42,679 bases of DNA, from the IMG/VR virus record IMGVR_UViG_3300048592_000419, positions 1-42,679 of that record; one strand, 5' to 3'. The stretch is from a virus. Positions within the stretch are counted from its first letter, which is position 1. Every line of letters starts with the position of its first letter. Below the pieces are notes generated by a model. That model ran no database searches. It had not been told where the DNA came from and worked only from the letters and a program-made list of their open reading frames with translations. Both the position numbers and the translations under genes were made by a program. Shown here one piece after another: positions 1 to 42,679 of this stretch.

Positions 1-50
1 GGTTGACAACTAAACTCTTTTATGATACTTTAACACAATTTTAACTAAAT
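1..50 (+). repeat. Left arm of exact 50-bp inverted repeat
   Basis: These 50 bases are the exact reverse complement of 2689-2738, with no mismatch. Identity stops at base 51, and the outer limit cannot be seen because the arm is flush with the window edge. The two arms bracket the whole leftward operon. Each arm contains the same promoter-like sequence. A contig that ends exactly in a repeat is also what a short-read assembler produces at an unresolved repeat, so the arm may be real, a fold-back artefact, or a second genomic copy. Confidence 0.95.
3..33 (+). promoter_or_regulatory. Promoter-like sequence in left repeat arm, facing right
   Basis: TTG at 3-5 (within TTGACA) is followed after 20 bases by TACTTTAA at 26-33, close to the Bacteroidetes form TTG-N20-TAnnTTTG. 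It is identical to the promoter that drives the leftward operon from the other arm, but here it faces into the 3' end of that operon, so its RNA would be antisense to the 524-residue gene. The only start codon with a canonical context downstream is at 125. Confidence 0.45.
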
Positions 51-73
51 TAGATTTACGCCTATCTATAAAG

Positions 74-112
74 AAAAACCCCCGCCACGCCGGGGTGGCG
101 CTAGAGCGGGGG
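74..112 (-). terminator. Terminator of the leftward operon
   Basis: Read on the minus strand, a GC-rich hairpin is followed by five T. On the plus strand the outer stem is 79-83 with 108-112 and the inner stem is 84-88 with 95-99, and the A run is at 74-78. It lies about 30 bases past the stop of the 524-residue gene. On the plus strand the same structure would form the 5' leader of the short reading frame starting at 125. Confidence 0.7.
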
Positions 113-124
113 CGAACTAGAACA

Positions 125-202
125 ATGATTCGTCTTGCATATTATTTTTTCGGCTTCGTCTTAATAGTTAAGCCCTTGCCCGGCTCAATATCTACCTGGT
201 AG
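125..202 (+). CDS. Candidate 25-residue hydrophobic peptide, antisense to the membrane-protein gene
   Basis: The ATG at 125 is preceded by AACTAGAACA, the same start context that marks the early genes at 3026, 3426 and 5038. The frame reads MIRLAYYFFGFVLIVKPLPG and five more residues. The first 17 residues could form one membrane helix. Upstream lie a promoter-like sequence (3-33) and a strong hairpin (79-112), so promoter, structured leader and small hydrophobic peptide come in the order seen in type I toxins. That is only an analogy. The frame overlaps the 3' end of the opposite gene and could be an accident of a misjoined contig end. Confidence 0.3.
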   Translation: MIRLAYYFFGFVLIVKPLPGSISTW

Positions 203-1716
203 CCTTTCATCTTTAGCTCATCGACAAGCGCCTGCGCTGCCGGCTTGTTGCCTGCCTTAAGGTGGCGCTTTATCGTTACTCTCATACGGTCGATGTACAT
301 TTGCGCCGGGGTCTTATTTCTGTTTGTCGCTTTTTGTCGCTTTTTTTGTGGGATAGTTTGTCGCTTAATTTGTCGCTCTTTTTCCGGCTCGTTTGTCGCT
401 TCTCCAATTTGCGACACAAAAGCGATATTTTCACTACGTGCGACATCTTGCGACACAAAAGCGACATTTTGTAAGTCTGTCGCTGATTTGTCGCTTTTTT
501 TATTTAGCGCAAAAGGAGCGACAACGACGCGTGAATTAGCCGCCGGTTTGTCGCTAAAATTTTGCGACACGTTGTCGCTTTTTTCGGTTGTCGCTTTTTT
601 GTCGGGCGTGCCTATTTGCCCGTCCCCGTCCAGGTCGATACGCCACTGCCTTTCTAAAGCGTATACGCCCTTCCATGCCAGCGCTGTAAAAAAGCCCCAT
701 AGTTTTATAAATATTGCCGGGAATAATTTTACGCCACGCCATAGCCCCATAGCCCCGCTTTCTGTGCCTTGCAACATATCGTCAGTGATGCGGTCGCTTA
801 TCTTTGCAAAGACGCCCGCAAACGGGCTTTCGTATTCGATGTCATGTTTGCGCTTAAACTGCGCAAGGAAAAGAGAGAGGAACCAATACAGCACACCAAA
901 GGCAATATCTAAAAATCCGAGGGTGAAATTATAGACGCCGGTTAGTTGCTCGTTGCGGGCTACCTTGTTTTCGAGTATGCGGTTAAGCGTTGACAGGTAC
1001 GCGGTATCTTGCGCCGTACTCGCAATAAATGCCTCGCTTGCGGCTTTGGTTTCCATCCGGGCTTCGGCTTCTAACCTTGCGGCCTCTTCCCTCGCTTTTC
1101 GGATGCCGTCACGGTACGCCCTAAATTTGCGATCTGACATTACCCATTTGCTTTCCCCACTGCGATACAACCGGGCCACTTCTTCACCTTTGCTATTAAT
1201 TGCCGCATCAATCAGGCTTTGGCCTTGTCGCCTGGCTTCCCTTATCCGCCTGGCTTCGCTGTTTGCTATGCGGTTCTTTTCCGCCTCTAATTTAGCCGTC
1301 CGGGCTGCCCGTTCGCCCTGTGCCGTTTCGATTGCGTTTATTTCCGCATCCCCTTGCACCTCTCCGACTATCGCAGCGGCCATAGGGGTACGACTAAAAT
1401 AGGTTAGGGTTGTTGTAGCAAAAAAACGGGCGTGAGCTAATAGGGTGAGGATGACAAACGCCCACACGCCTAGCGCCTGCCTGTATGCTATGCTTTTTTC
1501 ACTCTTACCGAAGCCTAGCAAAGATGCATCCATCAAACGCCCGTTGAACGCGTCTATTACGATAACCGAAACGCCGGTTATAAAAATGCGCAAGATAGGG
1601 CTAAAATTAGCCGTTGCGGTATAAAATAGATACCCTGTTGTTGCTGCTAAGTAGATAGCAAGCATTAGGCGTATATACCAAACCTGCCGGGCTTGTTGTT
1701 TTAGTTGCTGTTCCAT
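142..1716 (-). CDS. Membrane protein with coiled coil and EF-hand-like loop, 524 aa
   Basis: This is the last gene of the leftward operon and its family was not recognised. Hydrophobic segments lie near residues 13-33, 41-57, 82-100 and 262-286, with a further one at 330-352. Residues 125-225 are rich in Ala, Glu and Arg and look like a long helical coiled coil between TM3 and TM4. DLDGDGQIG at 361-369 fits a calcium-binding EF-hand or dockerin loop. The tail from 370 is hydrophilic and basic, ending in KTKPKK. The coding DNA for residues about 370-465 is packed with the word TGTCGC or its complement, in all three frames, so this stretch may serve as DNA as well as protein. The start ATG follows AAAACAGCAGAAA, a usual A-rich context here. 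The product is probably an inner-membrane protein of the early phase. Confidence 0.8.
   Translation of the reverse strand: MEQQLKQQARQVWYIRLMLAIYLAATTGYLFYTATANFSPILRIFITGVSVIVIDAFNGRLMDASLLGFGKSEKSIAYRQALGVWAFVILTLLAHARFFATTTLTYFSRTPMAAAIVGEVQGDAEINAIETAQGERAARTAKLEAEKNRIANSEARRIREARRQGQSLIDAAINSKGEEVARLYRSGESKWVMSDRKFRAYRDGIRKAREEAARLEAEARMETKAASEAFIASTAQDTAYLSTLNRILENKVARNEQLTGVYNFTLGFLDIAFGVLYWFLSLFLAQFKRKHDIEYESPFAGVFAKISDRITDDMLQGTESGAMGLWRGVKLFPAIFIKLWGFFTALAWKGVYALERQWRIDLDGDGQIGTPDKKATTEKSDNVSQNFSDKPAANSRVVVAPFALNKKSDKSATDLQNVAFVSQDVARSENIAFVSQIGEATNEPEKERQIKRQTIPQKKRQKATNRNKTPAQMYIDRMRVTIKRHLKAGNKPAAQALVDELKMKGYQVDIEPGKGLTIKTKPKK
323..605. repeat. Dense array of TTTGTCGC words in both orientations
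   Basis: TGTCGC ends at 330, 340, 364, 376, 399, 483, 494, 554, 578 and 594. Its complement GCGACA starts at 411, 440, 450, 461, 518 and 564, giving 16 copies in 270 bases where about 0.1 is expected by chance. Seven copies are the full octamer TTTGTCGC. A one-base variant occurs at 598-605 and a GCGATA variant at 422-427. In the host gene the word is read as SDK, KRQ and ATN, so the repetition is at the DNA level. The spacing is irregular. The function is unknown; a binding array for a replication, partition or packaging protein is the simplest idea. Confidence 0.9.
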
Positions 1717-1735
1717 TTTCTGCTGTTTTTAGGTG

Positions 1736-2023
1736 TTAAGGTTTATTTTCTTGCTCAAACGCATGCCAGAGTATATCTGTCAATCCGCAAGCATCTGCCT
1801 CGTCTTGTATTCTAATCATGACCTCCCGCTCTGGAAGGGGCCCGAGTGTACTTAAATCTACATAGGCCTCGGCCATGCGAATTTCAGAAGCGCACAGGCT
1901 TTTAAAATCCCGGAGTTGTTCTTTGGGGTCGGCTAAAATTGTGTGATTTAGCATTTTGCCCCTTATTTCGCCTGCTTTATAGCAAGCAAACATTAGTTCG
2001 ATTAAAACGGTATGTTCTCTCAT
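1736..2023 (-). CDS. Hypothetical protein, 95 aa
   Basis: This is the third gene of the leftward operon. Its ATG overlaps the stop of the upstream membrane-protein gene in an ATGA arrangement (2020-2023), which suggests coupled translation. The protein is soluble and mostly helical by composition, with acidic and hydrophobic residues alternating in the second half (for example REVMIRIQDEADACGLTDIL). It has no signal peptide, membrane segment or recognised motif. The start context is AAAACAGAAAAT. The family was not recognised; a real gene is supported by the tight operon packing. Confidence 0.65.
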   Translation of the reverse strand: MREHTVLIELMFACYKAGEIRGKMLNHTILADPKEQLRDFKSLCASEIRMAEAYVDLSTLGPLPEREVMIRIQDEADACGLTDILWHAFEQENKP

Positions 2024-2415
2024 ATTTTCTGTTTTTTGTTGTCAGACCAATCCCCCCACTCGAAAACCTGGGCTTCCATGTTTGCCACGCCGGTAAACTG
2101 GCAGGGCTGGCAAAGTTGTCCGGGGTTGTCCGGCTTTTCCGAACTACTGCTTTTTTCCTTGCGCCGGTCGACGCCGGTTTGACGGTATTCGTCGTAACTA
2201 TCGACGAAAGGAATATCCGCCTCCACAGCGTCACGCTCCCGGTCGAAGTCTAAGTCCATGAGTAGAAAGATAGCGTAAAGGAGCAAGATAAGGGCAACGC
2301 CGCATGCGATAACATAAAGCGTAACTTTTGCGTTTTGCGCAAGTGCCCAGCCAAAAAAAATAAGGATGCCGATAAATTTGGGCAGGTCTGCCCGTTCGTA
2401 AGTGTAATATTTCAT
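2020..2415 (-). CDS. Small membrane protein with acidic/basic tail, 131 aa
   Basis: The start at 2415 is chosen because it follows AAAACTAAGAACA, the conserved early start context; the frame is open 27 codons further upstream but without such a context. Two adjacent hydrophobic segments lie near residues 14-30 and 32-54. The rest is a charged cytoplasmic-type tail that includes DRRKEKSSSSEKPD and a CQPC pair. It sits in the leftward operon between the possible regulator and the 95-residue gene. The function is unknown. The gap to the upstream gene is about 60 bases. Confidence 0.7.
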   Translation of the reverse strand: MKYYTYERADLPKFIGILIFFGWALAQNAKVTLYVIACGVALILLLYAIFLLMDLDFDRERDAVEADIPFVDSYDEYRQTGVDRRKEKSSSSEKPDNPGQLCQPCQFTGVANMEAQVFEWGDWSDNKKQKI

Positions 2416-2474
2416 TGTTCTTAGTTTTCTACAAAGGTAAGGCAAAGCGGGGAGGGAGGCAATAGGGGCAATGT

Positions 2475-2690
2475 TTATTTTAATACATAAGTACATTGCG
2501 TTTGCCTAAAATCCCGTTTGATAGTGCCCGTTTTTGAAATCTTAGAAAGCAGTGAAGCCGCTGCAAATCTATATTGCCTGCAATTATCAGAATAGATTAA
2601 AGGCCATTCTAATACGATGTAAACAGCGTCAGGTGTAATGCTGCCGTGCTTTTTTATAAATTCTACTATTTTATATTGGGCAATTGTCAT
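2475..2690 (-). CDS. Possible small winged-helix DNA-binding protein, 71 aa
   Basis: This is the first gene of the leftward operon. Its start codon sits at the edge of the inverted repeat, whose last two bases are the A and T of this ATG. The protein begins MTIAQYKIVEFIKKHGSITP and continues with a helix-like stretch, then SLLSKISKTGTIKR. That layout (helix, helix, recognition helix, then a wing ending in TIKR) resembles small winged-helix regulators, but the assignment is weak. The promoter at 2706-2736 leaves a leader of only about ten bases. If it is a regulator, its own promoter in the repeat arm would be the obvious target. Confidence 0.6.
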   Translation of the reverse strand: MTIAQYKIVEFIKKHGSITPDAVYIVLEWPLIYSDNCRQYRFAAASLLSKISKTGTIKRDFRQTQCTYVLK

Positions 2691-2738
2691 TTAGTTAAAA
2701 TTGTGTTAAAGTATCATAAAAGAGTTTAGTTGTCAACC
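2689..2738 (-). repeat. Right arm of exact 50-bp inverted repeat
   Basis: This is the exact reverse complement of 1-50. It fills the gap between the divergent leftward and rightward operons and contains the leftward promoter. The arm ends two bases into the start codon of the 71-residue gene. The next base outwards (2739) cannot be compared because the other arm meets the window edge. Confidence 0.95.
2706..2736 (-). promoter_or_regulatory. Promoter of the leftward operon
   Basis: On the minus strand TTGACA begins at 2736 and TACTTTAA lies at 2713-2706. TTG and TA are 20 bases apart, the same spacing as the promoter at 28053-28083. The ATG of the first leftward gene is 16 bases past the -7 element, so the leader is very short. 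The sequence lies entirely inside the repeat arm. Confidence 0.65.
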
Positions 2739-2753
2739 TTTTTTGTAACTTTG
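2730..2753 (+). promoter_or_regulatory. Probable promoter of the rightward early region
   Basis: TAACTTTG at 2746-2753 fits the Bacteroidetes -7 box TAnnTTTG, and TTG at 2730-2732 lies upstream at a shorter distance than usual (13 bases). The first rightward start codon is at 2778, 25 bases downstream. The region is divergent from the leftward promoter and overlaps its start, so the two could interfere or share control. Confidence 0.5.
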
Positions 2754-2777
2754 TATCAACAACTAAAACAAAGAACA

Positions 2778-2969
2778 ATGTACGCCGAATTAATTGAAAA
2801 ATTATCCAACCCGGAAACGCTGGTGTTTAAATGCACGCCAGCGGAGCAAGAACAAAAAAGCCCCTCCATAATCCTCGAATGGATTATGGATTTTCCCGAG
2901 TACATTCGGTCTTACTCCCCAATATCCGGGCGTTTTTTAGCGGGCCGAAATTTATACAAAATAATTTAA
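2778..2969 (+). CDS. Hypothetical protein, 63 aa
   Basis: This is the first rightward early gene. The ATG at 2778 follows AAAACAAAGAACA, the conserved early context, and is preferred over an upstream in-frame start that would overlap the promoter. The protein is small, soluble and slightly acidic in its first half (MYAELIEKLSNPETLVFKC), with aromatic residues toward the end. No motif was recognised. A GC-rich hairpin follows the stop codon. Confidence 0.65.
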   Translation: MYAELIEKLSNPETLVFKCTPAEQEQKSPSIILEWIMDFPEYIRSYSPISGRFLAGRNLYKII

Positions 2970-2976
2970 CCTTGCC

Positions 2977-2994
2977 CGGGGGCCTTCGCCCCCG
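2977..2994 (+). terminator. Intercistronic hairpin
   Basis: A seven-pair GC stem (2977-2983 with 2988-2994) closes a CTTC loop. It is followed by CTTTCCTTC rather than a clean T run, so it may be a weak terminator, an RNA-stability element or part of the leader of the next gene, whose ATG is 32 bases downstream. Confidence 0.6.
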
Positions 2995-3025
2995 CTTTCC
3001 TTCACCTTCAAAAACAACTAGAACA

Positions 3026-3421
3026 ATGGCACGCATATTCAACAACACACAAGAAATTTTCGACTACTTCCTTGGCGCCGCCAACATCGAGGTTTGGCCG
3101 ACCGAGGGCACAGAGCCTATTAAAATCCAAATTACCGACCTGCTCACCTGGGCAAGCCTTAACACTATGAAAAAGTACGAGGCCTACGAAGTAGATTACT
3201 TCGACGACACCCATGTATACATGACTTGCGTGGGTGAATTAGGCGACGACGTAAATTGCAGCCTCACCAACAACGATTGGTGGGTGGAGATTGGCCAGAA
3301 AGACCAAATGCTGATCGACTATTTGAACGACCCGCAAAACGTCCGCTTCACCGACTGCCGGACGGTCGCCGATCTGCCAACTGAATTTCTCACCGCCGCC
3401 GAAAAAGCGGCTAAAAATTAG
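3026..3421 (+). CDS. Hypothetical protein, 131 aa
   Basis: The start at 3026 follows AACAACTAGAACA, the clearest example of the early start context; the frame stays open upstream only because there is no stop in the hairpin region. The protein is acidic and soluble, begins MARIFNNTQEIFDYFL, and has a run of Asp and Tyr in its middle (AYEVDYFDDTHVYM). It ends in a basic Lys/Ala stretch. No known domain was recognised. It sits directly before another small unknown gene with the same start context and before the recombinase. Confidence 0.75.
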   Translation: MARIFNNTQEIFDYFLGAANIEVWPTEGTEPIKIQITDLLTWASLNTMKKYEAYEVDYFDDTHVYMTCVGELGDDVNCSLTNNDWWVEIGQKDQMLIDYLNDPQNVRFTDCRTVADLPTEFLTAAEKAAKN

Positions 3422-3425
3422 AACA

Positions 3426-3608
3426 ATGTACGTATACATCAGATCTGAACCGCAACTTTGGACAGTAGGTTTTTACGACCCCACAGGCAAATGGGTGCCC
3501 GAAAGCGACTGGAATACGCGGGAAGAGGCCGCGTATCGTGTTGCGTGGCTAAACGGCAGACAACAAGACACTAAGCCAGTCCGTGACAGCAAAACTTTTA
3601 TTGTTTAA
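3426..3608 (+). CDS. Hypothetical protein, 60 aa
   Basis: The start is four bases after the preceding stop, in the context AAAATTAGAACA, so it belongs to the same early operon. The product is a small protein rich in Trp, Tyr and Arg (for example TVGFYDPTGKWVPESDW, then REEAAYRVAWLNG). A beta hairpin followed by a helix is plausible, but no family was recognised. Confidence 0.65.
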   Translation: MYVYIRSEPQLWTVGFYDPTGKWVPESDWNTREEAAYRVAWLNGRQQDTKPVRDSKTFIV

Positions 3609-3626
3609 CATCTAAAAACTCGTACA

Positions 3627-4229
3627 ATGAAAACAAGCGAAACAACGAGCGCGATCTTTGCCGCCCTGTGCGCGTTCCAAAGCGAATGCGGCCCAGTTTC
3701 TTTTGATAGCTCAAACAAGTTCTTGGGCAACAAATACGCAAGCCTGACCGCACAGCGCGAACACACGCGCCCAATGCTAGGCAAGCACGGCCTAGCCGTT
3801 GTGCAGGGCGTAGAGGGCCACGAAATGTTAACGCGCATCTGCCACATATCCGGCGAATGGCTGGAATTTTCCGCGATTATGCCGGAACTGGCAGAGGAGA
3901 AAGGGAAAAGCGGAGCGCAAGTGATGGGGTCGATTATTACCTATATGCGCCGGTATGCTTACGCCTCCGCTTTGGGCCTTGTGAGCGACGAGGACAACGA
4001 CGGCAATAAGCAGCAAGCCACCGCCGTACCTGCAAAAAAGCCGGTGCCAACTGCAAAGCAGATTGCAAAAGTAGCGGAGCGCATAGCACACGGCGAAGCC
4101 GCCGCGCTCGTTGGCTTTTTCGGCGCATTTGATGTAAGTGAAGATGTGGCAATTGAATTACTTGCGTCTATTGACGATCTGAAGGACGACATAGACGACG
4201 AGCCGAATATTGGCGACTATACAACGTAG
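3627..4229 (+). CDS. erf: ERF-family single-strand annealing recombinase, 200 aa
   Basis: The protein matches the ERF superfamily, phage proteins that bind single-stranded DNA and anneal complementary strands in recombination and repair. The N-terminal two thirds has the family layout, with LGNKYASLTAQREHTRPML near residue 32 and GSIITYMRRYAYASALGL near residue 99, the latter close to the typical TYARRYAL block. DEDNDG follows at about 120. The C-terminal part (130-200) is a Lys/Ala linker and an acidic end, DDLKDDIDDEPNIGD, of the kind often used to contact other replication proteins. The start context is AAAAACTCGTACA. It is encoded among early genes, upstream of the methylases and replication genes, where it may also act in genome circularisation or concatemer formation. 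Confidence 0.9.
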   Translation: MKTSETTSAIFAALCAFQSECGPVSFDSSNKFLGNKYASLTAQREHTRPMLGKHGLAVVQGVEGHEMLTRICHISGEWLEFSAIMPELAEEKGKSGAQVMGSIITYMRRYAYASALGLVSDEDNDGNKQQATAVPAKKPVPTAKQIAKVAERIAHGEAAALVGFFGAFDVSEDVAIELLASIDDLKDDIDDEPNIGDYTT

Positions 4230-4246
4230 ATTACAATTTGTTCATA

Positions 4247-4301
4247 CCCGGCGGCCAGCCTGTTTTTAGGTCACAGGCGCGAGGGGCCGCCGGGGTTTTT
4301 A
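4247..4301 (+). terminator. Branched intercistronic terminator-like structure
   Basis: A perfect ten-pair stem (CCCGGCGGCC at 4247-4256 with 4285-4294) encloses a second hairpin of six pairs (4258-4263 with 4273-4278). It is followed by GTTTTTAT. The elaborate, internally branched form is more than a simple terminator needs. It lies 18 bases after the ERF gene and 24 bases before the next ATG. Confidence 0.7.
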
Positions 4302-4324
4302 TCACAGACAAAAAACAAAACACC

Positions 4325-4579
4325 ATGTTTAAAATTGATATTTACGGCATTTCAATTATCGAATATCCCAAAGCTAGGCGGAGAGGCAAAAGCCAAGTTT
4401 ACACTGGAAAAATAAACCACAATGGGAAAGAAGATTATGAAGAAAAAGGAGCGTTGTGGTTTGAAACAAGGGAGGAGGCTAAGGCTGCTTTGTGTGATTA
4501 TTTTGCGGGAAAAGTTGCTATGTACGAATCAAATGTTGCTAGATCAAAAAAACACTTAGAACGAGCTAATAATTTATAA
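4325..4579 (+). CDS. Hypothetical protein, 84 aa
   Basis: The start at 4325 follows ACAAAACACC and lies just past the structured terminator-like element; upstream in-frame codons fall inside that structure and are not used here. The protein is basic (MFKIDIYGISIIEYPKARRR at the start) with a GKINHNGKEDYEEKGALWF beta-type stretch and a helical C terminus. The local base composition is more AT-rich than its neighbours. No motif was recognised. Confidence 0.65.
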   Translation: MFKIDIYGISIIEYPKARRRGKSQVYTGKINHNGKEDYEEKGALWFETREEAKAALCDYFAGKVAMYESNVARSKKHLERANNL

Positions 4580-4599
4580 ACGACAAAACACCTAACAAC

Positions 4600-5016
4600 G
4601 TGGAATACAAATCAAAAATGCAATGTTTTATCCCGGTAGAAGTCCGGGAGGCAATAGATACGTTACAACAAGAAATGCGGCTCAAAGGCATATCCCGCCG
4701 GGAAAGCTCAATTAGTGGTATTTTTACCGCGCTCGTAAAAGAGGGGATAAAGCTATATGAACAGCCCTCCGCTAACCTTGTAGCGCCAAACCACGCCTTT
4801 GGCCCCAAAACGATAAACATCCCCCTCCCCCGCGAACTGCGGATTAAGGTAGCGCAAATTTCCGCCGGGGCGGAAAAGCCAAACCGCGAAATGGTGAATA
4901 TTTTAGCGTGGTGGGGCATTCCCGCCTTTGCGCAATACGTACACGCTCTTACGTACCCGATTGCACCGGCGGAAAAGATCGGGCGACCAAGAAAGCAAAA
5001 AACAGGGTGCAATTAA
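4600..5016 (+). CDS. Tandem ribbon-helix-helix-like DNA-binding protein with AT-hook, 138 aa
   Basis: Two similar blocks are visible. KMQCFIPVEVREAIDTLQQ (from residue 6) and TINIPLPRELRIKVAQIS (from about 70) each look like a short strand followed by a helix, and each leads to a second helix (ESSISGIFTALVKEGIKL and REMVNILAWWGIPAF). This suggests two fused ribbon-helix-helix folds, which normally act as dimers. IGRPRKQK near the C terminus resembles an AT-hook for the DNA minor groove. The start is GTG at 4600 in the context ACCTAACAAC; an ATG at 4618 is an alternative. It could be an early regulator. The fold is inferred from pattern only. Confidence 0.65.
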   Translation: MEYKSKMQCFIPVEVREAIDTLQQEMRLKGISRRESSISGIFTALVKEGIKLYEQPSANLVAPNHAFGPKTINIPLPRELRIKVAQISAGAEKPNREMVNILAWWGIPAFAQYVHALTYPIAPAEKIGRPRKQKTGCN

Positions 5017-5037
5017 TAACCGTAAAAAACTAGAATA

Positions 5038-5178
5038 ATGACTTTTCAAGAATACCTAAACCGCGCGGATGACCGCGCATGTTCGGCGGCCCGCGAGTGG
5101 GCAAAGGGCAAAACCTTTAAGGAGGTTTACGAAACCTGTCGCCGGGGCGACCAACGCCCTGGCAATGCGGGGGGCTGA
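5038..5178 (+). CDS. Small hypothetical protein, 46 aa
   Basis: The ATG at 5038 has a canonical early context (AAAAACTAGAATA) and sits 21 bases after the preceding stop. The protein reads MTFQEYLNRADDRACSAARE, then WAKGKTFKEVYETCRRGDQ and a Gly-rich end. The EVYETCRRGDQ segment resembles a short motif seen in other phage small proteins (TC-x-RGDW type), but this is a weak recollection. It fills the gap before the adenine methyltransferase. Confidence 0.65.
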   Translation: MTFQEYLNRADDRACSAAREWAKGKTFKEVYETCRRGDQRPGNAGG

Positions 5179-5208
5179 GCGGCTTTTGCAAAACTTAAAC
5201 AAAACGAG

Positions 5209-5883
5209 ATGAGCGGAAAATTTATACTTGGCGACTGTATGGACAAAGACACGGGCCTGCCGTCGATGCCGGATGCGAAGGACGCGGGGCGCAGGGTGCT
5301 GGCGATAGTAGACCCGCCGTATGGGATAGGGGAAGATGGGTTAAGTAATCATTCGCGGGGCGGACGGGCTAAGGCAACTTTATATACACCTAAAAACTGG
5401 GATAATAGCCCGCCCGATAAGACATATTTTAATGAATTGCGCCGCGTATCACATTATCAAATTATATGGGGCGCTAATCATTTTATTAGCCGCTTGCCTT
5501 ACGATTCACCGTGCTGGGTTGTATGGGATAAGCAAAATGGATGTTCTGATTTTGCAGACTGTGAACTCGCATGGACTAACTTTAAAACAGCGGTAAGAAT
5601 TACGCGGTTTAAATGGTCGGGTATGCTGCAGGGGAACATGAAACAAAAAGAATCCCGCATCCACCCCACGCAAAAGCCCGTCGCGCTTTACCGCTGGCTG
5701 CTCGAAAACTACGCCCAGCCCGGCGACTTGATACTCGACACGCACGTGGGCAGCGCCTCGTCTTTAATCGCCTGCGAGCAGATGGGATTTGATTACATCG
5801 GGTGGGAGAAAGACGCCGATTACTACGCCGCCGCTAAAAATCGGATGAGCAAAGGCGTCCAGGGGCTTATAAAATTTGAGTAG
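5209..5883 (+). CDS. DNA adenine/N4-cytosine methyltransferase, 224 aa
   Basis: This is an amino-methyltransferase that would transfer a methyl group from S-adenosylmethionine to adenine N6 or cytosine N4. FILGDCMD opens the protein, the catalytic DPPYGI is at residues 35-40, and the cofactor-binding block PGDLILDTHVGSASSL lies near 172-187. The order (DPPY first, cofactor motif last) is that of the beta class. HPTQKPVALYRWLLENY just before the cofactor block is also typical. No restriction endonuclease is adjacent, so it is probably an orphan phage methylase protecting phage DNA from host restriction. The start follows AAACAAAACGAG. Confidence 0.9.
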   Translation: MSGKFILGDCMDKDTGLPSMPDAKDAGRRVLAIVDPPYGIGEDGLSNHSRGGRAKATLYTPKNWDNSPPDKTYFNELRRVSHYQIIWGANHFISRLPYDSPCWVVWDKQNGCSDFADCELAWTNFKTAVRITRFKWSGMLQGNMKQKESRIHPTQKPVALYRWLLENYAQPGDLILDTHVGSASSLIACEQMGFDYIGWEKDADYYAAAKNRMSKGVQGLIKFE

Positions 5884-5897
5884 CCCCCAGAAAAAGA

Positions 5898-5913
5898 CGC
5901 CCGGAAGCGGGCG
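5898..5913 (+). terminator. Intercistronic hairpin with GAAG loop
   Basis: CGCCCG at 5898-5903 pairs with CGGGCG at 5908-5913 around a GAAG tetraloop. No T run follows, so it is more likely an RNA-processing or stability element than a terminator. It separates the methyltransferase from the next small gene, whose ATG is at 5945. Confidence 0.55.
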
Positions 5914-5944
5914 GGTATTGAATCACAATCAAAAAAAAGCAACC

Positions 5945-6175
5945 ATGCAACAAGAAAAGCTAGAACAAAAACTACGCAAGATCATCCTCGAAAACGAAGG
6001 CAACCGGGATGATATTTTTTCAGAGGTATATGAATTTGTTAAGCCGTTTATTGACGGCTTGATTGACATTGCGGAGCCCGCAGGGGCTTACTCAAAAGAC
6101 CCGCTTACTCACGCGAATAACACAATAGATAACTGCAAGCAAATTGCATCCTCTTTACTTGATTACGAAATTTAA
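5945..6175 (+). CDS. Hypothetical helical protein, 76 aa
   Basis: The start at 5945 follows AAAAAAAAGCAACC and avoids reading through the upstream hairpin. The protein starts with a charged helix (MQQEKLEQKLRKIILENEG) and continues with an acidic helical body ending in LLDYEI. It has no membrane segment or recognised motif. It is followed three bases after its stop by another small gene, so the two are probably co-translated. Confidence 0.65.
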   Translation: MQQEKLEQKLRKIILENEGNRDDIFSEVYEFVKPFIDGLIDIAEPAGAYSKDPLTHANNTIDNCKQIASSLLDYEI

Positions 6176-6178
6176 GCA

Positions 6179-6397
6179 ATGAAGAAGCTAATTTTAGTAA
6201 ACGAAACAGACCTCCCGATGACCGACTTTTTAGTGTTGGCGCTGGAGGTTGTCAAGTCGGGCAGGCTATCAAACAACGGTAAGCAGTATTGTTACCTGAC
6301 CTCGTTTGACGTTAACGGCAGCGAGTACCACGTTGTCAGCGATTTAAACGAGAAGTCGGATAAATTAACGCTGTATAAGCCGCCGGGTTTGAAATAA
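6179..6397 (+). CDS. Hypothetical protein, 72 aa
   Basis: This is the last gene before the structured RNA element. The protein begins MKKLILVNETDLPMTDFL and contains an aromatic beta-type middle (KQYCYLTSFDVNGSEYHVV). It is mostly beta by composition, and no domain was recognised. The start ATG lies three bases after the preceding stop in an A-rich context. Confidence 0.65.
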   Translation: MKKLILVNETDLPMTDFLVLALEVVKSGRLSNNGKQYCYLTSFDVNGSEYHVVSDLNEKSDKLTLYKPPGLK

Positions 6398-6410
6398 TTT
6401 TGTATCTTTG
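6388..6410 (+). promoter_or_regulatory. Probable promoter of the kissing-loop RNA
   Basis: TATCTTTG at 6403-6410 is a full match to the -7 box TAnnTTTG. TTTG at 6388-6391 is nearer than the usual -33 distance, and no better -33 box is visible. It would start RNA about 6416-6418, just before the first hairpin of the element at 6424-6511. Confidence 0.55.
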
Positions 6411-6423
6411 CGAAAGCATTATG

Positions 6424-6511
6424 CGAGCATGGAAAGGGATAGTAGCCTTTCCATGTTTCGATAAACACCCCTTAAAAGGGTTGACCGTCTACTATCGCGT
6501 CAGCCCTTTTT
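6424..6511 (+). ncRNA. Two-hairpin kissing-loop RNA ending in a terminator
   Basis: Hairpin 1 has a ten-pair perfect stem (6428-6437 with 6446-6455), extendable to 6424-6460 with wobble pairs and one bulge. Its loop is GATAGTAG (6438-6445). Hairpin 2 has a twelve-pair stem with one G-U pair (6474-6485 with 6499-6510) and is followed by T's. Its loop contains CTACTATC (6489-6496), the perfect eight-base complement of loop 1. A -7 box ends at 6410 and the initiator gene starts at 6534. The element could be a free short RNA of about 95 bases or an attenuator for the initiator gene. No known RNA family was recognised. Confidence 0.75.
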
Positions 6512-6533
6512 CTTTTACTCAAAAATTCGGAAC

Positions 6534-7229
6534 ATGACACAACAACCGTCTTACTACTCAATTTTACCCGCCATTGTGAGGTATTCAAAGAATCTCACAT
6601 TCTTCCAGAAAATTCTATTTAGTGAAATTACGGCTCTTGCAAACAAGGACGGGTATTGTAGCGCCGGGAACGGCTATTTTGCGGAGATTTACGGAATGGA
6701 AGAAGAAACCATTAGCCGCGCAATCTCCAAGCTGGCAAAAGAGGGGACTATTAAGGTTTTTATAAATAAAGAAGCAGGTAATAAGCGAAGAATTTACCCA
6801 TGTGATCAAGTTACCCTATTGACAAATTTATCAATACCTATTGACAAAAAAGTCAATACCCCTATTGACAAAAAAGTCAATATAATAATACAAGAGTATA
6901 ATAATACAAGAGTTAATAATCTCTCTACTAACGTAGAGAGCGCAAAGTCAAAAATTGACTACCTGAAAACAGATGAATTAAAAACTACTTTAAAGAAAAC
7001 ATTCCCCGCCGTTGGCGTGGACATGGAGATTGAAACCGCTATCGATTGGCTTAAGTCAACCGGCAAGCGATATAAGAACTATGAATCCTTTATGCGCAAT
7101 TGGTGCCGTCGGGAACAAAAGCGATTGTTAGAGCTTGCAAAGAAGAACGGAACAGCTTACACCCCACCCGTTATAGACACTACCCGCCCGGACAACGCCG
7201 TGCCACGCAATAATATGAACCTTGTATGA
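6534..7229 (+). CDS. Helix-turn-helix replication initiator (O-like), 231 aa
   Basis: The N-terminal 85 residues have the layout of phage replisome-organiser helix-turn-helix domains. YYSILPAIVRYSKNLTFFQK leads in, and NGYFAEIYGMEEETISRAIS then LAKEGTIKV form the recognition helix and wing. Residues about 95-140 are a linker (IPIDKKVNTPIDKKVN and an Asn-rich run) whose DNA carries three 20-bp iterons, tandem AT-rich repeats and an inverted repeat. The C-terminal part (150-215) is a helical domain probably used to contact the helicase loader or DnaB. Origin repeats inside the initiator gene are the lambda O arrangement. The DnaB gene lies 280 bases downstream. The start follows AAAAATTCGGAAC, just past the RNA terminator hairpin. 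Confidence 0.8.
   Translation: MTQQPSYYSILPAIVRYSKNLTFFQKILFSEITALANKDGYCSAGNGYFAEIYGMEEETISRAISKLAKEGTIKVFINKEAGNKRRIYPCDQVTLLTNLSIPIDKKVNTPIDKKVNIIIQEYNNTRVNNLSTNVESAKSKIDYLKTDELKTTLKKTFPAVGVDMEIETAIDWLKSTGKRYKNYESFMRNWCRREQKRLLELAKKNGTAYTPPVIDTTRPDNAVPRNNMNLV
6817..6960. other. Probable replication origin with iterons inside the initiator gene
   Basis: Three 20-bp iterons, each an inverted repeat with TATTGA and TCAATA ends, lie at 6817-6836, 6839-6858 and 6863-6882. The last two are identical (TATTGACAAAAAAGTCAATA). They are followed by a perfect 17-base AT-rich direct repeat with a 16-base period (6881-6897 and 6897-6913), a perfect inverted repeat CTCTCTAC-TAAC-GTAGAGAG (6921-6940) and AGTCAA-AAA-TTGACT (6946-6960), the same half-sites in reverse order. 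Iterons next to an easily melted AT-rich stretch are the usual form of an iteron origin. Confidence 0.75.
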
Positions 7230-7534
7230 ATCCGCTAGATACCACATACACCCGCTACATACACGCCCAGAACAGAGAAAGCAAAGACGCGCTTTGGGCC
7301 GCCCTACTTTGGCAGATGTACAAAGAGATAGAGTTAGAAATCTCAAAATTTGAATTTATAGGCCGGGGCCTGGCATTTGATAAGATCAAAGAAATATGCC
7401 ACATCGCCGAAAACAAGGCCGAGGCGGTGCAGATGATACGCGCCTACTTTTCAGGGCCGGCGGCCGGGGTGGCCACGCCCGAATTTATTAACACTACATT
7501 CACAGAACAATGGGAACGAACGCATACGACATAA
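7226..7534 (+). CDS. Hypothetical protein between initiator and helicase, 102 aa
   Basis: Its ATG overlaps the stop of the initiator gene (ATGA), and its own end overlaps the helicase start by 25 bases. Position alone suggests a helicase-loading or accessory replication role, but no loader motif such as a Walker box is present. The protein is soluble and helical, with TRYIHAQNRESKDALWAALL near the start and EICHIAENKAEAVQMIRAYF in the second half. Confidence 0.7.
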   Translation: MNPLDTTYTRYIHAQNRESKDALWAALLWQMYKEIELEISKFEFIGRGLAFDKIKEICHIAENKAEAVQMIRAYFSGPAAGVATPEFINTTFTEQWERTHTT

Positions 7535-8874
7535 CAACTAACTTAGCGGAGCGCTCTATCATTGCCACGCTTATAACCCGCCCGGAGCTATGGCCAAAGG
7601 TAGCTAAGGTGCTAACGCCTGCTATGTTTGCCGACGTGCAACTGCAAACGATTGCCAGGGCTATATACAAGCGCCTACAAACCAAAGAGGACGTAAACCC
7701 CGCGATCATATCCGCTGCCGTACCGGGCCTGGACGTATGGGGCCTGCTCTCCGACGTAGACGCCGCCGGCCTGGAAGAAAATACCGACTTTATTTACATG
7801 GAATACACCCGCCGCCGGGAAATTGAGATAATGACAGAGGCGGCCCGCCGTTTGGCTGCCATGGATGAAGTTAAGTCTGTACAGGGGTGGGTAGCAGAAC
7901 AGCGCGCCGCGCTCTACCGCGAAAAAGACAGGCACGATAAAAAAATACTTGCCATAGCCGAAACCCTATACACCGCCCAGCAGGCAAAGGAAAAGCAGGG
8001 GTTTACCGGCATACATACCGGCTACAACGACGAAAACGACCTCACCGGCGGCCATCAACGCGGGGATCTTATTATCCTTGCCGCCCGCCCGTCGATGGGA
8101 AAAACCACTTTGGCCGTCTGCAAAGCCGTCCGGGCTGCAAAGGCCGGTTGTCCGGCGCTGTTTATCACAATAGAAGTGAGCGCTGAAAGCATATACACTA
8201 AAGCCAACGCTTTTTTTTCCGGCGTCGATACATCGGCGATGCGATCAGGCAGAGGCACAGAGGGCGACTATCAAAACTTTGCCGTTGCGGCTGACAAACT
8301 TATCGACCTGCCGTTTTGGGTAGAGGACGGAAATGGATTAAACCTAGAACAAGTAGCGGCGCTCGTTTGGGAGTACAAAAGAAAACACGGCGTTGAAATC
8401 GTATACCTCGACTACCTGCAACTGATGACCACGAACAAGGAACGGGGGAAGAATAGAGAACAGGAAATTTCAGAGTTGAGCCGTGGGTTAAAAGGACTAG
8501 CCCGCGCCGTCAAAATTCCATTTGTGGTGCTTTCGCAGCTTTCCAGAAGTGTAGAAACCCGGGGAGGCACTAAACGCCCGATGCTTTCAGACTTGCGCGA
8601 AAGCGGGGCCATAGAGCAGGATGCGGATATGGTGGCGTTTATTTACCGCCCTGATTATTACGGCATTAAAGAGGATGAGAACGGCAACAGCCTAAAAGGC
8701 ATTACAGAGGTTATAGTGTCAAAGCACCGCAACGGCGCACTAAAAACGCTGTACCGAAAATTTGAATGGCCCTTTACAGACTTTTTGGAATGCTATTCAG
8801 ACGGCGGGGAGGTGCAGACGAATTACAACCCGACGATTGTCCGGGGCAATTACGACGAAGATTTACCCTTTTAA
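7510..8874 (+). CDS. dnaB: DnaB-type replicative helicase, 454 aa
   Basis: This is a hexameric 5'-3' helicase that unwinds phage DNA at the fork. Residues 1-130 form the DnaB N-terminal domain (NLAERSIIATLITRPELWPK, then the family's alternating helices). The RecA-like ATPase domain follows, with Walker A AARPSMGKTT at 191-200 and a Walker B region VEIVYLDYLQLM near 296. Near 375 comes LRESGAIEQDADMVAFIYRP, a hallmark of DnaB. The length matches the family. The start follows TTCACAGAACA. A T8 run lies at 8211-8218, but no long alternative frame follows it. The gene follows the initiator gene and the unknown at 7226, forming a replication cassette. Confidence 0.95.
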   Translation: MGTNAYDITTNLAERSIIATLITRPELWPKVAKVLTPAMFADVQLQTIARAIYKRLQTKEDVNPAIISAAVPGLDVWGLLSDVDAAGLEENTDFIYMEYTRRREIEIMTEAARRLAAMDEVKSVQGWVAEQRAALYREKDRHDKKILAIAETLYTAQQAKEKQGFTGIHTGYNDENDLTGGHQRGDLIILAARPSMGKTTLAVCKAVRAAKAGCPALFITIEVSAESIYTKANAFFSGVDTSAMRSGRGTEGDYQNFAVAADKLIDLPFWVEDGNGLNLEQVAALVWEYKRKHGVEIVYLDYLQLMTTNKERGKNREQEISELSRGLKGLARAVKIPFVVLSQLSRSVETRGGTKRPMLSDLRESGAIEQDADMVAFIYRPDYYGIKEDENGNSLKGITEVIVSKHRNGALKTLYRKFEWPFTDFLECYSDGGEVQTNYNPTIVRGNYDEDLPF

Positions 8875-8886
8875 AGATACCCGGCC

Positions 8887-8984
8887 CGCCCGTGCCGCGC
8901 CACCTGGAAGCAAAACGACGGGCGCAAACATTAACAAATACGGTGAATTGAAGTTTCCCAGGCCGACCAGGCGGCCAATTTTTT
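8887..8984 (+). ncRNA. Possible third two-hairpin element with complementary loops
   Basis: Hairpin 1 has a seven-pair stem (CGCCCGT at 8887-8893 with 8918-8924) and a 24-base loop containing CCTGG (8903-8907). Hairpin 2 is GGCCG (8961-8965), loop ACCAGG, CGGCC (8972-8976), followed by AATTTTTT. The second loop contains CCAGG, the complement of the first. Only five bases pair and another CCAGG lies at 8958-8962, so the loop contact is weaker than at 6424-6511 and 12312-12398. Hairpin 2 alone is a good terminator after dnaB. Confidence 0.45.
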
Positions 8985-9003
8985 CACTCTTAAAAACAGA
9001 ACA

Positions 9004-9309
9004 ATGAAAAAGAAAGCAGAACTTTTACAAACCGCTTTAAAAATGATGAAGCGGCAACTAAAAGGTGGGGGCGTAGAGTTGCCGACGGGCGAAGTTGTGG
9101 TTATCGACTTAGACGAAGCCCGCGCCCTAGCCGAAGCCCTGGAGTCGCTGCGGTGGGTTGCGGTTTACGAAAGCGACGAACGCAACGAGATAGGCATGGA
9201 ATACGTAGAGTTTGAAGATGCCGACTATATAGGCAGGCTAGCGGAAGGCGTTGATTATCTTGAAACCGTCGGCATCATCCGACTAAAAGACGAAAACGAT
9301 GAAAACTAA
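9004..9309 (+). CDS. Hypothetical acidic protein, 101 aa
   Basis: The start has the canonical early context (TTAAAAACAGAACA) and follows the terminator hairpin after dnaB. The protein begins with a basic helix (MKKKAELLQTALKMMKRQLK), then a strand stretch (VELPTGEVVVIDLDEARALA). It becomes strongly acidic toward the end (VEFEDADYIGRLAEGVDYLE). It is probably a small soluble helper; no family was recognised. The end overlaps the next start by 11 bases. Confidence 0.65.
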   Translation: MKKKAELLQTALKMMKRQLKGGGVELPTGEVVVIDLDEARALAEALESLRWVAVYESDERNEIGMEYVEFEDADYIGRLAEGVDYLETVGIIRLKDENDEN

Positions 9310-9775
9310 AGCATCAACAACCGCCCACGCTCCCGGCACCACGCGCCGACAGTCGCAAGAGGCCTTAATCCTCGCTTGGATTATGCAGTTACCGCAAACG
9401 TTAACCACACTCGCACAGCTAACCGGATTACCTAAAAACACAATCAGCGGGCGGCTATCCGATTTACAAGCGAAGGGAATAGTAGTCGGCTTTGAAACCG
9501 CGCCGGAGGTGACGAGCCGGGGGCACATGATAAACGTCACGGTGTACGATTTTGAGCCGGACGAACACCGGCAGATCGACCACGCATACAACCGCCGCCG
9601 GAATTTGGCCATTGCTCGAATCGAAAGCAGCCTAAAGAACGACCTAGAGTTTTTGCCGCAATTCCTTGTGGCTGCTATGCGCGCTTTTCTGCAACTTGAA
9701 AAAGAATTAGGGCGTCTTCACAGCGATTACCAACAGCCGGGGCAGAGGCCGCCGGATAAATTCACGGGCAAATGA
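9299..9775 (+). CDS. Winged helix-turn-helix protein, 158 aa
   Basis: Residues 18-70 form a winged helix: SQEALILAWIMQLPQTLTTL, then AQLTGLPKNTISGRLSDLQA as the turn and recognition helix, then a wing with GIVVGFETAPE. The remainder is helical and basic (DHAYNRRRNLAIARIESSLK) with a Gln/Pro-rich tail. It overlaps the preceding gene and overlaps the methyltransferase start by four bases (ATGA), so these genes are one translational unit. It could regulate the early-to-middle switch or assist the methyltransferase; neither is shown by the sequence. Confidence 0.7.
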   Translation: MKTKASTTAHAPGTTRRQSQEALILAWIMQLPQTLTTLAQLTGLPKNTISGRLSDLQAKGIVVGFETAPEVTSRGHMINVTVYDFEPDEHRQIDHAYNRRRNLAIARIESSLKNDLEFLPQFLVAAMRAFLQLEKELGRLHSDYQQPGQRPPDKFTGK

Positions 9776-10662
9776 AACAAATTGAACTTTTCGCAGGGAT
9801 CGGCGGCTTTGGCCTTGCGGGGCGTTGGGCAGGCATCGAAACGGTTTGCCAAGTTGAAATAGACAAATTTTGTCAACAGGTTTTAGCAAAAAACTTTCCT
9901 AATGTACGACGACACGACGATATACACACCTTTGACGGCACAGCCTACGCAGGAACAATTGACCTTATTTCAGGAGGTTTCCCTTGTCAACCATTCAGCC
10001 GCGCCGGAAAACGAAAAGGAAATGAAGATGACCGCGCGCTCTGGCCACAGATGCTTAGAATCATTCGAGAAGTTAAACCGACCTGGGTTGTTGGTGAAAA
10101 CGTTTTTGGGCTGCTCACAATGGACGGCGGGCAGGTATTCGACGAAATATGCACTTCGCTGGAAGATGAAGGCTATCAAACGCAAGCGTTTGTTATTCCA
10201 GCTTGTGCCGTCGGCGCTCCGCACAGGCGCGACAGGGTTTGGATTGTTGGCCACGCCCAACACTTTAGATGCAATAGCACCGAAAACAGAAAAAGCAGTG
10301 ATAAGGGAATCAACAATAACGCGTCCAAATCGAACAACATTTTCAAATCTGCGCGACCAGATTTTTCATGGCTATTTACTCCCAACCCCCGCCGCCCGCG
10401 ATCACAAGGGAACGAACAGCGAGGCGCATTTAAGCAAGGGCAAGGGGCATCGGGGCCAGCTCCCGAATTTCATAAAATCACCAGCCAGTGGCTTGAACAC
10501 TGGTATGAAGCTGCAACCCGCCTTTGTCGAATGGATGATGGGATTACCGGACGGGTGGACAGACATAGAGCGAAACGATTGAAGGCGCTCGGCAATGCGA
10601 TTGTGCCGCAAGTGGCTTATTTGATTTTTGAAGCAATAAAAGAATACGAAAATGGCGACTGA
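9772..10662 (+). CDS. dcm: C5-cytosine DNA methyltransferase, 296 aa
   Basis: It transfers methyl groups to cytosine C5. Motif I is FAGIGGFGL at 7-15, motif IV GGFPCQPFS at 68-76 with catalytic Cys72, motif VI GEN at 108-110, and motif VIII HRRDRVWIVG at 151-160. The late motifs RLCRMDDGI and RLKALGNAIVPQVA are in the last 60 residues. The region between 165 and 240 is rich in Asn, Ser and Arg and does not look like a normal target-recognition domain. In this region a second frame (9902-10582) carries its own recognisable motifs. No cognate restriction enzyme is adjacent, so it is probably an orphan phage methylase. The start overlaps the preceding stop. Confidence 0.9.
   Translation: MKQIELFAGIGGFGLAGRWAGIETVCQVEIDKFCQQVLAKNFPNVRRHDDIHTFDGTAYAGTIDLISGGFPCQPFSRAGKRKGNEDDRALWPQMLRIIREVKPTWVVGENVFGLLTMDGGQVFDEICTSLEDEGYQTQAFVIPACAVGAPHRRDRVWIVGHAQHFRCNSTENRKSSDKGINNNASKSNNIFKSARPDFSWLFTPNPRRPRSQGNEQRGAFKQGQGASGPAPEFHKITSQWLEHWYEAATRLCRMDDGITGRVDRHRAKRLKALGNAIVPQVAYLIFEAIKEYENGD
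9902..10582 (+). CDS. Nested +1-frame protein inside the C5 methyltransferase gene, 226 aa
   Basis: This frame lies wholly inside the methyltransferase gene. It is not a plain shadow. SGHRCLESFEKLNRPGLLVK and WTAGRYSTKYALRWKMKAIK are followed by FGLLATPNTLDA, then YLLPTPAARDHKG, and near the end LQPAFVEWMMGLPDGWTDIE. From memory these blocks recur in a family of phage proteins encoded beside C5 methyltransferases, including LLPTP repeats and FVEWMMG-P-GWTD. The same DNA near 10520-10565 gives RLCRMDDGI in the methyltransferase frame and FVEWMMGLPDGW here, both typical. Its start is uncertain because the ATG at 9902 lacks a good context. It may be a separate gene, or a downstream part reached by frameshifting. 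Confidence 0.6.
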   Translation: MYDDTTIYTPLTAQPTQEQLTLFQEVSLVNHSAAPENEKEMKMTARSGHRCLESFEKLNRPGLLVKTFLGCSQWTAGRYSTKYALRWKMKAIKRKRLLFQLVPSALRTGATGFGLLATPNTLDAIAPKTEKAVIRESTITRPNRTTFSNLRDQIFHGYLLPTPAARDHKGTNSEAHLSKGKGHRGQLPNFIKSPASGLNTGMKLQPAFVEWMMGLPDGWTDIERND

Positions 10663-10852
10663 ACTCGAACAGCGAATCCAAAGCCTGGAAATTCAAATTC
10701 GCGTGCTTTCCAAGTCGATAGCAAAGGCAAAGAACGGCACACGCAAGGCGGCGGACGTGGTGACGCTTGCGACGTTGCAAGGGGAGTTGGATAACCTTAA
10801 ATCAAAACAAGATGTTGAACACGGAACAGTGGAAGCGGTTACAGGCGACTAA
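10652..10852 (+). CDS. Small coiled-coil protein, 66 aa
   Basis: The start overlaps the methyltransferase stop. The sequence is almost entirely helical with heptad-like hydrophobics (MATELEQRIQSLEIQIRVLS then AADVVTLATLQGELDNLKSK). It probably forms a short coiled coil. No family was recognised. The end overlaps the start of the following truncated nuclease-like gene by about 40 bases. Confidence 0.6.
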   Translation: MATELEQRIQSLEIQIRVLSKSIAKAKNGTRKAADVVTLATLQGELDNLKSKQDVEHGTVEAVTGD

Positions 10853-11063
10853 GGCGAAGCGTAAAACCCCTAAGCACGACGAAAGCGCATTACAAACCGC
10901 CTGTGTGCGCTGGTTTCGCTTTTCTTACCCTAAGCTCGCTTTATTACTATTCAGCATCCCGAACGGCGCAAAACTACACGGCGACGCGGTGGCTAGGGCG
11001 AAGCAGTGGCAAAGGCTGGTAGGCCCGGGTACGGCAAAAGGAGCGGGATTTGGAAACGATTGA
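10812..11063 (+). pseudogene. Truncated VRR-NUC-like nuclease, 83 aa
   Basis: The N terminus (MLNTEQWKRLQATKAKRKTP) parallels that of the intact VRR-NUC protein at 11421 (LLTPEQFKRYQAGKVKKEK). The middle, ESALQTACVRWFRFSYPKLA then LFSIPNGAKL, fits the first part of a VRR-NUC domain. The frame stops right after GTAKGAGFGND, before the catalytic Asp, the E-x-K pair and the Gln. The next frame continues as a helical segment (ERDLETIEKIKQQLKKLRSD) whose stop overlaps the next gene's ATG at 11099, so a one-base shift near the A run at 11036-11039 may have broken the gene, or the missing core was deleted. The product should be catalytically dead. Confidence 0.6.
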
Positions 11064-11098
11064 AAAGATTAAACAGCAACTTAAAAAACTAAGAAGCG

Positions 11099-11455
11099 AT
11101 GAATGAAATCATTCTTTTTATGGGGAAAAATAGGCAGGTTGCATGCGATGAAAAGTGCAACAAGGCCTGGGGTATAAATTGTCGACCGAGTGTTCAATTG
11201 TCAGATAACCCAGATGATTTTGCTTATTTATCCGACGATGAACTATCAATCGCGCCGCCCGACCCAGGCACGTATGAGGGCGGTCATGCAAAGCCGATTA
11301 ATCAATGCGAAATACCGAATAAATGGTGTGTGAGAGAATGTGAGCGGCTTGTAATGTGCGAAATTCACGAAGAAATTGTTTTAAAAAACTTTAACGAACG
11401 GATATTAAACATAACACCAGATGCCGGACAACCTACTAACCCCGGAACAATTTAA
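11099..11455 (+). CDS. Conserved Cys-rich phage protein, 118 aa
   Basis: The protein has eight cysteines, including CDEKCNKAWGINC near residue 16 and WCVRECERLVMC near 76, a pattern suggesting one or two zinc or metal sites. The central VQLSDNPDDFAYLSDDEL and PDPGTYEGGHAKP segments resemble an uncharacterised protein seen in Bacteroidetes phages, by recollection only. The role is unknown. The start overlaps the stop of a frame continuing from the truncated nuclease, and the end overlaps the next gene by 35 bases. Confidence 0.75.
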   Translation: MNEIILFMGKNRQVACDEKCNKAWGINCRPSVQLSDNPDDFAYLSDDELSIAPPDPGTYEGGHAKPINQCEIPNKWCVRECERLVMCEIHEEIVLKNFNERILNITPDAGQPTNPGTI

Positions 11456-11933
11456 ACGCTACCAAGCCGGGAAGGTGAAAAAAGAAAAAGCGTTTGCCCC
11501 TGTACCTACTTGGAATAAATACACAAGCCATGTTAAATCCGGGCGGTATGGATTTGTCGTTTTAGGCGAAGATCACAAGTACACAGGCAAAGAAGAGCAA
11601 TTACAAAAAGCCGCCGCGTCGCTCTGTGATATGGCAAGGCTTTTTTGGTTCCATGCCGCAAACGAGGGCAAGCGCAATCCCCGCACAATCGCCGGGCAGG
11701 GCATGAAAAAAGGTGTTAGCGATTGCATTTTCATGGAGGGAAGCGAAAACGAGGTATTTATAGGCGCTGCAATCGAATTAAAGGCACAGGGCGGGAAGGT
11801 TGACCCGGCGCAAATAGAATTTCTTGAAACCGCATACGACAAAGGCAACTTTGCTGCGATATGCTGGAACTTGGAAAGCTTTGAAGCCTGCCTTAGATTT
11901 TTGTGGCCTTCAAAATTCAAACGTTTCATATGA
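11421..11933 (+). CDS. VRR-NUC domain nuclease, 170 aa
   Basis: VRR-NUC proteins are PD-(D/E)XK-type nucleases, often acting on branched DNA or as stand-alone phage nucleases. The protein has the family order: EEQLQKAAASLCDMARLFWF near residue 58, GMKKGVSDCIF with Asp101, AAIELKAQGG with Glu119 and Lys121, and Gln131 in KVDPAQIEFLE. All expected catalytic residues are present. Residues 1-50 are a basic extension shared in part with the truncated copy just upstream. It probably processes replication or recombination intermediates made with the ERF protein. The start lies inside the end of the preceding gene. Confidence 0.85.
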   Translation: MPDNLLTPEQFKRYQAGKVKKEKAFAPVPTWNKYTSHVKSGRYGFVVLGEDHKYTGKEEQLQKAAASLCDMARLFWFHAANEGKRNPRTIAGQGMKKGVSDCIFMEGSENEVFIGAAIELKAQGGKVDPAQIEFLETAYDKGNFAAICWNLESFEACLRFLWPSKFKRFI

Positions 11934-12286
11934 GCCATAAATCAAAATCCGGCTGGATTCTATATGTCATGTTACACGTCCCTTTCCTTGTCTTTTGCAA
12001 GATAGGCATTACGGGTGTTAGCATCCGGGGCCGGGCAAAACAGGTAGACCGGGCCGTGATAGGCTTTCCGCTACCCATCTTTTTTGTTATCCTGCCGGGA
12101 GCCTACCATCTCGAACAGTGGTTGCATAGAGCTATGTCCGGGCTTCAGGTTCGGTTTTACCGGGGGGACGGGGCGAGCGAGTGGTTTTGGCTTCCTGCCG
12201 GCGCTGTGGCTATCCTTTTCGGGTTGGCCGTTTGGGCGGGGTACGCGCTTATTGCATTCATCATAATTCAAAACCTATGCTTATAA
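11930..12286 (+). CDS. T5orf172/GIY-YIG-like protein with C-terminal membrane helix, 118 aa
   Basis: The start ATG overlaps the previous stop (ATGA). GWILYVM then VFCKIGITGVSIRGRAKQVD fits the start of a T5orf172/MUG113-type domain related to GIY-YIG nucleases: a Tyr in a strand, then KIGIT, then Arg34. YHLEQWLHRAMS supplies the expected Glu62 and His66, and SEWFWLP closes the domain. Residues 88-118 are a strongly hydrophobic stretch that would anchor the protein in a membrane. A membrane-anchored nuclease-like domain is unusual and could act on incoming or host DNA, but no activity can be read from the sequence. Confidence 0.65.
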   Translation: MSHKSKSGWILYVMLHVPFLVFCKIGITGVSIRGRAKQVDRAVIGFPLPIFFVILPGAYHLEQWLHRAMSGLQVRFYRGDGASEWFWLPAGAVAILFGLAVWAGYALIAFIIIQNLCL

Positions 12287-12311
12287 ATTTCCTTTTCACC
12301 CCGGCAGATCA

Positions 12312-12398
12312 GCGCCGCGACACTGTTACCGACGCGCCTGGAAATTTAGGTTTTCAGATTACGGCGCACATAGGTAACAGTATGCAGCGCCGTTTTTT
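12312..12398 (+). ncRNA. Pseudoknot/kissing RNA switch ending in a terminator
   Basis: The terminator stem is CGGCGC (12362-12367) with GCGCCG (12387-12392), followed by T6. Its 19-base loop holds GGTAACAGT (12373-12381), the perfect nine-base complement of ACTGTTACC (12322-12330), which is itself looped out by a CGCG/CGCG stem (12316-12319 with 12333-12336). CAGCGCCG occurs both at 12310-12317 and 12385-12392. CGGCGC can therefore pair either upstream or with its terminator partner, the layout of an antiterminator switch. The downstream gene starts at 12419. It resembles the element at 6424-6511 in plan but not in sequence. No known family was recognised. Confidence 0.7.
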
Positions 12399-12418
12399 AA
12401 ACTAATAAAAACTGAATA

Positions 12419-12649
12419 ATGATACCTATACCCGTCCAGCGCATAAAGGATGCTAAAAAGCCATGCTTGGCCACATGGGAGTTTGTAGAACAGGCCGCCA
12501 TGGAAAATTTATCTTTCTTAGTGGATAGCCCGCTAGATATGATAAGGCCGGATCGGCTAAAAAAAGCCCTGAAAAAACTTAGCGAATCTACAGGGTGCAA
12601 TTTTGAGCGTCTGCCTGACTTTACTTATCGCATCACTAATAAAAACTAG
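12419..12649 (+). CDS. Hypothetical protein, 76 aa
   Basis: The start has the early context AAAAACTGAATA and lies 21 bases after the structured terminator. The protein has a helical, mixed-charge body (MIPIPVQRIKDAKKPCLATW then DRLKKALKKLSESTGCNF). No domain was recognised. It is the last gene with an early-type start context before the tRNA-like element and the packaging genes. Confidence 0.65.
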   Translation: MIPIPVQRIKDAKKPCLATWEFVEQAAMENLSFLVDSPLDMIRPDRLKKALKKLSESTGCNFERLPDFTYRITNKN

Positions 12650-12681
12650 ATATGCCCTTCCACTGCGAAGGAGCGCCCGCG

Positions 12682-12764
12682 CCTGGCCGTGAACGAGTGG
12701 CCAAAGTTACCCCGCCTGAAACGGGGCGCATGATGCTGCGGCGGTTCGAATCCGCCCGCCAGGG
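12682..12764 (+). tRNA. tRNA-Ser(UGA)-like element with long variable arm
   Basis: The T arm is textbook: GGCGG-TTCGAAT-CCGCC (12740-12756). The anticodon stem CCCCG/CGGGG encloses CCTGAAA, giving anticodon UGA. A 12-14 base variable region that can form a short stem and a CGAGTGG D loop fit a class II serine tRNA. Deviations: C instead of the near-universal U33, a C-C mismatch at the base of the acceptor stem (CCTGGCC with CGCCAGG), G at position 8, a three-pair D stem and no encoded CCA. Flanking CCCGC (12676-12680) and GCGGG (12766-12770) extend the acceptor pairing. It may be functional, decayed, or a tRNA mimic. Confidence 0.6.
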
Positions 12765-12791
12765 AGCGGGAAGTTTGATAAATGAACAACC

Positions 12792-13847
12792 ATGCAGACT
12801 AAATTTCAAACAGAGATTAGGGCCATTCATAGGAGCGATATAAAAAACGCGCCTTATAACCCCCGTATACATGGTAAACACGCACAGCAAGCAGTAAAAG
12901 ACAACATTAAGCGCCACGGGCTTATGTCTACATTGACATGGAACGAAAGAACCGGAAATTTAGTAGGGGGCCATATGAGGCTAAAGCAACTTGATGCACT
13001 CGAATCAAAGACAAAAGGCGATTATACGCTAAGCGTGTCAGTTGTGAACTTATCCGACAAAGAAGAAAAAGAGCAAAACATTTTCCTCAACTCAACTAAA
13101 GTACAAGGAGAGTACGACGTCACGGCGCTTGCTGAATTAATGCAAGATTTAGACACCGTAGCCGCCGGGCTTGATTCAATAGACTTCGGGTCACCTGAAA
13201 TAGATTCAATGTTTGGTGATGTCGAAAAGCCAGAAAAAAAGACTGCCCGCGAATGGGTGCCGGATTTGATATTTGAAAGCAATAATTCGTTTGACATTCC
13301 AACTTTAAAGCTATCGCATTGCGCCAAACAAGTAGGCAATCCATTTGTACCATACGGGTATAATTCAAGGGACGCCAAAAACATAGGAACATACCATTTT
13401 TATGTGGATGATTACAGGTTTAATGCGATATGGGACAACCCCACAAAGATTATAAATTCCGGGTGTTCTGGAATTGTTGAACCTAATTTAAGTTTATTTG
13501 ACACTACGCCAATAGCATACGGAATCCATTTGATCTACAAAAAGAGATGGATAGCCAGATACCTGCAATCTTTCGGGATTGGCGTCTTTGTAGATTTGAA
13601 TGTTTCGTATAAGTTCAGCGAATACAACGTGCTGGGTGTTCCTGTCGGCTGGCATTCATTTGCTACCAGGGGATATAGCGACCGTATAGAGGGCCTGGAA
13701 AAAGAATTAGCATTAGCCAGGGCTATATCAAACGGAAGTGATAATTTTACGTTTATTGTGTATGGTGGAGGCAAAAAAGTAAAAGAGGTTGCAAACTCCG
13801 AGAATATCACGTACATTGAACAGGTAATGACAGACAAAAATAGGTAA
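12792..13847 (+). CDS. ParB-like N-terminal domain fused to DUF4417, 351 aa
   Basis: Residues about 10-75 match a ParB/Srx-type fold: IKNAPYNPRIHGKHAQQAVK, then IKRHGLMSTL and TGNLVGGHMRLKQLDALE, including the conserved GHxR. From about 165 the protein resembles DUF4417: FDTTPIAYGIHLIYKKRWIA, then FGIGVFVDLNVSYKF, GVPVGWHSFATRGYSDRIEG and a terminal TFIVYGGGKK. ParB folds bind or hydrolyse nucleotides and are common in phages beside methyltransferases and terminases; DUF4417 has no known function. The start follows AAATGAACAACC just after the tRNA-like element. It may act in DNA recognition for packaging, but this is inference. Confidence 0.75.
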   Translation: MQTKFQTEIRAIHRSDIKNAPYNPRIHGKHAQQAVKDNIKRHGLMSTLTWNERTGNLVGGHMRLKQLDALESKTKGDYTLSVSVVNLSDKEEKEQNIFLNSTKVQGEYDVTALAELMQDLDTVAAGLDSIDFGSPEIDSMFGDVEKPEKKTAREWVPDLIFESNNSFDIPTLKLSHCAKQVGNPFVPYGYNSRDAKNIGTYHFYVDDYRFNAIWDNPTKIINSGCSGIVEPNLSLFDTTPIAYGIHLIYKKRWIARYLQSFGIGVFVDLNVSYKFSEYNVLGVPVGWHSFATRGYSDRIEGLEKELALARAISNGSDNFTFIVYGGGKKVKEVANSENITYIEQVMTDKNR

Positions 13848-13849
13848 TT

Positions 13850-14488
13850 ATGCCAAAGACAATCGGGGGCACGCGCATTTCAAAACGAAATATTGATGTT
13901 ATCCCAGGCGGGATAGCTGTTTCAAATCTTGGTTCAATTCGAGATATAGAGAATACACAGTCCAGGTTAGCGGTTCAATCCGCAATCAGCAGGTTTCAAG
14001 CTGAATACGGCATAGCCACAAGGGATATACGAATAGGTGATTTAGACGGGGCGTATGGGGTTGCCTTTATTGGCGGCCCAAATGAGGGAAGGGTAGTATT
14101 AAATAGAAAGCTATTCAATAATTACGATGCGCTGATAAAATCCAAGCGGGCAGAATATCGCAGCGGGTTTAAAGTATCCACCAACGCGCCGGTCAAACAC
14201 ACGGTCATACACGAAATGGCGCACATCAAGTGGAACGACATGAAAAAAGGGGCTAAGTATGCAAAAGCCAGCGCCGAAATACGAAAGCTTTACAAAGAAT
14301 TTAGGCTAAAGGTTGTTACTAATATGAGAAGAAACCGCACAGCCAGAAAACAAAGCCCACTCGGAATGTACGCCACAACCAACATAAACGAGTTCTACGC
14401 GGAAGCCCTCACGGGTTCTATAATCGGCACTCGACAAAATAGATTTACGAGAGCAATTAAACGCATTACAAAAAAATACAATCTTTAA
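13850..14488 (+). CDS. HExxH zinc-metallopeptidase-like protein, 212 aa
   Basis: KHTVIHEMAHIKW at residues 117-128 contains the zinc-binding HEMAH. A downstream NINEFYAEAL near 180 could give the third ligand, as Glu. The N-terminal half has a mixed alpha/beta composition with GDLDGAYGVAFIGGPNEG. The C terminus is very basic (FTRAIKRITKKYNL). In many phages an HExxH domain of this kind is fused to a head-morphogenesis protein; here it stands alone before the small terminase gene. It could be a head maturation protease or an anti-host protein. The start is two bases after the preceding stop. Confidence 0.7.
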   Translation: MPKTIGGTRISKRNIDVIPGGIAVSNLGSIRDIENTQSRLAVQSAISRFQAEYGIATRDIRIGDLDGAYGVAFIGGPNEGRVVLNRKLFNNYDALIKSKRAEYRSGFKVSTNAPVKHTVIHEMAHIKWNDMKKGAKYAKASAEIRKLYKEFRLKVVTNMRRNRTARKQSPLGMYATTNINEFYAEALTGSIIGTRQNRFTRAIKRITKKYNL

Positions 14489-14500
14489 AACACTAATAAC

Positions 14501-14713
14501 ATGAAAAACGACGAAGCTAAAACAGAAACCATGTCAATGTTTCAAGACGTACCACCTGATGAATTTGACAAATTACTCACACTTGGCCAGGGGTTAATAA
14601 GCAACATCAAGCCAGGAATCGACAATGTATACACAGAATCAGAAAAACTTGCAATCGAAATTGCCTCCACATACAATTTGTTAAACGAAATTCCGGTTAA
14701 TGGCACGCCCTAA
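14501..14713 (+). CDS. Hypothetical acidic protein, 70 aa
   Basis: The start follows AAACACTAATAAC. The protein is acidic and helical (MKNDEAKTETMSMFQDVPPD, then LTLGQGLISNIKPGIDNVYT). Its end overlaps the small terminase start by 14 bases, so the two are likely to be translated together. No motif was recognised; an accessory packaging role is suggested only by position. Confidence 0.6.
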   Translation: MKNDEAKTETMSMFQDVPPDEFDKLLTLGQGLISNIKPGIDNVYTESEKLAIEIASTYNLLNEIPVNGTP

Positions 14714-15077
14714 GGCTGAAATAGATTGGGAAAAGGTAGATAGCTACCTGCGGGCACAGTGCGACGGCACTGCGATCGCTTCACTTTTCGGCATTCACCC
14801 GGACACGCTTTATAACGCCTGTGAGGCTGAACATAAAACGGGTTTTTCTGCCTATGCGGCTACAAAAAGAGGCGAAGGTAAAGAGTTGCTCCGCATGAAG
14901 ATGTATCAATCTGCAATGAAGGGCGACAAAACGATGCAAATATGGCTTTCTAAGCAGTATTTAGGGTTTAGCGACAAACAGGCCGTTGACCACACCACAG
15001 GCGGCGAAAAGTTCAACGGCTTTGACTTCCTCTCACCAATAGCCGCGCCGGATGACAGCGACAACCCAAGCACATAG
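14700..15077 (+). CDS. terS: Terminase small subunit, 125 aa
   Basis: This is the DNA-recognition subunit of the packaging motor. Residues 1-45 carry a helix-turn-helix (EIDWEKVDSYLRAQCDGTAI, then ASLFGIHPDTLYNACEAEHK). A helical stretch with LLRMKMYQSAMKGDKTMQIW and LSKQYLGFSDKQ follows, the block typical of phage small terminases. The C terminus (FDFLSPIAAPDDSDNP) overlaps the large-subunit start by 26 bases. It presumably recognises the packaging site, which has not been identified in this window. Confidence 0.85.
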   Translation: MARPKAEIDWEKVDSYLRAQCDGTAIASLFGIHPDTLYNACEAEHKTGFSAYAATKRGEGKELLRMKMYQSAMKGDKTMQIWLSKQYLGFSDKQAVDHTTGGEKFNGFDFLSPIAAPDDSDNPST

Positions 15078-16407
15078 GCCGCTGCCAAAGCAGGCCCAAG
15101 CGTACCGCTACCTGAAAGACGAAAAGACGCGCTTTGTAGGGTTTGGCGGCGGCGCGGGCGGCGGCAAATCTTGGCTGGGTTCTGAATGGTTGATGCTACT
15201 TTGTTATCACCTTCCCGATTCCCGTTGGTTTATCGCTCGTAACAATATGAAGGACACCCGCGAAAGCGTGGCGATCACTTGGGGCAAGGTAGCCAGGATG
15301 CACGGCTTTACGGATTACCGCCTTCATGACGGCGGGATAAGCGTAGGCACCACGCAGCCGGGCGTCCGGTCTGAAATTATCTTCTTAGACGCCACGTTCT
15401 ACCCATACAAAGACCCACTATTTGAGCGCTATGGCTCTAAAGAATTTACCGGCGGCTGGATAGAGGAGGCCGGGGAGGTGCATTTCGGGGCCTTCGATGT
15501 ACTTAAAAGCCGCATCGGCCGCCACAACAACGCCATATACGGCGTTTCGCCTAAAATGCTACTGACATTCAACCCCAAAAAAAACTGGCTGTATACGGAG
15601 TTCTATAAACCCTGGAAAGAAAACCGCCTACCCACCGACACCGCCTTCGTTCAATCACTTGTGACTGACAACCCACACCAAACACCGGAATACATACAAA
15701 GCCTGCAAAGCATCCGCAGTAAGGCGACGCGGGAGCGGCTGCTTTATGGAAATTGGGAGTATGACGATAGCCCCGACGCCCTGATTGATTACGACGCCAT
15801 ACTCGACGCATTCAACAATGATCACGTACAACCCGATCAGTCGCACAAGTACATCACCGCTGACATAGCGGCGCAAGGCAGCGACTTTTTCAGGGTGGGC
15901 GTGTGGTACGGCATGGTCTTAGTCGATCATTTGTCGATGGACAAAAGCGGGGGCGCTGAGGTAATAGAGGCTATCAACCGGATGCGCGTAAAACACGGCG
16001 TCAGGCCTGGCAATGTGGTGTACGACAGCGACGGCGTCGGCTCGTTTGTCGGCGGTAAAGGCGGGTTTATAGTGAATGCAAAGCCGTTCCTTAACGGTTC
16101 CTCTCCTGTTGGTGATGAGGACAGAGGGTTTCAAAATCTAAAAACACAGTGTTACTACTACTTAGCCGACCGTATCAATGCCGGGCAGGTGTATTTGAAA
16201 GCGATCACAGAACCGACGGCCCGCGACCAGGTAAGGGAAGAACTGGAACAGGTGAAAAGCTATGACAACGACAAAGACGGTAAACTAAAAATATTACCGA
16301 AAGACCATGTAAAAGCCAATATAGGCCGCTCGCCTGACTGGTCGGATATGCTTATGATGCGCATGTACTTTGAATTGCCCCACAAAAAACTACCCGGAAT
16401 GTTATAA
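15052..16407 (+). CDS. terL: Terminase large subunit, 451 aa
   Basis: This is the packaging ATPase and nuclease. The ATPase domain has Walker A GFGGGAGGGKSWLG at residues 30-43 and a Walker B block EFTGGWIEEAGEV near 134-146. The RNase H-like nuclease domain starts with YITADIAAQGSDFFRVGVW near 267, giving the first acidic residue. VYDSDGVGSF near 325 supplies the second, and SPDWSDMLMMRMYF near the end the third. Length and order match the family. The start overlaps the small subunit. It cuts concatemers and fills procapsids through the portal. Confidence 0.95.
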   Translation: MTATTQAHRPLPKQAQAYRYLKDEKTRFVGFGGGAGGGKSWLGSEWLMLLCYHLPDSRWFIARNNMKDTRESVAITWGKVARMHGFTDYRLHDGGISVGTTQPGVRSEIIFLDATFYPYKDPLFERYGSKEFTGGWIEEAGEVHFGAFDVLKSRIGRHNNAIYGVSPKMLLTFNPKKNWLYTEFYKPWKENRLPTDTAFVQSLVTDNPHQTPEYIQSLQSIRSKATRERLLYGNWEYDDSPDALIDYDAILDAFNNDHVQPDQSHKYITADIAAQGSDFFRVGVWYGMVLVDHLSMDKSGGAEVIEAINRMRVKHGVRPGNVVYDSDGVGSFVGGKGGFIVNAKPFLNGSSPVGDEDRGFQNLKTQCYYYLADRINAGQVYLKAITEPTARDQVREELEQVKSYDNDKDGKLKILPKDHVKANIGRSPDWSDMLMMRMYFELPHKKLPGML

Positions 16408-16425
16408 CCAAAAAAGTTACATACT

Positions 16426-16737
16426 ATGAAAAAAGCAATTTTACCAGGGCTATTAGCCCTCTTTACCTTGATAGCCGGGGGCGGCTGGTTTGCCACAGAG
16501 CAAAAAGCCCGTTTGGATTTTGAGGATTACGACGCGGAAATTGACAGCCTGCAAACTGTAATTGATTTGCGTACACAAGAACTTGCGAGTTGCAACCGAA
16601 AGCTATCGGCAAAAGAAAAGGGTATTCGGTTCAACTCCGAAACGCAAGAATACGAGCGCTTAGAATGGGTTACGCGACGGTTTACAGAGTTGACGCTAGG
16701 AGTAGGCGACACTATACTCATTCATCCGCCACACTAA
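16426..16737 (+). CDS. Membrane-anchored coiled-coil protein (spanin-like), 103 aa
   Basis: An N-terminal basic start and hydrophobic segment (AILPGLLALFTLIAGGGWF) is followed by a charged helical region with heptad-like spacing (FEDYDAEIDSLQTVIDLRTQ). That is the outline of an Rz-type inner-membrane spanin, but no partner lipoprotein is seen, so the role is uncertain. The start has the late-type context (GTTACATACT-ATG), the first of this class in the window. The end is followed by a possible hairpin terminator. Confidence 0.7.
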   Translation: MKKAILPGLLALFTLIAGGGWFATEQKARLDFEDYDAEIDSLQTVIDLRTQELASCNRKLSAKEKGIRFNSETQEYERLEWVTRRFTELTLGVGDTILIHPPH

Positions 16738-16744
16738 ATGCAAA

Positions 16745-16777
16745 AAGCCCGCCGGTAATCGCTAAACCAGCAGGCTT
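16745..16777. terminator. Possible bidirectional terminator hairpin
   Basis: AAGCC-C-GC (16745-16752) pairs with GC-A-GGCTT (16770-16777), seven pairs with one mismatch. It is flanked by five A on the left and TTATT on the right. It lies eight bases after the spanin-like gene and about 75 bases before the next promoter. The A and T tracts are short, so termination may be weak. Confidence 0.45.
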
Positions 16778-16837
16778 ATTAAACCCCAAAAAACCAAATG
16801 AGAAAACTATCCCTAAAACGACCTAAAAACGAATCGC

Positions 16838-16861
16838 TTTGCAAGTATACTAATATTTTTG
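16838..16861 (+). promoter_or_regulatory. Probable late promoter
   Basis: TATTTTTG at 16854-16861 matches the -7 box TAnnTTTG. TTTG at 16838-16841 lies 12 bases upstream, nearer than the usual -33. The leader to the next ATG (16894) would be about 25 bases. It lies in the 155-base gap between the spanin-like gene and the virion genes. Confidence 0.5.
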
Positions 16862-16893
16862 TACATTCGCAAAGGATTTAAACTAAACATACT

Positions 16894-16950
16894 ATGAAAA
16901 AAGGAAAGGGAGTAAAGAAACCTCGCCCGCGCATCCGCAAAAAGATGTAA
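16894..16950 (+). CDS. Highly basic 18-residue peptide
   Basis: The frame MKKGKGVKKPRPRIRKKM has ten Lys/Arg among 18 residues. It has the full late start context (AAACTAAACATACT-ATG), lies just downstream of a promoter, and ends three bases before the start of the 581-residue virion gene. It could be a leader peptide that couples or regulates translation, a DNA- or RNA-binding micropeptide, or a fragment. The context makes chance unlikely but does not exclude it. Confidence 0.55.
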   Translation: MKKGKGVKKPRPRIRKKM

Positions 16951-16953
16951 GCT

Positions 16954-18699
16954 ATGTTGACGGGGTACACCTTCTTTGTAGACGACGGCGTGACGGAAAC
17001 CGAAGTTTTCCCGCGTGTGAATACGCTCGTATTCAACGACACCCCTGACGATACAAATAAGTTTTACCGCAAAGTCTTACAAACCCGGATGATCTTTGCG
17101 GGCGATGACTACACACTACTCAAAGCAGAGGAGGACGCCGCAACGTGTTCGGTTTGGGACTTCATTATCAAATACCAGACCGCCGAAGTATTCCGGGGCT
17201 TCATTCGTTTCAATACCTCTTCTATCGCTGAAATTGACGTCAGCAATTGCCGCATAAATGTGAAGGTGCAAAGCTCCGACGACTATACGTGTTTCCTGCG
17301 GGCATGGGACGATGAAATCAATATCTTCATCGGAACAAGCACGAATGCCGTACTAACCCATTACGGCACTATCGAATGTGAAACATGTATTGATATAATT
17401 GCAGAGCCGTCATACCCTCTTTTATCTGTCCCATTTGCAGAGTGTTCACCGGCGCTTGATGATGCCGACGGATGGACAATAACCTCAAATGTGGCTGATA
17501 GTGTGTTTCCTGATGAAGTGGAACCACCACCGATCGGATTAACGACAATTTATTGCAGGCAATTCGTAGATGATGCAAGTCACGTGGCGGAGCCACCAGG
17601 GGACGGATGGATAAATGTCACGGGGGGATGGGCGCGGACGATTACTGCGACAATGGATTTAGCTACGTCTGCTCTGACGCCAAACGGCGCAAATGAGCTA
17701 ATCCAGGCGTTCTTTACGCCTGGATTAGACCTTACAGACGAGGACGCCCCTGTGATAAATACAATTGATAACGGGGTTCTGCTCAATGACATTTTAGAAA
17801 CATTTATCCCGTGCTCTCTAACTGTTGTCAGCGACTTTTTTAATATCAACCCGGACGCCACCGCCCCGGCAAATACACCCTACACATACGCTGACGAAAA
17901 CTTGCAAAATATAATAGTCTGGCAAAAGTCAGACGTGAAACGCCCCGGCGCATCGAATAACGCGACGAACGGCAAATGGAATTTCAAGTCGCTGTTAACA
18001 CAATTGCGCGTACTATTTAATGTGCGTTTTCGGGTAGTCGGTACGGATTTCCGCATCGAGCACGTAAGCTATTTTGAAGATGCGACAAGCAACGGCGAAG
18101 ATTTAGCAACCGATCACCCCGACCGCATATTAGGCAAACATAGTTACCAGATCGACGATGCCAAAGTTCCTAAATCAGAACGCTGGCAATTCATGGAGGC
18201 CGTCAGTGAGGCATTTACCGGAGAGCCTATAACCTATACTTGTTTTTCCGACGAAAGCAAGGCTGAGGATACTTTTGTAGCTGATCGGGTTAATTGCGAT
18301 ATACCGGAGTTGACAAACTCCCCCGACAGCTATCAGGATGACGGCTTCGTTTTTGGCGCTTGTCATGAGGACGGCGGCACTTATTACTTGATTACAAGCG
18401 AGAACCCGTTGGACTCTACGCTATACCTTAACGGCCCTCTCTGTATCCCTAACCTGTTAGCGAACCTACACACCTACGAGCGCCCGCTGATCAGCGGCAC
18501 GCTCAACGGCGCTCCGACCACGTTCGATAGCGCCATACGCCGCAAAAGACAAACGGCGCTCGTTATACCATTTGGGGCTGCTGATTATTTTGCCTGGAAC
18601 CCGGCAGACTTGGTGAATACGCAGATGGGTTGGGGGGAGGTGGATAACGCAAGCTGGAACGCTGCAACATGTCAACTCACTTTAAATGTGAATCATTGA
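16954..18699 (+). CDS. Large virion-associated protein, probably tail, 581 aa
   Basis: This is the first large late gene after the terminase. The protein is acidic, beta-rich and Cys-containing, with DVSNCRINVKVQSSDDYTCF near 96 and YGTIECETCIDI near 137. There is no signal peptide or membrane segment. The composition and size suggest a tail or baseplate component, but no family was recognised. The coding DNA holds a perfect 13-bp inverted repeat at 17698-17728. The start is three bases after the basic peptide; the stop overlaps the next start (TGATG). Confidence 0.7.
   Translation: MLTGYTFFVDDGVTETEVFPRVNTLVFNDTPDDTNKFYRKVLQTRMIFAGDDYTLLKAEEDAATCSVWDFIIKYQTAEVFRGFIRFNTSSIAEIDVSNCRINVKVQSSDDYTCFLRAWDDEINIFIGTSTNAVLTHYGTIECETCIDIIAEPSYPLLSVPFAECSPALDDADGWTITSNVADSVFPDEVEPPPIGLTTIYCRQFVDDASHVAEPPGDGWINVTGGWARTITATMDLATSALTPNGANELIQAFFTPGLDLTDEDAPVINTIDNGVLLNDILETFIPCSLTVVSDFFNINPDATAPANTPYTYADENLQNIIVWQKSDVKRPGASNNATNGKWNFKSLLTQLRVLFNVRFRVVGTDFRIEHVSYFEDATSNGEDLATDHPDRILGKHSYQIDDAKVPKSERWQFMEAVSEAFTGEPITYTCFSDESKAEDTFVADRVNCDIPELTNSPDSYQDDGFVFGACHEDGGTYYLITSENPLDSTLYLNGPLCIPNLLANLHTYERPLISGTLNGAPTTFDSAIRRKRQTALVIPFGAADYFAWNPADLVNTQMGWGEVDNASWNAATCQLTLNVNH
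17698..17728. repeat. Perfect 13-bp inverted repeat inside a coding region
   Basis: CTAATCCAGGCGT (17698-17710) is the exact complement of ACGCCTGGATTAG (17716-17728), with a TCTTT loop. It lies inside the 581-residue gene, is far longer than expected by chance, and lacks a T run. It encodes LIQAFFTPGLD without breaking the frame. Confidence 0.9.
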
Positions 18700-18860
18700 T
18701 GAAAAAGTACCTGACTGAATATAAAGACATTGACCGTCGCCGGTTCGCCGGGCCGATAATCTTAGCCGCAAGCTGGGAGGATGCCGAGGCGCTTTGTGAA
18801 TTAACCATGCCTCATGTTTATGTGGTTGGTGAACTTGTAGAAACGATAAGCAATGCATAA
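18699..18860 (+). CDS. Small hypothetical protein, 53 aa
   Basis: The ATG at 18699 shares a base with the upstream stop (TGATG), so translation is probably coupled; a longer in-frame start upstream is not needed. The protein begins with a charged stretch (MKKYLTEYKDIDRRRFAGPI) and contains ASWEDAEALCELTMPHVYVV, a pattern of a small alpha/beta fold. It overlaps the next start by eight bases. It may be a tail accessory protein; no family was recognised. Confidence 0.6.
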   Translation: MKKYLTEYKDIDRRRFAGPIILAASWEDAEALCELTMPHVYVVGELVETISNA

Positions 18861-20001
18861 GCCCGTCAATCCATACGCCGCGTTAGCGTTCTACTCACAG
18901 GACGTTGATATAAGCCTCAAGGGGTGGGTATATAGCCCACTCGCTAAGTTCCCGGCATTTATCATCCCGGTTGCATCGGAAACAGTTAGCGCCTTTGCCC
19001 TGCTGAACGTAGAGACCGGCGGCGTGACGGTGCAAAACGTTTCCCTTATCGACACGATAGCCACAACCGACGGCAATATCTTAATTTACGACGGGTCGAC
19101 GCTCACCAGCCCCCCGGCGTACCCCGGCGGCAAGTTTCGGGCAAGGGTGACAACGTCGGGAAATACGTACTACTCACATCAGGTTTGTATGACCCGGTTT
19201 TTCGATACAGTGACAGCCCCCGCATTATCAATCACAGGTTGCGCAATCAGCGGGGATCCTGGAAGCTCTTATGAGTTTGAAATAACTATCACAGGGCCGT
19301 CATACGGTAACGTGCGTTTGAGCCTGGACGAAACACAAAGCGGGGCCTGGCAAGTGTTGAACGTCGGCACAGGCACTTACGACCTATTAAGCGGCACCTT
19401 TGCCGACCCGTACAATGTTTCCATTGCCGCTTTCCTTCGGGTAGAATGGTTCTACCAGGACGTCAACTTTCCGGCAGGGCATTACATCCGCCGGATTTAT
19501 ACCCTAAGCCTGGACGGCACCGACCCGTGCAATACGGACAACTTGACACTAAGTACCACGCTAACCCAATACGCCCCTGAAGCAATGCTGTTTGAGTGGT
19601 GGAACTCTACAGACCTAAAGCCGTTTGACATGTACTATGCGGCGGGCTTTAAAAATCAGTTGTACCACAAATTCGCTTTAGATGCCCCCTCCCCCGTCAC
19701 GGATGAGGAGTACGAAGAAAACGGCGAAGGGGATTTGTTTTTATCAGCGCTGACCGTAACGCATCAATATAACGCGCAATTTTGGCCGTGCCCGGACTAC
19801 CTGGCATTAGCAATCAAAACAGCACGGCAGCACGATAATAAAACGATCAGCACATTAGACCCGGTGACTACAACGATAGTTGAAGTGGACTTCGCAGACG
19901 TGGGCATCGACCAGGAGCACAATCGGCAGGGCATCTTATCTATGCGCGTGGATAAGGCATATATAGGCGGATGCGTGGAAGAATACGAGTTAGTACCATA
20001 A
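18853..20001 (+). CDS. Virion-associated protein, probably tail, 382 aa
   Basis: The protein is rich in beta-type and aromatic residues (SPLAKFPAFIIPVASETVSA, then a repetitive Thr/Gly middle such as GTGTYDLLSGTFADPYNVSI). It ends DKAYIGGCVEEYELVP. There is no membrane segment and no recognised domain. Together with the 581-residue protein it forms a pair of beta-rich structural proteins upstream of the connector genes, so a baseplate or distal-tail role is plausible. The start lies inside the end of the preceding gene. Confidence 0.7.
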   Translation: MHKPVNPYAALAFYSQDVDISLKGWVYSPLAKFPAFIIPVASETVSAFALLNVETGGVTVQNVSLIDTIATTDGNILIYDGSTLTSPPAYPGGKFRARVTTSGNTYYSHQVCMTRFFDTVTAPALSITGCAISGDPGSSYEFEITITGPSYGNVRLSLDETQSGAWQVLNVGTGTYDLLSGTFADPYNVSIAAFLRVEWFYQDVNFPAGHYIRRIYTLSLDGTDPCNTDNLTLSTTLTQYAPEAMLFEWWNSTDLKPFDMYYAAGFKNQLYHKFALDAPSPVTDEEYEENGEGDLFLSALTVTHQYNAQFWPCPDYLALAIKTARQHDNKTISTLDPVTTTIVEVDFADVGIDQEHNRQGILSMRVDKAYIGGCVEEYELVP

Positions 20002-20012
20002 AACAAACGGGA

Positions 20013-20264
20013 ATGAACTACATACAAAACAGTGAATTTATAGAAACAACGTGTATGATTTGCAACAAAGCCGACCAAGAGGAATACGACCGTATGGGGT
20101 TGAATTTTAACGACTGGGACAGCGCACCGCTATGCATCCGCAAAGAGGACGTTAGCGCTTTCCGTCAGGATGAACACCATACCACGCACGTAACCCTGGC
20201 TAACGGCGTTGAATTTGTCGTACACATGCCGTATGAACAGTTTAAAACAGCGATGACGCTTTGA
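20013..20264 (+). CDS. Hypothetical protein, 83 aa
   Basis: The start at 20013 follows AAACAAACGGGA; the frame is open upstream but those codons overlap the previous gene. A CMIC pair near residue 15 and another Cys near 41, with HHTTH at about 55-59, could form a metal site. The rest is acidic. It overlaps the next start by four bases. The function is unknown, but it lies among head-tail connector genes. Confidence 0.6.
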   Translation: MNYIQNSEFIETTCMICNKADQEEYDRMGLNFNDWDSAPLCIRKEDVSAFRQDEHHTTHVTLANGVEFVVHMPYEQFKTAMTL

Positions 20265-20701
20265 CAAGTGAAGAACACATAGCCCACACCCGCCAACAAT
20301 TGGCCCTGCTGAACGCTAACCGCCCGGCGGAGACGCTAAAACTTGCGCTCGACCTCAAAGCGCTCATACAACTACGCATCCAGACCAGCGGACGCAATGC
20401 CGCCGGTTCCCGCTTCGCGCCGTATACGCCCGCGTATAGCCTAACGCGCAAGAACAAAGGACGGCAGACGGGATATGTAGACTTTACCGACACGGGCCGT
20501 ATGTGGAATAGCATCCGCCCGACTGTCATAAACTCCGATGAAACCACAACGACGATAGTAGTACGGGCATCGAACGGCGGGGATCAGGCGAAATTGGACG
20601 GGCAAGCCCGCAAGCGGGGTAATATCCTAACTCCCTCACAGGATGAAATAAACATAGCTATTGCAGCGAATAACGAACGTGTGCGAAAATATTTGATATG
20701 A
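20261..20701 (+). CDS. HK97 gp10/gpG-like tail-completion protein, 146 aa
   Basis: The protein has the layout of small phage connector or virion-morphogenesis proteins: a helical N terminus, then GSRFAPYTPAYSLTRKNKGR, VDFTDTGRMWNSI and a strand-rich end. The G-x-x-F-x-P-Y-x-P block followed by D-T-G-R-M is typical. It would act at the head-tail junction or the tail terminator. The start codon is TTG (TTGACA) overlapping the previous stop, an uncommon start; an ATG is not available nearby. It is followed directly by another connector-type gene. Confidence 0.65.
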   Translation: MTSEEHIAHTRQQLALLNANRPAETLKLALDLKALIQLRIQTSGRNAAGSRFAPYTPAYSLTRKNKGRQTGYVDFTDTGRMWNSIRPTVINSDETTTTIVVRASNGGDQAKLDGQARKRGNILTPSQDEINIAIAANNERVRKYLI

Positions 20702-21336
20702 TACATCTAATTGATACGGCGATCACAGACCGGATAACTACCTGCTTTTACTGGCTGGAACGGTGGGGCGGCCTTGTCGTTCCTGTGCAGCGCAAAGTGC
20801 AGACCGGCGAAGCGTGGGTGACGCGACTAATGCCCGTGTCTTGCACAGTAGCCCCGGATTGTACAGACGATAGCAAATATCAAAAGGTGCTACCTGATTC
20901 GGCTTATAAGTCAGTCGGGTATCTCATTCAGGTAGGCAGCGCCCAAACGGACTTTTCAGGGCCGCGTGAAAACCTGCTAACCGCCCGTTACCGAATGCGT
21001 TTTGTGGTCTGGCTCAACTATCAAAAGTTGGGCTTAGATGACTGCAACCATGCGGGCATATTCGAAATGGAAACTATTGCAAACCTCAAAGCCCGCTTTC
21101 GCATCATATCCGATGAACTAAGCCAATACGGCGAACTGGTATTGTCCGACTTTGCCATTATGCCAAAGGAGCCGGGCCAAGTCTTTGCGCCGTTCTATAT
21201 GTTTGAAAAGCCCAATATCTACACGTGGCCATACGGTTTTTTCGGTATTGAGTTTAACGCCAAAGCAGTTATTAACCTCGCTTGCCTGACCGCAAGCGGC
21301 ATCCCAAACGAAACAGAATGTTTAACGAACTGGTAG
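20698..21336 (+). CDS. Probable head-tail connector or tail protein, 212 aa
   Basis: The start overlaps the preceding stop (ATGA). The protein is mixed alpha/beta with many aromatics (FYWLERWGGLVVPVQRKVQT; YRMRFVVWLNYQKLGLDDCN). No signal peptide or membrane segment. The location between the gp10-like protein and the portal suggests a tail-terminator or connector role. The family was not recognised. The end overlaps the start of the membrane protein that follows by 19 bases. Confidence 0.65.
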   Translation: MIHLIDTAITDRITTCFYWLERWGGLVVPVQRKVQTGEAWVTRLMPVSCTVAPDCTDDSKYQKVLPDSAYKSVGYLIQVGSAQTDFSGPRENLLTARYRMRFVVWLNYQKLGLDDCNHAGIFEMETIANLKARFRIISDELSQYGELVLSDFAIMPKEPGQVFAPFYMFEKPNIYTWPYGFFGIEFNAKAVINLACLTASGIPNETECLTNW

Positions 21337-21656
21337 AGGCTGACTACGAAACCGCCGCGCTTATAGGGCTTTTTGCCTGGCTACTGGCTAACTACCTGAC
21401 AGAGCAGGGCGAAATATTGTCCTGGTGGCGCTTGTATGTGCTTGACCGCCTCCCCGCCCGTGTACGCCAGCCGCTTGGCGGCTGCGCCATGTGTACCGCC
21501 GGATTTTGGACAATAGTGATAAAAGTCATCCACATTATACCTTTCATCTCTTTCTCGTTTTCCATCATTTGTTTTTATGTGGCTTATGTGGCGGCGTCCG
21601 GCGTTATCGCTATGGGCGTCGCCATTGCCTTAACTAAATTACTGCCTAATGAATAG
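21318..21656 (+). CDS. Small membrane protein with Cys motif, 112 aa
   Basis: The start at 21318 gives a short soluble lead and then a hydrophobic segment (TAALIGLFAWLLANYL). A conserved-looking QPLGGCAMCTAGFW follows, then further hydrophobic segments in the second half. The PLG-C-x-x-C block recurs in small membrane proteins of Bacteroidetes phages, from memory. Its role in a virion-gene cluster is unclear; it could be a holin-like or infection-stage protein. The end overlaps the portal start by eight bases. Confidence 0.65.
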   Translation: MFNELVEADYETAALIGLFAWLLANYLTEQGEILSWWRLYVLDRLPARVRQPLGGCAMCTAGFWTIVIKVIHIIPFISFSFSIICFYVAYVAASGVIAMGVAIALTKLLPNE

Positions 21657-23463
21657 CCCGGAATTGGCATTACAGCGCGTTAAGGCGTGCATTGAGGACG
21701 GTTATACTCACCCGCTTTACGGCGAAACGCAAGAGATATTAAAAGCGTCGAAAGAGATTCACGCGGATGACAGCGAAGATCAAAAAGACCAGTTGCGGCG
21801 ATACCGGATGAGCGAGGACAGCGATCTATTTAAACAACGCGTGCGCATATCTAACCCGGCAACCGCCGCCCCGCTGGAAACATGCTATTCCTATATTTCG
21901 CAGGTGTGGCGTACCGACGGCGTGAAAAAGACGCTCACTATCAACAGCGAAGCAGCTAAACGCATTATCGAAGAACAATTCGGCACGTTTTACGGGCGTA
22001 TGGACTTGCACGAATATATGTTCACCCAGGTGCAACGGGCCAACGTCTACGACCCTAACGCCTGGATGATATTCGAGCGCTCCACCCTTGCCGACAATAC
22101 GGGCCGGGTTATGGACATAGAATTTTACCCCATTTACGTAAACTCTACCAGCGCGATTGATTGGGGCTTCGACCGCAAAGGCAATACGCAATACCTGCTT
22201 TTCCGGCAGTCACGCACCGTCTACCAGGGCAAAGCCCCCCGCGAAATCTGGGATTATTACGTATACGGGCAAAACTACTACTTACACGTTGCCGAACAGC
22301 TCGATACGGATAGCACCGATATGCGCGACTTTAGCCAGTACGCCGTTGCGCCTATCAAGCCCGAACGCGGGCGGCGGTGGCTATACTTTACTGCCCCCCT
22401 TCCCGGCAATATTTGCCCGGCGTTCAGACTTGGGGCCTACCCTTACAAAGAACACCCGGAAATCTGCGAGTTATTCGCGCAAAACGCCGTACCCGCGTTG
22501 CAGGATTTAATGAGGGATGCTAACTACCTTGCAGTGATGAAAACCCTTCACTGTTTTCCTGACCGCGCAGAGTACGTGAAACCCTGCAAACACGAAAACG
22601 AGCAAGGGGAATGTTGCGAAGGCGGTTGGTACGGCGGTGTCCGAAACGCTGACCACAGATGCCAATCATGCGGCGGCCTGGGTTACGCTACTACCGTCAG
22701 CGAACAGACAACCAAGCGCCTGCCGTGGCCGGATAACGCGGATGAGTTAGTGGAGCTTCAAAAGTTATCGCACTACTTTGAGCGCCCGATTGGAATAGTG
22801 GAAACGTATATCAGCGAAACGGAGCGCATCACAAGGCATATTGTACAAATTGTAATGAACCAAGAAACATTCGAACGGCCACAGGCTATTAAAACCGCCG
22901 CCGAAATCTTGGTAAATTATGACAAGATTTATAACAAATTGATGCCCTTTGCTGAACAGGTAGCCGCTGGATGGGAGTACGGAATAATAGTGGGGCTTTC
23001 ATACCTTGCCGCCGATGGGGATGCGGAAATGCGCTATCCCGCAGACATGAAAATGATGACGATCAACGAGCTATTAATCCAACTCGGAGCCGCAAAGACA
23101 AATGGCGCACCCATTGAAGTGATCGACGGCATCAATACCGACCTCATCCAAAAGCAATACCGCGCCATGCCCGACGTGGCCGCCGACGTGGCCGCACTGC
23201 AATCCTGGAAGCCGTGGCGGGATAAAACCGATGCACAAGTGGCGGCGATCATCGGGCAGCGCTCAACGGCAGACTTTCAGCGGCGGCTGTGGGAAAACTT
23301 CACAGAAATAACGGCGTACATCGGGCGCACCATGCCCGCCGGACAGTTCGCCAAAACCGCTTTTGAAGGGCAGCGCGATATTATAAACAAAGCACTCGAT
23401 GCCGTCACCGAGGGGCAAGAGAACGCCCGACAGACTGAACCAGTAGACCTGCTGAAATTATGA
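21649..23463 (+). CDS. Portal protein with internal zinc-finger-like insert, 604 aa
   Basis: The portal forms the ring through which DNA enters the head. Size, position just before an F-like head protein, and features such as SNPATAAPLETCYSYISQVW near residue 67 and IVQIVMNQETFERPQAIKTA near 398 fit phage portals. An insert near 310-350 reads CKHENEQGECCEGGWYGG and then CQSCGGLGYATT, a treble-clef or DnaJ-type zinc cluster. That is not part of the standard portal fold. The C terminus is Gln/Glu rich. Confidence 0.8.
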   Translation: MNSPELALQRVKACIEDGYTHPLYGETQEILKASKEIHADDSEDQKDQLRRYRMSEDSDLFKQRVRISNPATAAPLETCYSYISQVWRTDGVKKTLTINSEAAKRIIEEQFGTFYGRMDLHEYMFTQVQRANVYDPNAWMIFERSTLADNTGRVMDIEFYPIYVNSTSAIDWGFDRKGNTQYLLFRQSRTVYQGKAPREIWDYYVYGQNYYLHVAEQLDTDSTDMRDFSQYAVAPIKPERGRRWLYFTAPLPGNICPAFRLGAYPYKEHPEICELFAQNAVPALQDLMRDANYLAVMKTLHCFPDRAEYVKPCKHENEQGECCEGGWYGGVRNADHRCQSCGGLGYATTVSEQTTKRLPWPDNADELVELQKLSHYFERPIGIVETYISETERITRHIVQIVMNQETFERPQAIKTAAEILVNYDKIYNKLMPFAEQVAAGWEYGIIVGLSYLAADGDAEMRYPADMKMMTINELLIQLGAAKTNGAPIEVIDGINTDLIQKQYRAMPDVAADVAALQSWKPWRDKTDAQVAAIIGQRSTADFQRRLWENFTEITAYIGRTMPAGQFAKTAFEGQRDIINKALDAVTEGQENARQTEPVDLLKL

Positions 23464-24338
23464 GCTGGAGTAAAGACGCGAAACGACGGTTTTCTTTTAT
23501 CGACAAAGCCCGCAAGGCTTTAGGCCGCGCCTTTGCTGCTTTCAATCAATCGATATATACCAGCGCCCTGGAGCGAATGACCGACCTCAACACCGATGCG
23601 GAGGGGCGGTTAATAGTCAGCACCTACAATATTACGTATGCAAACAATACGGGGCTTTATATCAATTCGCGTATTGCGGATGAGAACAGAGGGTTATTTG
23701 AGCGCCTTATTCGGGGCATGCAAACACTGTTCGGCCTTAATAGCGAGTATTTCGGCAATATGGCGGACGTGGCGACCTTTGAACCGTCGGCCCGGGAACG
23801 GTTGTTCCTGACTTACGGGTATGACCTGCGCACGGGGGCATTAATTCCCGGCGGCTACCTGGCAAACTCTTTATTCGGAAATCCGGCGGCGGGGCAAATA
23901 GTGAAGCTTATGCAAGACGCTATCAACGCCCGGATGACCCTGGCAGAGTTCCGGCGCACGTTCAAAGCGTTCTTTGCACCTCCCGGCAGTGCAGGGGCAA
24001 TAGAGCGGCACTTCAGGCGCTGGACGTTCGATTTTTACCAGCAATTCGACCGCTTGGCTCAACTGGAATTTAAAAACGAATTGGGGTTTACGCACGCTAT
24101 TTACGCCGGTACGATTGTAGATGACAGCCGCGATTTTTGCATGGACAGGAATAACCTGCTATACAACGAACCTGAAATTATCTCTTGGAACGCCGACGAT
24201 TGGACAGGGAAGATACCAGGGCAGGATGTGCGTATGGCGTGCGGAGGGTATAACTGCCGTCACTCGCTGAACTGGATAAGTGATGAGGTAGCCCGGACAT
24301 TGATTCAGCGGGGGTATAAGCTAAACACATACAACTAA
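23460..24338 (+). CDS. Phage Mu F-like minor head protein, 292 aa
   Basis: The C-terminal half carries the F-like morphogenesis pattern: VDDSRDFCMDRNNLLYNEPE, then ISWNADDWTGKIPG and GGYNCRHSLNWISDE. The family is usually found right after the portal, as here, and is needed for head assembly. The N-terminal part is helical and basic (WSKDAKRRFSFIDKARKALG). The start overlaps the portal stop (ATGA). Confidence 0.8.
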   Translation: MSWSKDAKRRFSFIDKARKALGRAFAAFNQSIYTSALERMTDLNTDAEGRLIVSTYNITYANNTGLYINSRIADENRGLFERLIRGMQTLFGLNSEYFGNMADVATFEPSARERLFLTYGYDLRTGALIPGGYLANSLFGNPAAGQIVKLMQDAINARMTLAEFRRTFKAFFAPPGSAGAIERHFRRWTFDFYQQFDRLAQLEFKNELGFTHAIYAGTIVDDSRDFCMDRNNLLYNEPEIISWNADDWTGKIPGQDVRMACGGYNCRHSLNWISDEVARTLIQRGYKLNTYN

Positions 24339-24340
24339 CA

Positions 24341-24976
24341 ATGAACAAAGCCACACTACTAAAACACCTACAAACAGGCGACAAAGCGGAGGCAAGAGCC
24401 GCCGCGCTGGAGTACCTCGGACTGACAGAAAGCGCCGTTACCTGGAAGGATGAAAGCGGAATGACCCACATTTTCGACTATGAGCGCAACACGTTTGTAA
24501 GGGCATTCAAAACGAAATCAGGGCAGGAATATATTGTCAGAACCCCGAAAGACGGCATAACTTTGCGCCGCGCCACGATCTTACGCCAAATGATGACGCC
24601 CATAGCGATGAACGAACCGCTTTCGGATATAGTAGCCCGCATCCGCAAGATACGACAGCTTTACAACGGCCTGTTTTCCGGCAAAGGCGACCCGGCAGAG
24701 TTGGGCGCTGAAATTGCGGCCATTGAAAAGACAATGACCGAATCAGTAACAAAGGCATGGGATGCCGCCGCAATCGCTTGTACGCTGTTCATCGTTAAGC
24801 CTGACGAAAACCTCGAAAGTTGGTCGGAGGGCGAAGCGGAAAAGAAAGTGGCTGATTGGAACGAAAGTTTAATCCACGAAGCGGATTTTTTTTTCTCTGT
24901 CATAGCGTGGTCAGCGCTATGGAACGAAACCTTGACGGGCTTCTTTCTCCGCTTGGGAAGTCCGGTGGGAAAGTAA
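24341..24976 (+). CDS. Tail assembly chaperone G-like protein, 211 aa
   Basis: The gene lies two positions upstream of the tape measure and contains a T9 run (24886-24894) near its end, the G half of a G/GT pair. The protein is helical; the C terminus in the zero frame reads HEADFFFSVIAWSALWNETL and stops at 24976. The G protein would bind the tape-measure protein before tail-tube polymerisation. The start follows ACAACTAACA. The N-terminal part (TGDKAEARAAALEYLGLTES) may be an extra domain. Family resemblance is weak, and the call rests on the arrangement. Confidence 0.6.
   Translation: MNKATLLKHLQTGDKAEARAAALEYLGLTESAVTWKDESGMTHIFDYERNTFVRAFKTKSGQEYIVRTPKDGITLRRATILRQMMTPIAMNEPLSDIVARIRKIRQLYNGLFSGKGDPAELGAEIAAIEKTMTESVTKAWDAAAIACTLFIVKPDENLESWSEGEAEKKVADWNESLIHEADFFFSVIAWSALWNETLTGFFLRLGSPVGK
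24886..24894 (+). promoter_or_regulatory. Programmed -1 frameshift site (T9)
   Basis: The nine-T run reads GAT TTT TTT TTC in the zero frame. A -1 slip gives TTT then CTC TGT, entering the frame that runs to 25206. The predicted G-T fusion has about 288 residues. The -1 frame upstream of the run has no ATG start, which supports slippage. An internal ATG at 24919 is the alternative way to make the short product. Confidence 0.65.
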
Positions 24977-25206
24977 GAAAGTCGACCGGCTGGCACATTA
25001 TCGACGGGCGGACATTAATAGACAGAGGTGACGCGGTGTTGCAAGATGCGGAGGACTTGGTAAGGTTTGTTTGTGAATACCTGAAGTACAGCCCCCGCGA
25101 CGCTTGGCAGATGCCGGTATACGAGTTTTATAGAGACGTGGGAAGGGCGCACGGAATTTACGAGGCACATAAAAGAGAGATTGAACGTTTACAGGCTAAA
25201 AAATAG
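24919..25206 (+). CDS. Tail chaperone T-like extension, 95 aa (made by -1 frameshift or internal start)
   Basis: This frame overlaps the end of the G gene in the -1 register and ends four bases before the tape measure start. From the internal ATG it reads MERNLDGLLSPLGKSGGKVR and then WHIIDGRTLIDRGDAVLQDA. In the G-T arrangement of long-tailed phages the T part is made only as a fusion to G, from a slippery run, here T9. It therefore may not have an independent start. The helical C terminus (HKREIERLQAKK) would contact the tape measure. Confidence 0.65.
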   Translation: MERNLDGLLSPLGKSGGKVRKSTGWHIIDGRTLIDRGDAVLQDAEDLVRFVCEYLKYSPRDAWQMPVYEFYRDVGRAHGIYEAHKREIERLQAKK

Positions 25207-25209
25207 GCT

Positions 25210-28056
25210 ATGGCAGAGGAAATCAGATTTAAGGCGATTTACGACGACAGCGACATTAACCGCGCCCTCACGGGCATAGTAACAAGCACAGAGGCGGCAA
25301 ATGAGGCGACGCGGGAGTATGGCAATACGACTACGCAGGCGTTTAACACGGCGGCGAAGTCGGCAGAGAAGGCGACGCTGGCAGTGGTGAACAACAATAA
25401 AGCCTTATCAGTCAATGCCGCGCGCATAAATGAACTATCGAAAGACATTATAGCCTACAAAGCCCGGTTGCTGCAATTGGAACAAGGTTATGATAAATTC
25501 GCAGACAAGGGCAGCCAGTCCGCCAAGACCGTACAAAACGAAATGAAGCGCCTTAGTACCGAAATACAACGCACGGAAAGCAATATATCAGAGTTAACCG
25601 ACGCCAACAAAAAATTGGCGGATTCCGGCAGTGTATCGGCCAACGTACTGGAAAGAACATCAAAGAGCGCAAAAACAGTAGGCGGAGACATTGAGGGCGT
25701 CACAAAAAGAACCGGCGGCTTGTCTAACCTTTTCCGTGTCCTGTCCAACAGGGGCGGCGAATTGATAGCGCAATTAGGCGGAGCCGGGCAAGCGGCACAG
25801 TTTTTCGGGCGGCAGATCGGCGGCGCCGTAACAGGCGTTGCGGGGTTAGCGGGCGGGGTTGCCCTACTAATAGGCGGGCTAGTTGCCCTACTCGCTATTC
25901 CCGTTGTCTTGTTCTTTAAAAAGACGCAAGAGGGGGCTGAACTGGCAGAGATAAAGCTTGCGCAGCTTGCCGCTTCCTTTAAAGTCGTCACAGATAGGTT
26001 AGCCACCTTTGGCGGCTACGTCGTGGGCTATATTTCCGGGCAGCGCTCGTTAAATGAAGTCATTGCGTCGGGTATTGTATCGCTTGTGGGGATTGGCGGG
26101 GCCCTAAGCGATGCGGCGAAAGAGGCCGAATCCTATACTATCATCCTACAAAACTTCCGAAAGGCACAACTCGACTTTCAAAGCGACGAAATAAAGGCCG
26201 AGGCCCGCGCAAAGTCTTTCCGCCTGGCAGTCGACGACACTACCAAGTCGATAGGCGCACGTACTTCAGCGCTACAAAAGGCGGGGGCTATTGAGGCGGG
26301 GTTGGATGAAAGGCGCATTAAAGACGCTGAAAAGGAATTGGAGTTTGCACGCCGCAACGCTACAAAAGGTGACGGGCTTTTGATATTAGACGAAAAGCTG
26401 ATAGCCGCCGAAAAGGCTTTAGCTGATGCCGTAACCGATGCAGAGGAAAGAAAAGCACAGGATAAACAAACGCTTATACAACTACGCGAAGAAAGCGCAA
26501 GAGCGGCGGAGGAGGAGCGTAAAGCCTTGGCCGCCCTGCGTGCTGAATACGACCGCCTGCTGAAACAAATTCAATCCCTGGAACTTGAACAACTCTCCCC
26601 TGCCGACCGCCTACGCAAAGAACAGGAAATAGCCCTAACTGAAATTACGCGATTTGAAACTGAATTGAAAAAAGCGTACAAAGAGCGCAAACAAGTATAC
26701 GACGCGGCGGATGAGTTCGACCGCTTGCGCGTGCTGACTAACATCAAATACGAAAAAGCTATTTCAGATGTCACGTTAGAGGAAATCGGCAAGCGCCTGG
26801 AGGCGGAAAGCGAAGCGCTGAAACAAAAGCAAAGCGACGAGGACGCTTTTGCAGCCTTGCAATTATCGGTACTTGACAAACAAAAGGCAATTGAGATTGC
26901 GAAGGTTGACAATATCAAAGACGCCGGGAAAGACGAGGAGGACGCTATACGCGACAAAGAGAAAGCAAAGTTACAAGTTGAATTAGACTTTGCCCTCCGT
27001 CGTAAACAGGTGTTAGAGGCGCAATACGGGCCTGACAGCCTGGAGGTACAACTTATCCGCGAACAAATCCGCAACATTGAGTTAGAGTTAGCCGAAATCG
27101 AAAACGTCGAGCTTTCCGGCTTTGAGGGCTTAAAGAAGAAGATACTCGACGCCCTCAAGATTGACGAAGAACAAGCCCAACTCTTGGCCGAAACCGCCGG
27201 GGGTGCACTGAACGCCTACCTGGAATTTCTCGACGCGACCACAGAGGCACAACTCGCCGTCCAAGATGAAATCATAGCTAAGACAGAGGAGCGTATCGAG
27301 AAAACACAAGAACTGTTAAATATTGAACTGGAACGGCAAAAGCAAGGGTACGCCAACAACGTAGAGAACCTCAAGCAAGCCCTGGACAAACAGAACAAAG
27401 AACGCGACGCCGCCGAACAAAAGCGCAACGCCATAGCCCGCAAGGCCGCAAAACAACGCGCCGCAATATCAGCAGCGGAGCAGATCGCAGAAACCGCCCT
27501 ATTGGCTGTGCGTATTTTCAGCGAGGCTATTGAAGCGGCGGGTATTTACGGCATCATTTTAGGCGCTGCTGGCCTTGCTTTTGTTATAGCCCGTATTGCA
27601 GCCGTCAGGGCGCAAGCAAAAGCGGCACAGGCAGATACAGGCTTCAAAGAGGGTACGCCATTTGTAGAGGGGCCGGGCGGGCCGAAAGATGACCGCATTA
27701 GCGCCCGTTTGTCGCGAGGGGAACGGGTTGTACCTACGCATATTAATGACAAGATGGGAGGCCGCCGTCTGACAAACGAGGAGTTGTTTAAATACTACCA
27801 GTTAGGCCGCCGTGTATCGGAGCGCAAGGAAATAGGGATTCCTGCCGCCGCCACAAGCGCCCGGGCATCGAAAGACCGCGCGGCTATGGAAATGGCTGTT
27901 ATGCAACACGCATACGCAGAGGCAAGCGACAAGGCAGCGGATAAAATGATAGCTTACTGGAAAACACGACCAGTTGAAAAGGTCGTGGGCGGTCAAAAAG
28001 TGATCGAATGGCAAGAGGGAAGCGGGGTGCGTAGGCAGCGTATAAAAAAATCTTGA
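25210..28056 (+). CDS. Tail tape measure protein, 948 aa
   Basis: This is the longest frame with coiled-coil composition in the window. It has long helices rich in Ala, Glu and Lys (residues 50-180 and 310-760), a hydrophobic segment near 206-236 (GVAGLAGGVALLIGGLVALL) and another near 780-805. GGPKDDRISARLSRGERVVP near the C terminus is a common tape-measure tail motif. The protein sets tail length and supports DNA injection. It follows the chaperone pair. The protein is shorter than most tape measures of phages with long tails, so a tail of moderate length is expected. Confidence 0.85.
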   Translation: MAEEIRFKAIYDDSDINRALTGIVTSTEAANEATREYGNTTTQAFNTAAKSAEKATLAVVNNNKALSVNAARINELSKDIIAYKARLLQLEQGYDKFADKGSQSAKTVQNEMKRLSTEIQRTESNISELTDANKKLADSGSVSANVLERTSKSAKTVGGDIEGVTKRTGGLSNLFRVLSNRGGELIAQLGGAGQAAQFFGRQIGGAVTGVAGLAGGVALLIGGLVALLAIPVVLFFKKTQEGAELAEIKLAQLAASFKVVTDRLATFGGYVVGYISGQRSLNEVIASGIVSLVGIGGALSDAAKEAESYTIILQNFRKAQLDFQSDEIKAEARAKSFRLAVDDTTKSIGARTSALQKAGAIEAGLDERRIKDAEKELEFARRNATKGDGLLILDEKLIAAEKALADAVTDAEERKAQDKQTLIQLREESARAAEEERKALAALRAEYDRLLKQIQSLELEQLSPADRLRKEQEIALTEITRFETELKKAYKERKQVYDAADEFDRLRVLTNIKYEKAISDVTLEEIGKRLEAESEALKQKQSDEDAFAALQLSVLDKQKAIEIAKVDNIKDAGKDEEDAIRDKEKAKLQVELDFALRRKQVLEAQYGPDSLEVQLIREQIRNIELELAEIENVELSGFEGLKKKILDALKIDEEQAQLLAETAGGALNAYLEFLDATTEAQLAVQDEIIAKTEERIEKTQELLNIELERQKQGYANNVENLKQALDKQNKERDAAEQKRNAIARKAAKQRAAISAAEQIAETALLAVRIFSEAIEAAGIYGIILGAAGLAFVIARIAAVRAQAKAAQADTGFKEGTPFVEGPGGPKDDRISARLSRGERVVPTHINDKMGGRRLTNEELFKYYQLGRRVSERKEIGIPAAATSARASKDRAAMEMAVMQHAYAEASDKAADKMIAYWKTRPVEKVVGGQKVIEWQEGSGVRRQRIKKS

Positions 28057-28083
28057 CAATTGTAATTTATTTGCTTACATTTG
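28053..28083 (+). promoter_or_regulatory. Strong Bacteroidetes-type promoter
   Basis: TTGACA at 28053-28058 and TACATTTG at 28076-28083 match TTG-N20-TAnnTTTG exactly, the clearest promoter in the window. It starts over the stop of the tape measure gene and drives the scaffold/capsid genes. The first downstream ATG is 23 bases further, in a late-type context. Confidence 0.8.
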
Positions 28084-28105
28084 TGTGAGCTTAACAAAGC
28101 ATACT

Positions 28106-28408
28106 ATGAGTAAACTAAAATATTCTACTTTTGACGAGAAGGTAGCCGTCGCAAGGAAAAGACTACCGCAAAGCGCTGTCACCCTTTACAGCGTACCGCA
28201 AAAGATGAAATTTGAAACCCGTCCCGCTACTATCTCCGCTGACGGCTTCCCGCAACTGGTACACGCATTTTCACCTAAGCAAGTACAACAGTACAAAGAC
28301 TTAGGCTTTGCCGTATACCAAAAGGCTGCGGTTGCTGAAAGCCTGAAAGTAGAAGAAACCGGCGAACAGGCAAAACGGACGCGCAAAACTTCCATGGGTG
28401 ATGAGTAA
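28106..28408 (+). CDS. Hypothetical head-region protein, 100 aa
   Basis: The start at 28106 follows AACAAAGCATACT, the late start context, 23 bases after the promoter. The protein is basic and moderately hydrophilic (MSKLKYSTFDEKVAVARKRL, and KMKFETRPATISADGFPQL). No domain was recognised. It precedes the scaffold and capsid genes and may be a head accessory protein. Its stop overlaps the next start. Confidence 0.65.
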   Translation: MSKLKYSTFDEKVAVARKRLPQSAVTLYSVPQKMKFETRPATISADGFPQLVHAFSPKQVQQYKDLGFAVYQKAAVAESLKVEETGEQAKRTRKTSMGDE

Positions 28409-28676
28409 CGAAAAACGCTATAAGTCGCGCAACCGCATTACGGGCCGGGAATCCAAACGGACTTACACCGTCACTGAAGTGGCAAAGATGCAAAAGAACC
28501 CTATATACAAGGGTTTGAACTTCATAGAGGTACGCCCTCCGGCGGTTCCCTCTACCCTGACAAAAGGCACTAAATCCAAAGGCACAGATGCCGGAAATAA
28601 CGATAACACTGGAACAGCTATCGAACCTGACAGGGCAGTCCCTGGAAGCGATAACGACAGCAACACAAACGGATGA
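28401..28676 (+). CDS. Hypothetical basic protein, 91 aa
   Basis: The ATG at 28401 lies in the overlap ATGAGTAA with the previous stop. The first half is basic (MSNEKRYKSRNRITGRESKR), the second half low-complexity and acidic with repeated Asn, Gly and Asp. The last 89 bases overlap the scaffold gene in another frame, so its C-terminal part may be biased by that gene. The function is unknown. Confidence 0.55.
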   Translation: MSNEKRYKSRNRITGRESKRTYTVTEVAKMQKNPIYKGLNFIEVRPPAVPSTLTKGTKSKGTDAGNNDNTGTAIEPDRAVPGSDNDSNTNG

Positions 28677-29490
28677 CGGCGGCATAGATGCAGCCAAAGC
28701 CTTCGAACTACTTAGCAAGGGCGTAAACGGGAAGATAAAAAAGCGGGGAGAGGATCAATATCAAGCCGCTTGGAAAGCCCGCTCGCAAAGCCTGGAAAGC
28801 GTTATAAAAGAAAAATTCGGCATCACCGAATTTGAAAACGCTGAAAATGCCTTAGAGGCCGCCGCCGCTATGTTAGAAGAAAGCCGAAAGGCGGGTTCAG
28901 GAAAGTTTGACCCCGCAAAGCTGACACCGGAGCAACTGGCAGGAATACCCGCGTTTGAAACGGCAACCACGCAATTAAGACAGGCGATGGAACAGGCCGC
29001 GAAAGAACGCGACGAAGCCCGTAACGCGTTTAACCAGTATCGCACGATGCAAGCAGCGAAAGCTAAAGCAGAAGCATTATTGGAATCCAAAAGCGCACAT
29101 TACGGCAGCGCTGGCAAAGACCGCGCACTCTCCCTACTCTTTACAGACCTCACCGCGCAAGGCTTTAACCTCTCTTTGGATGATAACGGCAATTTAGCCG
29201 TGTTAGACCGGGAAGGAAAAATAGCCGTTGACGAATACCACAACGCCCTGAAATTTGAGGCCGTTGTGGAGGCTTCTTGGCCCTTCGGCTTCAACGCCGC
29301 CCCCGCCGCCCAAAACCCCAACCCACCGGCGAAAGACGGAGGCACAGGGGCGCAAGGCGGAACAGGGGGCAAATATGCAAGCTGGTCAATCGATAAACTA
29401 AATGAGGTAGCCAAAGACCCACACACGCCCACAAATGAACTCGCGCAAATTATGGGCGCAATAGCAGAGAAACAGCGACAAAACAAGTAA
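28588..29490 (+). CDS. Probable scaffolding protein, 300 aa
   Basis: The protein is dominated by helices rich in Ala, Glu, Lys and Gln, with long coiled-coil stretches (for example AMEQAAKERDEARNAFNQYR and TMQAAKAKAEALLESKSAHY). An Ala/Pro/Gly linker follows near 245-275. Such a composition, just before the capsid gene, is usual for internal scaffolds, which organise the procapsid and then leave. An alternative is a head protease with scaffold tail, but no catalytic motif is seen. It overlaps the previous gene. Confidence 0.7.
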   Translation: MPEITITLEQLSNLTGQSLEAITTATQTDDGGIDAAKAFELLSKGVNGKIKKRGEDQYQAAWKARSQSLESVIKEKFGITEFENAENALEAAAAMLEESRKAGSGKFDPAKLTPEQLAGIPAFETATTQLRQAMEQAAKERDEARNAFNQYRTMQAAKAKAEALLESKSAHYGSAGKDRALSLLFTDLTAQGFNLSLDDNGNLAVLDREGKIAVDEYHNALKFEAVVEASWPFGFNAAPAAQNPNPPAKDGGTGAQGGTGGKYASWSIDKLNEVAKDPHTPTNELAQIMGAIAEKQRQNK

Positions 29491-29526
29491 GTACGCTTCA
29501 TACGTAAGTTAGGTTTTACACCCACT

Positions 29527-29561
29527 AGCCCTGCCAGCTTCAATGCTCGCAGGGCTTTTTT
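29527..29561 (+). terminator. Strong intrinsic terminator between scaffold and capsid genes
   Basis: AGCCCTGC (29527-29534) pairs perfectly with GCAGGGCT (29549-29556), loop 14, and is followed by T6 (29556-29561). It separates the scaffold gene from the capsid gene, so the capsid gene presumably has its own transcript or is read through at a controlled level. Confidence 0.8.
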
Positions 29562-29597
29562 AATTTGATTAATTCACTTTTGACAATTGGTAAAAAA

Positions 29598-30716
29598 ATG
29601 GCTCAAACGCTCACCAATGCCGCCCTAAATAATGTGCAGGAGCGGCTTTATTCGATGTTTGGCCCGGATACGCCCTATTCATCGCAACAGTTCACCTATC
29701 CAGGTGATACTATCAACGCGCTATTCCGGGAAAATACTGTTCGTACATCTCCTGTATTGGTCAATGACCAGTGCATTGGCGTGGACGCAAAGTTTTTGGA
29801 CTGGGGTTCATCCGGCGCAACCTACACCGGCGTTCCCGGCTCTGATTCCCTCGCGTGCGACCTGGCAGCAGATGACGACGCAACGGCAAACACAAAGACG
29901 TACACCAATAACATTTTGGTACGTCACAACTTCAATGTGGATGACAACCTTTGCGGCTCGCTGTTCAACGATGCCCCTGGCAACCGGGACAAGCAGGCCC
30001 AGGCCGCAACGATCATTGCGGAGGGTATGGCCCTGGCCATGCGCAATATCCGCGAGGGGTTGAACACGACCGCCGTAACGTTCCTGAACGCCACGCGCTC
30101 ACCTGTGAATATTGACACGAACCTACCCAGCTACATCACTTTCGACGGCGCCAACGACTACTTCGAAGCCGCCGACACGCTGTACCAAGACCCTCGTTTT
30201 TTGACTGATATTAACTTTGCATCGCAAAACAATAATATCAACTCGTTTTTTCTGATCACGGGCCGTAACAACTTCGCCAACGCATTCACGGATAGCCGTT
30301 ACTTGCGCCTGAACGACAATCAGCGCAATTACGTGCAGTTTGACGATTTCAGCATGTATGTAGACCCGCGTGCCATTGACAGCGCCTTGTCGAGTTCCAA
30401 CACGTTCGTGGTCGGTCGCGGCTCGTATGTGGTGTGGAACCGGGTATGGTCTACGCCTGTACCCTTCCAAGTGGATGAGGACAAATGGGAGTTCACCGTG
30501 CGTGACCCGTTCCTCATGATCATGGAAAACGGGGTTCTGCGGCCCGTCACTTACGAGGTCGTTTATCAGCGCACTTGTGCCGGTCGTGATACCAACACGC
30601 GTCATTACTTCAACCACGAGTTTGAGGTGAAATTCCTAGGCGGTATTGACGAAGCGCCCCCGGCACCCAATACGCATACGAATATTATGCGCTGGACGGC
30701 AGTAGCGGGCGTGTAA
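29598..30716 (+). CDS. Probable major capsid protein, 372 aa
   Basis: Position after the scaffold, size and soluble composition suggest the major capsid protein. The start at 29598 follows GACAATTGGTAAAAAA; an in-frame TTG at 29565 is a weaker alternative. The sequence has MAQTLTNAALNNVQERLYSM at the N terminus and FNHEFEVKFLGGIDEAPPAP near the C terminus. Codon and base composition are even. The HK97 fold cannot be shown from the sequence alone. It lies between strong regulatory signals (terminator at 29527 and an AT-rich gap after its stop), as expected for the most abundant protein. Confidence 0.65.
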   Translation: MAQTLTNAALNNVQERLYSMFGPDTPYSSQQFTYPGDTINALFRENTVRTSPVLVNDQCIGVDAKFLDWGSSGATYTGVPGSDSLACDLAADDDATANTKTYTNNILVRHNFNVDDNLCGSLFNDAPGNRDKQAQAATIIAEGMALAMRNIREGLNTTAVTFLNATRSPVNIDTNLPSYITFDGANDYFEAADTLYQDPRFLTDINFASQNNNINSFFLITGRNNFANAFTDSRYLRLNDNQRNYVQFDDFSMYVDPRAIDSALSSSNTFVVGRGSYVVWNRVWSTPVPFQVDEDKWEFTVRDPFLMIMENGVLRPVTYEVVYQRTCAGRDTNTRHYFNHEFEVKFLGGIDEAPPAPNTHTNIMRWTAVAGV

Positions 30717-30732
30717 TTACGAGTGCATTGAA

Positions 30733-30758
30733 TTGACAATATTTTTATCATTCATTTG
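30733..30758 (+). promoter_or_regulatory. Possible promoter after the capsid gene
   Basis: TTGACA at 30733-30738 is followed after a 15-base interval (measured from TTG) by TTCATTTG at 30751-30758, one base off the -7 box. The gap is AT-rich and also holds TAAATTTC at 30767-30774. It may drive the exported 162-residue protein separately from the capsid gene. Confidence 0.4.
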
Positions 30759-30781
30759 ACAAACTGTAAATTTCAATAACA

Positions 30782-31270
30782 ATGAAAAGCAAATTCATTT
30801 ATTCGGCGCTGATCGCTTTTGTGATTTTGGCAGTGGCTGCGCCTATTCTCATGTCCAGCACGGACAACGAAACGCTCACGGAGCGATTGGTGGGCAGCGC
30901 AGCTAATTACTATCTATACCCATCCAGCGCGACGGGTTTCACCTCCGATACGATTACCAATGCCGAAAACGATACCCTAAACTTGGGTAGTAACCTGGTA
31001 TCGCGTTGGTCGTACAACTGGCATATCAATTCTACGCAACTATCCGGCACGGAGAGCATTATCGCTATTGTTCAGGAAACCAACAATGCTTCTAGCTCGC
31101 AGACTACACCGACCGATTGGATCGAGGTCGCACGCGATACGCTAACGGCAAACGAGGACTTGCGCATCACGGGGGAGGTCGTATACGGCATCAAACAACG
31201 CCTAATTCTGGACGGCAGCGGGACGCAGAGTTCAACCTATTCCGTCAAGTTTGCAGGAAAAAAATGGTAA
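30782..31270 (+). CDS. Secreted or membrane-anchored beta-rich protein, 162 aa
   Basis: The N terminus is a clear signal anchor: MKSKFIYSALIAFVILAVAA, with a hydrophobic stretch of about 18 residues. The mature part is Thr/Ser/Asn-rich and beta-like (SATGFTSDTITNAENDTLNL; VQETNNASSSQTTPTDW). Such a protein directly after the capsid gene is unexpected: a decoration protein would not need a signal peptide. It may be an exported virion-associated or host-interacting protein. The start follows TTTCAATAACA. A candidate promoter lies just upstream. Confidence 0.75.
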   Translation: MKSKFIYSALIAFVILAVAAPILMSSTDNETLTERLVGSAANYYLYPSSATGFTSDTITNAENDTLNLGSNLVSRWSYNWHINSTQLSGTESIIAIVQETNNASSSQTTPTDWIEVARDTLTANEDLRITGEVVYGIKQRLILDGSGTQSSTYSVKFAGKKW

Positions 31271-31273
31271 GTC

Positions 31274-32326
31274 ATGGCGCTAACTTGCTTAGATACCCTC
31301 ATTGGTCTTGATAGCCTGGATTGCGATTGCTTCGCAGACGGCAGGCCGGAAGCCTATAACACCTCCGCATCGGGTTACTACCTGACCGACGAGGAGTACG
31401 GCGTTCCGCTTCGGGCCGGGGTATTAGCTAACGCGCCATGCGACGAAACGATATGGGAGGCAATGGTCAGGGCACGTACCGGGGCCATTGCCGACCTAAA
31501 GAACGCGCTGCGATTAGCGCTATCCGGGCAGCGTGAAAAGGGCAAAGGGTGGCGGGGGTTAGTGGGCAAGGTAGAGCGCGCAAGTGCCCTTACTAATGCT
31601 TTGTCGCTTTCAGGGCTTAACGTCTACCCTACCATGAGGCAAATTGACCGTACGCTCGTAATTACGGCTATCCATGCCGGATTTACGCACACGGGAACGG
31701 TTGAGGTGACAATAGAGAGCAACAATCATAACTGGCCGCCACCGGCGGCTGTGACGCTTAATACCGTCGCGGGCCGCTTTGAGCGCAACGAGTTGGACAC
31801 GGCTATCGAAATACCACTATACTCCCTGTCGCACGAATGCCCGAAATACTTTCTTCACTTCGATAGCTCGCTTTATACGCCGCTGCAAGGCCGCCTTTGG
31901 TGTTGTTCCGGGGCAGCATGGCGTGACTTTATGCACGTGGGTGGATTCACTGTTGACACACTTGACACCGAAAGCGACTTTACAGGCCGCAATAATTACG
32001 GGCTGGCTTTGGAGAGTTACATTTCCTGTGCTGACCTGGATTGGATTTGCCGATTGGAAGAGTTGAACGGCTACAACCTGCAAGGCGCTTTGGCTCATGC
32101 CCTGCTTTTTAAGGCATCGGCACGGCTGCTTAGTGTGCTTATCGAAAGCGACAAAGTGAACTATTACACGCTCATGGATGCGGAGAATGCGGATGCAAAG
32201 CGCAGAGAGCGCAACGCACAGTTTAACGAATATGTGAACTGGATAGCGCAAAACCTGCCCGCTGGCTATACCTCCTGCTGGGGATGCCAAAAGGATATTA
32301 TTAAAACTACAAAAATACTTGTCTAA
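31274..32326 (+). CDS. Hypothetical virion protein after the capsid gene, 350 aa
   Basis: The protein starts MALTCLDTLIGLDSLDCDCF and has several cysteines at both ends, including CWGC near the C terminus. The middle is helical with an Arg-rich segment (ALSGQREKGKGWRGLVGKVE). No membrane segment. It lies between the capsid-type genes and the tail-tube-like paralogues, where head-tail adaptors or completion proteins are often found. The family was not recognised. The stop overlaps the next start by one base. Confidence 0.65.
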   Translation: MALTCLDTLIGLDSLDCDCFADGRPEAYNTSASGYYLTDEEYGVPLRAGVLANAPCDETIWEAMVRARTGAIADLKNALRLALSGQREKGKGWRGLVGKVERASALTNALSLSGLNVYPTMRQIDRTLVITAIHAGFTHTGTVEVTIESNNHNWPPPAAVTLNTVAGRFERNELDTAIEIPLYSLSHECPKYFLHFDSSLYTPLQGRLWCCSGAAWRDFMHVGGFTVDTLDTESDFTGRNNYGLALESYISCADLDWICRLEELNGYNLQGALAHALLFKASARLLSVLIESDKVNYYTLMDAENADAKRRERNAQFNEYVNWIAQNLPAGYTSCWGCQKDIIKTTKILV

Positions 32327-32964
32327 TGGCAATATTAAACGAGTGGACGGATATAACCTGCCCGGCGGCGTGCGATGATGCGTTCTTGCTTCCCGCGCTA
32401 CCTGCTGACCCGGATTGCTTGCTACCTCCCGTCCTAGCTCAAATTTCCGACCTGTTTATTACGCCCTGCGGTGTCGTTAACCCCTTCGATTGGTCAGTGA
32501 CGCCTGTTGACGCGGTTGCGGACGCTATTGATAATACCGATATTGCCAATACCAAAACTAAACATTTGGTGGGTACGGGTGAAATTGGCGACCACGCGGC
32601 AACCGTGTACGAAGGGCCGAAACTCACCCGCTTAATCACTAAGCGCCGTTACACGCTCAATTTTACGGTGCTTGTTACCGATCAAGAAGTGTACGACTTC
32701 CTGCGCTACTTCCATTGCAACTGGCAAGACTTCTCTTTCCAGTGGGCAAACCTCGGCGGCAATCTTTTCGGAGATACCGACGGCGTGCGGCCCTCACTGG
32801 TAGACGTTTTCTTCACTGCCGGCGGTGGGAATGAAGATGTAGAGCAAGCCCGCTTGCAAATCGAATTTGATACTACTAACGGCTTCCCGCGCCGCTCGGT
32901 TAACCCGCTGACCGCAAGCACCGCTTGTATGTCGGGCGTTGTCGAAGGCGTAGAGGGTGTATAA
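32326..32964 (+). CDS. Tail-tube-like protein, first and most diverged of three paralogues, 212 aa
   Basis: It shares a core with the next two proteins: KRRYTLNFTVLVTDQEVYDF, then RYFHCNWQDFSFQWANLGGN. The equivalents are CRRVFTLEH and RTFERNWTGFRIWYLTLGG in the second copy. The N terminus also matches (MAILNEWTDITCPAACDD and MPLLNEYIDLCGPATFGA). The shared core suggests a tail tube or tail-sheath-like family. This copy has its own C-terminal end (FPRRSVNPLTASTA). The start overlaps the previous stop. Confidence 0.7.
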   Translation: MAILNEWTDITCPAACDDAFLLPALPADPDCLLPPVLAQISDLFITPCGVVNPFDWSVTPVDAVADAIDNTDIANTKTKHLVGTGEIGDHAATVYEGPKLTRLITKRRYTLNFTVLVTDQEVYDFLRYFHCNWQDFSFQWANLGGNLFGDTDGVRPSLVDVFFTAGGGNEDVEQARLQIEFDTTNGFPRRSVNPLTASTACMSGVVEGVEGV

Positions 32965-32966
32965 CG

Positions 32967-33554
32967 ATGCCTTTACTTAACGAATATATCGACCTATGCG
33001 GCCCGGCAACGTTCGGGGCGCTAGATGTGGAAAGCGGGTGTGCGACTTGTCCGGTTGCACCTCCGCTTTCCCAAATCGTTAAGGTATTCGCCGCGCCACA
33101 CGGGGCGTATGTGCCGACGGACTGGGAAGATCAGGCCGACTTTTTTAGCCGGATAGATAACGCGGATATTGCCGACGCTTATATCAAATCCATTGTCGGG
33201 AAAGGCAGTTTAGAAATTCAAGACGTAACCACTAACGCCGGGCGCACCTATCAAATGGTATGCCGCCGGGTGTTTACGCTTGAACACATTTGCCCGGTCT
33301 CGCAGCTTGTCTATGACTTTTCCCGGACGTTTGAAAGAAACTGGACGGGCTTTCGCATCTGGTATTTGACCCTTGGCGGTTATCTATACGGCGGTCAAAA
33401 CGGCATCCAGGTACATTACACAGGGGCTGTACTGGCTAAAGAAGCCGAAGAGGATTCACATGAAGAAAGCGTACTTCGTTTTGTGTGGTACGCGGACGGT
33501 TCACCGGATAGATCGTATGTACCTGAATTACTCGGAAATGAGGCTGTGGTATGA
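32967..33554 (+). CDS. Tail-tube-like protein, second paralogue, 195 aa
   Basis: The start at 32967 follows GTGTATAACG; the frame is open upstream but overlaps the first copy. The core reads TYQMVCRRVFTLEH, SRTFERNWTGFRIWYLTLGG and YLYGGQNGIQV, and the end is VWYADGSPDRSYVPELLG. It is nearly the same as the third copy in these blocks and less like the first. It probably forms tail tube or another ring-like structure. The stop overlaps the next start (ATGA). Confidence 0.7.
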   Translation: MPLLNEYIDLCGPATFGALDVESGCATCPVAPPLSQIVKVFAAPHGAYVPTDWEDQADFFSRIDNADIADAYIKSIVGKGSLEIQDVTTNAGRTYQMVCRRVFTLEHICPVSQLVYDFSRTFERNWTGFRIWYLTLGGYLYGGQNGIQVHYTGAVLAKEAEEDSHEESVLRFVWYADGSPDRSYVPELLGNEAVV

Positions 33555-34381
33555 TCGGCGAATACATACGCCTGACCGGCCCGGCAACCTTTACGGCACT
33601 TGAGGTATGCGACAACTGCCAGACACTTACCGCGCCGCCACGCAACGAAATAGCGCTTGTTTTCATAGCCCCGCATGGATGCAGGACGCCGAAAAACTGG
33701 ACAGATGACGCCGAATTTTTAACATTGATTGACAATACCGATACGACCGGCGAATTTATGCACGTCGTTACCGGACGGGGGAGTTTAGAGGCGACTGATA
33801 TAACGGCCAACCTTCGCACATATACAGAGCTTTGCCGCCGTGTATTTACCCTGACACACGTCATAGAGGCCACCGCAAATAATTATGCACTGGCTCGCAC
33901 GTTTGAGCGCAACTACACAGGTTTCCGCATCTGGTTTATGACCATTGACGGATATTTGTACGGCGGGCAAACGGGCATACAGGTACGATTTACGACGGCA
34001 AATTTAGGCAAAGACGGAGACAGCGAGGGTGTAGAGAATTTCCCGTTGACACTTGTCTGGTACGCGGACGGTTCACCGGGCCGGACATATAGCCCGCTAT
34101 TGATCGGTAAAGAAGATGAACCAGAGGAAGAATATCAAATCTTTGATATGTATAGGCAGCAATTTACAACGCACAATTCGCAGACGCTGACCTGGACGCA
34201 AAACAGCGGCAACCTACCCACCAACGTAACGGTGCGGGCGTGGGTTTTTATGAACGGACAAAAGCTACTGCCTTCACAGTATAGCGTGGTAGCGAACACC
34301 GGGCCAGGGGAATCGACTTTTACAATCGGCGTTGACACGCACTTTGACGGCGCTAATTACGAGGTATACACGTTCAACTAA
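33551..34381 (+). CDS. Tail-tube-like protein, third paralogue with extra C-terminal domain, 276 aa
   Basis: The core is shared with the second copy: TYTELCRRVFTLTH, ARTFERNYTGFRIWFMTIDG and YLYGGQTGIQV, then VWYADGSPGRTYSPLLIG. A C-terminal domain of about 80 residues follows, from EEYQIFDMYRQQFTTHNSQT. It is beta-rich and could be an Ig-like decoration domain exposed on the tail. The addition of such a domain to one of several tube-type copies is known in other phages. The stop is eight bases before the fibre gene. Confidence 0.7.
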   Translation: MIGEYIRLTGPATFTALEVCDNCQTLTAPPRNEIALVFIAPHGCRTPKNWTDDAEFLTLIDNTDTTGEFMHVVTGRGSLEATDITANLRTYTELCRRVFTLTHVIEATANNYALARTFERNYTGFRIWFMTIDGYLYGGQTGIQVRFTTANLGKDGDSEGVENFPLTLVWYADGSPGRTYSPLLIGKEDEPEEEYQIFDMYRQQFTTHNSQTLTWTQNSGNLPTNVTVRAWVFMNGQKLLPSQYSVVANTGPGESTFTIGVDTHFDGANYEVYTFN

Positions 34382-34388
34382 GCCATTT

Positions 34389-37367
34389 ATGAAACACGTA
34401 ATACTACTACTAATATCCTTTTTGCCTGTGCTTCTTTATGCACAGTACCCCGCTAACCCAAACAAAATACGTTTAGGTTTTCAGACAACCGGCAACGGCC
34501 TGATTTACCGCGCCGGTTCAGCGCCTACGCAATTTCCCACCGGCTACAATTCCCCTTTTCAACAATACGATACAGTTGCAAATGTGCTTTGGGTGTATCA
34601 AGATTCTTTTTGGTATGCTACAAATACGGTTCGACGGTCTACTCCTCCGCCTTATTCGTCTACCGCTTCCGGCTTAACACTGGTCTACGGACATGCGACA
34701 TGGCAGGATAGCGACGATGAACAGCGATATGAGTACGTCGCAAATGATAGTATCGAGGCATGGGTGCCTGCCGTGGGCATTCACTACGCTATCAGCGCCC
34801 CCGCTGACATTGCCGCTACCGGCTCAACTGGCGCGGTGGAATACACGGCGGCCTTATGGAATAAAACGCCCACAGACAGCCTATTTCGACATGATGGGTC
34901 TAACTGGGTATTTATCGGTAAGTCTGGCCCGCATTTTGTGCGCGGCGATTCCGGAGCCTTACAAAGCGTTGCAGAGGGCGATACCTTAACATTGGTGGGC
35001 CTTTTTGGCATCGACATAGTGACGGCATCCGGCGACACGGTGACGGTAATGGTAGACACTACGCAGATTGCCACACAAAGCGACCTTGGCGCTATAAGCA
35101 CGTCGTTTGTTGTCGATGCCGACACCGGCACGCCGCAAACCATCGCATCCGGCGACACGCTGCAAATCAATTCCGGCTGGGGTGCAAATACGACGGTGGG
35201 CGCTACGGGCGTGGTGACGGTCACGGGGGATAGTTCGCAGGTCGCCACACAGTACGATATAGTTGCTTTGCACACCGGCCCCTTGACCGCCGGTCGCATC
35301 CCCCGCGCTACAGGAACCTACACTTTGTCCGATGGCGTACTTCGCGACGACGGCACGCTATTGGCCCTGGGCGGGGTGACGGTGGCGGGTTACAGCTTTT
35401 ACGACTACTCCACGGGCGGCTGGCGGCTGGCGACGGGCACGACGGCGCAGAGGCCGACGAACGTGGCTGGGGTATTTAGGCACAATACGACGCTGGGCTA
35501 TCCTGAAACCGGGGATGGCTCCAATTGGCTGCAAAGCGCTTTCCCGGTTGGAACAACGAGTTATACACTTCGCTATAACGGCACAAGTTGGGTTGCGAAT
35601 AGTTTTTTATTAAATACAGGTAGTGCAATTGGCATTAATATTGCAGCGCCTGGCGCGCAGTTAGATATAGCAGGATGGCTTAGACTTGGGGGAGATGGAA
35701 ATAACGGTGCCTCAATCGGAATTGGCCAGCGTAATTCTAATGTCGCCGGCGCTGGAAACGTCGCTTTGGGAGACGAAAACCTAACCAACAGGGCATCAAC
35801 TGGAAACTATAATATCGGCATTGGCAGACGTGCAGGATATGGCATAACAACCGGCGATGAAAATATAAACATAGGGAGCAATGCAGGGCGGTATCTGTCA
35901 ACTGGAAGTAGTAATGTAATAATTGGAGCGGAGGCGGGAATGCAGTTTTTAGCAGGTAGAGGGTTGCTAACAGGTAGCAGTAACTTTTTGTTAGGCTATC
36001 GTGCAGCATATGACATAATACAATCGGGTGTTACGCAGGGAATTTTCCTTGGCAACGAATCCGGCGCTTACGCAAGCGTTGGAACAAGCTGCATATTTAT
36101 AGGATATAGAGCGGGGAAAGACAATAACGTGGCGAATGTGATTGCAATTGGGAATAGGAGTCTTCCGACCGCCGCGAATCAGATTTTGATTGGAGATGCA
36201 AACGGCTCTTATACGCAGTTGAAAAGCCGAAACTACGCCTTCAACATCGACCAAACAGTCGGAGCCGGCCAGGATGGGTATGCGCTAAAATACAACAACG
36301 GAACCGGCGAAATAGAACTAGCCGCCGACGCCACCGGCGGCACCATGTCAAGTTTCACCCTCGCCGGTTCATCCGGCACGCCGCAAACGATTAGCGACGG
36401 GAACACGGCAACGATAGAGGCGGGGTATGGCATGACAACGACGGCAGCGGCAACGGACAAAGTGACGGTTGCGGCTGACACCACTAAACTAGCCACGCTT
36501 TACGACGTCACCAGTGTCGGCAATACGCTGTACACCGGCGACGGGACAATAGAAACTGACAGGACGGTTACGATAGACGATAATTACGCACTTATAATTT
36601 CAGGGAGTCCCGGCGTTTTATCCTTTACGGAAACGTCGGGTTATATCGGTTCTTTATCCTCATACGGCTTTTACAAAGAAATCGCCGACACGGCATATTA
36701 TATAACACAAGCGACAATAAAGCAACCAGGCGGAGCTGGGTCTACTTTGTTTCAAGTAGTTGCCGGGCGGCAGGATGCCTCGACGATGGCAACGGCGGAG
36801 GTGAACGGCGACGGCGGAGCTTCTTTATCGTCGTTAAATGTGTCGGGAGAATCAAGCCTATTATTAAATGGAGGTAGCGCAACTTATGCGGCGGATGTGT
36901 CGCATATAACGAAAATAGGCGCAACGACTATTCATACGACAACATCAACAGGTATAGGCATAAACGACACCAGCCCCGAAAAGTCTTTAGACGTGGGCGG
37001 TATGGGTAAATTTCGGCAGCTATCTGGGCAGGATAACAGCGTAACGATCGGCACAAACGCGAACGCGGGCACAGGCCGCAGCGCAAGCATAACCGATTCG
37101 CAAAGCTCCGACGTAGCCGGGCGGTTTTCTTTTACGTCGGGCACGGGGCTAACGGCAGGGGAATGGGTTACACTCACCTGGGGCACGGCTTTCGATAATG
37201 CGCCGGCTGTTGTGCTTATGCCGGAGGACGCGAACGGCGCTTCCATAACGCCCTACTTGTTTGTTCAGCCCTCGACAACGGGCTGTTCGATACAGGTAAA
37301 CGTGACGGGCGTTCCTTACGAGGGGCTAACGTTTAGCTTTAACTATATTGTAATTCAGGGCAAATAG
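34389..37367 (+). CDS. Tail fibre/spike-like protein with signal peptide and repeats, 992 aa
   Basis: The start at 34389 gives a typical signal peptide (MKHVILLLISFLPVLLYAQ, cleavage after AQ or before YPAN). Then come Thr/Asp-rich beta repeats. Three blocks of about 55 residues share the pattern T-P-Q-T-I or A-L-Q-S-V, then T-V-A-T-Q (near 181-234, 237-292 and 652-707). A region near 437-604 has YadA-head-like repeats of the type GNYNIGIGRRAGYGITTG and IFLGNESGAYAS. The last 90 residues form a beta domain (SGTGLTAGEWVTLTWGTAFD). Fibres of tailed phages are assembled in the cytoplasm, so a signal peptide is odd. Confidence 0.75.
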   Translation: MKHVILLLISFLPVLLYAQYPANPNKIRLGFQTTGNGLIYRAGSAPTQFPTGYNSPFQQYDTVANVLWVYQDSFWYATNTVRRSTPPPYSSTASGLTLVYGHATWQDSDDEQRYEYVANDSIEAWVPAVGIHYAISAPADIAATGSTGAVEYTAALWNKTPTDSLFRHDGSNWVFIGKSGPHFVRGDSGALQSVAEGDTLTLVGLFGIDIVTASGDTVTVMVDTTQIATQSDLGAISTSFVVDADTGTPQTIASGDTLQINSGWGANTTVGATGVVTVTGDSSQVATQYDIVALHTGPLTAGRIPRATGTYTLSDGVLRDDGTLLALGGVTVAGYSFYDYSTGGWRLATGTTAQRPTNVAGVFRHNTTLGYPETGDGSNWLQSAFPVGTTSYTLRYNGTSWVANSFLLNTGSAIGINIAAPGAQLDIAGWLRLGGDGNNGASIGIGQRNSNVAGAGNVALGDENLTNRASTGNYNIGIGRRAGYGITTGDENINIGSNAGRYLSTGSSNVIIGAEAGMQFLAGRGLLTGSSNFLLGYRAAYDIIQSGVTQGIFLGNESGAYASVGTSCIFIGYRAGKDNNVANVIAIGNRSLPTAANQILIGDANGSYTQLKSRNYAFNIDQTVGAGQDGYALKYNNGTGEIELAADATGGTMSSFTLAGSSGTPQTISDGNTATIEAGYGMTTTAAATDKVTVAADTTKLATLYDVTSVGNTLYTGDGTIETDRTVTIDDNYALIISGSPGVLSFTETSGYIGSLSSYGFYKEIADTAYYITQATIKQPGGAGSTLFQVVAGRQDASTMATAEVNGDGGASLSSLNVSGESSLLLNGGSATYAADVSHITKIGATTIHTTTSTGIGINDTSPEKSLDVGGMGKFRQLSGQDNSVTIGTNANAGTGRSASITDSQSSDVAGRFSFTSGTGLTAGEWVTLTWGTAFDNAPAVVLMPEDANGASITPYLFVQPSTTGCSIQVNVTGVPYEGLTFSFNYIVIQGK

Positions 37368-37391
37368 CCTTAAATTTGAAACAAAAAAGAC

Positions 37392-38138
37392 ATGGAACGT
37401 AAAACAAATCAAACGACGTGGTGGGATATTCTCGCTATTATCGTTGTATGCCTTTTAGTGGGCATCGTCGGAGCCAGGGCGCAAAACTTTGAGCAAGCAG
37501 ACAGCATTGGCCTTGTGCAACTGGATTCGATGTACCAATTGTATTTCGAGTTTAGGAAAGACAACGGCGGGGTGAATGCGATCTATACGGAACCCCTCGA
37601 CAGCGCCACAGCCGCAAACTTTGCCTTTAACGTCGCTATCGGAGCGCAAAACATCCTGACCCAAGCGGATTTACAGTATATACAATCCAGGCGTATCAAC
37701 CGGGCAACAAACGATGTGAGCGATATTTTACAGACGCTTACCGGCAAGAGCTTTACACAGCGAGGGGAACAGGCGTTTATTAGCAACCTTGCGCCGTCGT
37801 GCGATAGCTTAGGCGTATGTACAGGCTATTACACGTTTAAGCAGGACGGCGAAGTGAATAAAATACTCCGCATCCGAAACAATGGCAGCGTCCGACAGGT
37901 AAACAGTAACGGGAATAACACGTCCGGCGGTTTGCAAGGCACTGTTAAGTTTTTAGCAGGGACTAACCGCTTTGAAATCGTTTTTAGCGCTGGGAGCCTT
38001 TCCGGGCAAACCATCACGCTAACAACGGTGGAACCCGGGCGAGCCGGGCGGCAACGGTGGAAAAGCGCAGACCTCGTTTATGCACTTGTGCAAAAACTGA
38101 ATTTGAGTGATTCCGGGGCGACGGGATTAGGTAACTAA
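37392..38138 (+). CDS. Exported protein with signal-type N terminus, 248 aa
   Basis: A hydrophobic segment (WWDILAIIVVCLLVGIVGAR) followed by ARAQNFEQ gives a signal peptide with the A-x-A-Q type end. The body is Asn/Ser-rich and beta-like, with SCDSLGVC, a possible disulfide. No family was recognised. It follows the fibre-like gene and may be a second exported component of the same machinery. The start follows ACAAAAAAGAC. Confidence 0.7.
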   Translation: MERKTNQTTWWDILAIIVVCLLVGIVGARAQNFEQADSIGLVQLDSMYQLYFEFRKDNGGVNAIYTEPLDSATAANFAFNVAIGAQNILTQADLQYIQSRRINRATNDVSDILQTLTGKSFTQRGEQAFISNLAPSCDSLGVCTGYYTFKQDGEVNKILRIRNNGSVRQVNSNGNNTSGGLQGTVKFLAGTNRFEIVFSAGSLSGQTITLTTVEPGRAGRQRWKSADLVYALVQKLNLSDSGATGLGN

Positions 38139-38151
38139 TAAACTAAACACT

Positions 38152-38376
38152 ATGAGCAACGATGAATTAAAGGCGATGAATGAGGCCACAGCGTCCGCCA
38201 CGCCTGAGGAACTTTTAGGTAAGGTCAAAATGATTATCGCTGTGCTTGCCGGGCTACTCGACAAGTTCAACGGGAAACTAACGATCTGGCAAATCCTGTT
38301 TAATGCTACGGTTGTGATCGAAGCTATCCGGTCGATTATTCAAATCATTAAGGCAAAACCGCCGGTTAATGCTTAG
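38152..38376 (+). CDS. Small protein with amphipathic or membrane helices, 74 aa
   Basis: The start has the late context AAACTAAACACT. A short acidic lead is followed by KMIIAVLAGLLDKFN and LTIWQILFNATVVIEAIRSI, which could be two membrane or amphipathic helices. Length and layout would fit a small holin-like protein, but the charges between the helices make that uncertain. The end overlaps the next gene by eight bases. Confidence 0.55.
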   Translation: MSNDELKAMNEATASATPEELLGKVKMIIAVLAGLLDKFNGKLTIWQILFNATVVIEAIRSIIQIIKAKPPVNA

Positions 38377-38911
38377 GATATACACCGTCCAGCCTGGCAA
38401 ACACGACTTTTGGCCGCCGGAACCCCGCACGCCGCATCTGTCCGGCGGGCTATCCTGGCAATGGGATGTGGTGTTTGATGCGAGTTGTCGGTATAACATT
38501 CCCGGCGAAGATCAAAAGGACTTCAACAAGGGCGGGGGCGTTTCGCTGCGGATGCTGTCAAATAATCGGGACGCGGTTATGTGGGCATGGCGGTACAACC
38601 CGAAAATAGACCGCATTGATTTGACGCTTTACGTAAACAGGGGCGGCAAAATAGAGATTGGAGGCGACCCAGGGCTAGTGCTTATGTTTTTGCCGATAGC
38701 CGAAAAAGCGCGCTTAGTGCTAACATACAGCGGCGGGGGTAATTGGTCGTTAACAGTGTTTCACCTTGACCAAGACGACAAAGTTCTAGACAGGGAAACG
38801 GCATATAATAACATCAAAACGCCCGCTGTCATGTGGCGATTGGGGTTGTGGTTTGGAGGAAACCGCCCCGCGCCGCAAAAAATGCAGGTTTGGGTGGATT
38901 TTAAACGATAA
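38369..38911 (+). CDS. Hypothetical beta-rich protein, 180 aa
   Basis: The protein begins MLRIYTVQPGKHDFWPPEPR and is rich in Trp, Gly and Arg, with GGVSLRMLSNNRDAVMWAWR and YNPKIDRIDLTLYVNRGGKI. The composition suggests a lectin-like or jelly-roll beta sandwich, but no family was recognised. It may be a receptor-binding or chaperone-type accessory of the exported fibre module. It overlaps the preceding gene by eight bases. Confidence 0.65.
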   Translation: MLRIYTVQPGKHDFWPPEPRTPHLSGGLSWQWDVVFDASCRYNIPGEDQKDFNKGGGVSLRMLSNNRDAVMWAWRYNPKIDRIDLTLYVNRGGKIEIGGDPGLVLMFLPIAEKARLVLTYSGGGNWSLTVFHLDQDDKVLDRETAYNNIKTPAVMWRLGLWFGGNRPAPQKMQVWVDFKR

Positions 38912-38923
38912 AAAACAAACACC

Positions 38924-39205
38924 ATGAAAGATTCATTTTTCAGAGTCGTATTTACTTACGATTATATGGAAAGCCCTAACGGCAAACCGTCGTATGTGCG
39001 TACGGGCATTGGGCAACTCTTTTTCCAAGCCCTTGTCATGCCTAGCCTATCGGTAATTTACAAAACGATACACAGCAAAAGGAACAGCCTTCCAGCATCG
39101 GCGGAGAAATTTCTTGTTGTCGGGCGTGAACTTTTGTCCAAAGGCGATTTAACCGGCAGGGAGGATTTTATCATTTTGGACGATGAACACGAGGAGGAGG
39201 CATGA
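38924..39205 (+). CDS. Hypothetical protein, 93 aa
   Basis: The start follows AAAAACAAACACC. The protein starts with a Tyr-rich strand region (FFRVVFTYDYMESPNGKPSY) and ends in an acidic tail (DDEHEEEA). Its stop overlaps the next start by four bases. No motif was recognised. Confidence 0.6.
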   Translation: MKDSFFRVVFTYDYMESPNGKPSYVRTGIGQLFFQALVMPSLSVIYKTIHSKRNSLPASAEKFLVVGRELLSKGDLTGREDFIILDDEHEEEA

Positions 39206-39384
39206 TACAAAAGCATTACCTACCAGACGAGGAGGCTTTTAAAAGTCTTTCGCATGATTGGCCACTACAAACGCCAAAGCCACCATCATACCCGTGTATT
39301 ATTGTTTGGACGTGGTATCACGGCGTTTCCGATTGGGTGCAGGTTTGCTACATTTTTCCTGACGATTTTATTAACATAACATAG
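39202..39384 (+). CDS. Small hypothetical protein, 60 aa
   Basis: The start overlaps the preceding stop (ATGA). The protein is Trp/Pro-rich (KPPSYPCIIVWTWYHGVSDW) with two Cys. No membrane segment or known motif. It sits just before the secreted protease and may be part of the same group of accessory genes. Confidence 0.55.
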   Translation: MIQKHYLPDEEAFKSLSHDWPLQTPKPPSYPCIIVWTWYHGVSDWVQVCYIFPDDFINIT

Positions 39385-39390
39385 ATTACT

Positions 39391-40968
39391 ATGAATGTCA
39401 AAACACTATTTCAGATTCTACTACTTGCCTGCCTGCCTGCTTTGGCTTCGGCGCAAGTCATACCGCCGCCTGAAGAAACGCCGCTACCGGCAGAGTATTG
39501 GCCGGAATACCTGACAGCGGTTGAGGAGTATCAAGTCATGAAAGGGCTGTTAAAGTCCGACGGTACACCGCTTTATGACATTATACTAGACCCTATCGAA
39601 CAGATTGCAGTCGAGGCCGGATTTCAGGCAGCAGCAGCCGGGAACTGGGGTCCTGGCTACCTCGGAATCAACGCCCGGTTTGCAGAGATTCAGGTACGGG
39701 CAAAGCGCAAAGTGTGCGTGTTCATCATGGACACCGGCGGCCGCTACGATCACCAACTTTTACAGGCCGCTGCCTGGAACGAAAAAGGCCGCGATTTCAC
39801 CGGCACGGGGTTACAGGATGCACACGGGCATAGTACGCACTGCGCGGGCATAGTTGGAGCCGATGACCCGAATACGCCCCTAGGCGCTGCCAGAATGCTA
39901 GTAAAGGCAGGGCTTTTAAAGATCGTACCTGTGAAGGTGCTGAACGATCAGGGCGGCGGTACGTTTACCGCAATTACGCAAGGCTGTCTATACGCTAACA
40001 CCGTAGCGAAGGACTTAATAGCGCAGGGCTGGTTTGTGGTATACTCGTATAGCTTAGGAGGCGGCGGCATTAGTACCGACCTGGAAGCTGCCTTTGATGC
40101 CGCTACAAAGCTAGGCGTGTATATCGTTGCTGCTAACGGCAATACAGGGGGCTTGGGCGTGCAATACCCGGGCCGGTCTAAATACGCATCCGCTGTGGCC
40201 GCTTTGCAGCAATCAGGCGACGGGGTAAGTAGGGCCCCTTATTCGACATACGGCCCGGAAACGTTTGTAGCCGCTCCCGGTTCGCAAGTTCTTAGCACCT
40301 ACAAAAATGGTACGCTTGCAAGCATGAGCGGCACGAGCATGGCCACGCCGCACCTTGCCGGGGTTGTAGCTATACTTGCGAGTATCTACCCTACCGCCGA
40401 CGCAACAGCGATCAAAGCGCATATACAGAAATTCGCAACCGACTTACCGCCTTCCGGGAAAGATGACTATACGGGGTATGGTAGCCCGTTGATTAGCGCC
40501 CTAATCGACAATGCGCCGGGCAGCGCTCCGCCTCCGCCGGATCCTGAAAAGCGTAGAGAGGTGCGCACGCTTACTTTTAACGTCGGCACGTACAACGTGT
40601 ATTGGAAGCGTATAGGTGAAGCTGGTGGGGAGTTGAAAACCTTACCGGCTTCGATCACTGTATCGTTTAAAACGGACTTGTACGACGAACAAGCGTTTGA
40701 CTTGGCAAAAGCGACCGTAACCGGATTTTTCACAAACCGAGGGTTTATCCTAAAAGATGAACACGGGTTTGCGGATGCGGCGTATTACGCCCGTCACTTT
40801 TTTAATATGCTTGTGCCGAAAGAAACCGGTTTGAATATTGCAGTCACGACGGTTATCGGGAAAGATGCGTTAGGGCGGGAAGTGATACAAGAGGGTACAG
40901 TCGTTACGGGAAAGGCCGCACAGAAAAAGACAAAAGGCGTATTGCAATTCGCTTTTATCAAACCTTAA
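39391..40968 (+). CDS. Secreted subtilisin-like (S8) serine protease, 525 aa
   Basis: A signal peptide (MNVKTLFQILLLACLPALAS, then AQ) is followed by a prodomain-like region and an S8 catalytic domain. The catalytic Asp114 lies in FIMDTGGRYD, the His147 in GHSTHCAG, the Ser316 in GTSMATPHLAG, and the oxyanion Asn at 249 or 251 in AANGNTG. All are in the usual order, so the enzyme should be active. A C-terminal domain of about 140 residues (from 385) is beta-rich. It is probably secreted to the periplasm or outside. In a phage such a protease could act in lysis, in receptor processing or in maturation of the exported fibre-like protein. The start context is AACATAGATTACT. Confidence 0.9.
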   Translation: MNVKTLFQILLLACLPALASAQVIPPPEETPLPAEYWPEYLTAVEEYQVMKGLLKSDGTPLYDIILDPIEQIAVEAGFQAAAAGNWGPGYLGINARFAEIQVRAKRKVCVFIMDTGGRYDHQLLQAAAWNEKGRDFTGTGLQDAHGHSTHCAGIVGADDPNTPLGAARMLVKAGLLKIVPVKVLNDQGGGTFTAITQGCLYANTVAKDLIAQGWFVVYSYSLGGGGISTDLEAAFDAATKLGVYIVAANGNTGGLGVQYPGRSKYASAVAALQQSGDGVSRAPYSTYGPETFVAAPGSQVLSTYKNGTLASMSGTSMATPHLAGVVAILASIYPTADATAIKAHIQKFATDLPPSGKDDYTGYGSPLISALIDNAPGSAPPPPDPEKRREVRTLTFNVGTYNVYWKRIGEAGGELKTLPASITVSFKTDLYDEQAFDLAKATVTGFFTNRGFILKDEHGFADAAYYARHFFNMLVPKETGLNIAVTTVIGKDALGREVIQEGTVVTGKAAQKKTKGVLQFAFIKP

Positions 40969-40977
40969 TTAACCAAC

Positions 40978-41268
40978 ATGACCCCCCGCAAAAAGATGAA
41001 CAGAATGATATTGAGTGCAAAGGATTGGGCAAGCTCTGACACCGCAATTTTTGCCAGCTCGCTTTTTGCGTGGGCGGCTGCTTATTACAGCGAGATACTT
41101 ACAGCTCTACCTGTAATAATCGGCTTTGTATTTCAGATTTATTTGAGGTACAAAAAATTCACACAGGCAGAGCGGCACCGCGAAGAAATACACCGGGCGG
41201 CAATGAAGCTACTAAGGGAAGGGAAAATACCGCCCACAGAGCTTCCAAACCCGGATTTTGATAACTAA
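40978..41268 (+). CDS. Small membrane protein, possible holin, 96 aa
   Basis: A hydrophobic region (TAIFASSLFAWAAAYYSEIL then TALPVIIGFVFQIYL) forms one or two helices. It is followed by a charged tail (KKFTQAERHREEIHRAAMKL). The arrangement fits a small holin or holin-like anchor. The start is nine bases after the protease stop, so the two may be co-expressed. No family match was recognised. Confidence 0.6.
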   Translation: MTPRKKMNRMILSAKDWASSDTAIFASSLFAWAAAYYSEILTALPVIIGFVFQIYLRYKKFTQAERHREEIHRAAMKLLREGKIPPTELPNPDFDN

Positions 41269-41282
41269 AAAACATACACACT

Positions 41283-41693
41283 ATGCAAACGAAAAAAGCA
41301 TTTTGGCAAAGCGCCAACTTTTGGTTTGGGTTGATAGCCATAGCGGCGGCCCTATTTGGAATGGGCTTCCCGGAGGATTCTTTAAAGCAGGTGGCCGCCG
41401 GGCTGATTGCGATATTCTCAGCCGGAAACATTGCGTTCCACTACTTTAAAAGCCTAGATGGTTCTAAGCTGGTAGAGCAGCTAAAAGCGTCTTTGAAGTC
41501 GCCACAGTTTTACGCCTCTATTTTGGCGTTCCTTGTGGGCTTTCTTCCATGGCTACCTATCCCGCAAATACAAGGGCTTATTGATGCGATCTTGTCGGGT
41601 GACACGTCGTTGATGTTACAGGCAGGCTTTGCCCTGCTCATGGTCATTATTAAGCTAATCAGCCCGGGAACTGTAAAGAAAGATATTTCATAG
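41283..41693 (+). CDS. Membrane protein with several helices, possible holin, 136 aa
   Basis: The start has the late context AAAACATACACACT. Hydrophobic segments appear near 11-27, 36-54, 76-92 and 108-126. A charged segment DGSKLVEQLKASLKSPQ lies between the second and third. This fits a holin or a small multi-spanning membrane protein. It is the last rightward gene; strong terminators follow. Confidence 0.65.
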   Translation: MQTKKAFWQSANFWFGLIAIAAALFGMGFPEDSLKQVAAGLIAIFSAGNIAFHYFKSLDGSKLVEQLKASLKSPQFYASILAFLVGFLPWLPIPQIQGLIDAILSGDTSLMLQAGFALLMVIIKLISPGTVKKDIS

Positions 41694-41719
41694 GGTTTTA
41701 GGTGTTTTGTAAATGTGAA

Positions 41720-41747
41720 GCCTCTGCCGGTTGGCGGGGGCTTTTTT
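41720..41747 (+). terminator. Terminator of the late rightward operon
   Basis: A nine-pair stem with some wobble (41720-41728 with 41733-41741), GGTT loop, followed by six T (41742-41747). It lies 26 bases after the last late gene. Confidence 0.8.
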
Positions 41748-41755
41748 GTGCAAAG

Positions 41756-41782
41756 AAAAAAGCCTGCGCTGATTGCTCAGGC
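41756..41782 (-). terminator. Terminator of the right-end leftward operon
   Basis: On the minus strand GCCTG (41782-41778) pairs with CAGGC (41766-41762) and is followed by T6 (complement of A6 at 41756-41761). It lies about 105 bases past the end of the leftward gene. Confidence 0.65.
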
Positions 41783-41833
41783 AGGGTTCGTTGGGCTACT
41801 TTGCGCCGAAGCGACTTGGCCCTGTTCTTGTTT

Positions 41834-41872
41834 CCCGCCTCCTTCCGGTCTTGCGATCGTGCGGGCTTTTTG
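41834..41872 (+). terminator. Second possible rightward terminator
   Basis: CCCGC (41834-41838) pairs with GCGGG (41861-41865) around a 22-base loop, followed by CTTTTT (41866-41871). It would catch read-through from the late operon before it enters the opposing leftward gene. Confidence 0.4.
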
Positions 41873-41887
41873 TATGCGGGGGGTGGG

Positions 41888-42289
41888 CTAAGACCATATC
41901 CAATTGTCGCACCCATTGCCAAAAGCCAACTGCTTTTCGGCGTATGGTGAGTGTCCTTTACGATACACTCTGCCGTCTATAAATTTAACCCCGTCAAGCT
42001 CGCCGGGAGCGCCGTTCATTTCTGGATGGTTATATCCATTTGCGGAATATCCGCCACCGACAGGCTGATTTCTCTTCTCGCACTCAAGCCATGCCACTAT
42101 GAAGTGGCCGCTCTGATGGCCACTTCGGCGGCCTGTTGATACGGTGGTATATATCAACCCTTTGTTTGCGGGGGCTGGGTGGTTTACTGCGGTGTGGTCG
42201 GGTTGCTTAATGACAGCCGCCCGCAAATATTCAAGATATTCATTGTGTTCTTCGGCAATCGCTACGCCGGTTAAATTCAATATATTCAT
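41888..42289 (-). CDS. Hypothetical protein of right-end leftward operon, 133 aa
   Basis: The start follows AAAACTTAGAACA, the early-type context shared with the left-end genes. The protein has an acidic N terminus (NLTGVAIAEEHNEYLEYLRA), a Gly/Asn-rich middle (PVGGGYSANGYNHPEMNGAP) and ends in CDNWIWS. No membrane segment or known motif. It is on the same strand as the left-end operon, so both may belong to one early block in a circular genome. Confidence 0.65.
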   Translation of the reverse strand: MNILNLTGVAIAEEHNEYLEYLRAAVIKQPDHTAVNHPAPANKGLIYTTVSTGRRSGHQSGHFIVAWLECEKRNQPVGGGYSANGYNHPEMNGAPGELDGVKFIDGRVYRKGHSPYAEKQLAFGNGCDNWIWS

Positions 42290-42310
42290 TGTTCTAAGTT
42301 TTGATTGTCA

Positions 42311-42556
42311 TTATTCGTAAATCCCTATTTCAGAGGGATCAATTCGCCTCCCACTAATTGTAAAGCCGCCAGCCCCGCAGCTTTCATCTGCTACCGGAAG
42401 CGTGAATACTTCCGGCTCAATATCAATCTCTGCTGGGTCATAAGCAATTGACGTTCCAAGTGCATAGCACCCTAACAGCACGTCAATTGCTATTTCTTTG
42501 AAGTTTCTCAACGCCAGGTTTTGCGCGGCGATGTTGCGCATTTTTTTGTACTTCAT
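42311..42556 (-). CDS. Hypothetical protein of right-end leftward operon, 81 aa
   Basis: The start follows AAAATCAAAAATC. The protein has a basic helical start (MKYKKMRNIAAQNLALRNFK), then an acidic section with CGAGGFTISGRRIDPSE. No family was recognised. The gene lies upstream of the 133-residue gene with a gap of about 20 bases. Its promoter would be to the right, in the unreliable end of the window. Confidence 0.6.
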   Translation of the reverse strand: MKYKKMRNIAAQNLALRNFKEIAIDVLLGCYALGTSIAYDPAEIDIEPEVFTLPVADESCGAGGFTISGRRIDPSEIGIYE

Positions 42557-42599
42557 GATTTTTGATTTTAGTCGTTTAAAATTCCATTTGGCGCCGGGG

Positions 42600-42679
42600 C
42601 TTGGCTTTTGCGGGGGGGGGGGGGGGGGAAAAAAATTGGGCGCGTTAAAAATGTGCCAATTGGTTTTGTTATCCCCCGC
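42600..42679. other. Low-quality window end with G17 and A7 runs
   Basis: G runs from 42612 to 42628 (17 bases) and is followed by seven A. Such a run is unlike anything else in the window and typical of sequencing or assembly error at a contig end. The leftward operon promoter cannot be read here. Confidence 0.6.

Follow-up and report, generated by a model that had tools for sequence, protein, structure and literature searches.

The window analysed here, an entire IMG/VR virus record of 42,679 bp classed as linear, carries near its left end a dense array of the non-palindromic 6-bp word GCGACA, in both orientations, within the gene for a 524-aa membrane protein. The words appear to be kept for the DNA, independently of the peptide. 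Our reading, with a probability of roughly 0.6, is that of an iteron-like array that loads protein at the DNA level and serves as an accessory to the origin that the phage has elsewhere.

Source of the DNA

The nearest matches of the large terminase are in phages of Bacteroides, Flavobacterium, Cellulophaga and Polaribacter (35–46% identity), and on this basis we assign the source to a Bacteroidota-type phage without a close named relative. The left contig edge is only 0.3 kb from the array, so the contig may lack neighbouring genes, for example one for an integrase or for partition. At the right end (42610–42679), about 18 consecutive G lead into unusual sequence, a stretch that has the look of an artefact of sequencing or assembly. 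A direct repeat of 66 nt, 71% identical, was also noted in the late (structural) region, at 33481–33546 and 34053–34118. The features discussed below are collected in Table 1.

Table 1. Features of the array, its host gene and the surrounding phage genes
Feature	Coordinates	Strand	Basis
GCGACA/TGTCGC array, 16 exact words, mixed orientation	323..605	both	word count
Perfect inverted pair GCGACA-CGT-TGTCGC within the array, single case	564..578	.	sequence
Array host gene, orphan 524-aa protein with several hydrophobic (membrane) segments	142..1716	-	ORF, sequence
C-terminal segment of the 524-aa protein, predicted alone: helix-helix-strand-strand	145..354	-	AF2 pLDDT 79, single sequence
95-aa gene, leftward module, no family	1736..2023	-	family scans
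131-aa gene, leftward module, strongly hydrophobic segment	2020..2415	-	sequence
Inverted repeat, left arm, exactly at the contig edge	1..50	+	exact repeat
Inverted repeat, right arm, just upstream of the rightward genes	2689..2738	-	exact repeat
Candidate binder, 138 aa, weak TraM N-terminal (ribbon-helix-helix type) similarity	4600..5016	+	profile match
Own replication initiator, winged-helix HTH_36, PHROG replication initiation	6534..7229	+	family scans
Three TATTGACA-based palindromic iterons, starts 6817, 6839, 6863	6817..6882	+	repeats in initiator gene
Candidate binder, 158-aa winged-helix (MarR/IclR/HTH_36-like) protein	9299..9775	+	family scans

Sites of the array

The array words span 325–594. 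Ten lie on the plus strand (TGTCGC starts at 325, 335, 359, 371, 394, 478, 489, 549, 573 and 589) and six on the minus strand (411, 440, 450, 461, 518 and 564), in exact agreement with the count of a preliminary description made from the sequence alone. Successive spacings are 10, 24, 12, 23, 17, 29, 10, 11, 17, 11, 29, 31, 15, 9 and 16, and helical phasing among same-orientation sites was not significant (p 0.09). The flanks of the sites are A-rich, with AAAAnnAGCGACAA as the preferred context. The preliminary statement that the word lies mostly within TTTGTCGC proved too strong, the full octamer being present at 7 of the 16 sites; the shorter TTGTCGC occurs at 10.

One-mismatch words around the GCGACA core were not in excess, which means that the core is strict. 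A strict hexamer is also what one would expect of sites for a strand-specific enzyme, either Chi-like or an asymmetric methyltransferase (the complement of GCGACA has no A), and the phage has two DNA methyltransferase genes. However, several of the arrays in initiator genes described below also have a strict core, and we consider enzyme sites very improbable.

The array word is the densest hexamer in the window (16 in 300 bp). A first-order Markov model on window composition predicts a mean of 0.14 words (maximum 3), close to the 0.1 copies estimated previously, and the same model on the region's own composition predicts 0.32 (maximum 6). The window as a whole contains 43 words vs 23.3 expected; since 27 remain elsewhere, near expectation, this excess is the array itself, and the suggested comparison with the rest of the genome revealed no enrichment elsewhere in the window. 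Within the 4.0 Mb of viral loci compared, the array is the largest irregular, mixed-orientation hexamer cluster, a ranking that describes these loci and is not a genome-wide rate, because they were partly picked by word searches.

Independence from the encoded peptide

The words occupy five of the six reading registers of the 524-aa gene. The sense-strand words encode AT at four sites (e.g., ATN), SDN or SDK at three and ERQ or KRQ at three, and those in the opposite orientation encode VSQ (three) and VVA, NVA or DVA (three). With five registers in use and spacings that show no period of a multiple of 3, the words do not fit a tandem protein repeat of the collagen-like KGD or ATN type.

When the peptide of residues 372–467 was held fixed and its synonymous codons were redrawn, with codon usage taken either from elsewhere in the gene or from other genes of the phage, we obtained a mean of 1.4 words and a maximum of 7–8 in 20,000 draws, against the 16 observed. 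Even a shuffle of the region's own synonymous codons yielded a mean of 3.5 and a maximum of 11. The earlier contention that no protein repeat explains the repetition is supported by codon randomisation as well as by the reading registers. Together these results show that the constraint on the sequence is independent of the peptide and support the conclusion that the words are kept for the DNA.

The RNA fold z of the region is −3.8, as expected given that both orientations are present. This value, together with the location in a hydrophilic linker of an orphan gene, would fit an RNA or single-strand structure, or else short template-switch duplications that are not under selection and accumulate in an unconstrained linker. 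Stems, however, do not need ten same-strand copies, and the copies have only the core and short flanks in common, with no long blocks, unlike recent duplications. Both variants therefore seem very unlikely to us.

The host gene and its module

The hydrophobic segments of the 524-aa protein lie at about residues 36–104, 266–284 and 329–347, with a charged stretch between, and the array falls in the hydrophilic linker formed by residues 372–467, ahead of a small C-terminal domain. Foldseek found no match to the fold of this domain at E ≤ 0.001 (the best VIA Z, 6.2, was not meaningful), and the AF2 model, of moderate confidence, displayed no DNA-binding fold. Relatives of the whole protein were sought in phages and plasmids (by tblastn), in viral contigs, in genome contigs, in six related virus records and in 395 genomes from the phylum of a Bacteroidota locus, and none emerged. 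The protein gave no convincing Pfam, PHROG or NCBIfam match, and no match to an initiator or HTH family. Likewise, no convincing relatives of the array DNA were found in phages and plasmids, and a literature search turned up no mention of the GCGACA word in such a sense.

Together with the 95-aa and 131-aa genes, the host gene forms a leftward module of three genes flanked by a 50-bp exact inverted repeat. The position of the left arm may reflect an assembly break at the repeat, or an invertible segment.

The placement of the sites within this module bears on whether they serve as an operator or titration array for a phage transcription regulator. There are multiple exact sites, and small candidate DNA-binding proteins are encoded by the phage; on the other hand, the sites are located about 1.1–1.4 kb downstream of the start codon, at the 3' end of the module's last gene, and no cluster of the word exists elsewhere in the window, the module's upstream region included. 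We accordingly give this explanation little credence.

The phage's own origin

The three iterons inside the initiator gene are 20-bp palindromes, 22 and 24 bp apart, followed by AT-rich DNA (to 6930). By their sequence, the iterons and the AT-rich DNA are probably the phage's own lambda-like origin. Near-identical iterons are present in the homologous initiator gene of locus L155, L144 has TAGTGACAAAAAAGTCACTA, and L534, L542 and many other homologues share this kind of origin.

Across 60 non-redundant loci with related initiators, TATTGA was the commonest in-gene repeat word. A second cluster (at least 8 words) was absent from 59 of these 60 loci, with flanks compared up to 8 kb, and the sole exception concerned an AT-rich word. 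Because the initiator iterons are typical of the family and a second cluster is so rare, the GCGACA array must be regarded as extra and, as far as visible, lineage-specific.

Arrays of the same word in other viral contigs

Many hits of the search for clustered words in viral contigs proved to be trivial repeats at the protein level (collagen-like KGD, ATN). Multi-frame GCGACA arrays were found chiefly in the linkers of O-like replication-initiator genes, where "chiefly" applies to the classified, dense cases, the remainder including chance occurrences of three to four words and genes without matches. In a set of 47 non-redundant multi-frame ORFs, that of the window included, PHROG_270 (replication initiation protein) was matched by 15 and Pfam HTH_36 by 15; some of the others belong by their matches to different families of initiators or helicase loaders. 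Examples of such arrays in initiator genes are those of L002, L070, L015, L240, L270 and L384, while in L368 twenty words lie upstream of a gene that, judged by eye, resembles a winged-helix initiator.

Arrays in initiator genes are not peculiar to TGTCGC, since the permuted control word GACGCA makes them too, at lower density. Loci with at least 6 words marked initiator genes in 17 of 109 cases for the control and in 40 of 119 for GCGACA among the matches listed. These figures do not amount to a measured preference, because the GCGACA count covers the matches listed and about half of the dense GCGACA loci come from a single redundant family of initiators. To judge from these sequences, the class is best described as iteron arrays in coding DNA, with GCGACA as one word of many. 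By analogy with it, the preliminary idea of a multi-site DNA target tucked into coding DNA is supported, whereas its "origin" version is weakened by the phage having its own iterons elsewhere.

One apparent parallel had to be discarded. The L272 gene at 728–1693 (minus strand) encodes a phage membrane protein that ends in a resolvase-type HTH (HTH_7, E 7e-8) and contains seven TGTCGC words, but these lie essentially in one reading frame, and there the peptide explanation stands. The lipoprotein-like genes of L068 and L074, with a few multi-frame words, are only a weak parallel.

Several other arrays were encountered along the way. Non-coding GCGACAAA arrays with a 14-bp period and up to 13 copies occur in the related phage contigs L107 (5319–5494), L046 and L099, some of which also have irregular GGTCAA or ACAGGC arrays. 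In L174 (11974–12246), an irregular, mixed-orientation TACCAC/GTGGTA array, mostly intergenic and also seen in L163, L176, L178 and L180, lies directly downstream of a 413-aa gene near dnaB and is a possible origin. Three perfect GCGACA-AAA-TGTCGC inverted pairs were found in similar non-coding regions (about 200 bp each) of the low-GC contigs L013, L066 and L101; they may be operators or mobile palindromes. Finally, twelve GCAAAA words alternate in orientation at 1572–1871 of L587 (Bacteroides phage Versailles), where the integrase gene ends; they are probably integrase arm sites.

Interpretation of the array

Since GCGACA forms iterons in initiator genes, and upstream of one, the array could be imagined as a second or conditional origin, one that a host initiator or a second phage initiator would fire, for instance while the prophage is plasmid-like; the 158-aa winged-helix protein could then be a second DNA-binding factor. 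Yet the array has a GC content of 42–45% (60-bp windows) and no AT-rich unwinding stretch within, the nearest being at 1–60, at the contig edge, and family scans detected no second initiator gene in the leftward module. A second origin is, in our opinion, quite unlikely.

Another thought is that the words mimic GCGACAAA iterons belonging to rival phages or plasmids and so draw off the rivals' initiators by titration, leading to superinfection exclusion. Other phages (L002, L070, L016, L060 and L084) have iterons of this type in their O-like initiator genes, and the array is apart from the phage's own origin. An artificial plasmid with the cognate lambda origin arrests lambda replication (PMC4488673), which makes such a decoy a testable idea. 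Against it, the host is known only as far as Bacteroidota-type phages, no same-host competitor has been identified, and initiators use many other words, so that the match may be a coincidence. We hold this version to be unlikely.

An iteron-like array that loads protein and is accessory to the origin remains our preferred reading. The GCGACA cores would sit in codons of the hydrophilic linker where the peptide tolerates them; a putative sequence-specific protein, encoded by the phage or by the host, would load many sites at once; and the leftward module would then end in a patch of nucleoprotein. Both the protein binding and the accessory status with respect to the main origin are what we infer. 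In our view the likeliest role, which takes up about half of the probability given to this reading, is that a binder encoded by the phage controls or anchors the genome; a titration or decoy role comes next. What speaks against an iteron-like nature is that the irregular spacing and mixed orientation are unlike most initiator iterons.

Besides the 138-aa and 158-aa proteins, the C-terminal domain of the 524-aa host protein is a further candidate binder, and a protein encoded at 14700–15077 also counts among the phage's putative DNA-binding proteins. AF2 gave no usable structure for the 138-aa ribbon-helix-helix-like protein (pLDDT 42). The "ParB-like" protein of the preliminary description (12792–13847) is, by family match, ParB/DUF4417 nuclease-like and as such provides no evidence for partition. 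Family-library scans covered part of the window's ORFs; among those scanned, we found no relaxase and no ParA or ParM, the motor genes expected beside a partition centromere of the ParABS or ParMRC type, on a contig that may be incomplete, and no integrase, the neighbour expected of an attP arm-site cluster, on a contig that begins so close to the array.

A bolder possibility is that the 524-aa gene constitutes a self-contained anchoring or exclusion device, in which the array in its codons captures initiators (the phage's own or those of rivals) while the protein resides in the membrane; the genome would thereby be tethered, or competitors blocked by an iteron decoy. We deem this improbable.

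Comparison with known systems

The array resembles a lambda-type origin in consisting of several short sites in coding DNA, read in more than one frame within a linker and, here, independent of the peptide; moreover, the GCGACA word is used by several phage initiators. It differs in that the array gene encodes a membrane protein, with the initiator in a separate gene, and in that the array is irregularly spaced and of mixed orientation, the family-typical iterons being in the phage's initiator gene.

Ribbon-helix-helix proteins that bind centromeres or relaxosomes (omega, ParR, TraM) recognize arrays of short asymmetric sites in direct and inverted orientation. The array similarly has short asymmetric sites both ways, and the phage encodes a weakly TraM-like protein, but the partners ParA, ParM and relaxase are missing from the ORFs scanned and the array sites are not contiguous.

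As to ectopic-origin interference (PMC4488673), extra iterons away from the working origin could similarly titrate an initiator, although the lambda case is artificial and involves a cognate origin, whereas the array is without a known cognate initiator. If the decoy reading were true, the array would represent a natural form of what was shown artificially for lambda.

In practical terms, dense multi-frame words in the linker of a winged-helix initiator offer a simple way of finding phage origins. Multi-site arrays embedded in the coding sequence of initiator genes were already known. A denser one, here in the gene for a membrane protein of a phage whose initiator gene has iterons of its own, suggests that phages keep accessory nucleoprotein arrays.

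Follow-up and report, generated by a model that had tools for sequence, protein, structure and literature searches.

Replication control in Bacteroidota phages is hardly known, and the locus described here raises the question of whether contact between the loops of two RNA hairpins could govern production of a phage replication initiator. The locus lies in a virus contig of 42.7 kb (42,679 nt), the whole of which we call the window, and comprises the following features:

6403..6410, + strand: putative -7 promoter box TATCTTTG (Bacteroidota consensus TAnnTTTG)
about 6416, + strand: predicted transcript start, from the position of the -7 box
6425..6458, + strand: hairpin 1, with loop GATAGTAG at 6438-6445
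6459..6473, + strand: linker from hairpin 1 to hairpin 2, from the sequence
6474..6510, + strand: hairpin 2, an intrinsic terminator, with CTACTATC at 6489-6496 within its loop
6507..6516, + strand: U-tract TTTTTCTTTT, from the sequence
6534..7229, + strand: replication initiator of HTH_36 type (PHROG replication initiation proteins, best 6.5e-21; Pfam HTH_36)
7510-8874: DnaB helicase gene, downstream of the initiator

Anatomy of the element

The original prediction had drawn a ten-pair hairpin with an eight-base loop, then a twelve-pair hairpin followed by a T run, with perfect complementarity between the loops, and each of these is present in the sequence. Hairpin 1 has a stem of 10 Watson-Crick pairs (6428-6437 with 6446-6455), or 13 counting weaker outer pairs, around the loop at the coordinates expected; hairpin 2 has 12 pairs (6474-6485 with 6499-6510) and a 13-nt loop, with the T-run next, and its GC-containing stem and U-run are those of an intrinsic terminator. 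The 8 nt of CTACTATC are the exact reverse complement of GATAGTAG. Although the span first proposed (6424-6511) had its figures right, the element is better bounded as 6403-6516, and a strict two-hairpin scan of the window returned this element as its sole match. It folds at -40.9 kcal/mol (z -6.5), with 0 of 200 shuffles as strong. The -7 box predicted upstream is present but is not significant alone, with 34 boxes of this type seen across the window compared to 33.7 expected. The window is thus predicted to encode a leader RNA of roughly 95 bases, carrying two hairpins with mutually pairing loop tips. The initiator starts 23 nt past the end of hairpin 2, and no separate promoter fits between this terminator and the start codon.

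Recurrence in other phages

Searching with the initiator as a single protein gave no relatives, and since a close relative of the window phage was not found we compared distant ones, using an alignment of initiators as the query, which brought up 160 loci, in viral contigs and in bacterial genomes. Three initiator homologues in phages or contigs (L231, L271 and L252), which are about 36-41% identical to the initiator of the window where the sequences align, share the layout and have different yet complementary loops: GGTAGGAG/CTCCTACC in L231 and L271 and AGTAGAGA/TCTCTACT in L252, beside GATAGTAG as loop 1 of the window. The layout was absent upstream of many other initiator homologues, such as those of staphylococcal phages. 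A general finder that looked for a pair of stable hairpins with 7 or more complementary loop nt and a T-run after the second hairpin found matches in 3.0 Mb only in the window, these three loci, L064, L078 and L139. In a strict scan of 2.8 Mb of related DNA there were 7 matches in 6 loci and 0 in dinucleotide shuffles, which bears out the earlier expectation that a chance match would be very unlikely; the T-run requirement matters here, because the finder without it was noisy (51 real matches, 35 shuffled).

The pattern GTAGGAG..CTCCTAC..GGCTTTTT matched at least 120 stretches in viral contigs. After folding, 26 coding or unstructured matches (e.g., L343, L344 and L363) were discarded, leaving 94 genuine elements among the pattern matches listed; with the 7 finder elements these make at least 101, which fall into at least 27 clusters at 85% identity among the matches listed. 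The consensus order is a -7 box, hairpin 1 (loop GUAGNAG), a linker, a terminator hairpin (loop CUNCUAC) and a start codon, and by folding energy 37 of 50 elements have a small central hairpin in the linker. Nine phage contigs scanned along all or nearly all of their length had one strong element each. Other queries were less productive: the window's own loop yielded only unrelated long-range matches, a BLAST of two relatives' elements against named phages gave no match, and covariance model R1 misses the window element because the window loop has diverged, its two weak matches in the window being plain terminators.

Neither the window element nor the loci of 18 relatives had a match in Rfam 15 at the curated gathering score, and a lax threshold gave only chance-level Rfam matches for the window element region. 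As far as Rfam 15 and the open-access literature reach, the element appears to be an RNA switch on phage replication that has not been described before. A DUF805b RNA (RF02914) does lie at positions 389-425 of locus L397, elsewhere in the same phage locus.

Promoter, spacing and downstream genes

Across 51 distinct elements the promoter signal is much clearer than in the window: a TAnnTTTG box, the published -7 promoter consensus of Bacteroidota (PMC7366714), stands 8-60 nt before loop 1 in 27, where 1.7 would be expected (p about 1e-26); most of these boxes are 24-35 nt upstream, and only around half of the elements have one that can be recognised. The start codon follows the matched terminator end by 5-15 nt in the large majority of viral-contig elements, and in the deduplicated set the distance from the start of the U-run to the ATG is mostly 10-27 nt.

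The genes downstream encode proteins of non-homologous families, for the most part initiators, primases or helicases, including HTH_36, Lin1244_N, DUF7833, DUF6291, VapE, BT4734-like primases and PHROG replication initiation proteins; an RNA module shared by such unrelated genes would be portable as a control device. In a few cases the gene that follows is not a replication gene but encodes an HNH or GIY-YIG nuclease, a methyltransferase or an antirepressor. The homing-type nucleases (HNH, GIY-YIG) are the first gene after the element at L397, L078, L487 and other loci.

Of 24 contigs, 1 carried a tyrosine integrase, a scarcity that is only suggestive as the contigs are fragments, and the canonical element occurred in 1 of 395 Bacteroidota genomes, namely the starting-point genome. 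Together these counts indicate an element mainly of phages that show no sign of lysogeny. That the hosts are Bacteroidota we infer from the promoter and from a single Saprospiraceae MAG.

Compensatory change in stems and loops

Because the elements were selected by their loops, loop conservation among them is no evidence of structure; change in the stems is. In a 17-sequence alignment of relatives, 11 of the 13 stem pairs of hairpin 1 were altered on both sides, the covariation score was 0.54 compared with 0.19 in shuffles, and there were 83 double-change cells in the hairpin 1 stem alone compared with 29 for the whole structure in shuffles.

To examine the loop contact we let the central base of each loop vary, excluding the canonical letters. 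The original prediction had proposed looking for covariation in relatives, and complementarity was indeed kept in 48 of the 51 matches, a set in which contigs of a single lineage are counted repeatedly. The 48 consist of 41 scored by script and seven (L469, L476, L500, L504, L508, L510 and L517) read in the correct register of overlapping CTNCTACTAC matches. The three non-complementary matches (L478, L484 and L513) have no hairpins; some complementary ones, such as L474, L477, L493 and L501, also lack hairpins and are probably chance. Beside the canonical G:C, the central pair occurs as A:U, C:G and U:A, each variant in several clusters and all of them spread over about 20 distinct clusters. 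When a different loop position was freed in an equally permissive pattern, only 10 matches resulted, mostly in coding DNA and mostly chance, which calibrates the background and indicates that this other position is nearly invariant.

Two further loops carry compensated changes at two positions each: relative to the GUAGNAG consensus, the window loop AUAGUAG differs at the first and central positions, and the L139 loop GUGGUAG at the third and central positions. The loop contact has a predicted stacking energy between -11 and -22 kcal/mol. Compensatory change in relatives thus supports a loop-loop contact, as judged by sequence comparison. GUAG/CUAC in the loops is conserved beyond what pairing alone requires. 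The family would supply natural orthogonal kissing pairs.

That hairpin 2 is an ordinary terminator with a chance loop match is the obvious null explanation, given how frequent terminators are in intergenic DNA, but the 7 real matches compared with 0 in shuffled sequence and the compensatory loop changes in independent backgrounds make it exceedingly improbable, and as far as sequence can tell it is refuted.

The canonical loop 1, GUAGGAGU, also complements bacterial 16S rRNA near position 338. We dropped pairing with 16S rRNA as an explanation and regard the complementarity as probably coincidental, since the base at the centre of the loop changes in step with that of the partner loop 2. Shine-Dalgarno mimicry by loop 1 was dropped as well, AGGAG being missing from the window loop.

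Comparison with known leaders

In the immunity leader of P4 (CI RNA, seqA, seqC), premature transcription termination keeps the replication genes off (PMC4825925). The elements described here resemble it in the short RNA predicted from the leader of a phage replication gene and in the complementary stretches inside that same leader. Termination brought about by the short RNA, through pairing in trans with the nascent leader, is a further defining trait of P4-type leaders. However, P4 is a temperate satellite with a processed CI RNA, whereas signs of lysogenic immunity are scarce here (integrase in only 1/24 contigs, element in 1/395 Bacteroidota genomes), and unlike P4 these leaders have a plain intrinsic hairpin terminator with a loop-to-loop contact to the terminator itself.

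Attenuators of the pT181 type are leaders of replication initiators in which an intrinsic terminator is controlled by kissing hairpins (PMC4878617), and an intrinsic terminator in an initiator leader and kissing hairpins are what we find here, from sequence alone. The pT181 system additionally has an opposite-strand antisense RNA and an antiterminator, neither of which was seen: opposite-strand -7 boxes were not enriched (6 of 51 elements compared with 7.5 expected), and a search for a conserved antiterminator able to pair with the terminator's 5' arm found none, the longest helix being 5.15 compared with 4.88 in shuffles. In the window alone, CCCCTT of the linker could pair alternatively with AAAAGGG of hairpin 2. 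The analogy to plasmid antisense control drawn in the original prediction is therefore only partial. Since some of the defining features tested, for P4 as for pT181, were not found, we file the element under neither; its distinctive feature is that the terminator loop is itself one partner of the contact.

Proposed mechanism

We consider it probable that the element is a transcription-attenuation leader of the replication operon in Bacteroidota phages, mostly integrase-less, in which the loop-loop contact would control the initiator. A promoter upstream and a start codon directly after the terminator form the anatomy of an attenuator, in which the gene would be made only by readthrough. RNA polymerase would start just upstream of hairpin 1, build it and reach the terminator, where most transcripts would end as a short RNA of ~95 nt; the initiator would be made only when hairpin 2 is read through, and the 7-8 bp pairing between the tip of hairpin 1 and that of the terminator hairpin would set how often this happens. 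In the mode we prefer, a finished short RNA would contact a nascent leader in trans; the level of short RNA would then report genome or transcript number and restrain the initiator.

What the sequences themselves support is the layout, the compensatory loop change and the repeated placement before non-homologous replication genes; we infer from them that the leader is transcribed, that control acts at readthrough, which way the effect goes and that it operates in trans. For the earlier claim that the contact controls the initiator through the terminator, the contact and its recurrent position are supported, and with the recurrent site before the initiator and no room for a separate promoter, control by readthrough is the natural reading.

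The linker bears on whether one or two molecules take part. Hairpin 1 and the terminator loop of a single molecule might instead kiss in cis, stabilising or stalling the terminator with no action in trans, which we regard as a reasonable possibility but rate below even. The loops are 42-60 nt apart on one transcript, so local concentration favours contact in cis, and in 45 of 50 elements the linker, if fully stretched, is long enough to bridge a straight coaxial stack, leaving 5 in which it is too short. Once the central hairpin folds, however, the linker cannot reach across a straight stack in 36 of 50, although this is a simple length estimate and a bent complex could still form. The lengths speak for two molecules in contact, or for alternatives in which either the central hairpin or the contact in cis forms.

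If the contact does join two RNA molecules, the leader may act as a dose sensor. More tentatively, we suggest an RNA-only dose sensor of lytic phages, in which the terminated leader would kiss nascent leaders or itself, the initiator would be throttled as transcripts accumulate, and the loop sequence would provide specificity between co-infecting phages. The element would then offer a simple system for asking if virulent phages use RNA to gauge the number of their own genomes.

The packaging RNA of phi29 is a small phage RNA with two complementary loops, and the element resembles it in that respect; it differs in its location, preceding replication genes, with no link to packaging. A stand-alone small RNA or self-assembling RNA of this kind, acting elsewhere and with only accidental readthrough into the neighbouring gene, would account for the element's own promoter box and terminator, for loops whose complementarity would permit multimers and for their partly conserved sequence; we think it unlikely, as the tight spacing to the start codon and the repeated occurrence before non-homologous replication genes point to a target in cis.

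Other features of the replication region

Within the initiator gene, 6812-6920 holds two tandem repeat arrays with units of 24 and 16 nt, which are likely origin iterons. This stretch has ~76-81% DNA identity to initiator genes of staphylococcal phages, which are otherwise unrelated. The hairpins themselves could in principle act as DNA, as a cruciform or initiator binding site at a replication origin, and their inverted repeats do adjoin the initiator gene; but the same motif serves unrelated initiators, the promoter and T-run are strand-specific, and the iteron-like repeats sit inside the gene instead, so we give this explanation very little weight compared with an RNA leader. Beside the arrays, a perfect small hairpin, CTCTCTAC-TAAC-GTAGAGAG, lies at 6924-6944 in the initiator gene. 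Imperfect 12-nt repeats (TTTGTCGCTTTT) and related inverted repeats occur at 323-584, inside a reverse-strand ORF (142-1716), and the replication module is flanked by two DNA methyltransferase genes, at 5209-5883 and 9772-10662.

Follow-up and report, generated by a model that had tools for sequence, protein, structure and literature searches.

Two nested reading frames in a phage C5 methyltransferase gene

The stretch of phage DNA analysed here, referred to below as the window, is 42,679 nucleotides long. Two ORFs overlap on its plus strand, a C5 cytosine methyltransferase ORF in frame 0 (alpha) and a shorter ORF in the +1 frame (beta), both of them present at the coordinates given in a preliminary description of the sequence. 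The features are as follows.

9772..10662, + strand: alpha, C5 cytosine methyltransferase ORF, 296 aa; motifs I-VIII and X, with motif IX absent in-frame
9902..10582, + strand: beta, +1-frame ORF, 226 aa counted from ATG 9902; PHROG 1008 family
9772..10260, + strand: alpha catalytic part, motifs I-VIII, residues 1-163; pLDDT mostly >90
10261..10536, + strand: alpha residues 164-255, predicted disordered and nearly unconstrained in the alpha frame; overlaps the conserved part of beta
10373..10411, + strand: beta LPTP block YLLPTPAARDHKG, residues 158-170; part of a putative target-recognition region
10511..10564, + strand: beta motif-IX-like block LQPAFVEWMMGLPDGWTD, residues 204-221; aligned with canonical motif IX via type-A relatives
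10579..10638, + strand: alpha motif X LKALGNAIVPQVAYLIFEAI, residues 270-289; high-confidence helix

Motifs are named by the convention of the C5 methyltransferase literature. The names also match usage in PMC3404938.

Alpha matches Pfam PF00145 with an E-value of 9e-54 (183.5 bits, cut-off 22) and PHROG 363 with an E-value of 6e-86, and NCBIfam also identifies it as a C5 cytosine methyltransferase. The catalytic motifs I-VIII are found in order, and this part of the protein aligns with M.HhaI residues 14-170 (phmmer). Residues P71, C72 and Q73 of the PCQ motif IV, E109 and N110 of the ENV motif VI, and G274 and N275 of motif X are invariant in the 36 rows of the alignment. In the interval from motif VIII to motif X, the alpha chain has neither a target-recognition region nor motif IX. 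The preliminary description was apt in placing motifs in the zero frame as far as VIII and then at the C-terminal end, motif IX being the one that is missing from frame 0; a motif-IX-like block, AFVEWMMGLPDGWTD, lies in the beta frame. The beta frame also holds the LPTP segment, which in single-chain relatives sits between motifs VIII and X. Over residues 15-222 beta matches PHROG 1008, a family labelled 'DNA methyltransferase' (E 1.2e-27), and it matched no Pfam or NCBIfam model. Sequence searches of the PDB with beta gave no match, and no HNH family is among its matches in PHROGs, Pfam and NCBIfam at E-values up to 1.

In the AlphaFold2 model of alpha, motifs I-VIII and the motif X helices are mostly of high confidence, and residues 167-255 have a pLDDT <50 almost throughout. 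The best structural match of this model is M.HhaI (Z 26.1, 3.2 Å, 207 residues aligned). Beta modelled alone with AlphaFold2 gave a poor prediction, with a mean pLDDT of 58.6 and a pTM of 0.28; judged from its motifs, it may correspond to the small domain of the enzyme.

The methyltransferase gene lies downstream of a DnaB-like helicase. A PHROGs scan named no restriction enzyme among the nine neighbouring ORFs, and two ORFs downstream gave weak endonuclease matches. An ORF at window positions 12792-13847 matches nuclease, ParB-like and DNA methyltransferase PHROGs (phrog_940, 620 and 498) in different parts of its length, and its product is a multi-domain protein encoded near the nested gene.

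Synonymous codon choice in alpha encodes beta

Conserved motifs of alpha leave a shadow in the +1 frame, and for this reason even sequences with shuffled synonymous codons score tens of bits against a beta profile. A plain similarity match in the +1 frame alone is therefore not evidence of coding, and synonymous codons were accordingly shuffled as the test, using as the null shuffles that preserve the alpha protein and alpha codon usage. Over the tested stretch, the +1 frame of the window contains no stops, against 4.0 expected from the shuffles (p 0.010). Across 67 unique homologous coding sequences there are 63 stops in the +1 frame compared with 353 expected; for the +2 control frame of the same sequences the figures are 886 and 980.

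A beta profile was next applied to 53 of these 67 coding sequences, those that carry motif IX in alpha being excluded, and was cross-validated by training on half of the loci and scoring the other half. In 53/53 loci, the window included, the real +1 frame scored above all 100 of its own shuffles. The window frame reached 207.5 bits, against 93 on average and 133 at most for its shuffles; shuffles commonly average 40 to 90 bits, and most real +1 frames score 150 to 247. The +1 frame has no stop at all in 45 of these 53 loci and one or more in the other 8.

Loci L002-L080 were found with beta, so the openness of their +1 frames is biased. A further set (L088-L247) was found with alpha only and comprises the best 80 of 591 and the best 80 of 558 matches. 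It is not a random sample, and at least two members, L089 and L092, are contigs already met with in the earlier set. When scored with a beta profile built from loci L001-L087 and the window, 73/73 full-length viral loci and 60/64 full-length genomic loci were dual coding by the score criterion; only exact duplicate loci had been removed and near-identical ones remain, so these counts are not independent events. The four genomic loci below the criterion are L230, L236, L241 and L247, and L203 yielded no alpha. In single-chain controls, +1 stops occur at close to the expected rate (17 vs 15.7 in L232, 16 vs 18.4 in L239, 24 vs 21.4 in L240, 18 vs 19.6 in L243 and 23 vs 21.3 in L245), which supports the shuffle null. 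The score criterion is not perfect, as L239 passed it all the same despite its 16 stops.

We conclude that synonymous codon choice in alpha encodes beta, and that the overlap is not a product of chance, on the strength of both the shuffled stop counts and the beta profile scores.

Four loci (L045, L188, L197 and L210) have unusually long alpha ORFs with 2-5 stops in the +1 frame. These may contain insertions resembling the out-of-frame HNH elements described in PMC11855218.

Constraint passes from alpha to beta after motif VIII

Constraint in the two frames was compared in 50 of the 53 loci, L022, L041 and L058 having been dropped by the motif patterns. Over motifs IV-VIII, alpha scores above all shuffles in 50/50 loci and beta in 43/50. 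In the region between motifs VIII and IX, beta exceeds all shuffles in 48/50 loci, with a mean of 35.0 bits compared with 2.3 for the shuffled sequences, and alpha exceeds beta-preserving shuffles in 12/50 (7.8 vs 3.9 bits). The summed column entropy of the motif IX block (18 columns, 50 loci) is lower in beta, at 13.8 bits, than in alpha, at 23.8 bits, and for this reason the conserved alpha sequence VDDG...RVDR looks like a shadow of the beta sequence EWMMG...GWTD.

The positions at which the DNA varies follow the same division. Nucleotide differences over motifs IV-VIII peak at the third position of alpha codons (0.39 of codons). In motif IX (0.46) and in the LPTP block (0.66) they peak at the third position of beta codons, and the alpha third position is the least changed in both; these counts come from 15 pairs picked by beta identity for the VIII-IX region and from all pairs for the LPTP block. 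It can be seen that constraint switches from alpha to beta after motif VIII, and that beta is constrained almost alone between motifs VIII and X. The preliminary description had proposed examining synonymous constraint in each frame among homologues, and such constraint is present in both frames over motifs IV-VIII and mainly in beta between VIII and IX.

Relatives (L016, L044, L061, L062 and others) differ in how many LPTP-like units the beta frame has between motifs VIII and IX, from one to about five, and each unit is mirrored in alpha as a DAPDT-like shadow.

The frame that carries motif IX differs among relatives

The beta profile gave no direct match to canonical single-chain methyltransferases, and the C-terminal part of beta was therefore assigned to motif IX by way of intermediates. 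In type-A relatives (L060 and others), the sequence FVEWMMG.P..W occurs in the methyltransferase frame directly before the GN of motif X, and this block aligns with the canonical motif IX, LTPREC..LQGFPD, of single-chain enzymes. In addition, in the single-chain relatives L230 (3548-5026) and L070 (1855-3174) the methyltransferase frame itself contains LPTP segments, motif IX and motif X, and their LPTP/motif IX stretch is matched by the beta profile with a probability of 98.2 and an E-value of 6e-14. By this alignment, motif IX would be supplied by beta in the window. Since actinobacterial type-A relatives have motif IX within the alpha frame, beta is not needed everywhere for this motif.

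A pattern-based survey of 259 loci placed motif IX in the +1 frame with motif X in frame 0 in 139, both motifs in frame 0 in 18, and both in the +1 frame in 3; these are lower bounds, the patterns having missed motif X in 48 loci with motif IX in +1 and having found no motif IX in 45. The three loci with both motifs in the +1 ORF are L061, L068 and L194, in which alpha-frame homology ends after motif VIII. Only L187 has a motif IX pattern in both frames; there the frame-0 match follows motif X, so it is not motif IX. In L116 (652-1465) alpha stops prematurely, and the region of motif X is found in a +1 ORF that has no recognisable motif IX, so that this locus is either a decayed gene or a sequencing error.

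Occurrence and candidate translation starts of beta

The beta profile matched 13/299 genomes of one phylum and 7/299 of another. Thirty-five loci, 31 of them from genomes and 4 from phage records, were examined: alpha overlaps beta in the same +1 relation in 33 of them, the remaining two (L269 and L281) are stop-containing matches, and no standalone beta lacking an overlapping alpha was found among the 35. One viral contig, L031, carries two tandem nested alpha/beta pairs (1951-2715 and 2829-3629) whose sequences have clearly moved apart, as though a single phage had two specificities.

An in-frame ATG for beta occurs within 110 nt upstream of the PCQ motif in 155/192 loci, compared with 56 expected and a shuffle maximum of 65. 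A beta start with a Shine-Dalgarno (SD)-like site is found in 92/192 loci, against 23 expected and a shuffle maximum of 30. These enrichments are consistent with translation of beta from a start of its own. In the window the candidate starts are ATG 9902, which has no SD-like site, and TTG 9959, which has AGGA upstream. A perfect AGGAGGT is also present at 9972-9978, over the alpha Gly-Gly codons just before PCQ; no beta-frame start codon follows it at a useful distance, and it is probably fortuitous.

A proposed methyltransferase in two polypeptides

The reading that we consider very probable is that the nested genes encode a C5 methyltransferase made of two polypeptides, alpha being catalytic and beta holding motif IX together with a likely target-recognition function. 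It builds on the dual coding, on the complementary motif content of the two frames and on the switch in constraint after motif VIII. Motifs I-VIII and motif X of alpha, connected through a disordered stretch, would form the catalytic large domain. Beta would contribute motif IX and, we infer, the target-recognition region, and so make up the small domain, and the two chains should associate into an active enzyme. The role in the phage may be to modify its own DNA against host restriction. Such protective self-modification is likely because no restriction enzyme was recognised beside the gene, and a lone protective methyltransferase would be the simplest role.

The preliminary description offered three possibilities for the second frame, namely true overprinting, a frameshift product, and two protein families that arose as frame variants of one DNA segment. 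The depletion of stops, the 53/53 loci above their shuffles, the constraint region by region and the alpha-only sample all argue for true overlapping genes. Homologues of the methyltransferase are open in the +1 frame, and +1 homologues are widespread. The third possibility also holds, at least here, as PHROG 363 and PHROG 1008 match two frames of the same DNA. A point that goes beyond that description is that the two products complement each other, with the +1 frame holding the motif that is absent from frame 0.

A programmed frameshift, by which motifs I-VIII would be read in frame 0 and a slip to +1 would add the LPTP segment and motif IX in one chain, seems to us very improbable. The fused product would have a nearly complete set of motifs, and in L061, L068 and L194 motifs IX and X do occur together in the +1 frame after alpha-frame motifs I-VIII. 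However, motif X of the window remains in frame 0 and would be missing from the product; constraint on beta extends over motifs IV-VIII as well (43/50 loci), which would be needless for a fusion made after motif VIII; and ATG and SD-like starts are enriched in the beta frame. Nor do slippery sites, which the preliminary description proposed to look for, favour a slip: none of the heptamers found in the window lies between motifs VIII and IX, and they do not lead from the alpha frame to that of beta, the only one in slip phase being TTTCCCT at 9978, where a -1 slip misses the beta frame.

It is unlikely, too, that the +1 ORF is an independent overprinted gene unrelated to methylation, for example one for a small regulator or an anti-defence protein. 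The N-terminal part of beta over motifs IV-VIII is conserved and has no counterpart in single-chain methyltransferases, and no known fold or family accounts for beta; both points count in favour of such a gene. Yet beta is never found without alpha (33/35 loci, the other two being stop-containing), it carries exactly the motif that alpha is without, and single-chain relatives hold the same region in the methyltransferase frame. That openness and similarity in the +1 frame are a by-product of alpha conservation and codon bias has a vanishingly small probability. The tens of bits that shuffled sequences still reach with the beta profile would fit this, but all 53 real frames exceed every one of their own 100 shuffles, in which alpha and its codon usage are preserved, and between motifs VIII and IX it is beta that is conserved and alpha hardly so; moreover, +1 stops are near expectation in the single-chain controls. 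Provided that the shuffle null has no flaw that escaped the +2 control, chance or shadow ORFs are ruled out by the shuffled stop counts, the profile scores and the alpha-only sample.

The two-polypeptide reading can be taken a step further, although we regard this extension as rather less than an even bet. The whole small domain would lie in the +1 frame, with an origin separate from that of M.EcoHK31I; the alpha stretch opposite it would be a meaningless linker, and beta would have acquired a new N-terminus overlying the catalytic motifs. If this is true, recognition could diversify through changes in how many LPTP units beta has, with the catalytic frame left as it is.

Implications for annotation and cloning

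Dual coding at this gene is well supported and apparently widespread, and a two-chain mechanism would follow from it by inference. In this gene PHROG 363 and PHROG 1008 correspond to different frames of a single segment, and annotations variously fuse them, leave one out, or list them as two methyltransferases. Should beta be required for activity, the annotated protein would not by itself reveal the specificity of many phage C5 methyltransferases, and optimising the codons of alpha for cloning would abolish the enzyme. The gene also offers a clear example from nature of a protein region whose reading frame changes between relatives, and nested, split and single-chain forms can all be compared.

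Comparison with known systems

A search of the open-licence PMC literature turned up no description of phage C5 methyltransferases that are nested. The pair gp56-gp57 of Paenibacillus phage Jacopo is nested in the same manner: the alpha and beta profiles match the two Jacopo frames at +1 (L248), and beta of the window matches PHROG 1008. Both Jacopo coding sequences are labelled DNA methyltransferase, and the record thus gives two methyltransferases and says nothing of one enzyme in two parts. Some Paenibacillus phage records thus mark both frames as methyltransferases and others just one; in HB10c2 the larger frame alone is annotated. Phage methylase genes of the ShiLan type likewise contain a second protein out of frame, in this case an HNH insertion that is described in PMC11855218 as a mobile homing endonuclease of patchy distribution. 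Unlike that element as described there, the second frame of the window overlaps the catalytic motifs, is near-universal in its clade and, we propose, may complete the enzyme.

Two bacterial loci, L236 and L244, come closer to M.EcoHK31I. In M.EcoHK31I (recognition sequence YGGCCR), reported by Lee, Kam and Shaw in 1995, the smaller gene lies inside the larger, out of frame with it, and the products are of about 309 and 176 aa; both are reportedly needed for in vitro methylation. The alphas of L236 and L244 are 309 and 314 aa long, and the nested +1 ORF is 176 aa. It carries a canonical motif IX, RRLMPSECE.LQGFP, and weakly matches the C-terminal half of C5 models (PF00145 below cut-off, and TIGR00675). 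A type II restriction endonuclease gene adjoins both pairs, which we presume to be EcoHK31I-like; none was recognised next to the gene of the window. In an 80-row alpha tree, which does not include EcoHK31I itself, they group with canonical methyltransferases (98/94), apart from the clade of the window, and the two arrangements may therefore have arisen separately. The beta profile does match the EcoHK31I-like beta at 95%, but this was not counted because the match lies over the part that overlaps alpha motifs, where the alpha shadow can create similarity. Plasmid searches gave no named relative of EcoHK31I.

M.AquI, a second enzyme to be compared, recognises CYCGRG. According to PMC3404938, it is a two-polypeptide C5 methyltransferase with its break in the variable region, the smaller subunit consisting of the distal variable region and motifs IX-X; in M.EcoHK31I, also of two polypeptides, the larger has motifs I-VIII, motif X and a predicted target-recognition domain, and the smaller has only motif IX. 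The proposed enzyme of the window would resemble M.AquI, as described there, in being a two-polypeptide C5 methyltransferase and differs in that motif X stays in alpha, whereas motifs IX and X are together in the smaller M.AquI subunit; loci L061, L068 and L194 resemble the M.AquI split more. Like M.EcoHK31I, the window has an alpha with motifs I-VIII and X and without IX, and motif IX would be in a second predicted polypeptide. In contrast to the target-recognition domain predicted for the larger M.EcoHK31I subunit in that account, however, the region between motifs VIII and IX of the window is constrained in the beta frame. On the best reading of these comparisons, the proposed enzyme would work in the manner of M.EcoHK31I, with the difference that beta would hold a putative target-recognition region as well as motif IX.

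Follow-up and report, generated by a model that had tools for sequence, protein, structure and literature searches.

Between two same-strand genes of a phage lies a short element (12312-12398) whose RNA could pair with itself in more than one way, and the question is whether it works as a switch or simply ends transcription. The source DNA, called the window here, is a viral record 42,679 bases long. The initial annotation described an RNA switch at this site, combining a nine-base pseudoknot with a terminator stem that has two alternative partners. The strings it named, their coordinates, the perfect nine-base complementarity and the T6 tract were all confirmed in the sequence (Table 1). We consider the element to be probably an ordinary intrinsic terminator between two gene blocks, with the nine-base pairing as one part of a single long hairpin.

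Table 1. Positions of the element, its parts and its surroundings in the window
Feature	Position	Strand	Remarks
Companion element	6424..6511	+	Pair of stable hairpins with 8 nt of loop-to-loop complementarity; terminator tail
Upstream gene	11903..12286	+	127 aa, T5orf172 (GIY-YIG-type) domain, hydrophobic C-terminus
Whole element	12312..12392	+	Long nested hairpin, minimum free energy -34.9 kcal/mol (folding)
5' GCGCCG	12312..12317	+	In the nested fold its GCGC (12312-12315) is paired to 12387-12390; alternative partner CGGCGC 12362-12367
ACTGTTACC	12322..12330	+	5' arm of the nine-base pairing
GCGCC	12334..12338	+	Pairs with GGCGC in the minimum-energy fold, as its third possible partner
CGGCGC	12362..12367	+	5' arm of the short terminator stem
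GGTAACAGT	12373..12381	+	3' arm of the nine-base pairing, inside the loop of the short terminator stem
GCGCCG	12387..12392	+	3' arm of the terminator stem
T6	12393..12398	+	Tract of the intrinsic terminator
Downstream ORF	12419..12649	+	76 aa, no relatives, codon usage resembling that of the phage's genes
tRNA-Ser(TGA) gene	12682-12764		Single, CCTGGC acceptor stem; follows the 76-aa ORF and precedes the ParB/DUF4417 gene

Genomic context

Searches with the terminase and ParB proteins returned viral contigs and Bacteroidota genomes as the nearest relatives, the latter including Prevotellaceae, Flavobacterium, Sphingobacterium, Hymenobacter and Spirosoma. Since Bacteroidota genomes are among these, the host of the phage is probably a Bacteroidete. 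The gene block upstream of the element serves DNA metabolism (an Erf-like annealing protein, a replication initiator, DnaB, methyltransferases and VRR-NUC), and the block downstream consists of the 76-aa ORF, the tRNA-Ser, a ParB-like/DUF4417 gene and the terminases. The element sits in a gap of 132 bases (12287-12418) flanked by same-strand ORFs with coding-like codon usage, and the ATG at 12419 lies 20 bases after the end of the U-tract.

Promoters of the Bacteroidetes type carry the motif TAnnTTTG (PMC9723704). A scan of the gap 12287-12418 for such promoters found no TAnnTTTG-type motif with a -33 partner. Because no promoter that would clearly serve the downstream block was found in the gap, constitutive full termination might silence that block. 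No Rfam covariance model matched at gathering score in the window; within the region 5800-13000 there was only a weak tRNA-Sec match, on the tRNA, with an E value of 0.22.

Sequence features and chance expectation

The CGGCGC/GCGCCG stem stands directly before the T6 tract, the arrangement expected of an intrinsic terminator, where a GC-rich stem lies 0-2 bases from a U-rich tract. The segments ACTGTTACC and GGTAACAGT are perfect complements, and both 9-mers are unique in the window. An iteron reading of the element was set aside on account of these single occurrences, as was an integron attC-like reading, for which no integron-type motif was seen either.

To assess chance expectation, the gap 12287-12418 was shuffled 20,000 times with its dinucleotide composition kept. 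Since an all-GC 6-bp stem abutting T6 arose in only 0.01% (1e-4) of these shuffles, the terminator proposed in the initial annotation is counted as a non-chance feature; as a feature of the sequence it is real and well above chance. A 9-bp inverted repeat was found in 2.2% of the shuffles, and the two features together in none of the 20,000. Taken alone, the 9-bp match is only modestly unusual, given that the gap is one of many, and matches of this kind are expected occasionally across phage gaps.

Predicted folding

The minimum-energy fold of 12300-12400 was one nested long hairpin of -34.9 kcal/mol (z -3.35), a stability that none of 200 shuffles matched. From the outside inwards, it contained GCGC 12312-12315 paired with 12387-12390, the nine base pairs, GCGCC 12334-12338 paired with GGCGC 12363-12367, and innermost a CTGGAAA/TTTTCAG stem. 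In a plus-strand folding scan, z was -3.35 or lower in 29 of 947 segments of 90 bases (about 3%), and the fold stability of the element is not exceptional against the genome background. The lowest plus-strand z (-6.69) was observed at 6804-6893, inside the replication-initiator gene, where the stretch encodes a repeated IDKKVN motif.

The nine base pairs had computed pair probabilities of 0.94-1.0, and the predicted nesting of this stem in one hairpin makes a pseudoknot unnecessary, as judged by a program that does not model pseudoknots. When the terminator state was folded with both 9-mers held open, its energy was -24.2 kcal/mol, and that of the 9-bp duplex was -11.7; the resulting kissing-loop plus terminator state, at about -36 kcal/mol by a hand sum without loop-geometry terms, would be roughly isoenergetic with the nested fold.

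As for the choice of partners, the strings for both CGGCGC/GCGCCG helices, upstream and downstream, are present as the initial annotation described, but each helix had a pair probability of about 0 in the same program, and GGCGC preferred the GCGCC at 12334-12338, a partner that had been missed. Forcing the terminator helix gave -28.1 kcal/mol, about 7 less stable than the nested fold, and forcing the upstream helix 12312-12317:12362-12367 gave -22.6 kcal/mol, a cost of about 12. In folds of the growing chain, the nested 9-bp hairpin formed once GGTAACAGT was out, ahead of the emergence of the 3' GCGCCG. The 3' GCGC remains paired in this state, with the stem ending two bases before the U-tract, which would make a less than ideal terminator. 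Because the 3' GCGC is still paired so close to the U-tract, the nested state need not be antiterminating, and the proposed antiterminator choice is weakened. Only in the state with helix 12312-12317:12362-12367 was GCGCCG 12387-12392 freed.

Companion element at 6424-6511

The element had also been grouped with 6424-6511 as two examples of one architecture. Their layout is indeed shared, with a terminator, a complementary loop and an ATG about 20 nt further on, but their predicted folding is not: two separate stable hairpins were predicted at 6424-6511 and not at 12312-12398. The second hairpin of 6424-6511 is the terminator, about 17-20 bases before the ATG of the replication initiator.

The window, its shuffles and related loci were scanned for generic complementarity between a terminator loop and an upstream loop. 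The window gave five matches of at least 8 bases compared with 0.28 per shuffled window, a background that is underestimated because the three matches in coding or repeat DNA likewise exceed the shuffle mean, and therefore the two matches in gaps (6424-6511 and 12312-12398) are not to be taken as strongly significant. The other three were a coding repeat at 507-594 and two minus-strand matches within plus-strand genes. Positions 300-600 hold repeated TTTGTCGCTTTT/AAAGCGACA motifs within the minus-strand ORF 142-1716, with many inverted repeats and T-runs, and are probably a repetitive coding region.

Proposed function and alternatives

Like an intrinsic (rho-independent) terminator, the element closes a gene block with a GC-rich stem directly before T6. 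It differs in having a terminator loop of 18-20 bases with complementarity to sequence further upstream, and the predicted fold is consequently a longer, nested hairpin. With transcription attenuators and riboswitch expression platforms it shares a GGCGC that has more than one possible partner and a terminator shortly before an ATG; unlike them, it has no known aptamer or Rfam match, and its 3' arm stays paired in both of the states predicted to be most stable. The put antitermination RNAs of HK022, which are similar to each other in sequence and suppress termination (PMC9378689), likewise occur as a pair in a single phage, each made of stem-loops and about 70-90 nt long, whereas 6424-6511 and 12312-12398 share no sequence and each ends in a terminator.

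The evidence best fits an intrinsic terminator or attenuator built on a long nested hairpin. Such a terminator would separate the DNA-metabolism genes from the block that begins with the 76-aa ORF and tRNA-Ser and continues to ParB/DUF4417 and the terminases. The RNA of the element is predicted to fold into one long hairpin, in which the outer stem is formed by GCGC and the 9 bp of ACTGTTACC/GGTAACAGT enclose a further, inner stem. Release at U6 may be directed by this hairpin or by the short CGGCGC/GCGCCG stem. Partial read-through or a phage factor could then set the level of the downstream block. If it is a plain terminator, the element marks where the DNA-metabolism transcription unit gives way to the packaging one in a little-studied Bacteroidetes-type phage.

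A true RNA switch, which we regard as unlikely, would have a 5' hairpin loop with ACTGTTACC kissing the terminator loop with GGTAACAGT. Downstream read-through would then be controlled by whether the RNA adopts the nested state or the kissing or upstream-paired one, possibly via a phage or host factor. The hand-summed energy of the kissing state is consistent with it, as are the scarcity of loop complementarities of at least 9 bases (0.05 per shuffled window), the 8-nt version with two stable hairpins at 6424-6511, and the fact that both elements end about 20 bases ahead of an ATG. However, the nested fold, which is the first to form, accounts for the 9-bp pairing with no need of a pseudoknot, the 3' GCGC is paired in the nested and kissing states alike, no relatives and hence no covariation were found, and the design was not enriched in related loci over controls. 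A pseudoknot with an antiterminator is possible, but unneeded. It is distinctly improbable that 6424-6511 and 12312-12398 form a repeated cis-acting device, in which the terminator loop would kiss an upstream loop via 8-9 bp of differing sequence and gate how far transcription reads on into the genes for replication and for packaging. Kissing loops, if real, would mean cis control of termination by the phage, with an architecture kept while the sequence changes, at two sites in one genome.

Selection might instead act on CGGCGC/GCGCCG-T6 only, with the 9-bp complementarity accidental. The frequency of 9-bp inverted repeats in the gap shuffles would allow this, and the window holds 36 of them compared with 16 in shuffles; yet further stems extend the 9-bp stem inside and outside into the fold that none of the 200 shuffles equalled, and we find an accident rather improbable. 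The terminator could also be the 3' end of a small structured RNA or put-like leader with its own promoter. A discrete structured unit with a U-tract within an intergenic gap would suit such an RNA, a weak -7-like TAAATTTC at 12284-12291 would put its start near 12297, and two similarly laid-out elements in one phage recall putL and putR of HK022 (PMC9378689). This origin is nevertheless very unlikely: TAAATTTC has no -33 partner, the promoter scan gave no match there, Rfam gave none either, and the HK022 RNAs suppress termination and are not terminator-ended (PMC9378689).

Searches for relatives

Relatives were sought with ParB/DUF4417 and TerL among viral contigs (80 loci each) and with TerL among GTDB genomes (22 loci). 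The ParB/DUF4417 and TerL searches yielded only distant phages, the best with 62% amino acid identity over half of ParB and 50% for TerL, and neither blastn nor tblastn recovered the element or its adjacent ORFs. In the related loci, the scan for loop complementarity gave few matches of at least 8 bases, with no excess over reversed, complemented or same-strand controls. The repeated design is suggestive as a property of this one phage, not as a demonstrated class. Neither pattern searches for the 6424 element nor a weak Microviridae match (E 0.1) yielded a structural relative. The pattern search for ACTGTTACC..GGTAACAGT found 33 stretches, none with a matching terminator and several with iterated copies of the motif. 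In five other phage contigs (L187, L188, L190, L192 and L204), the ACTGTTACC/GGTAACAGT motifs were clustered and iterated in an iteron-like manner, and these motifs are apparently unrelated to 12312-12398.
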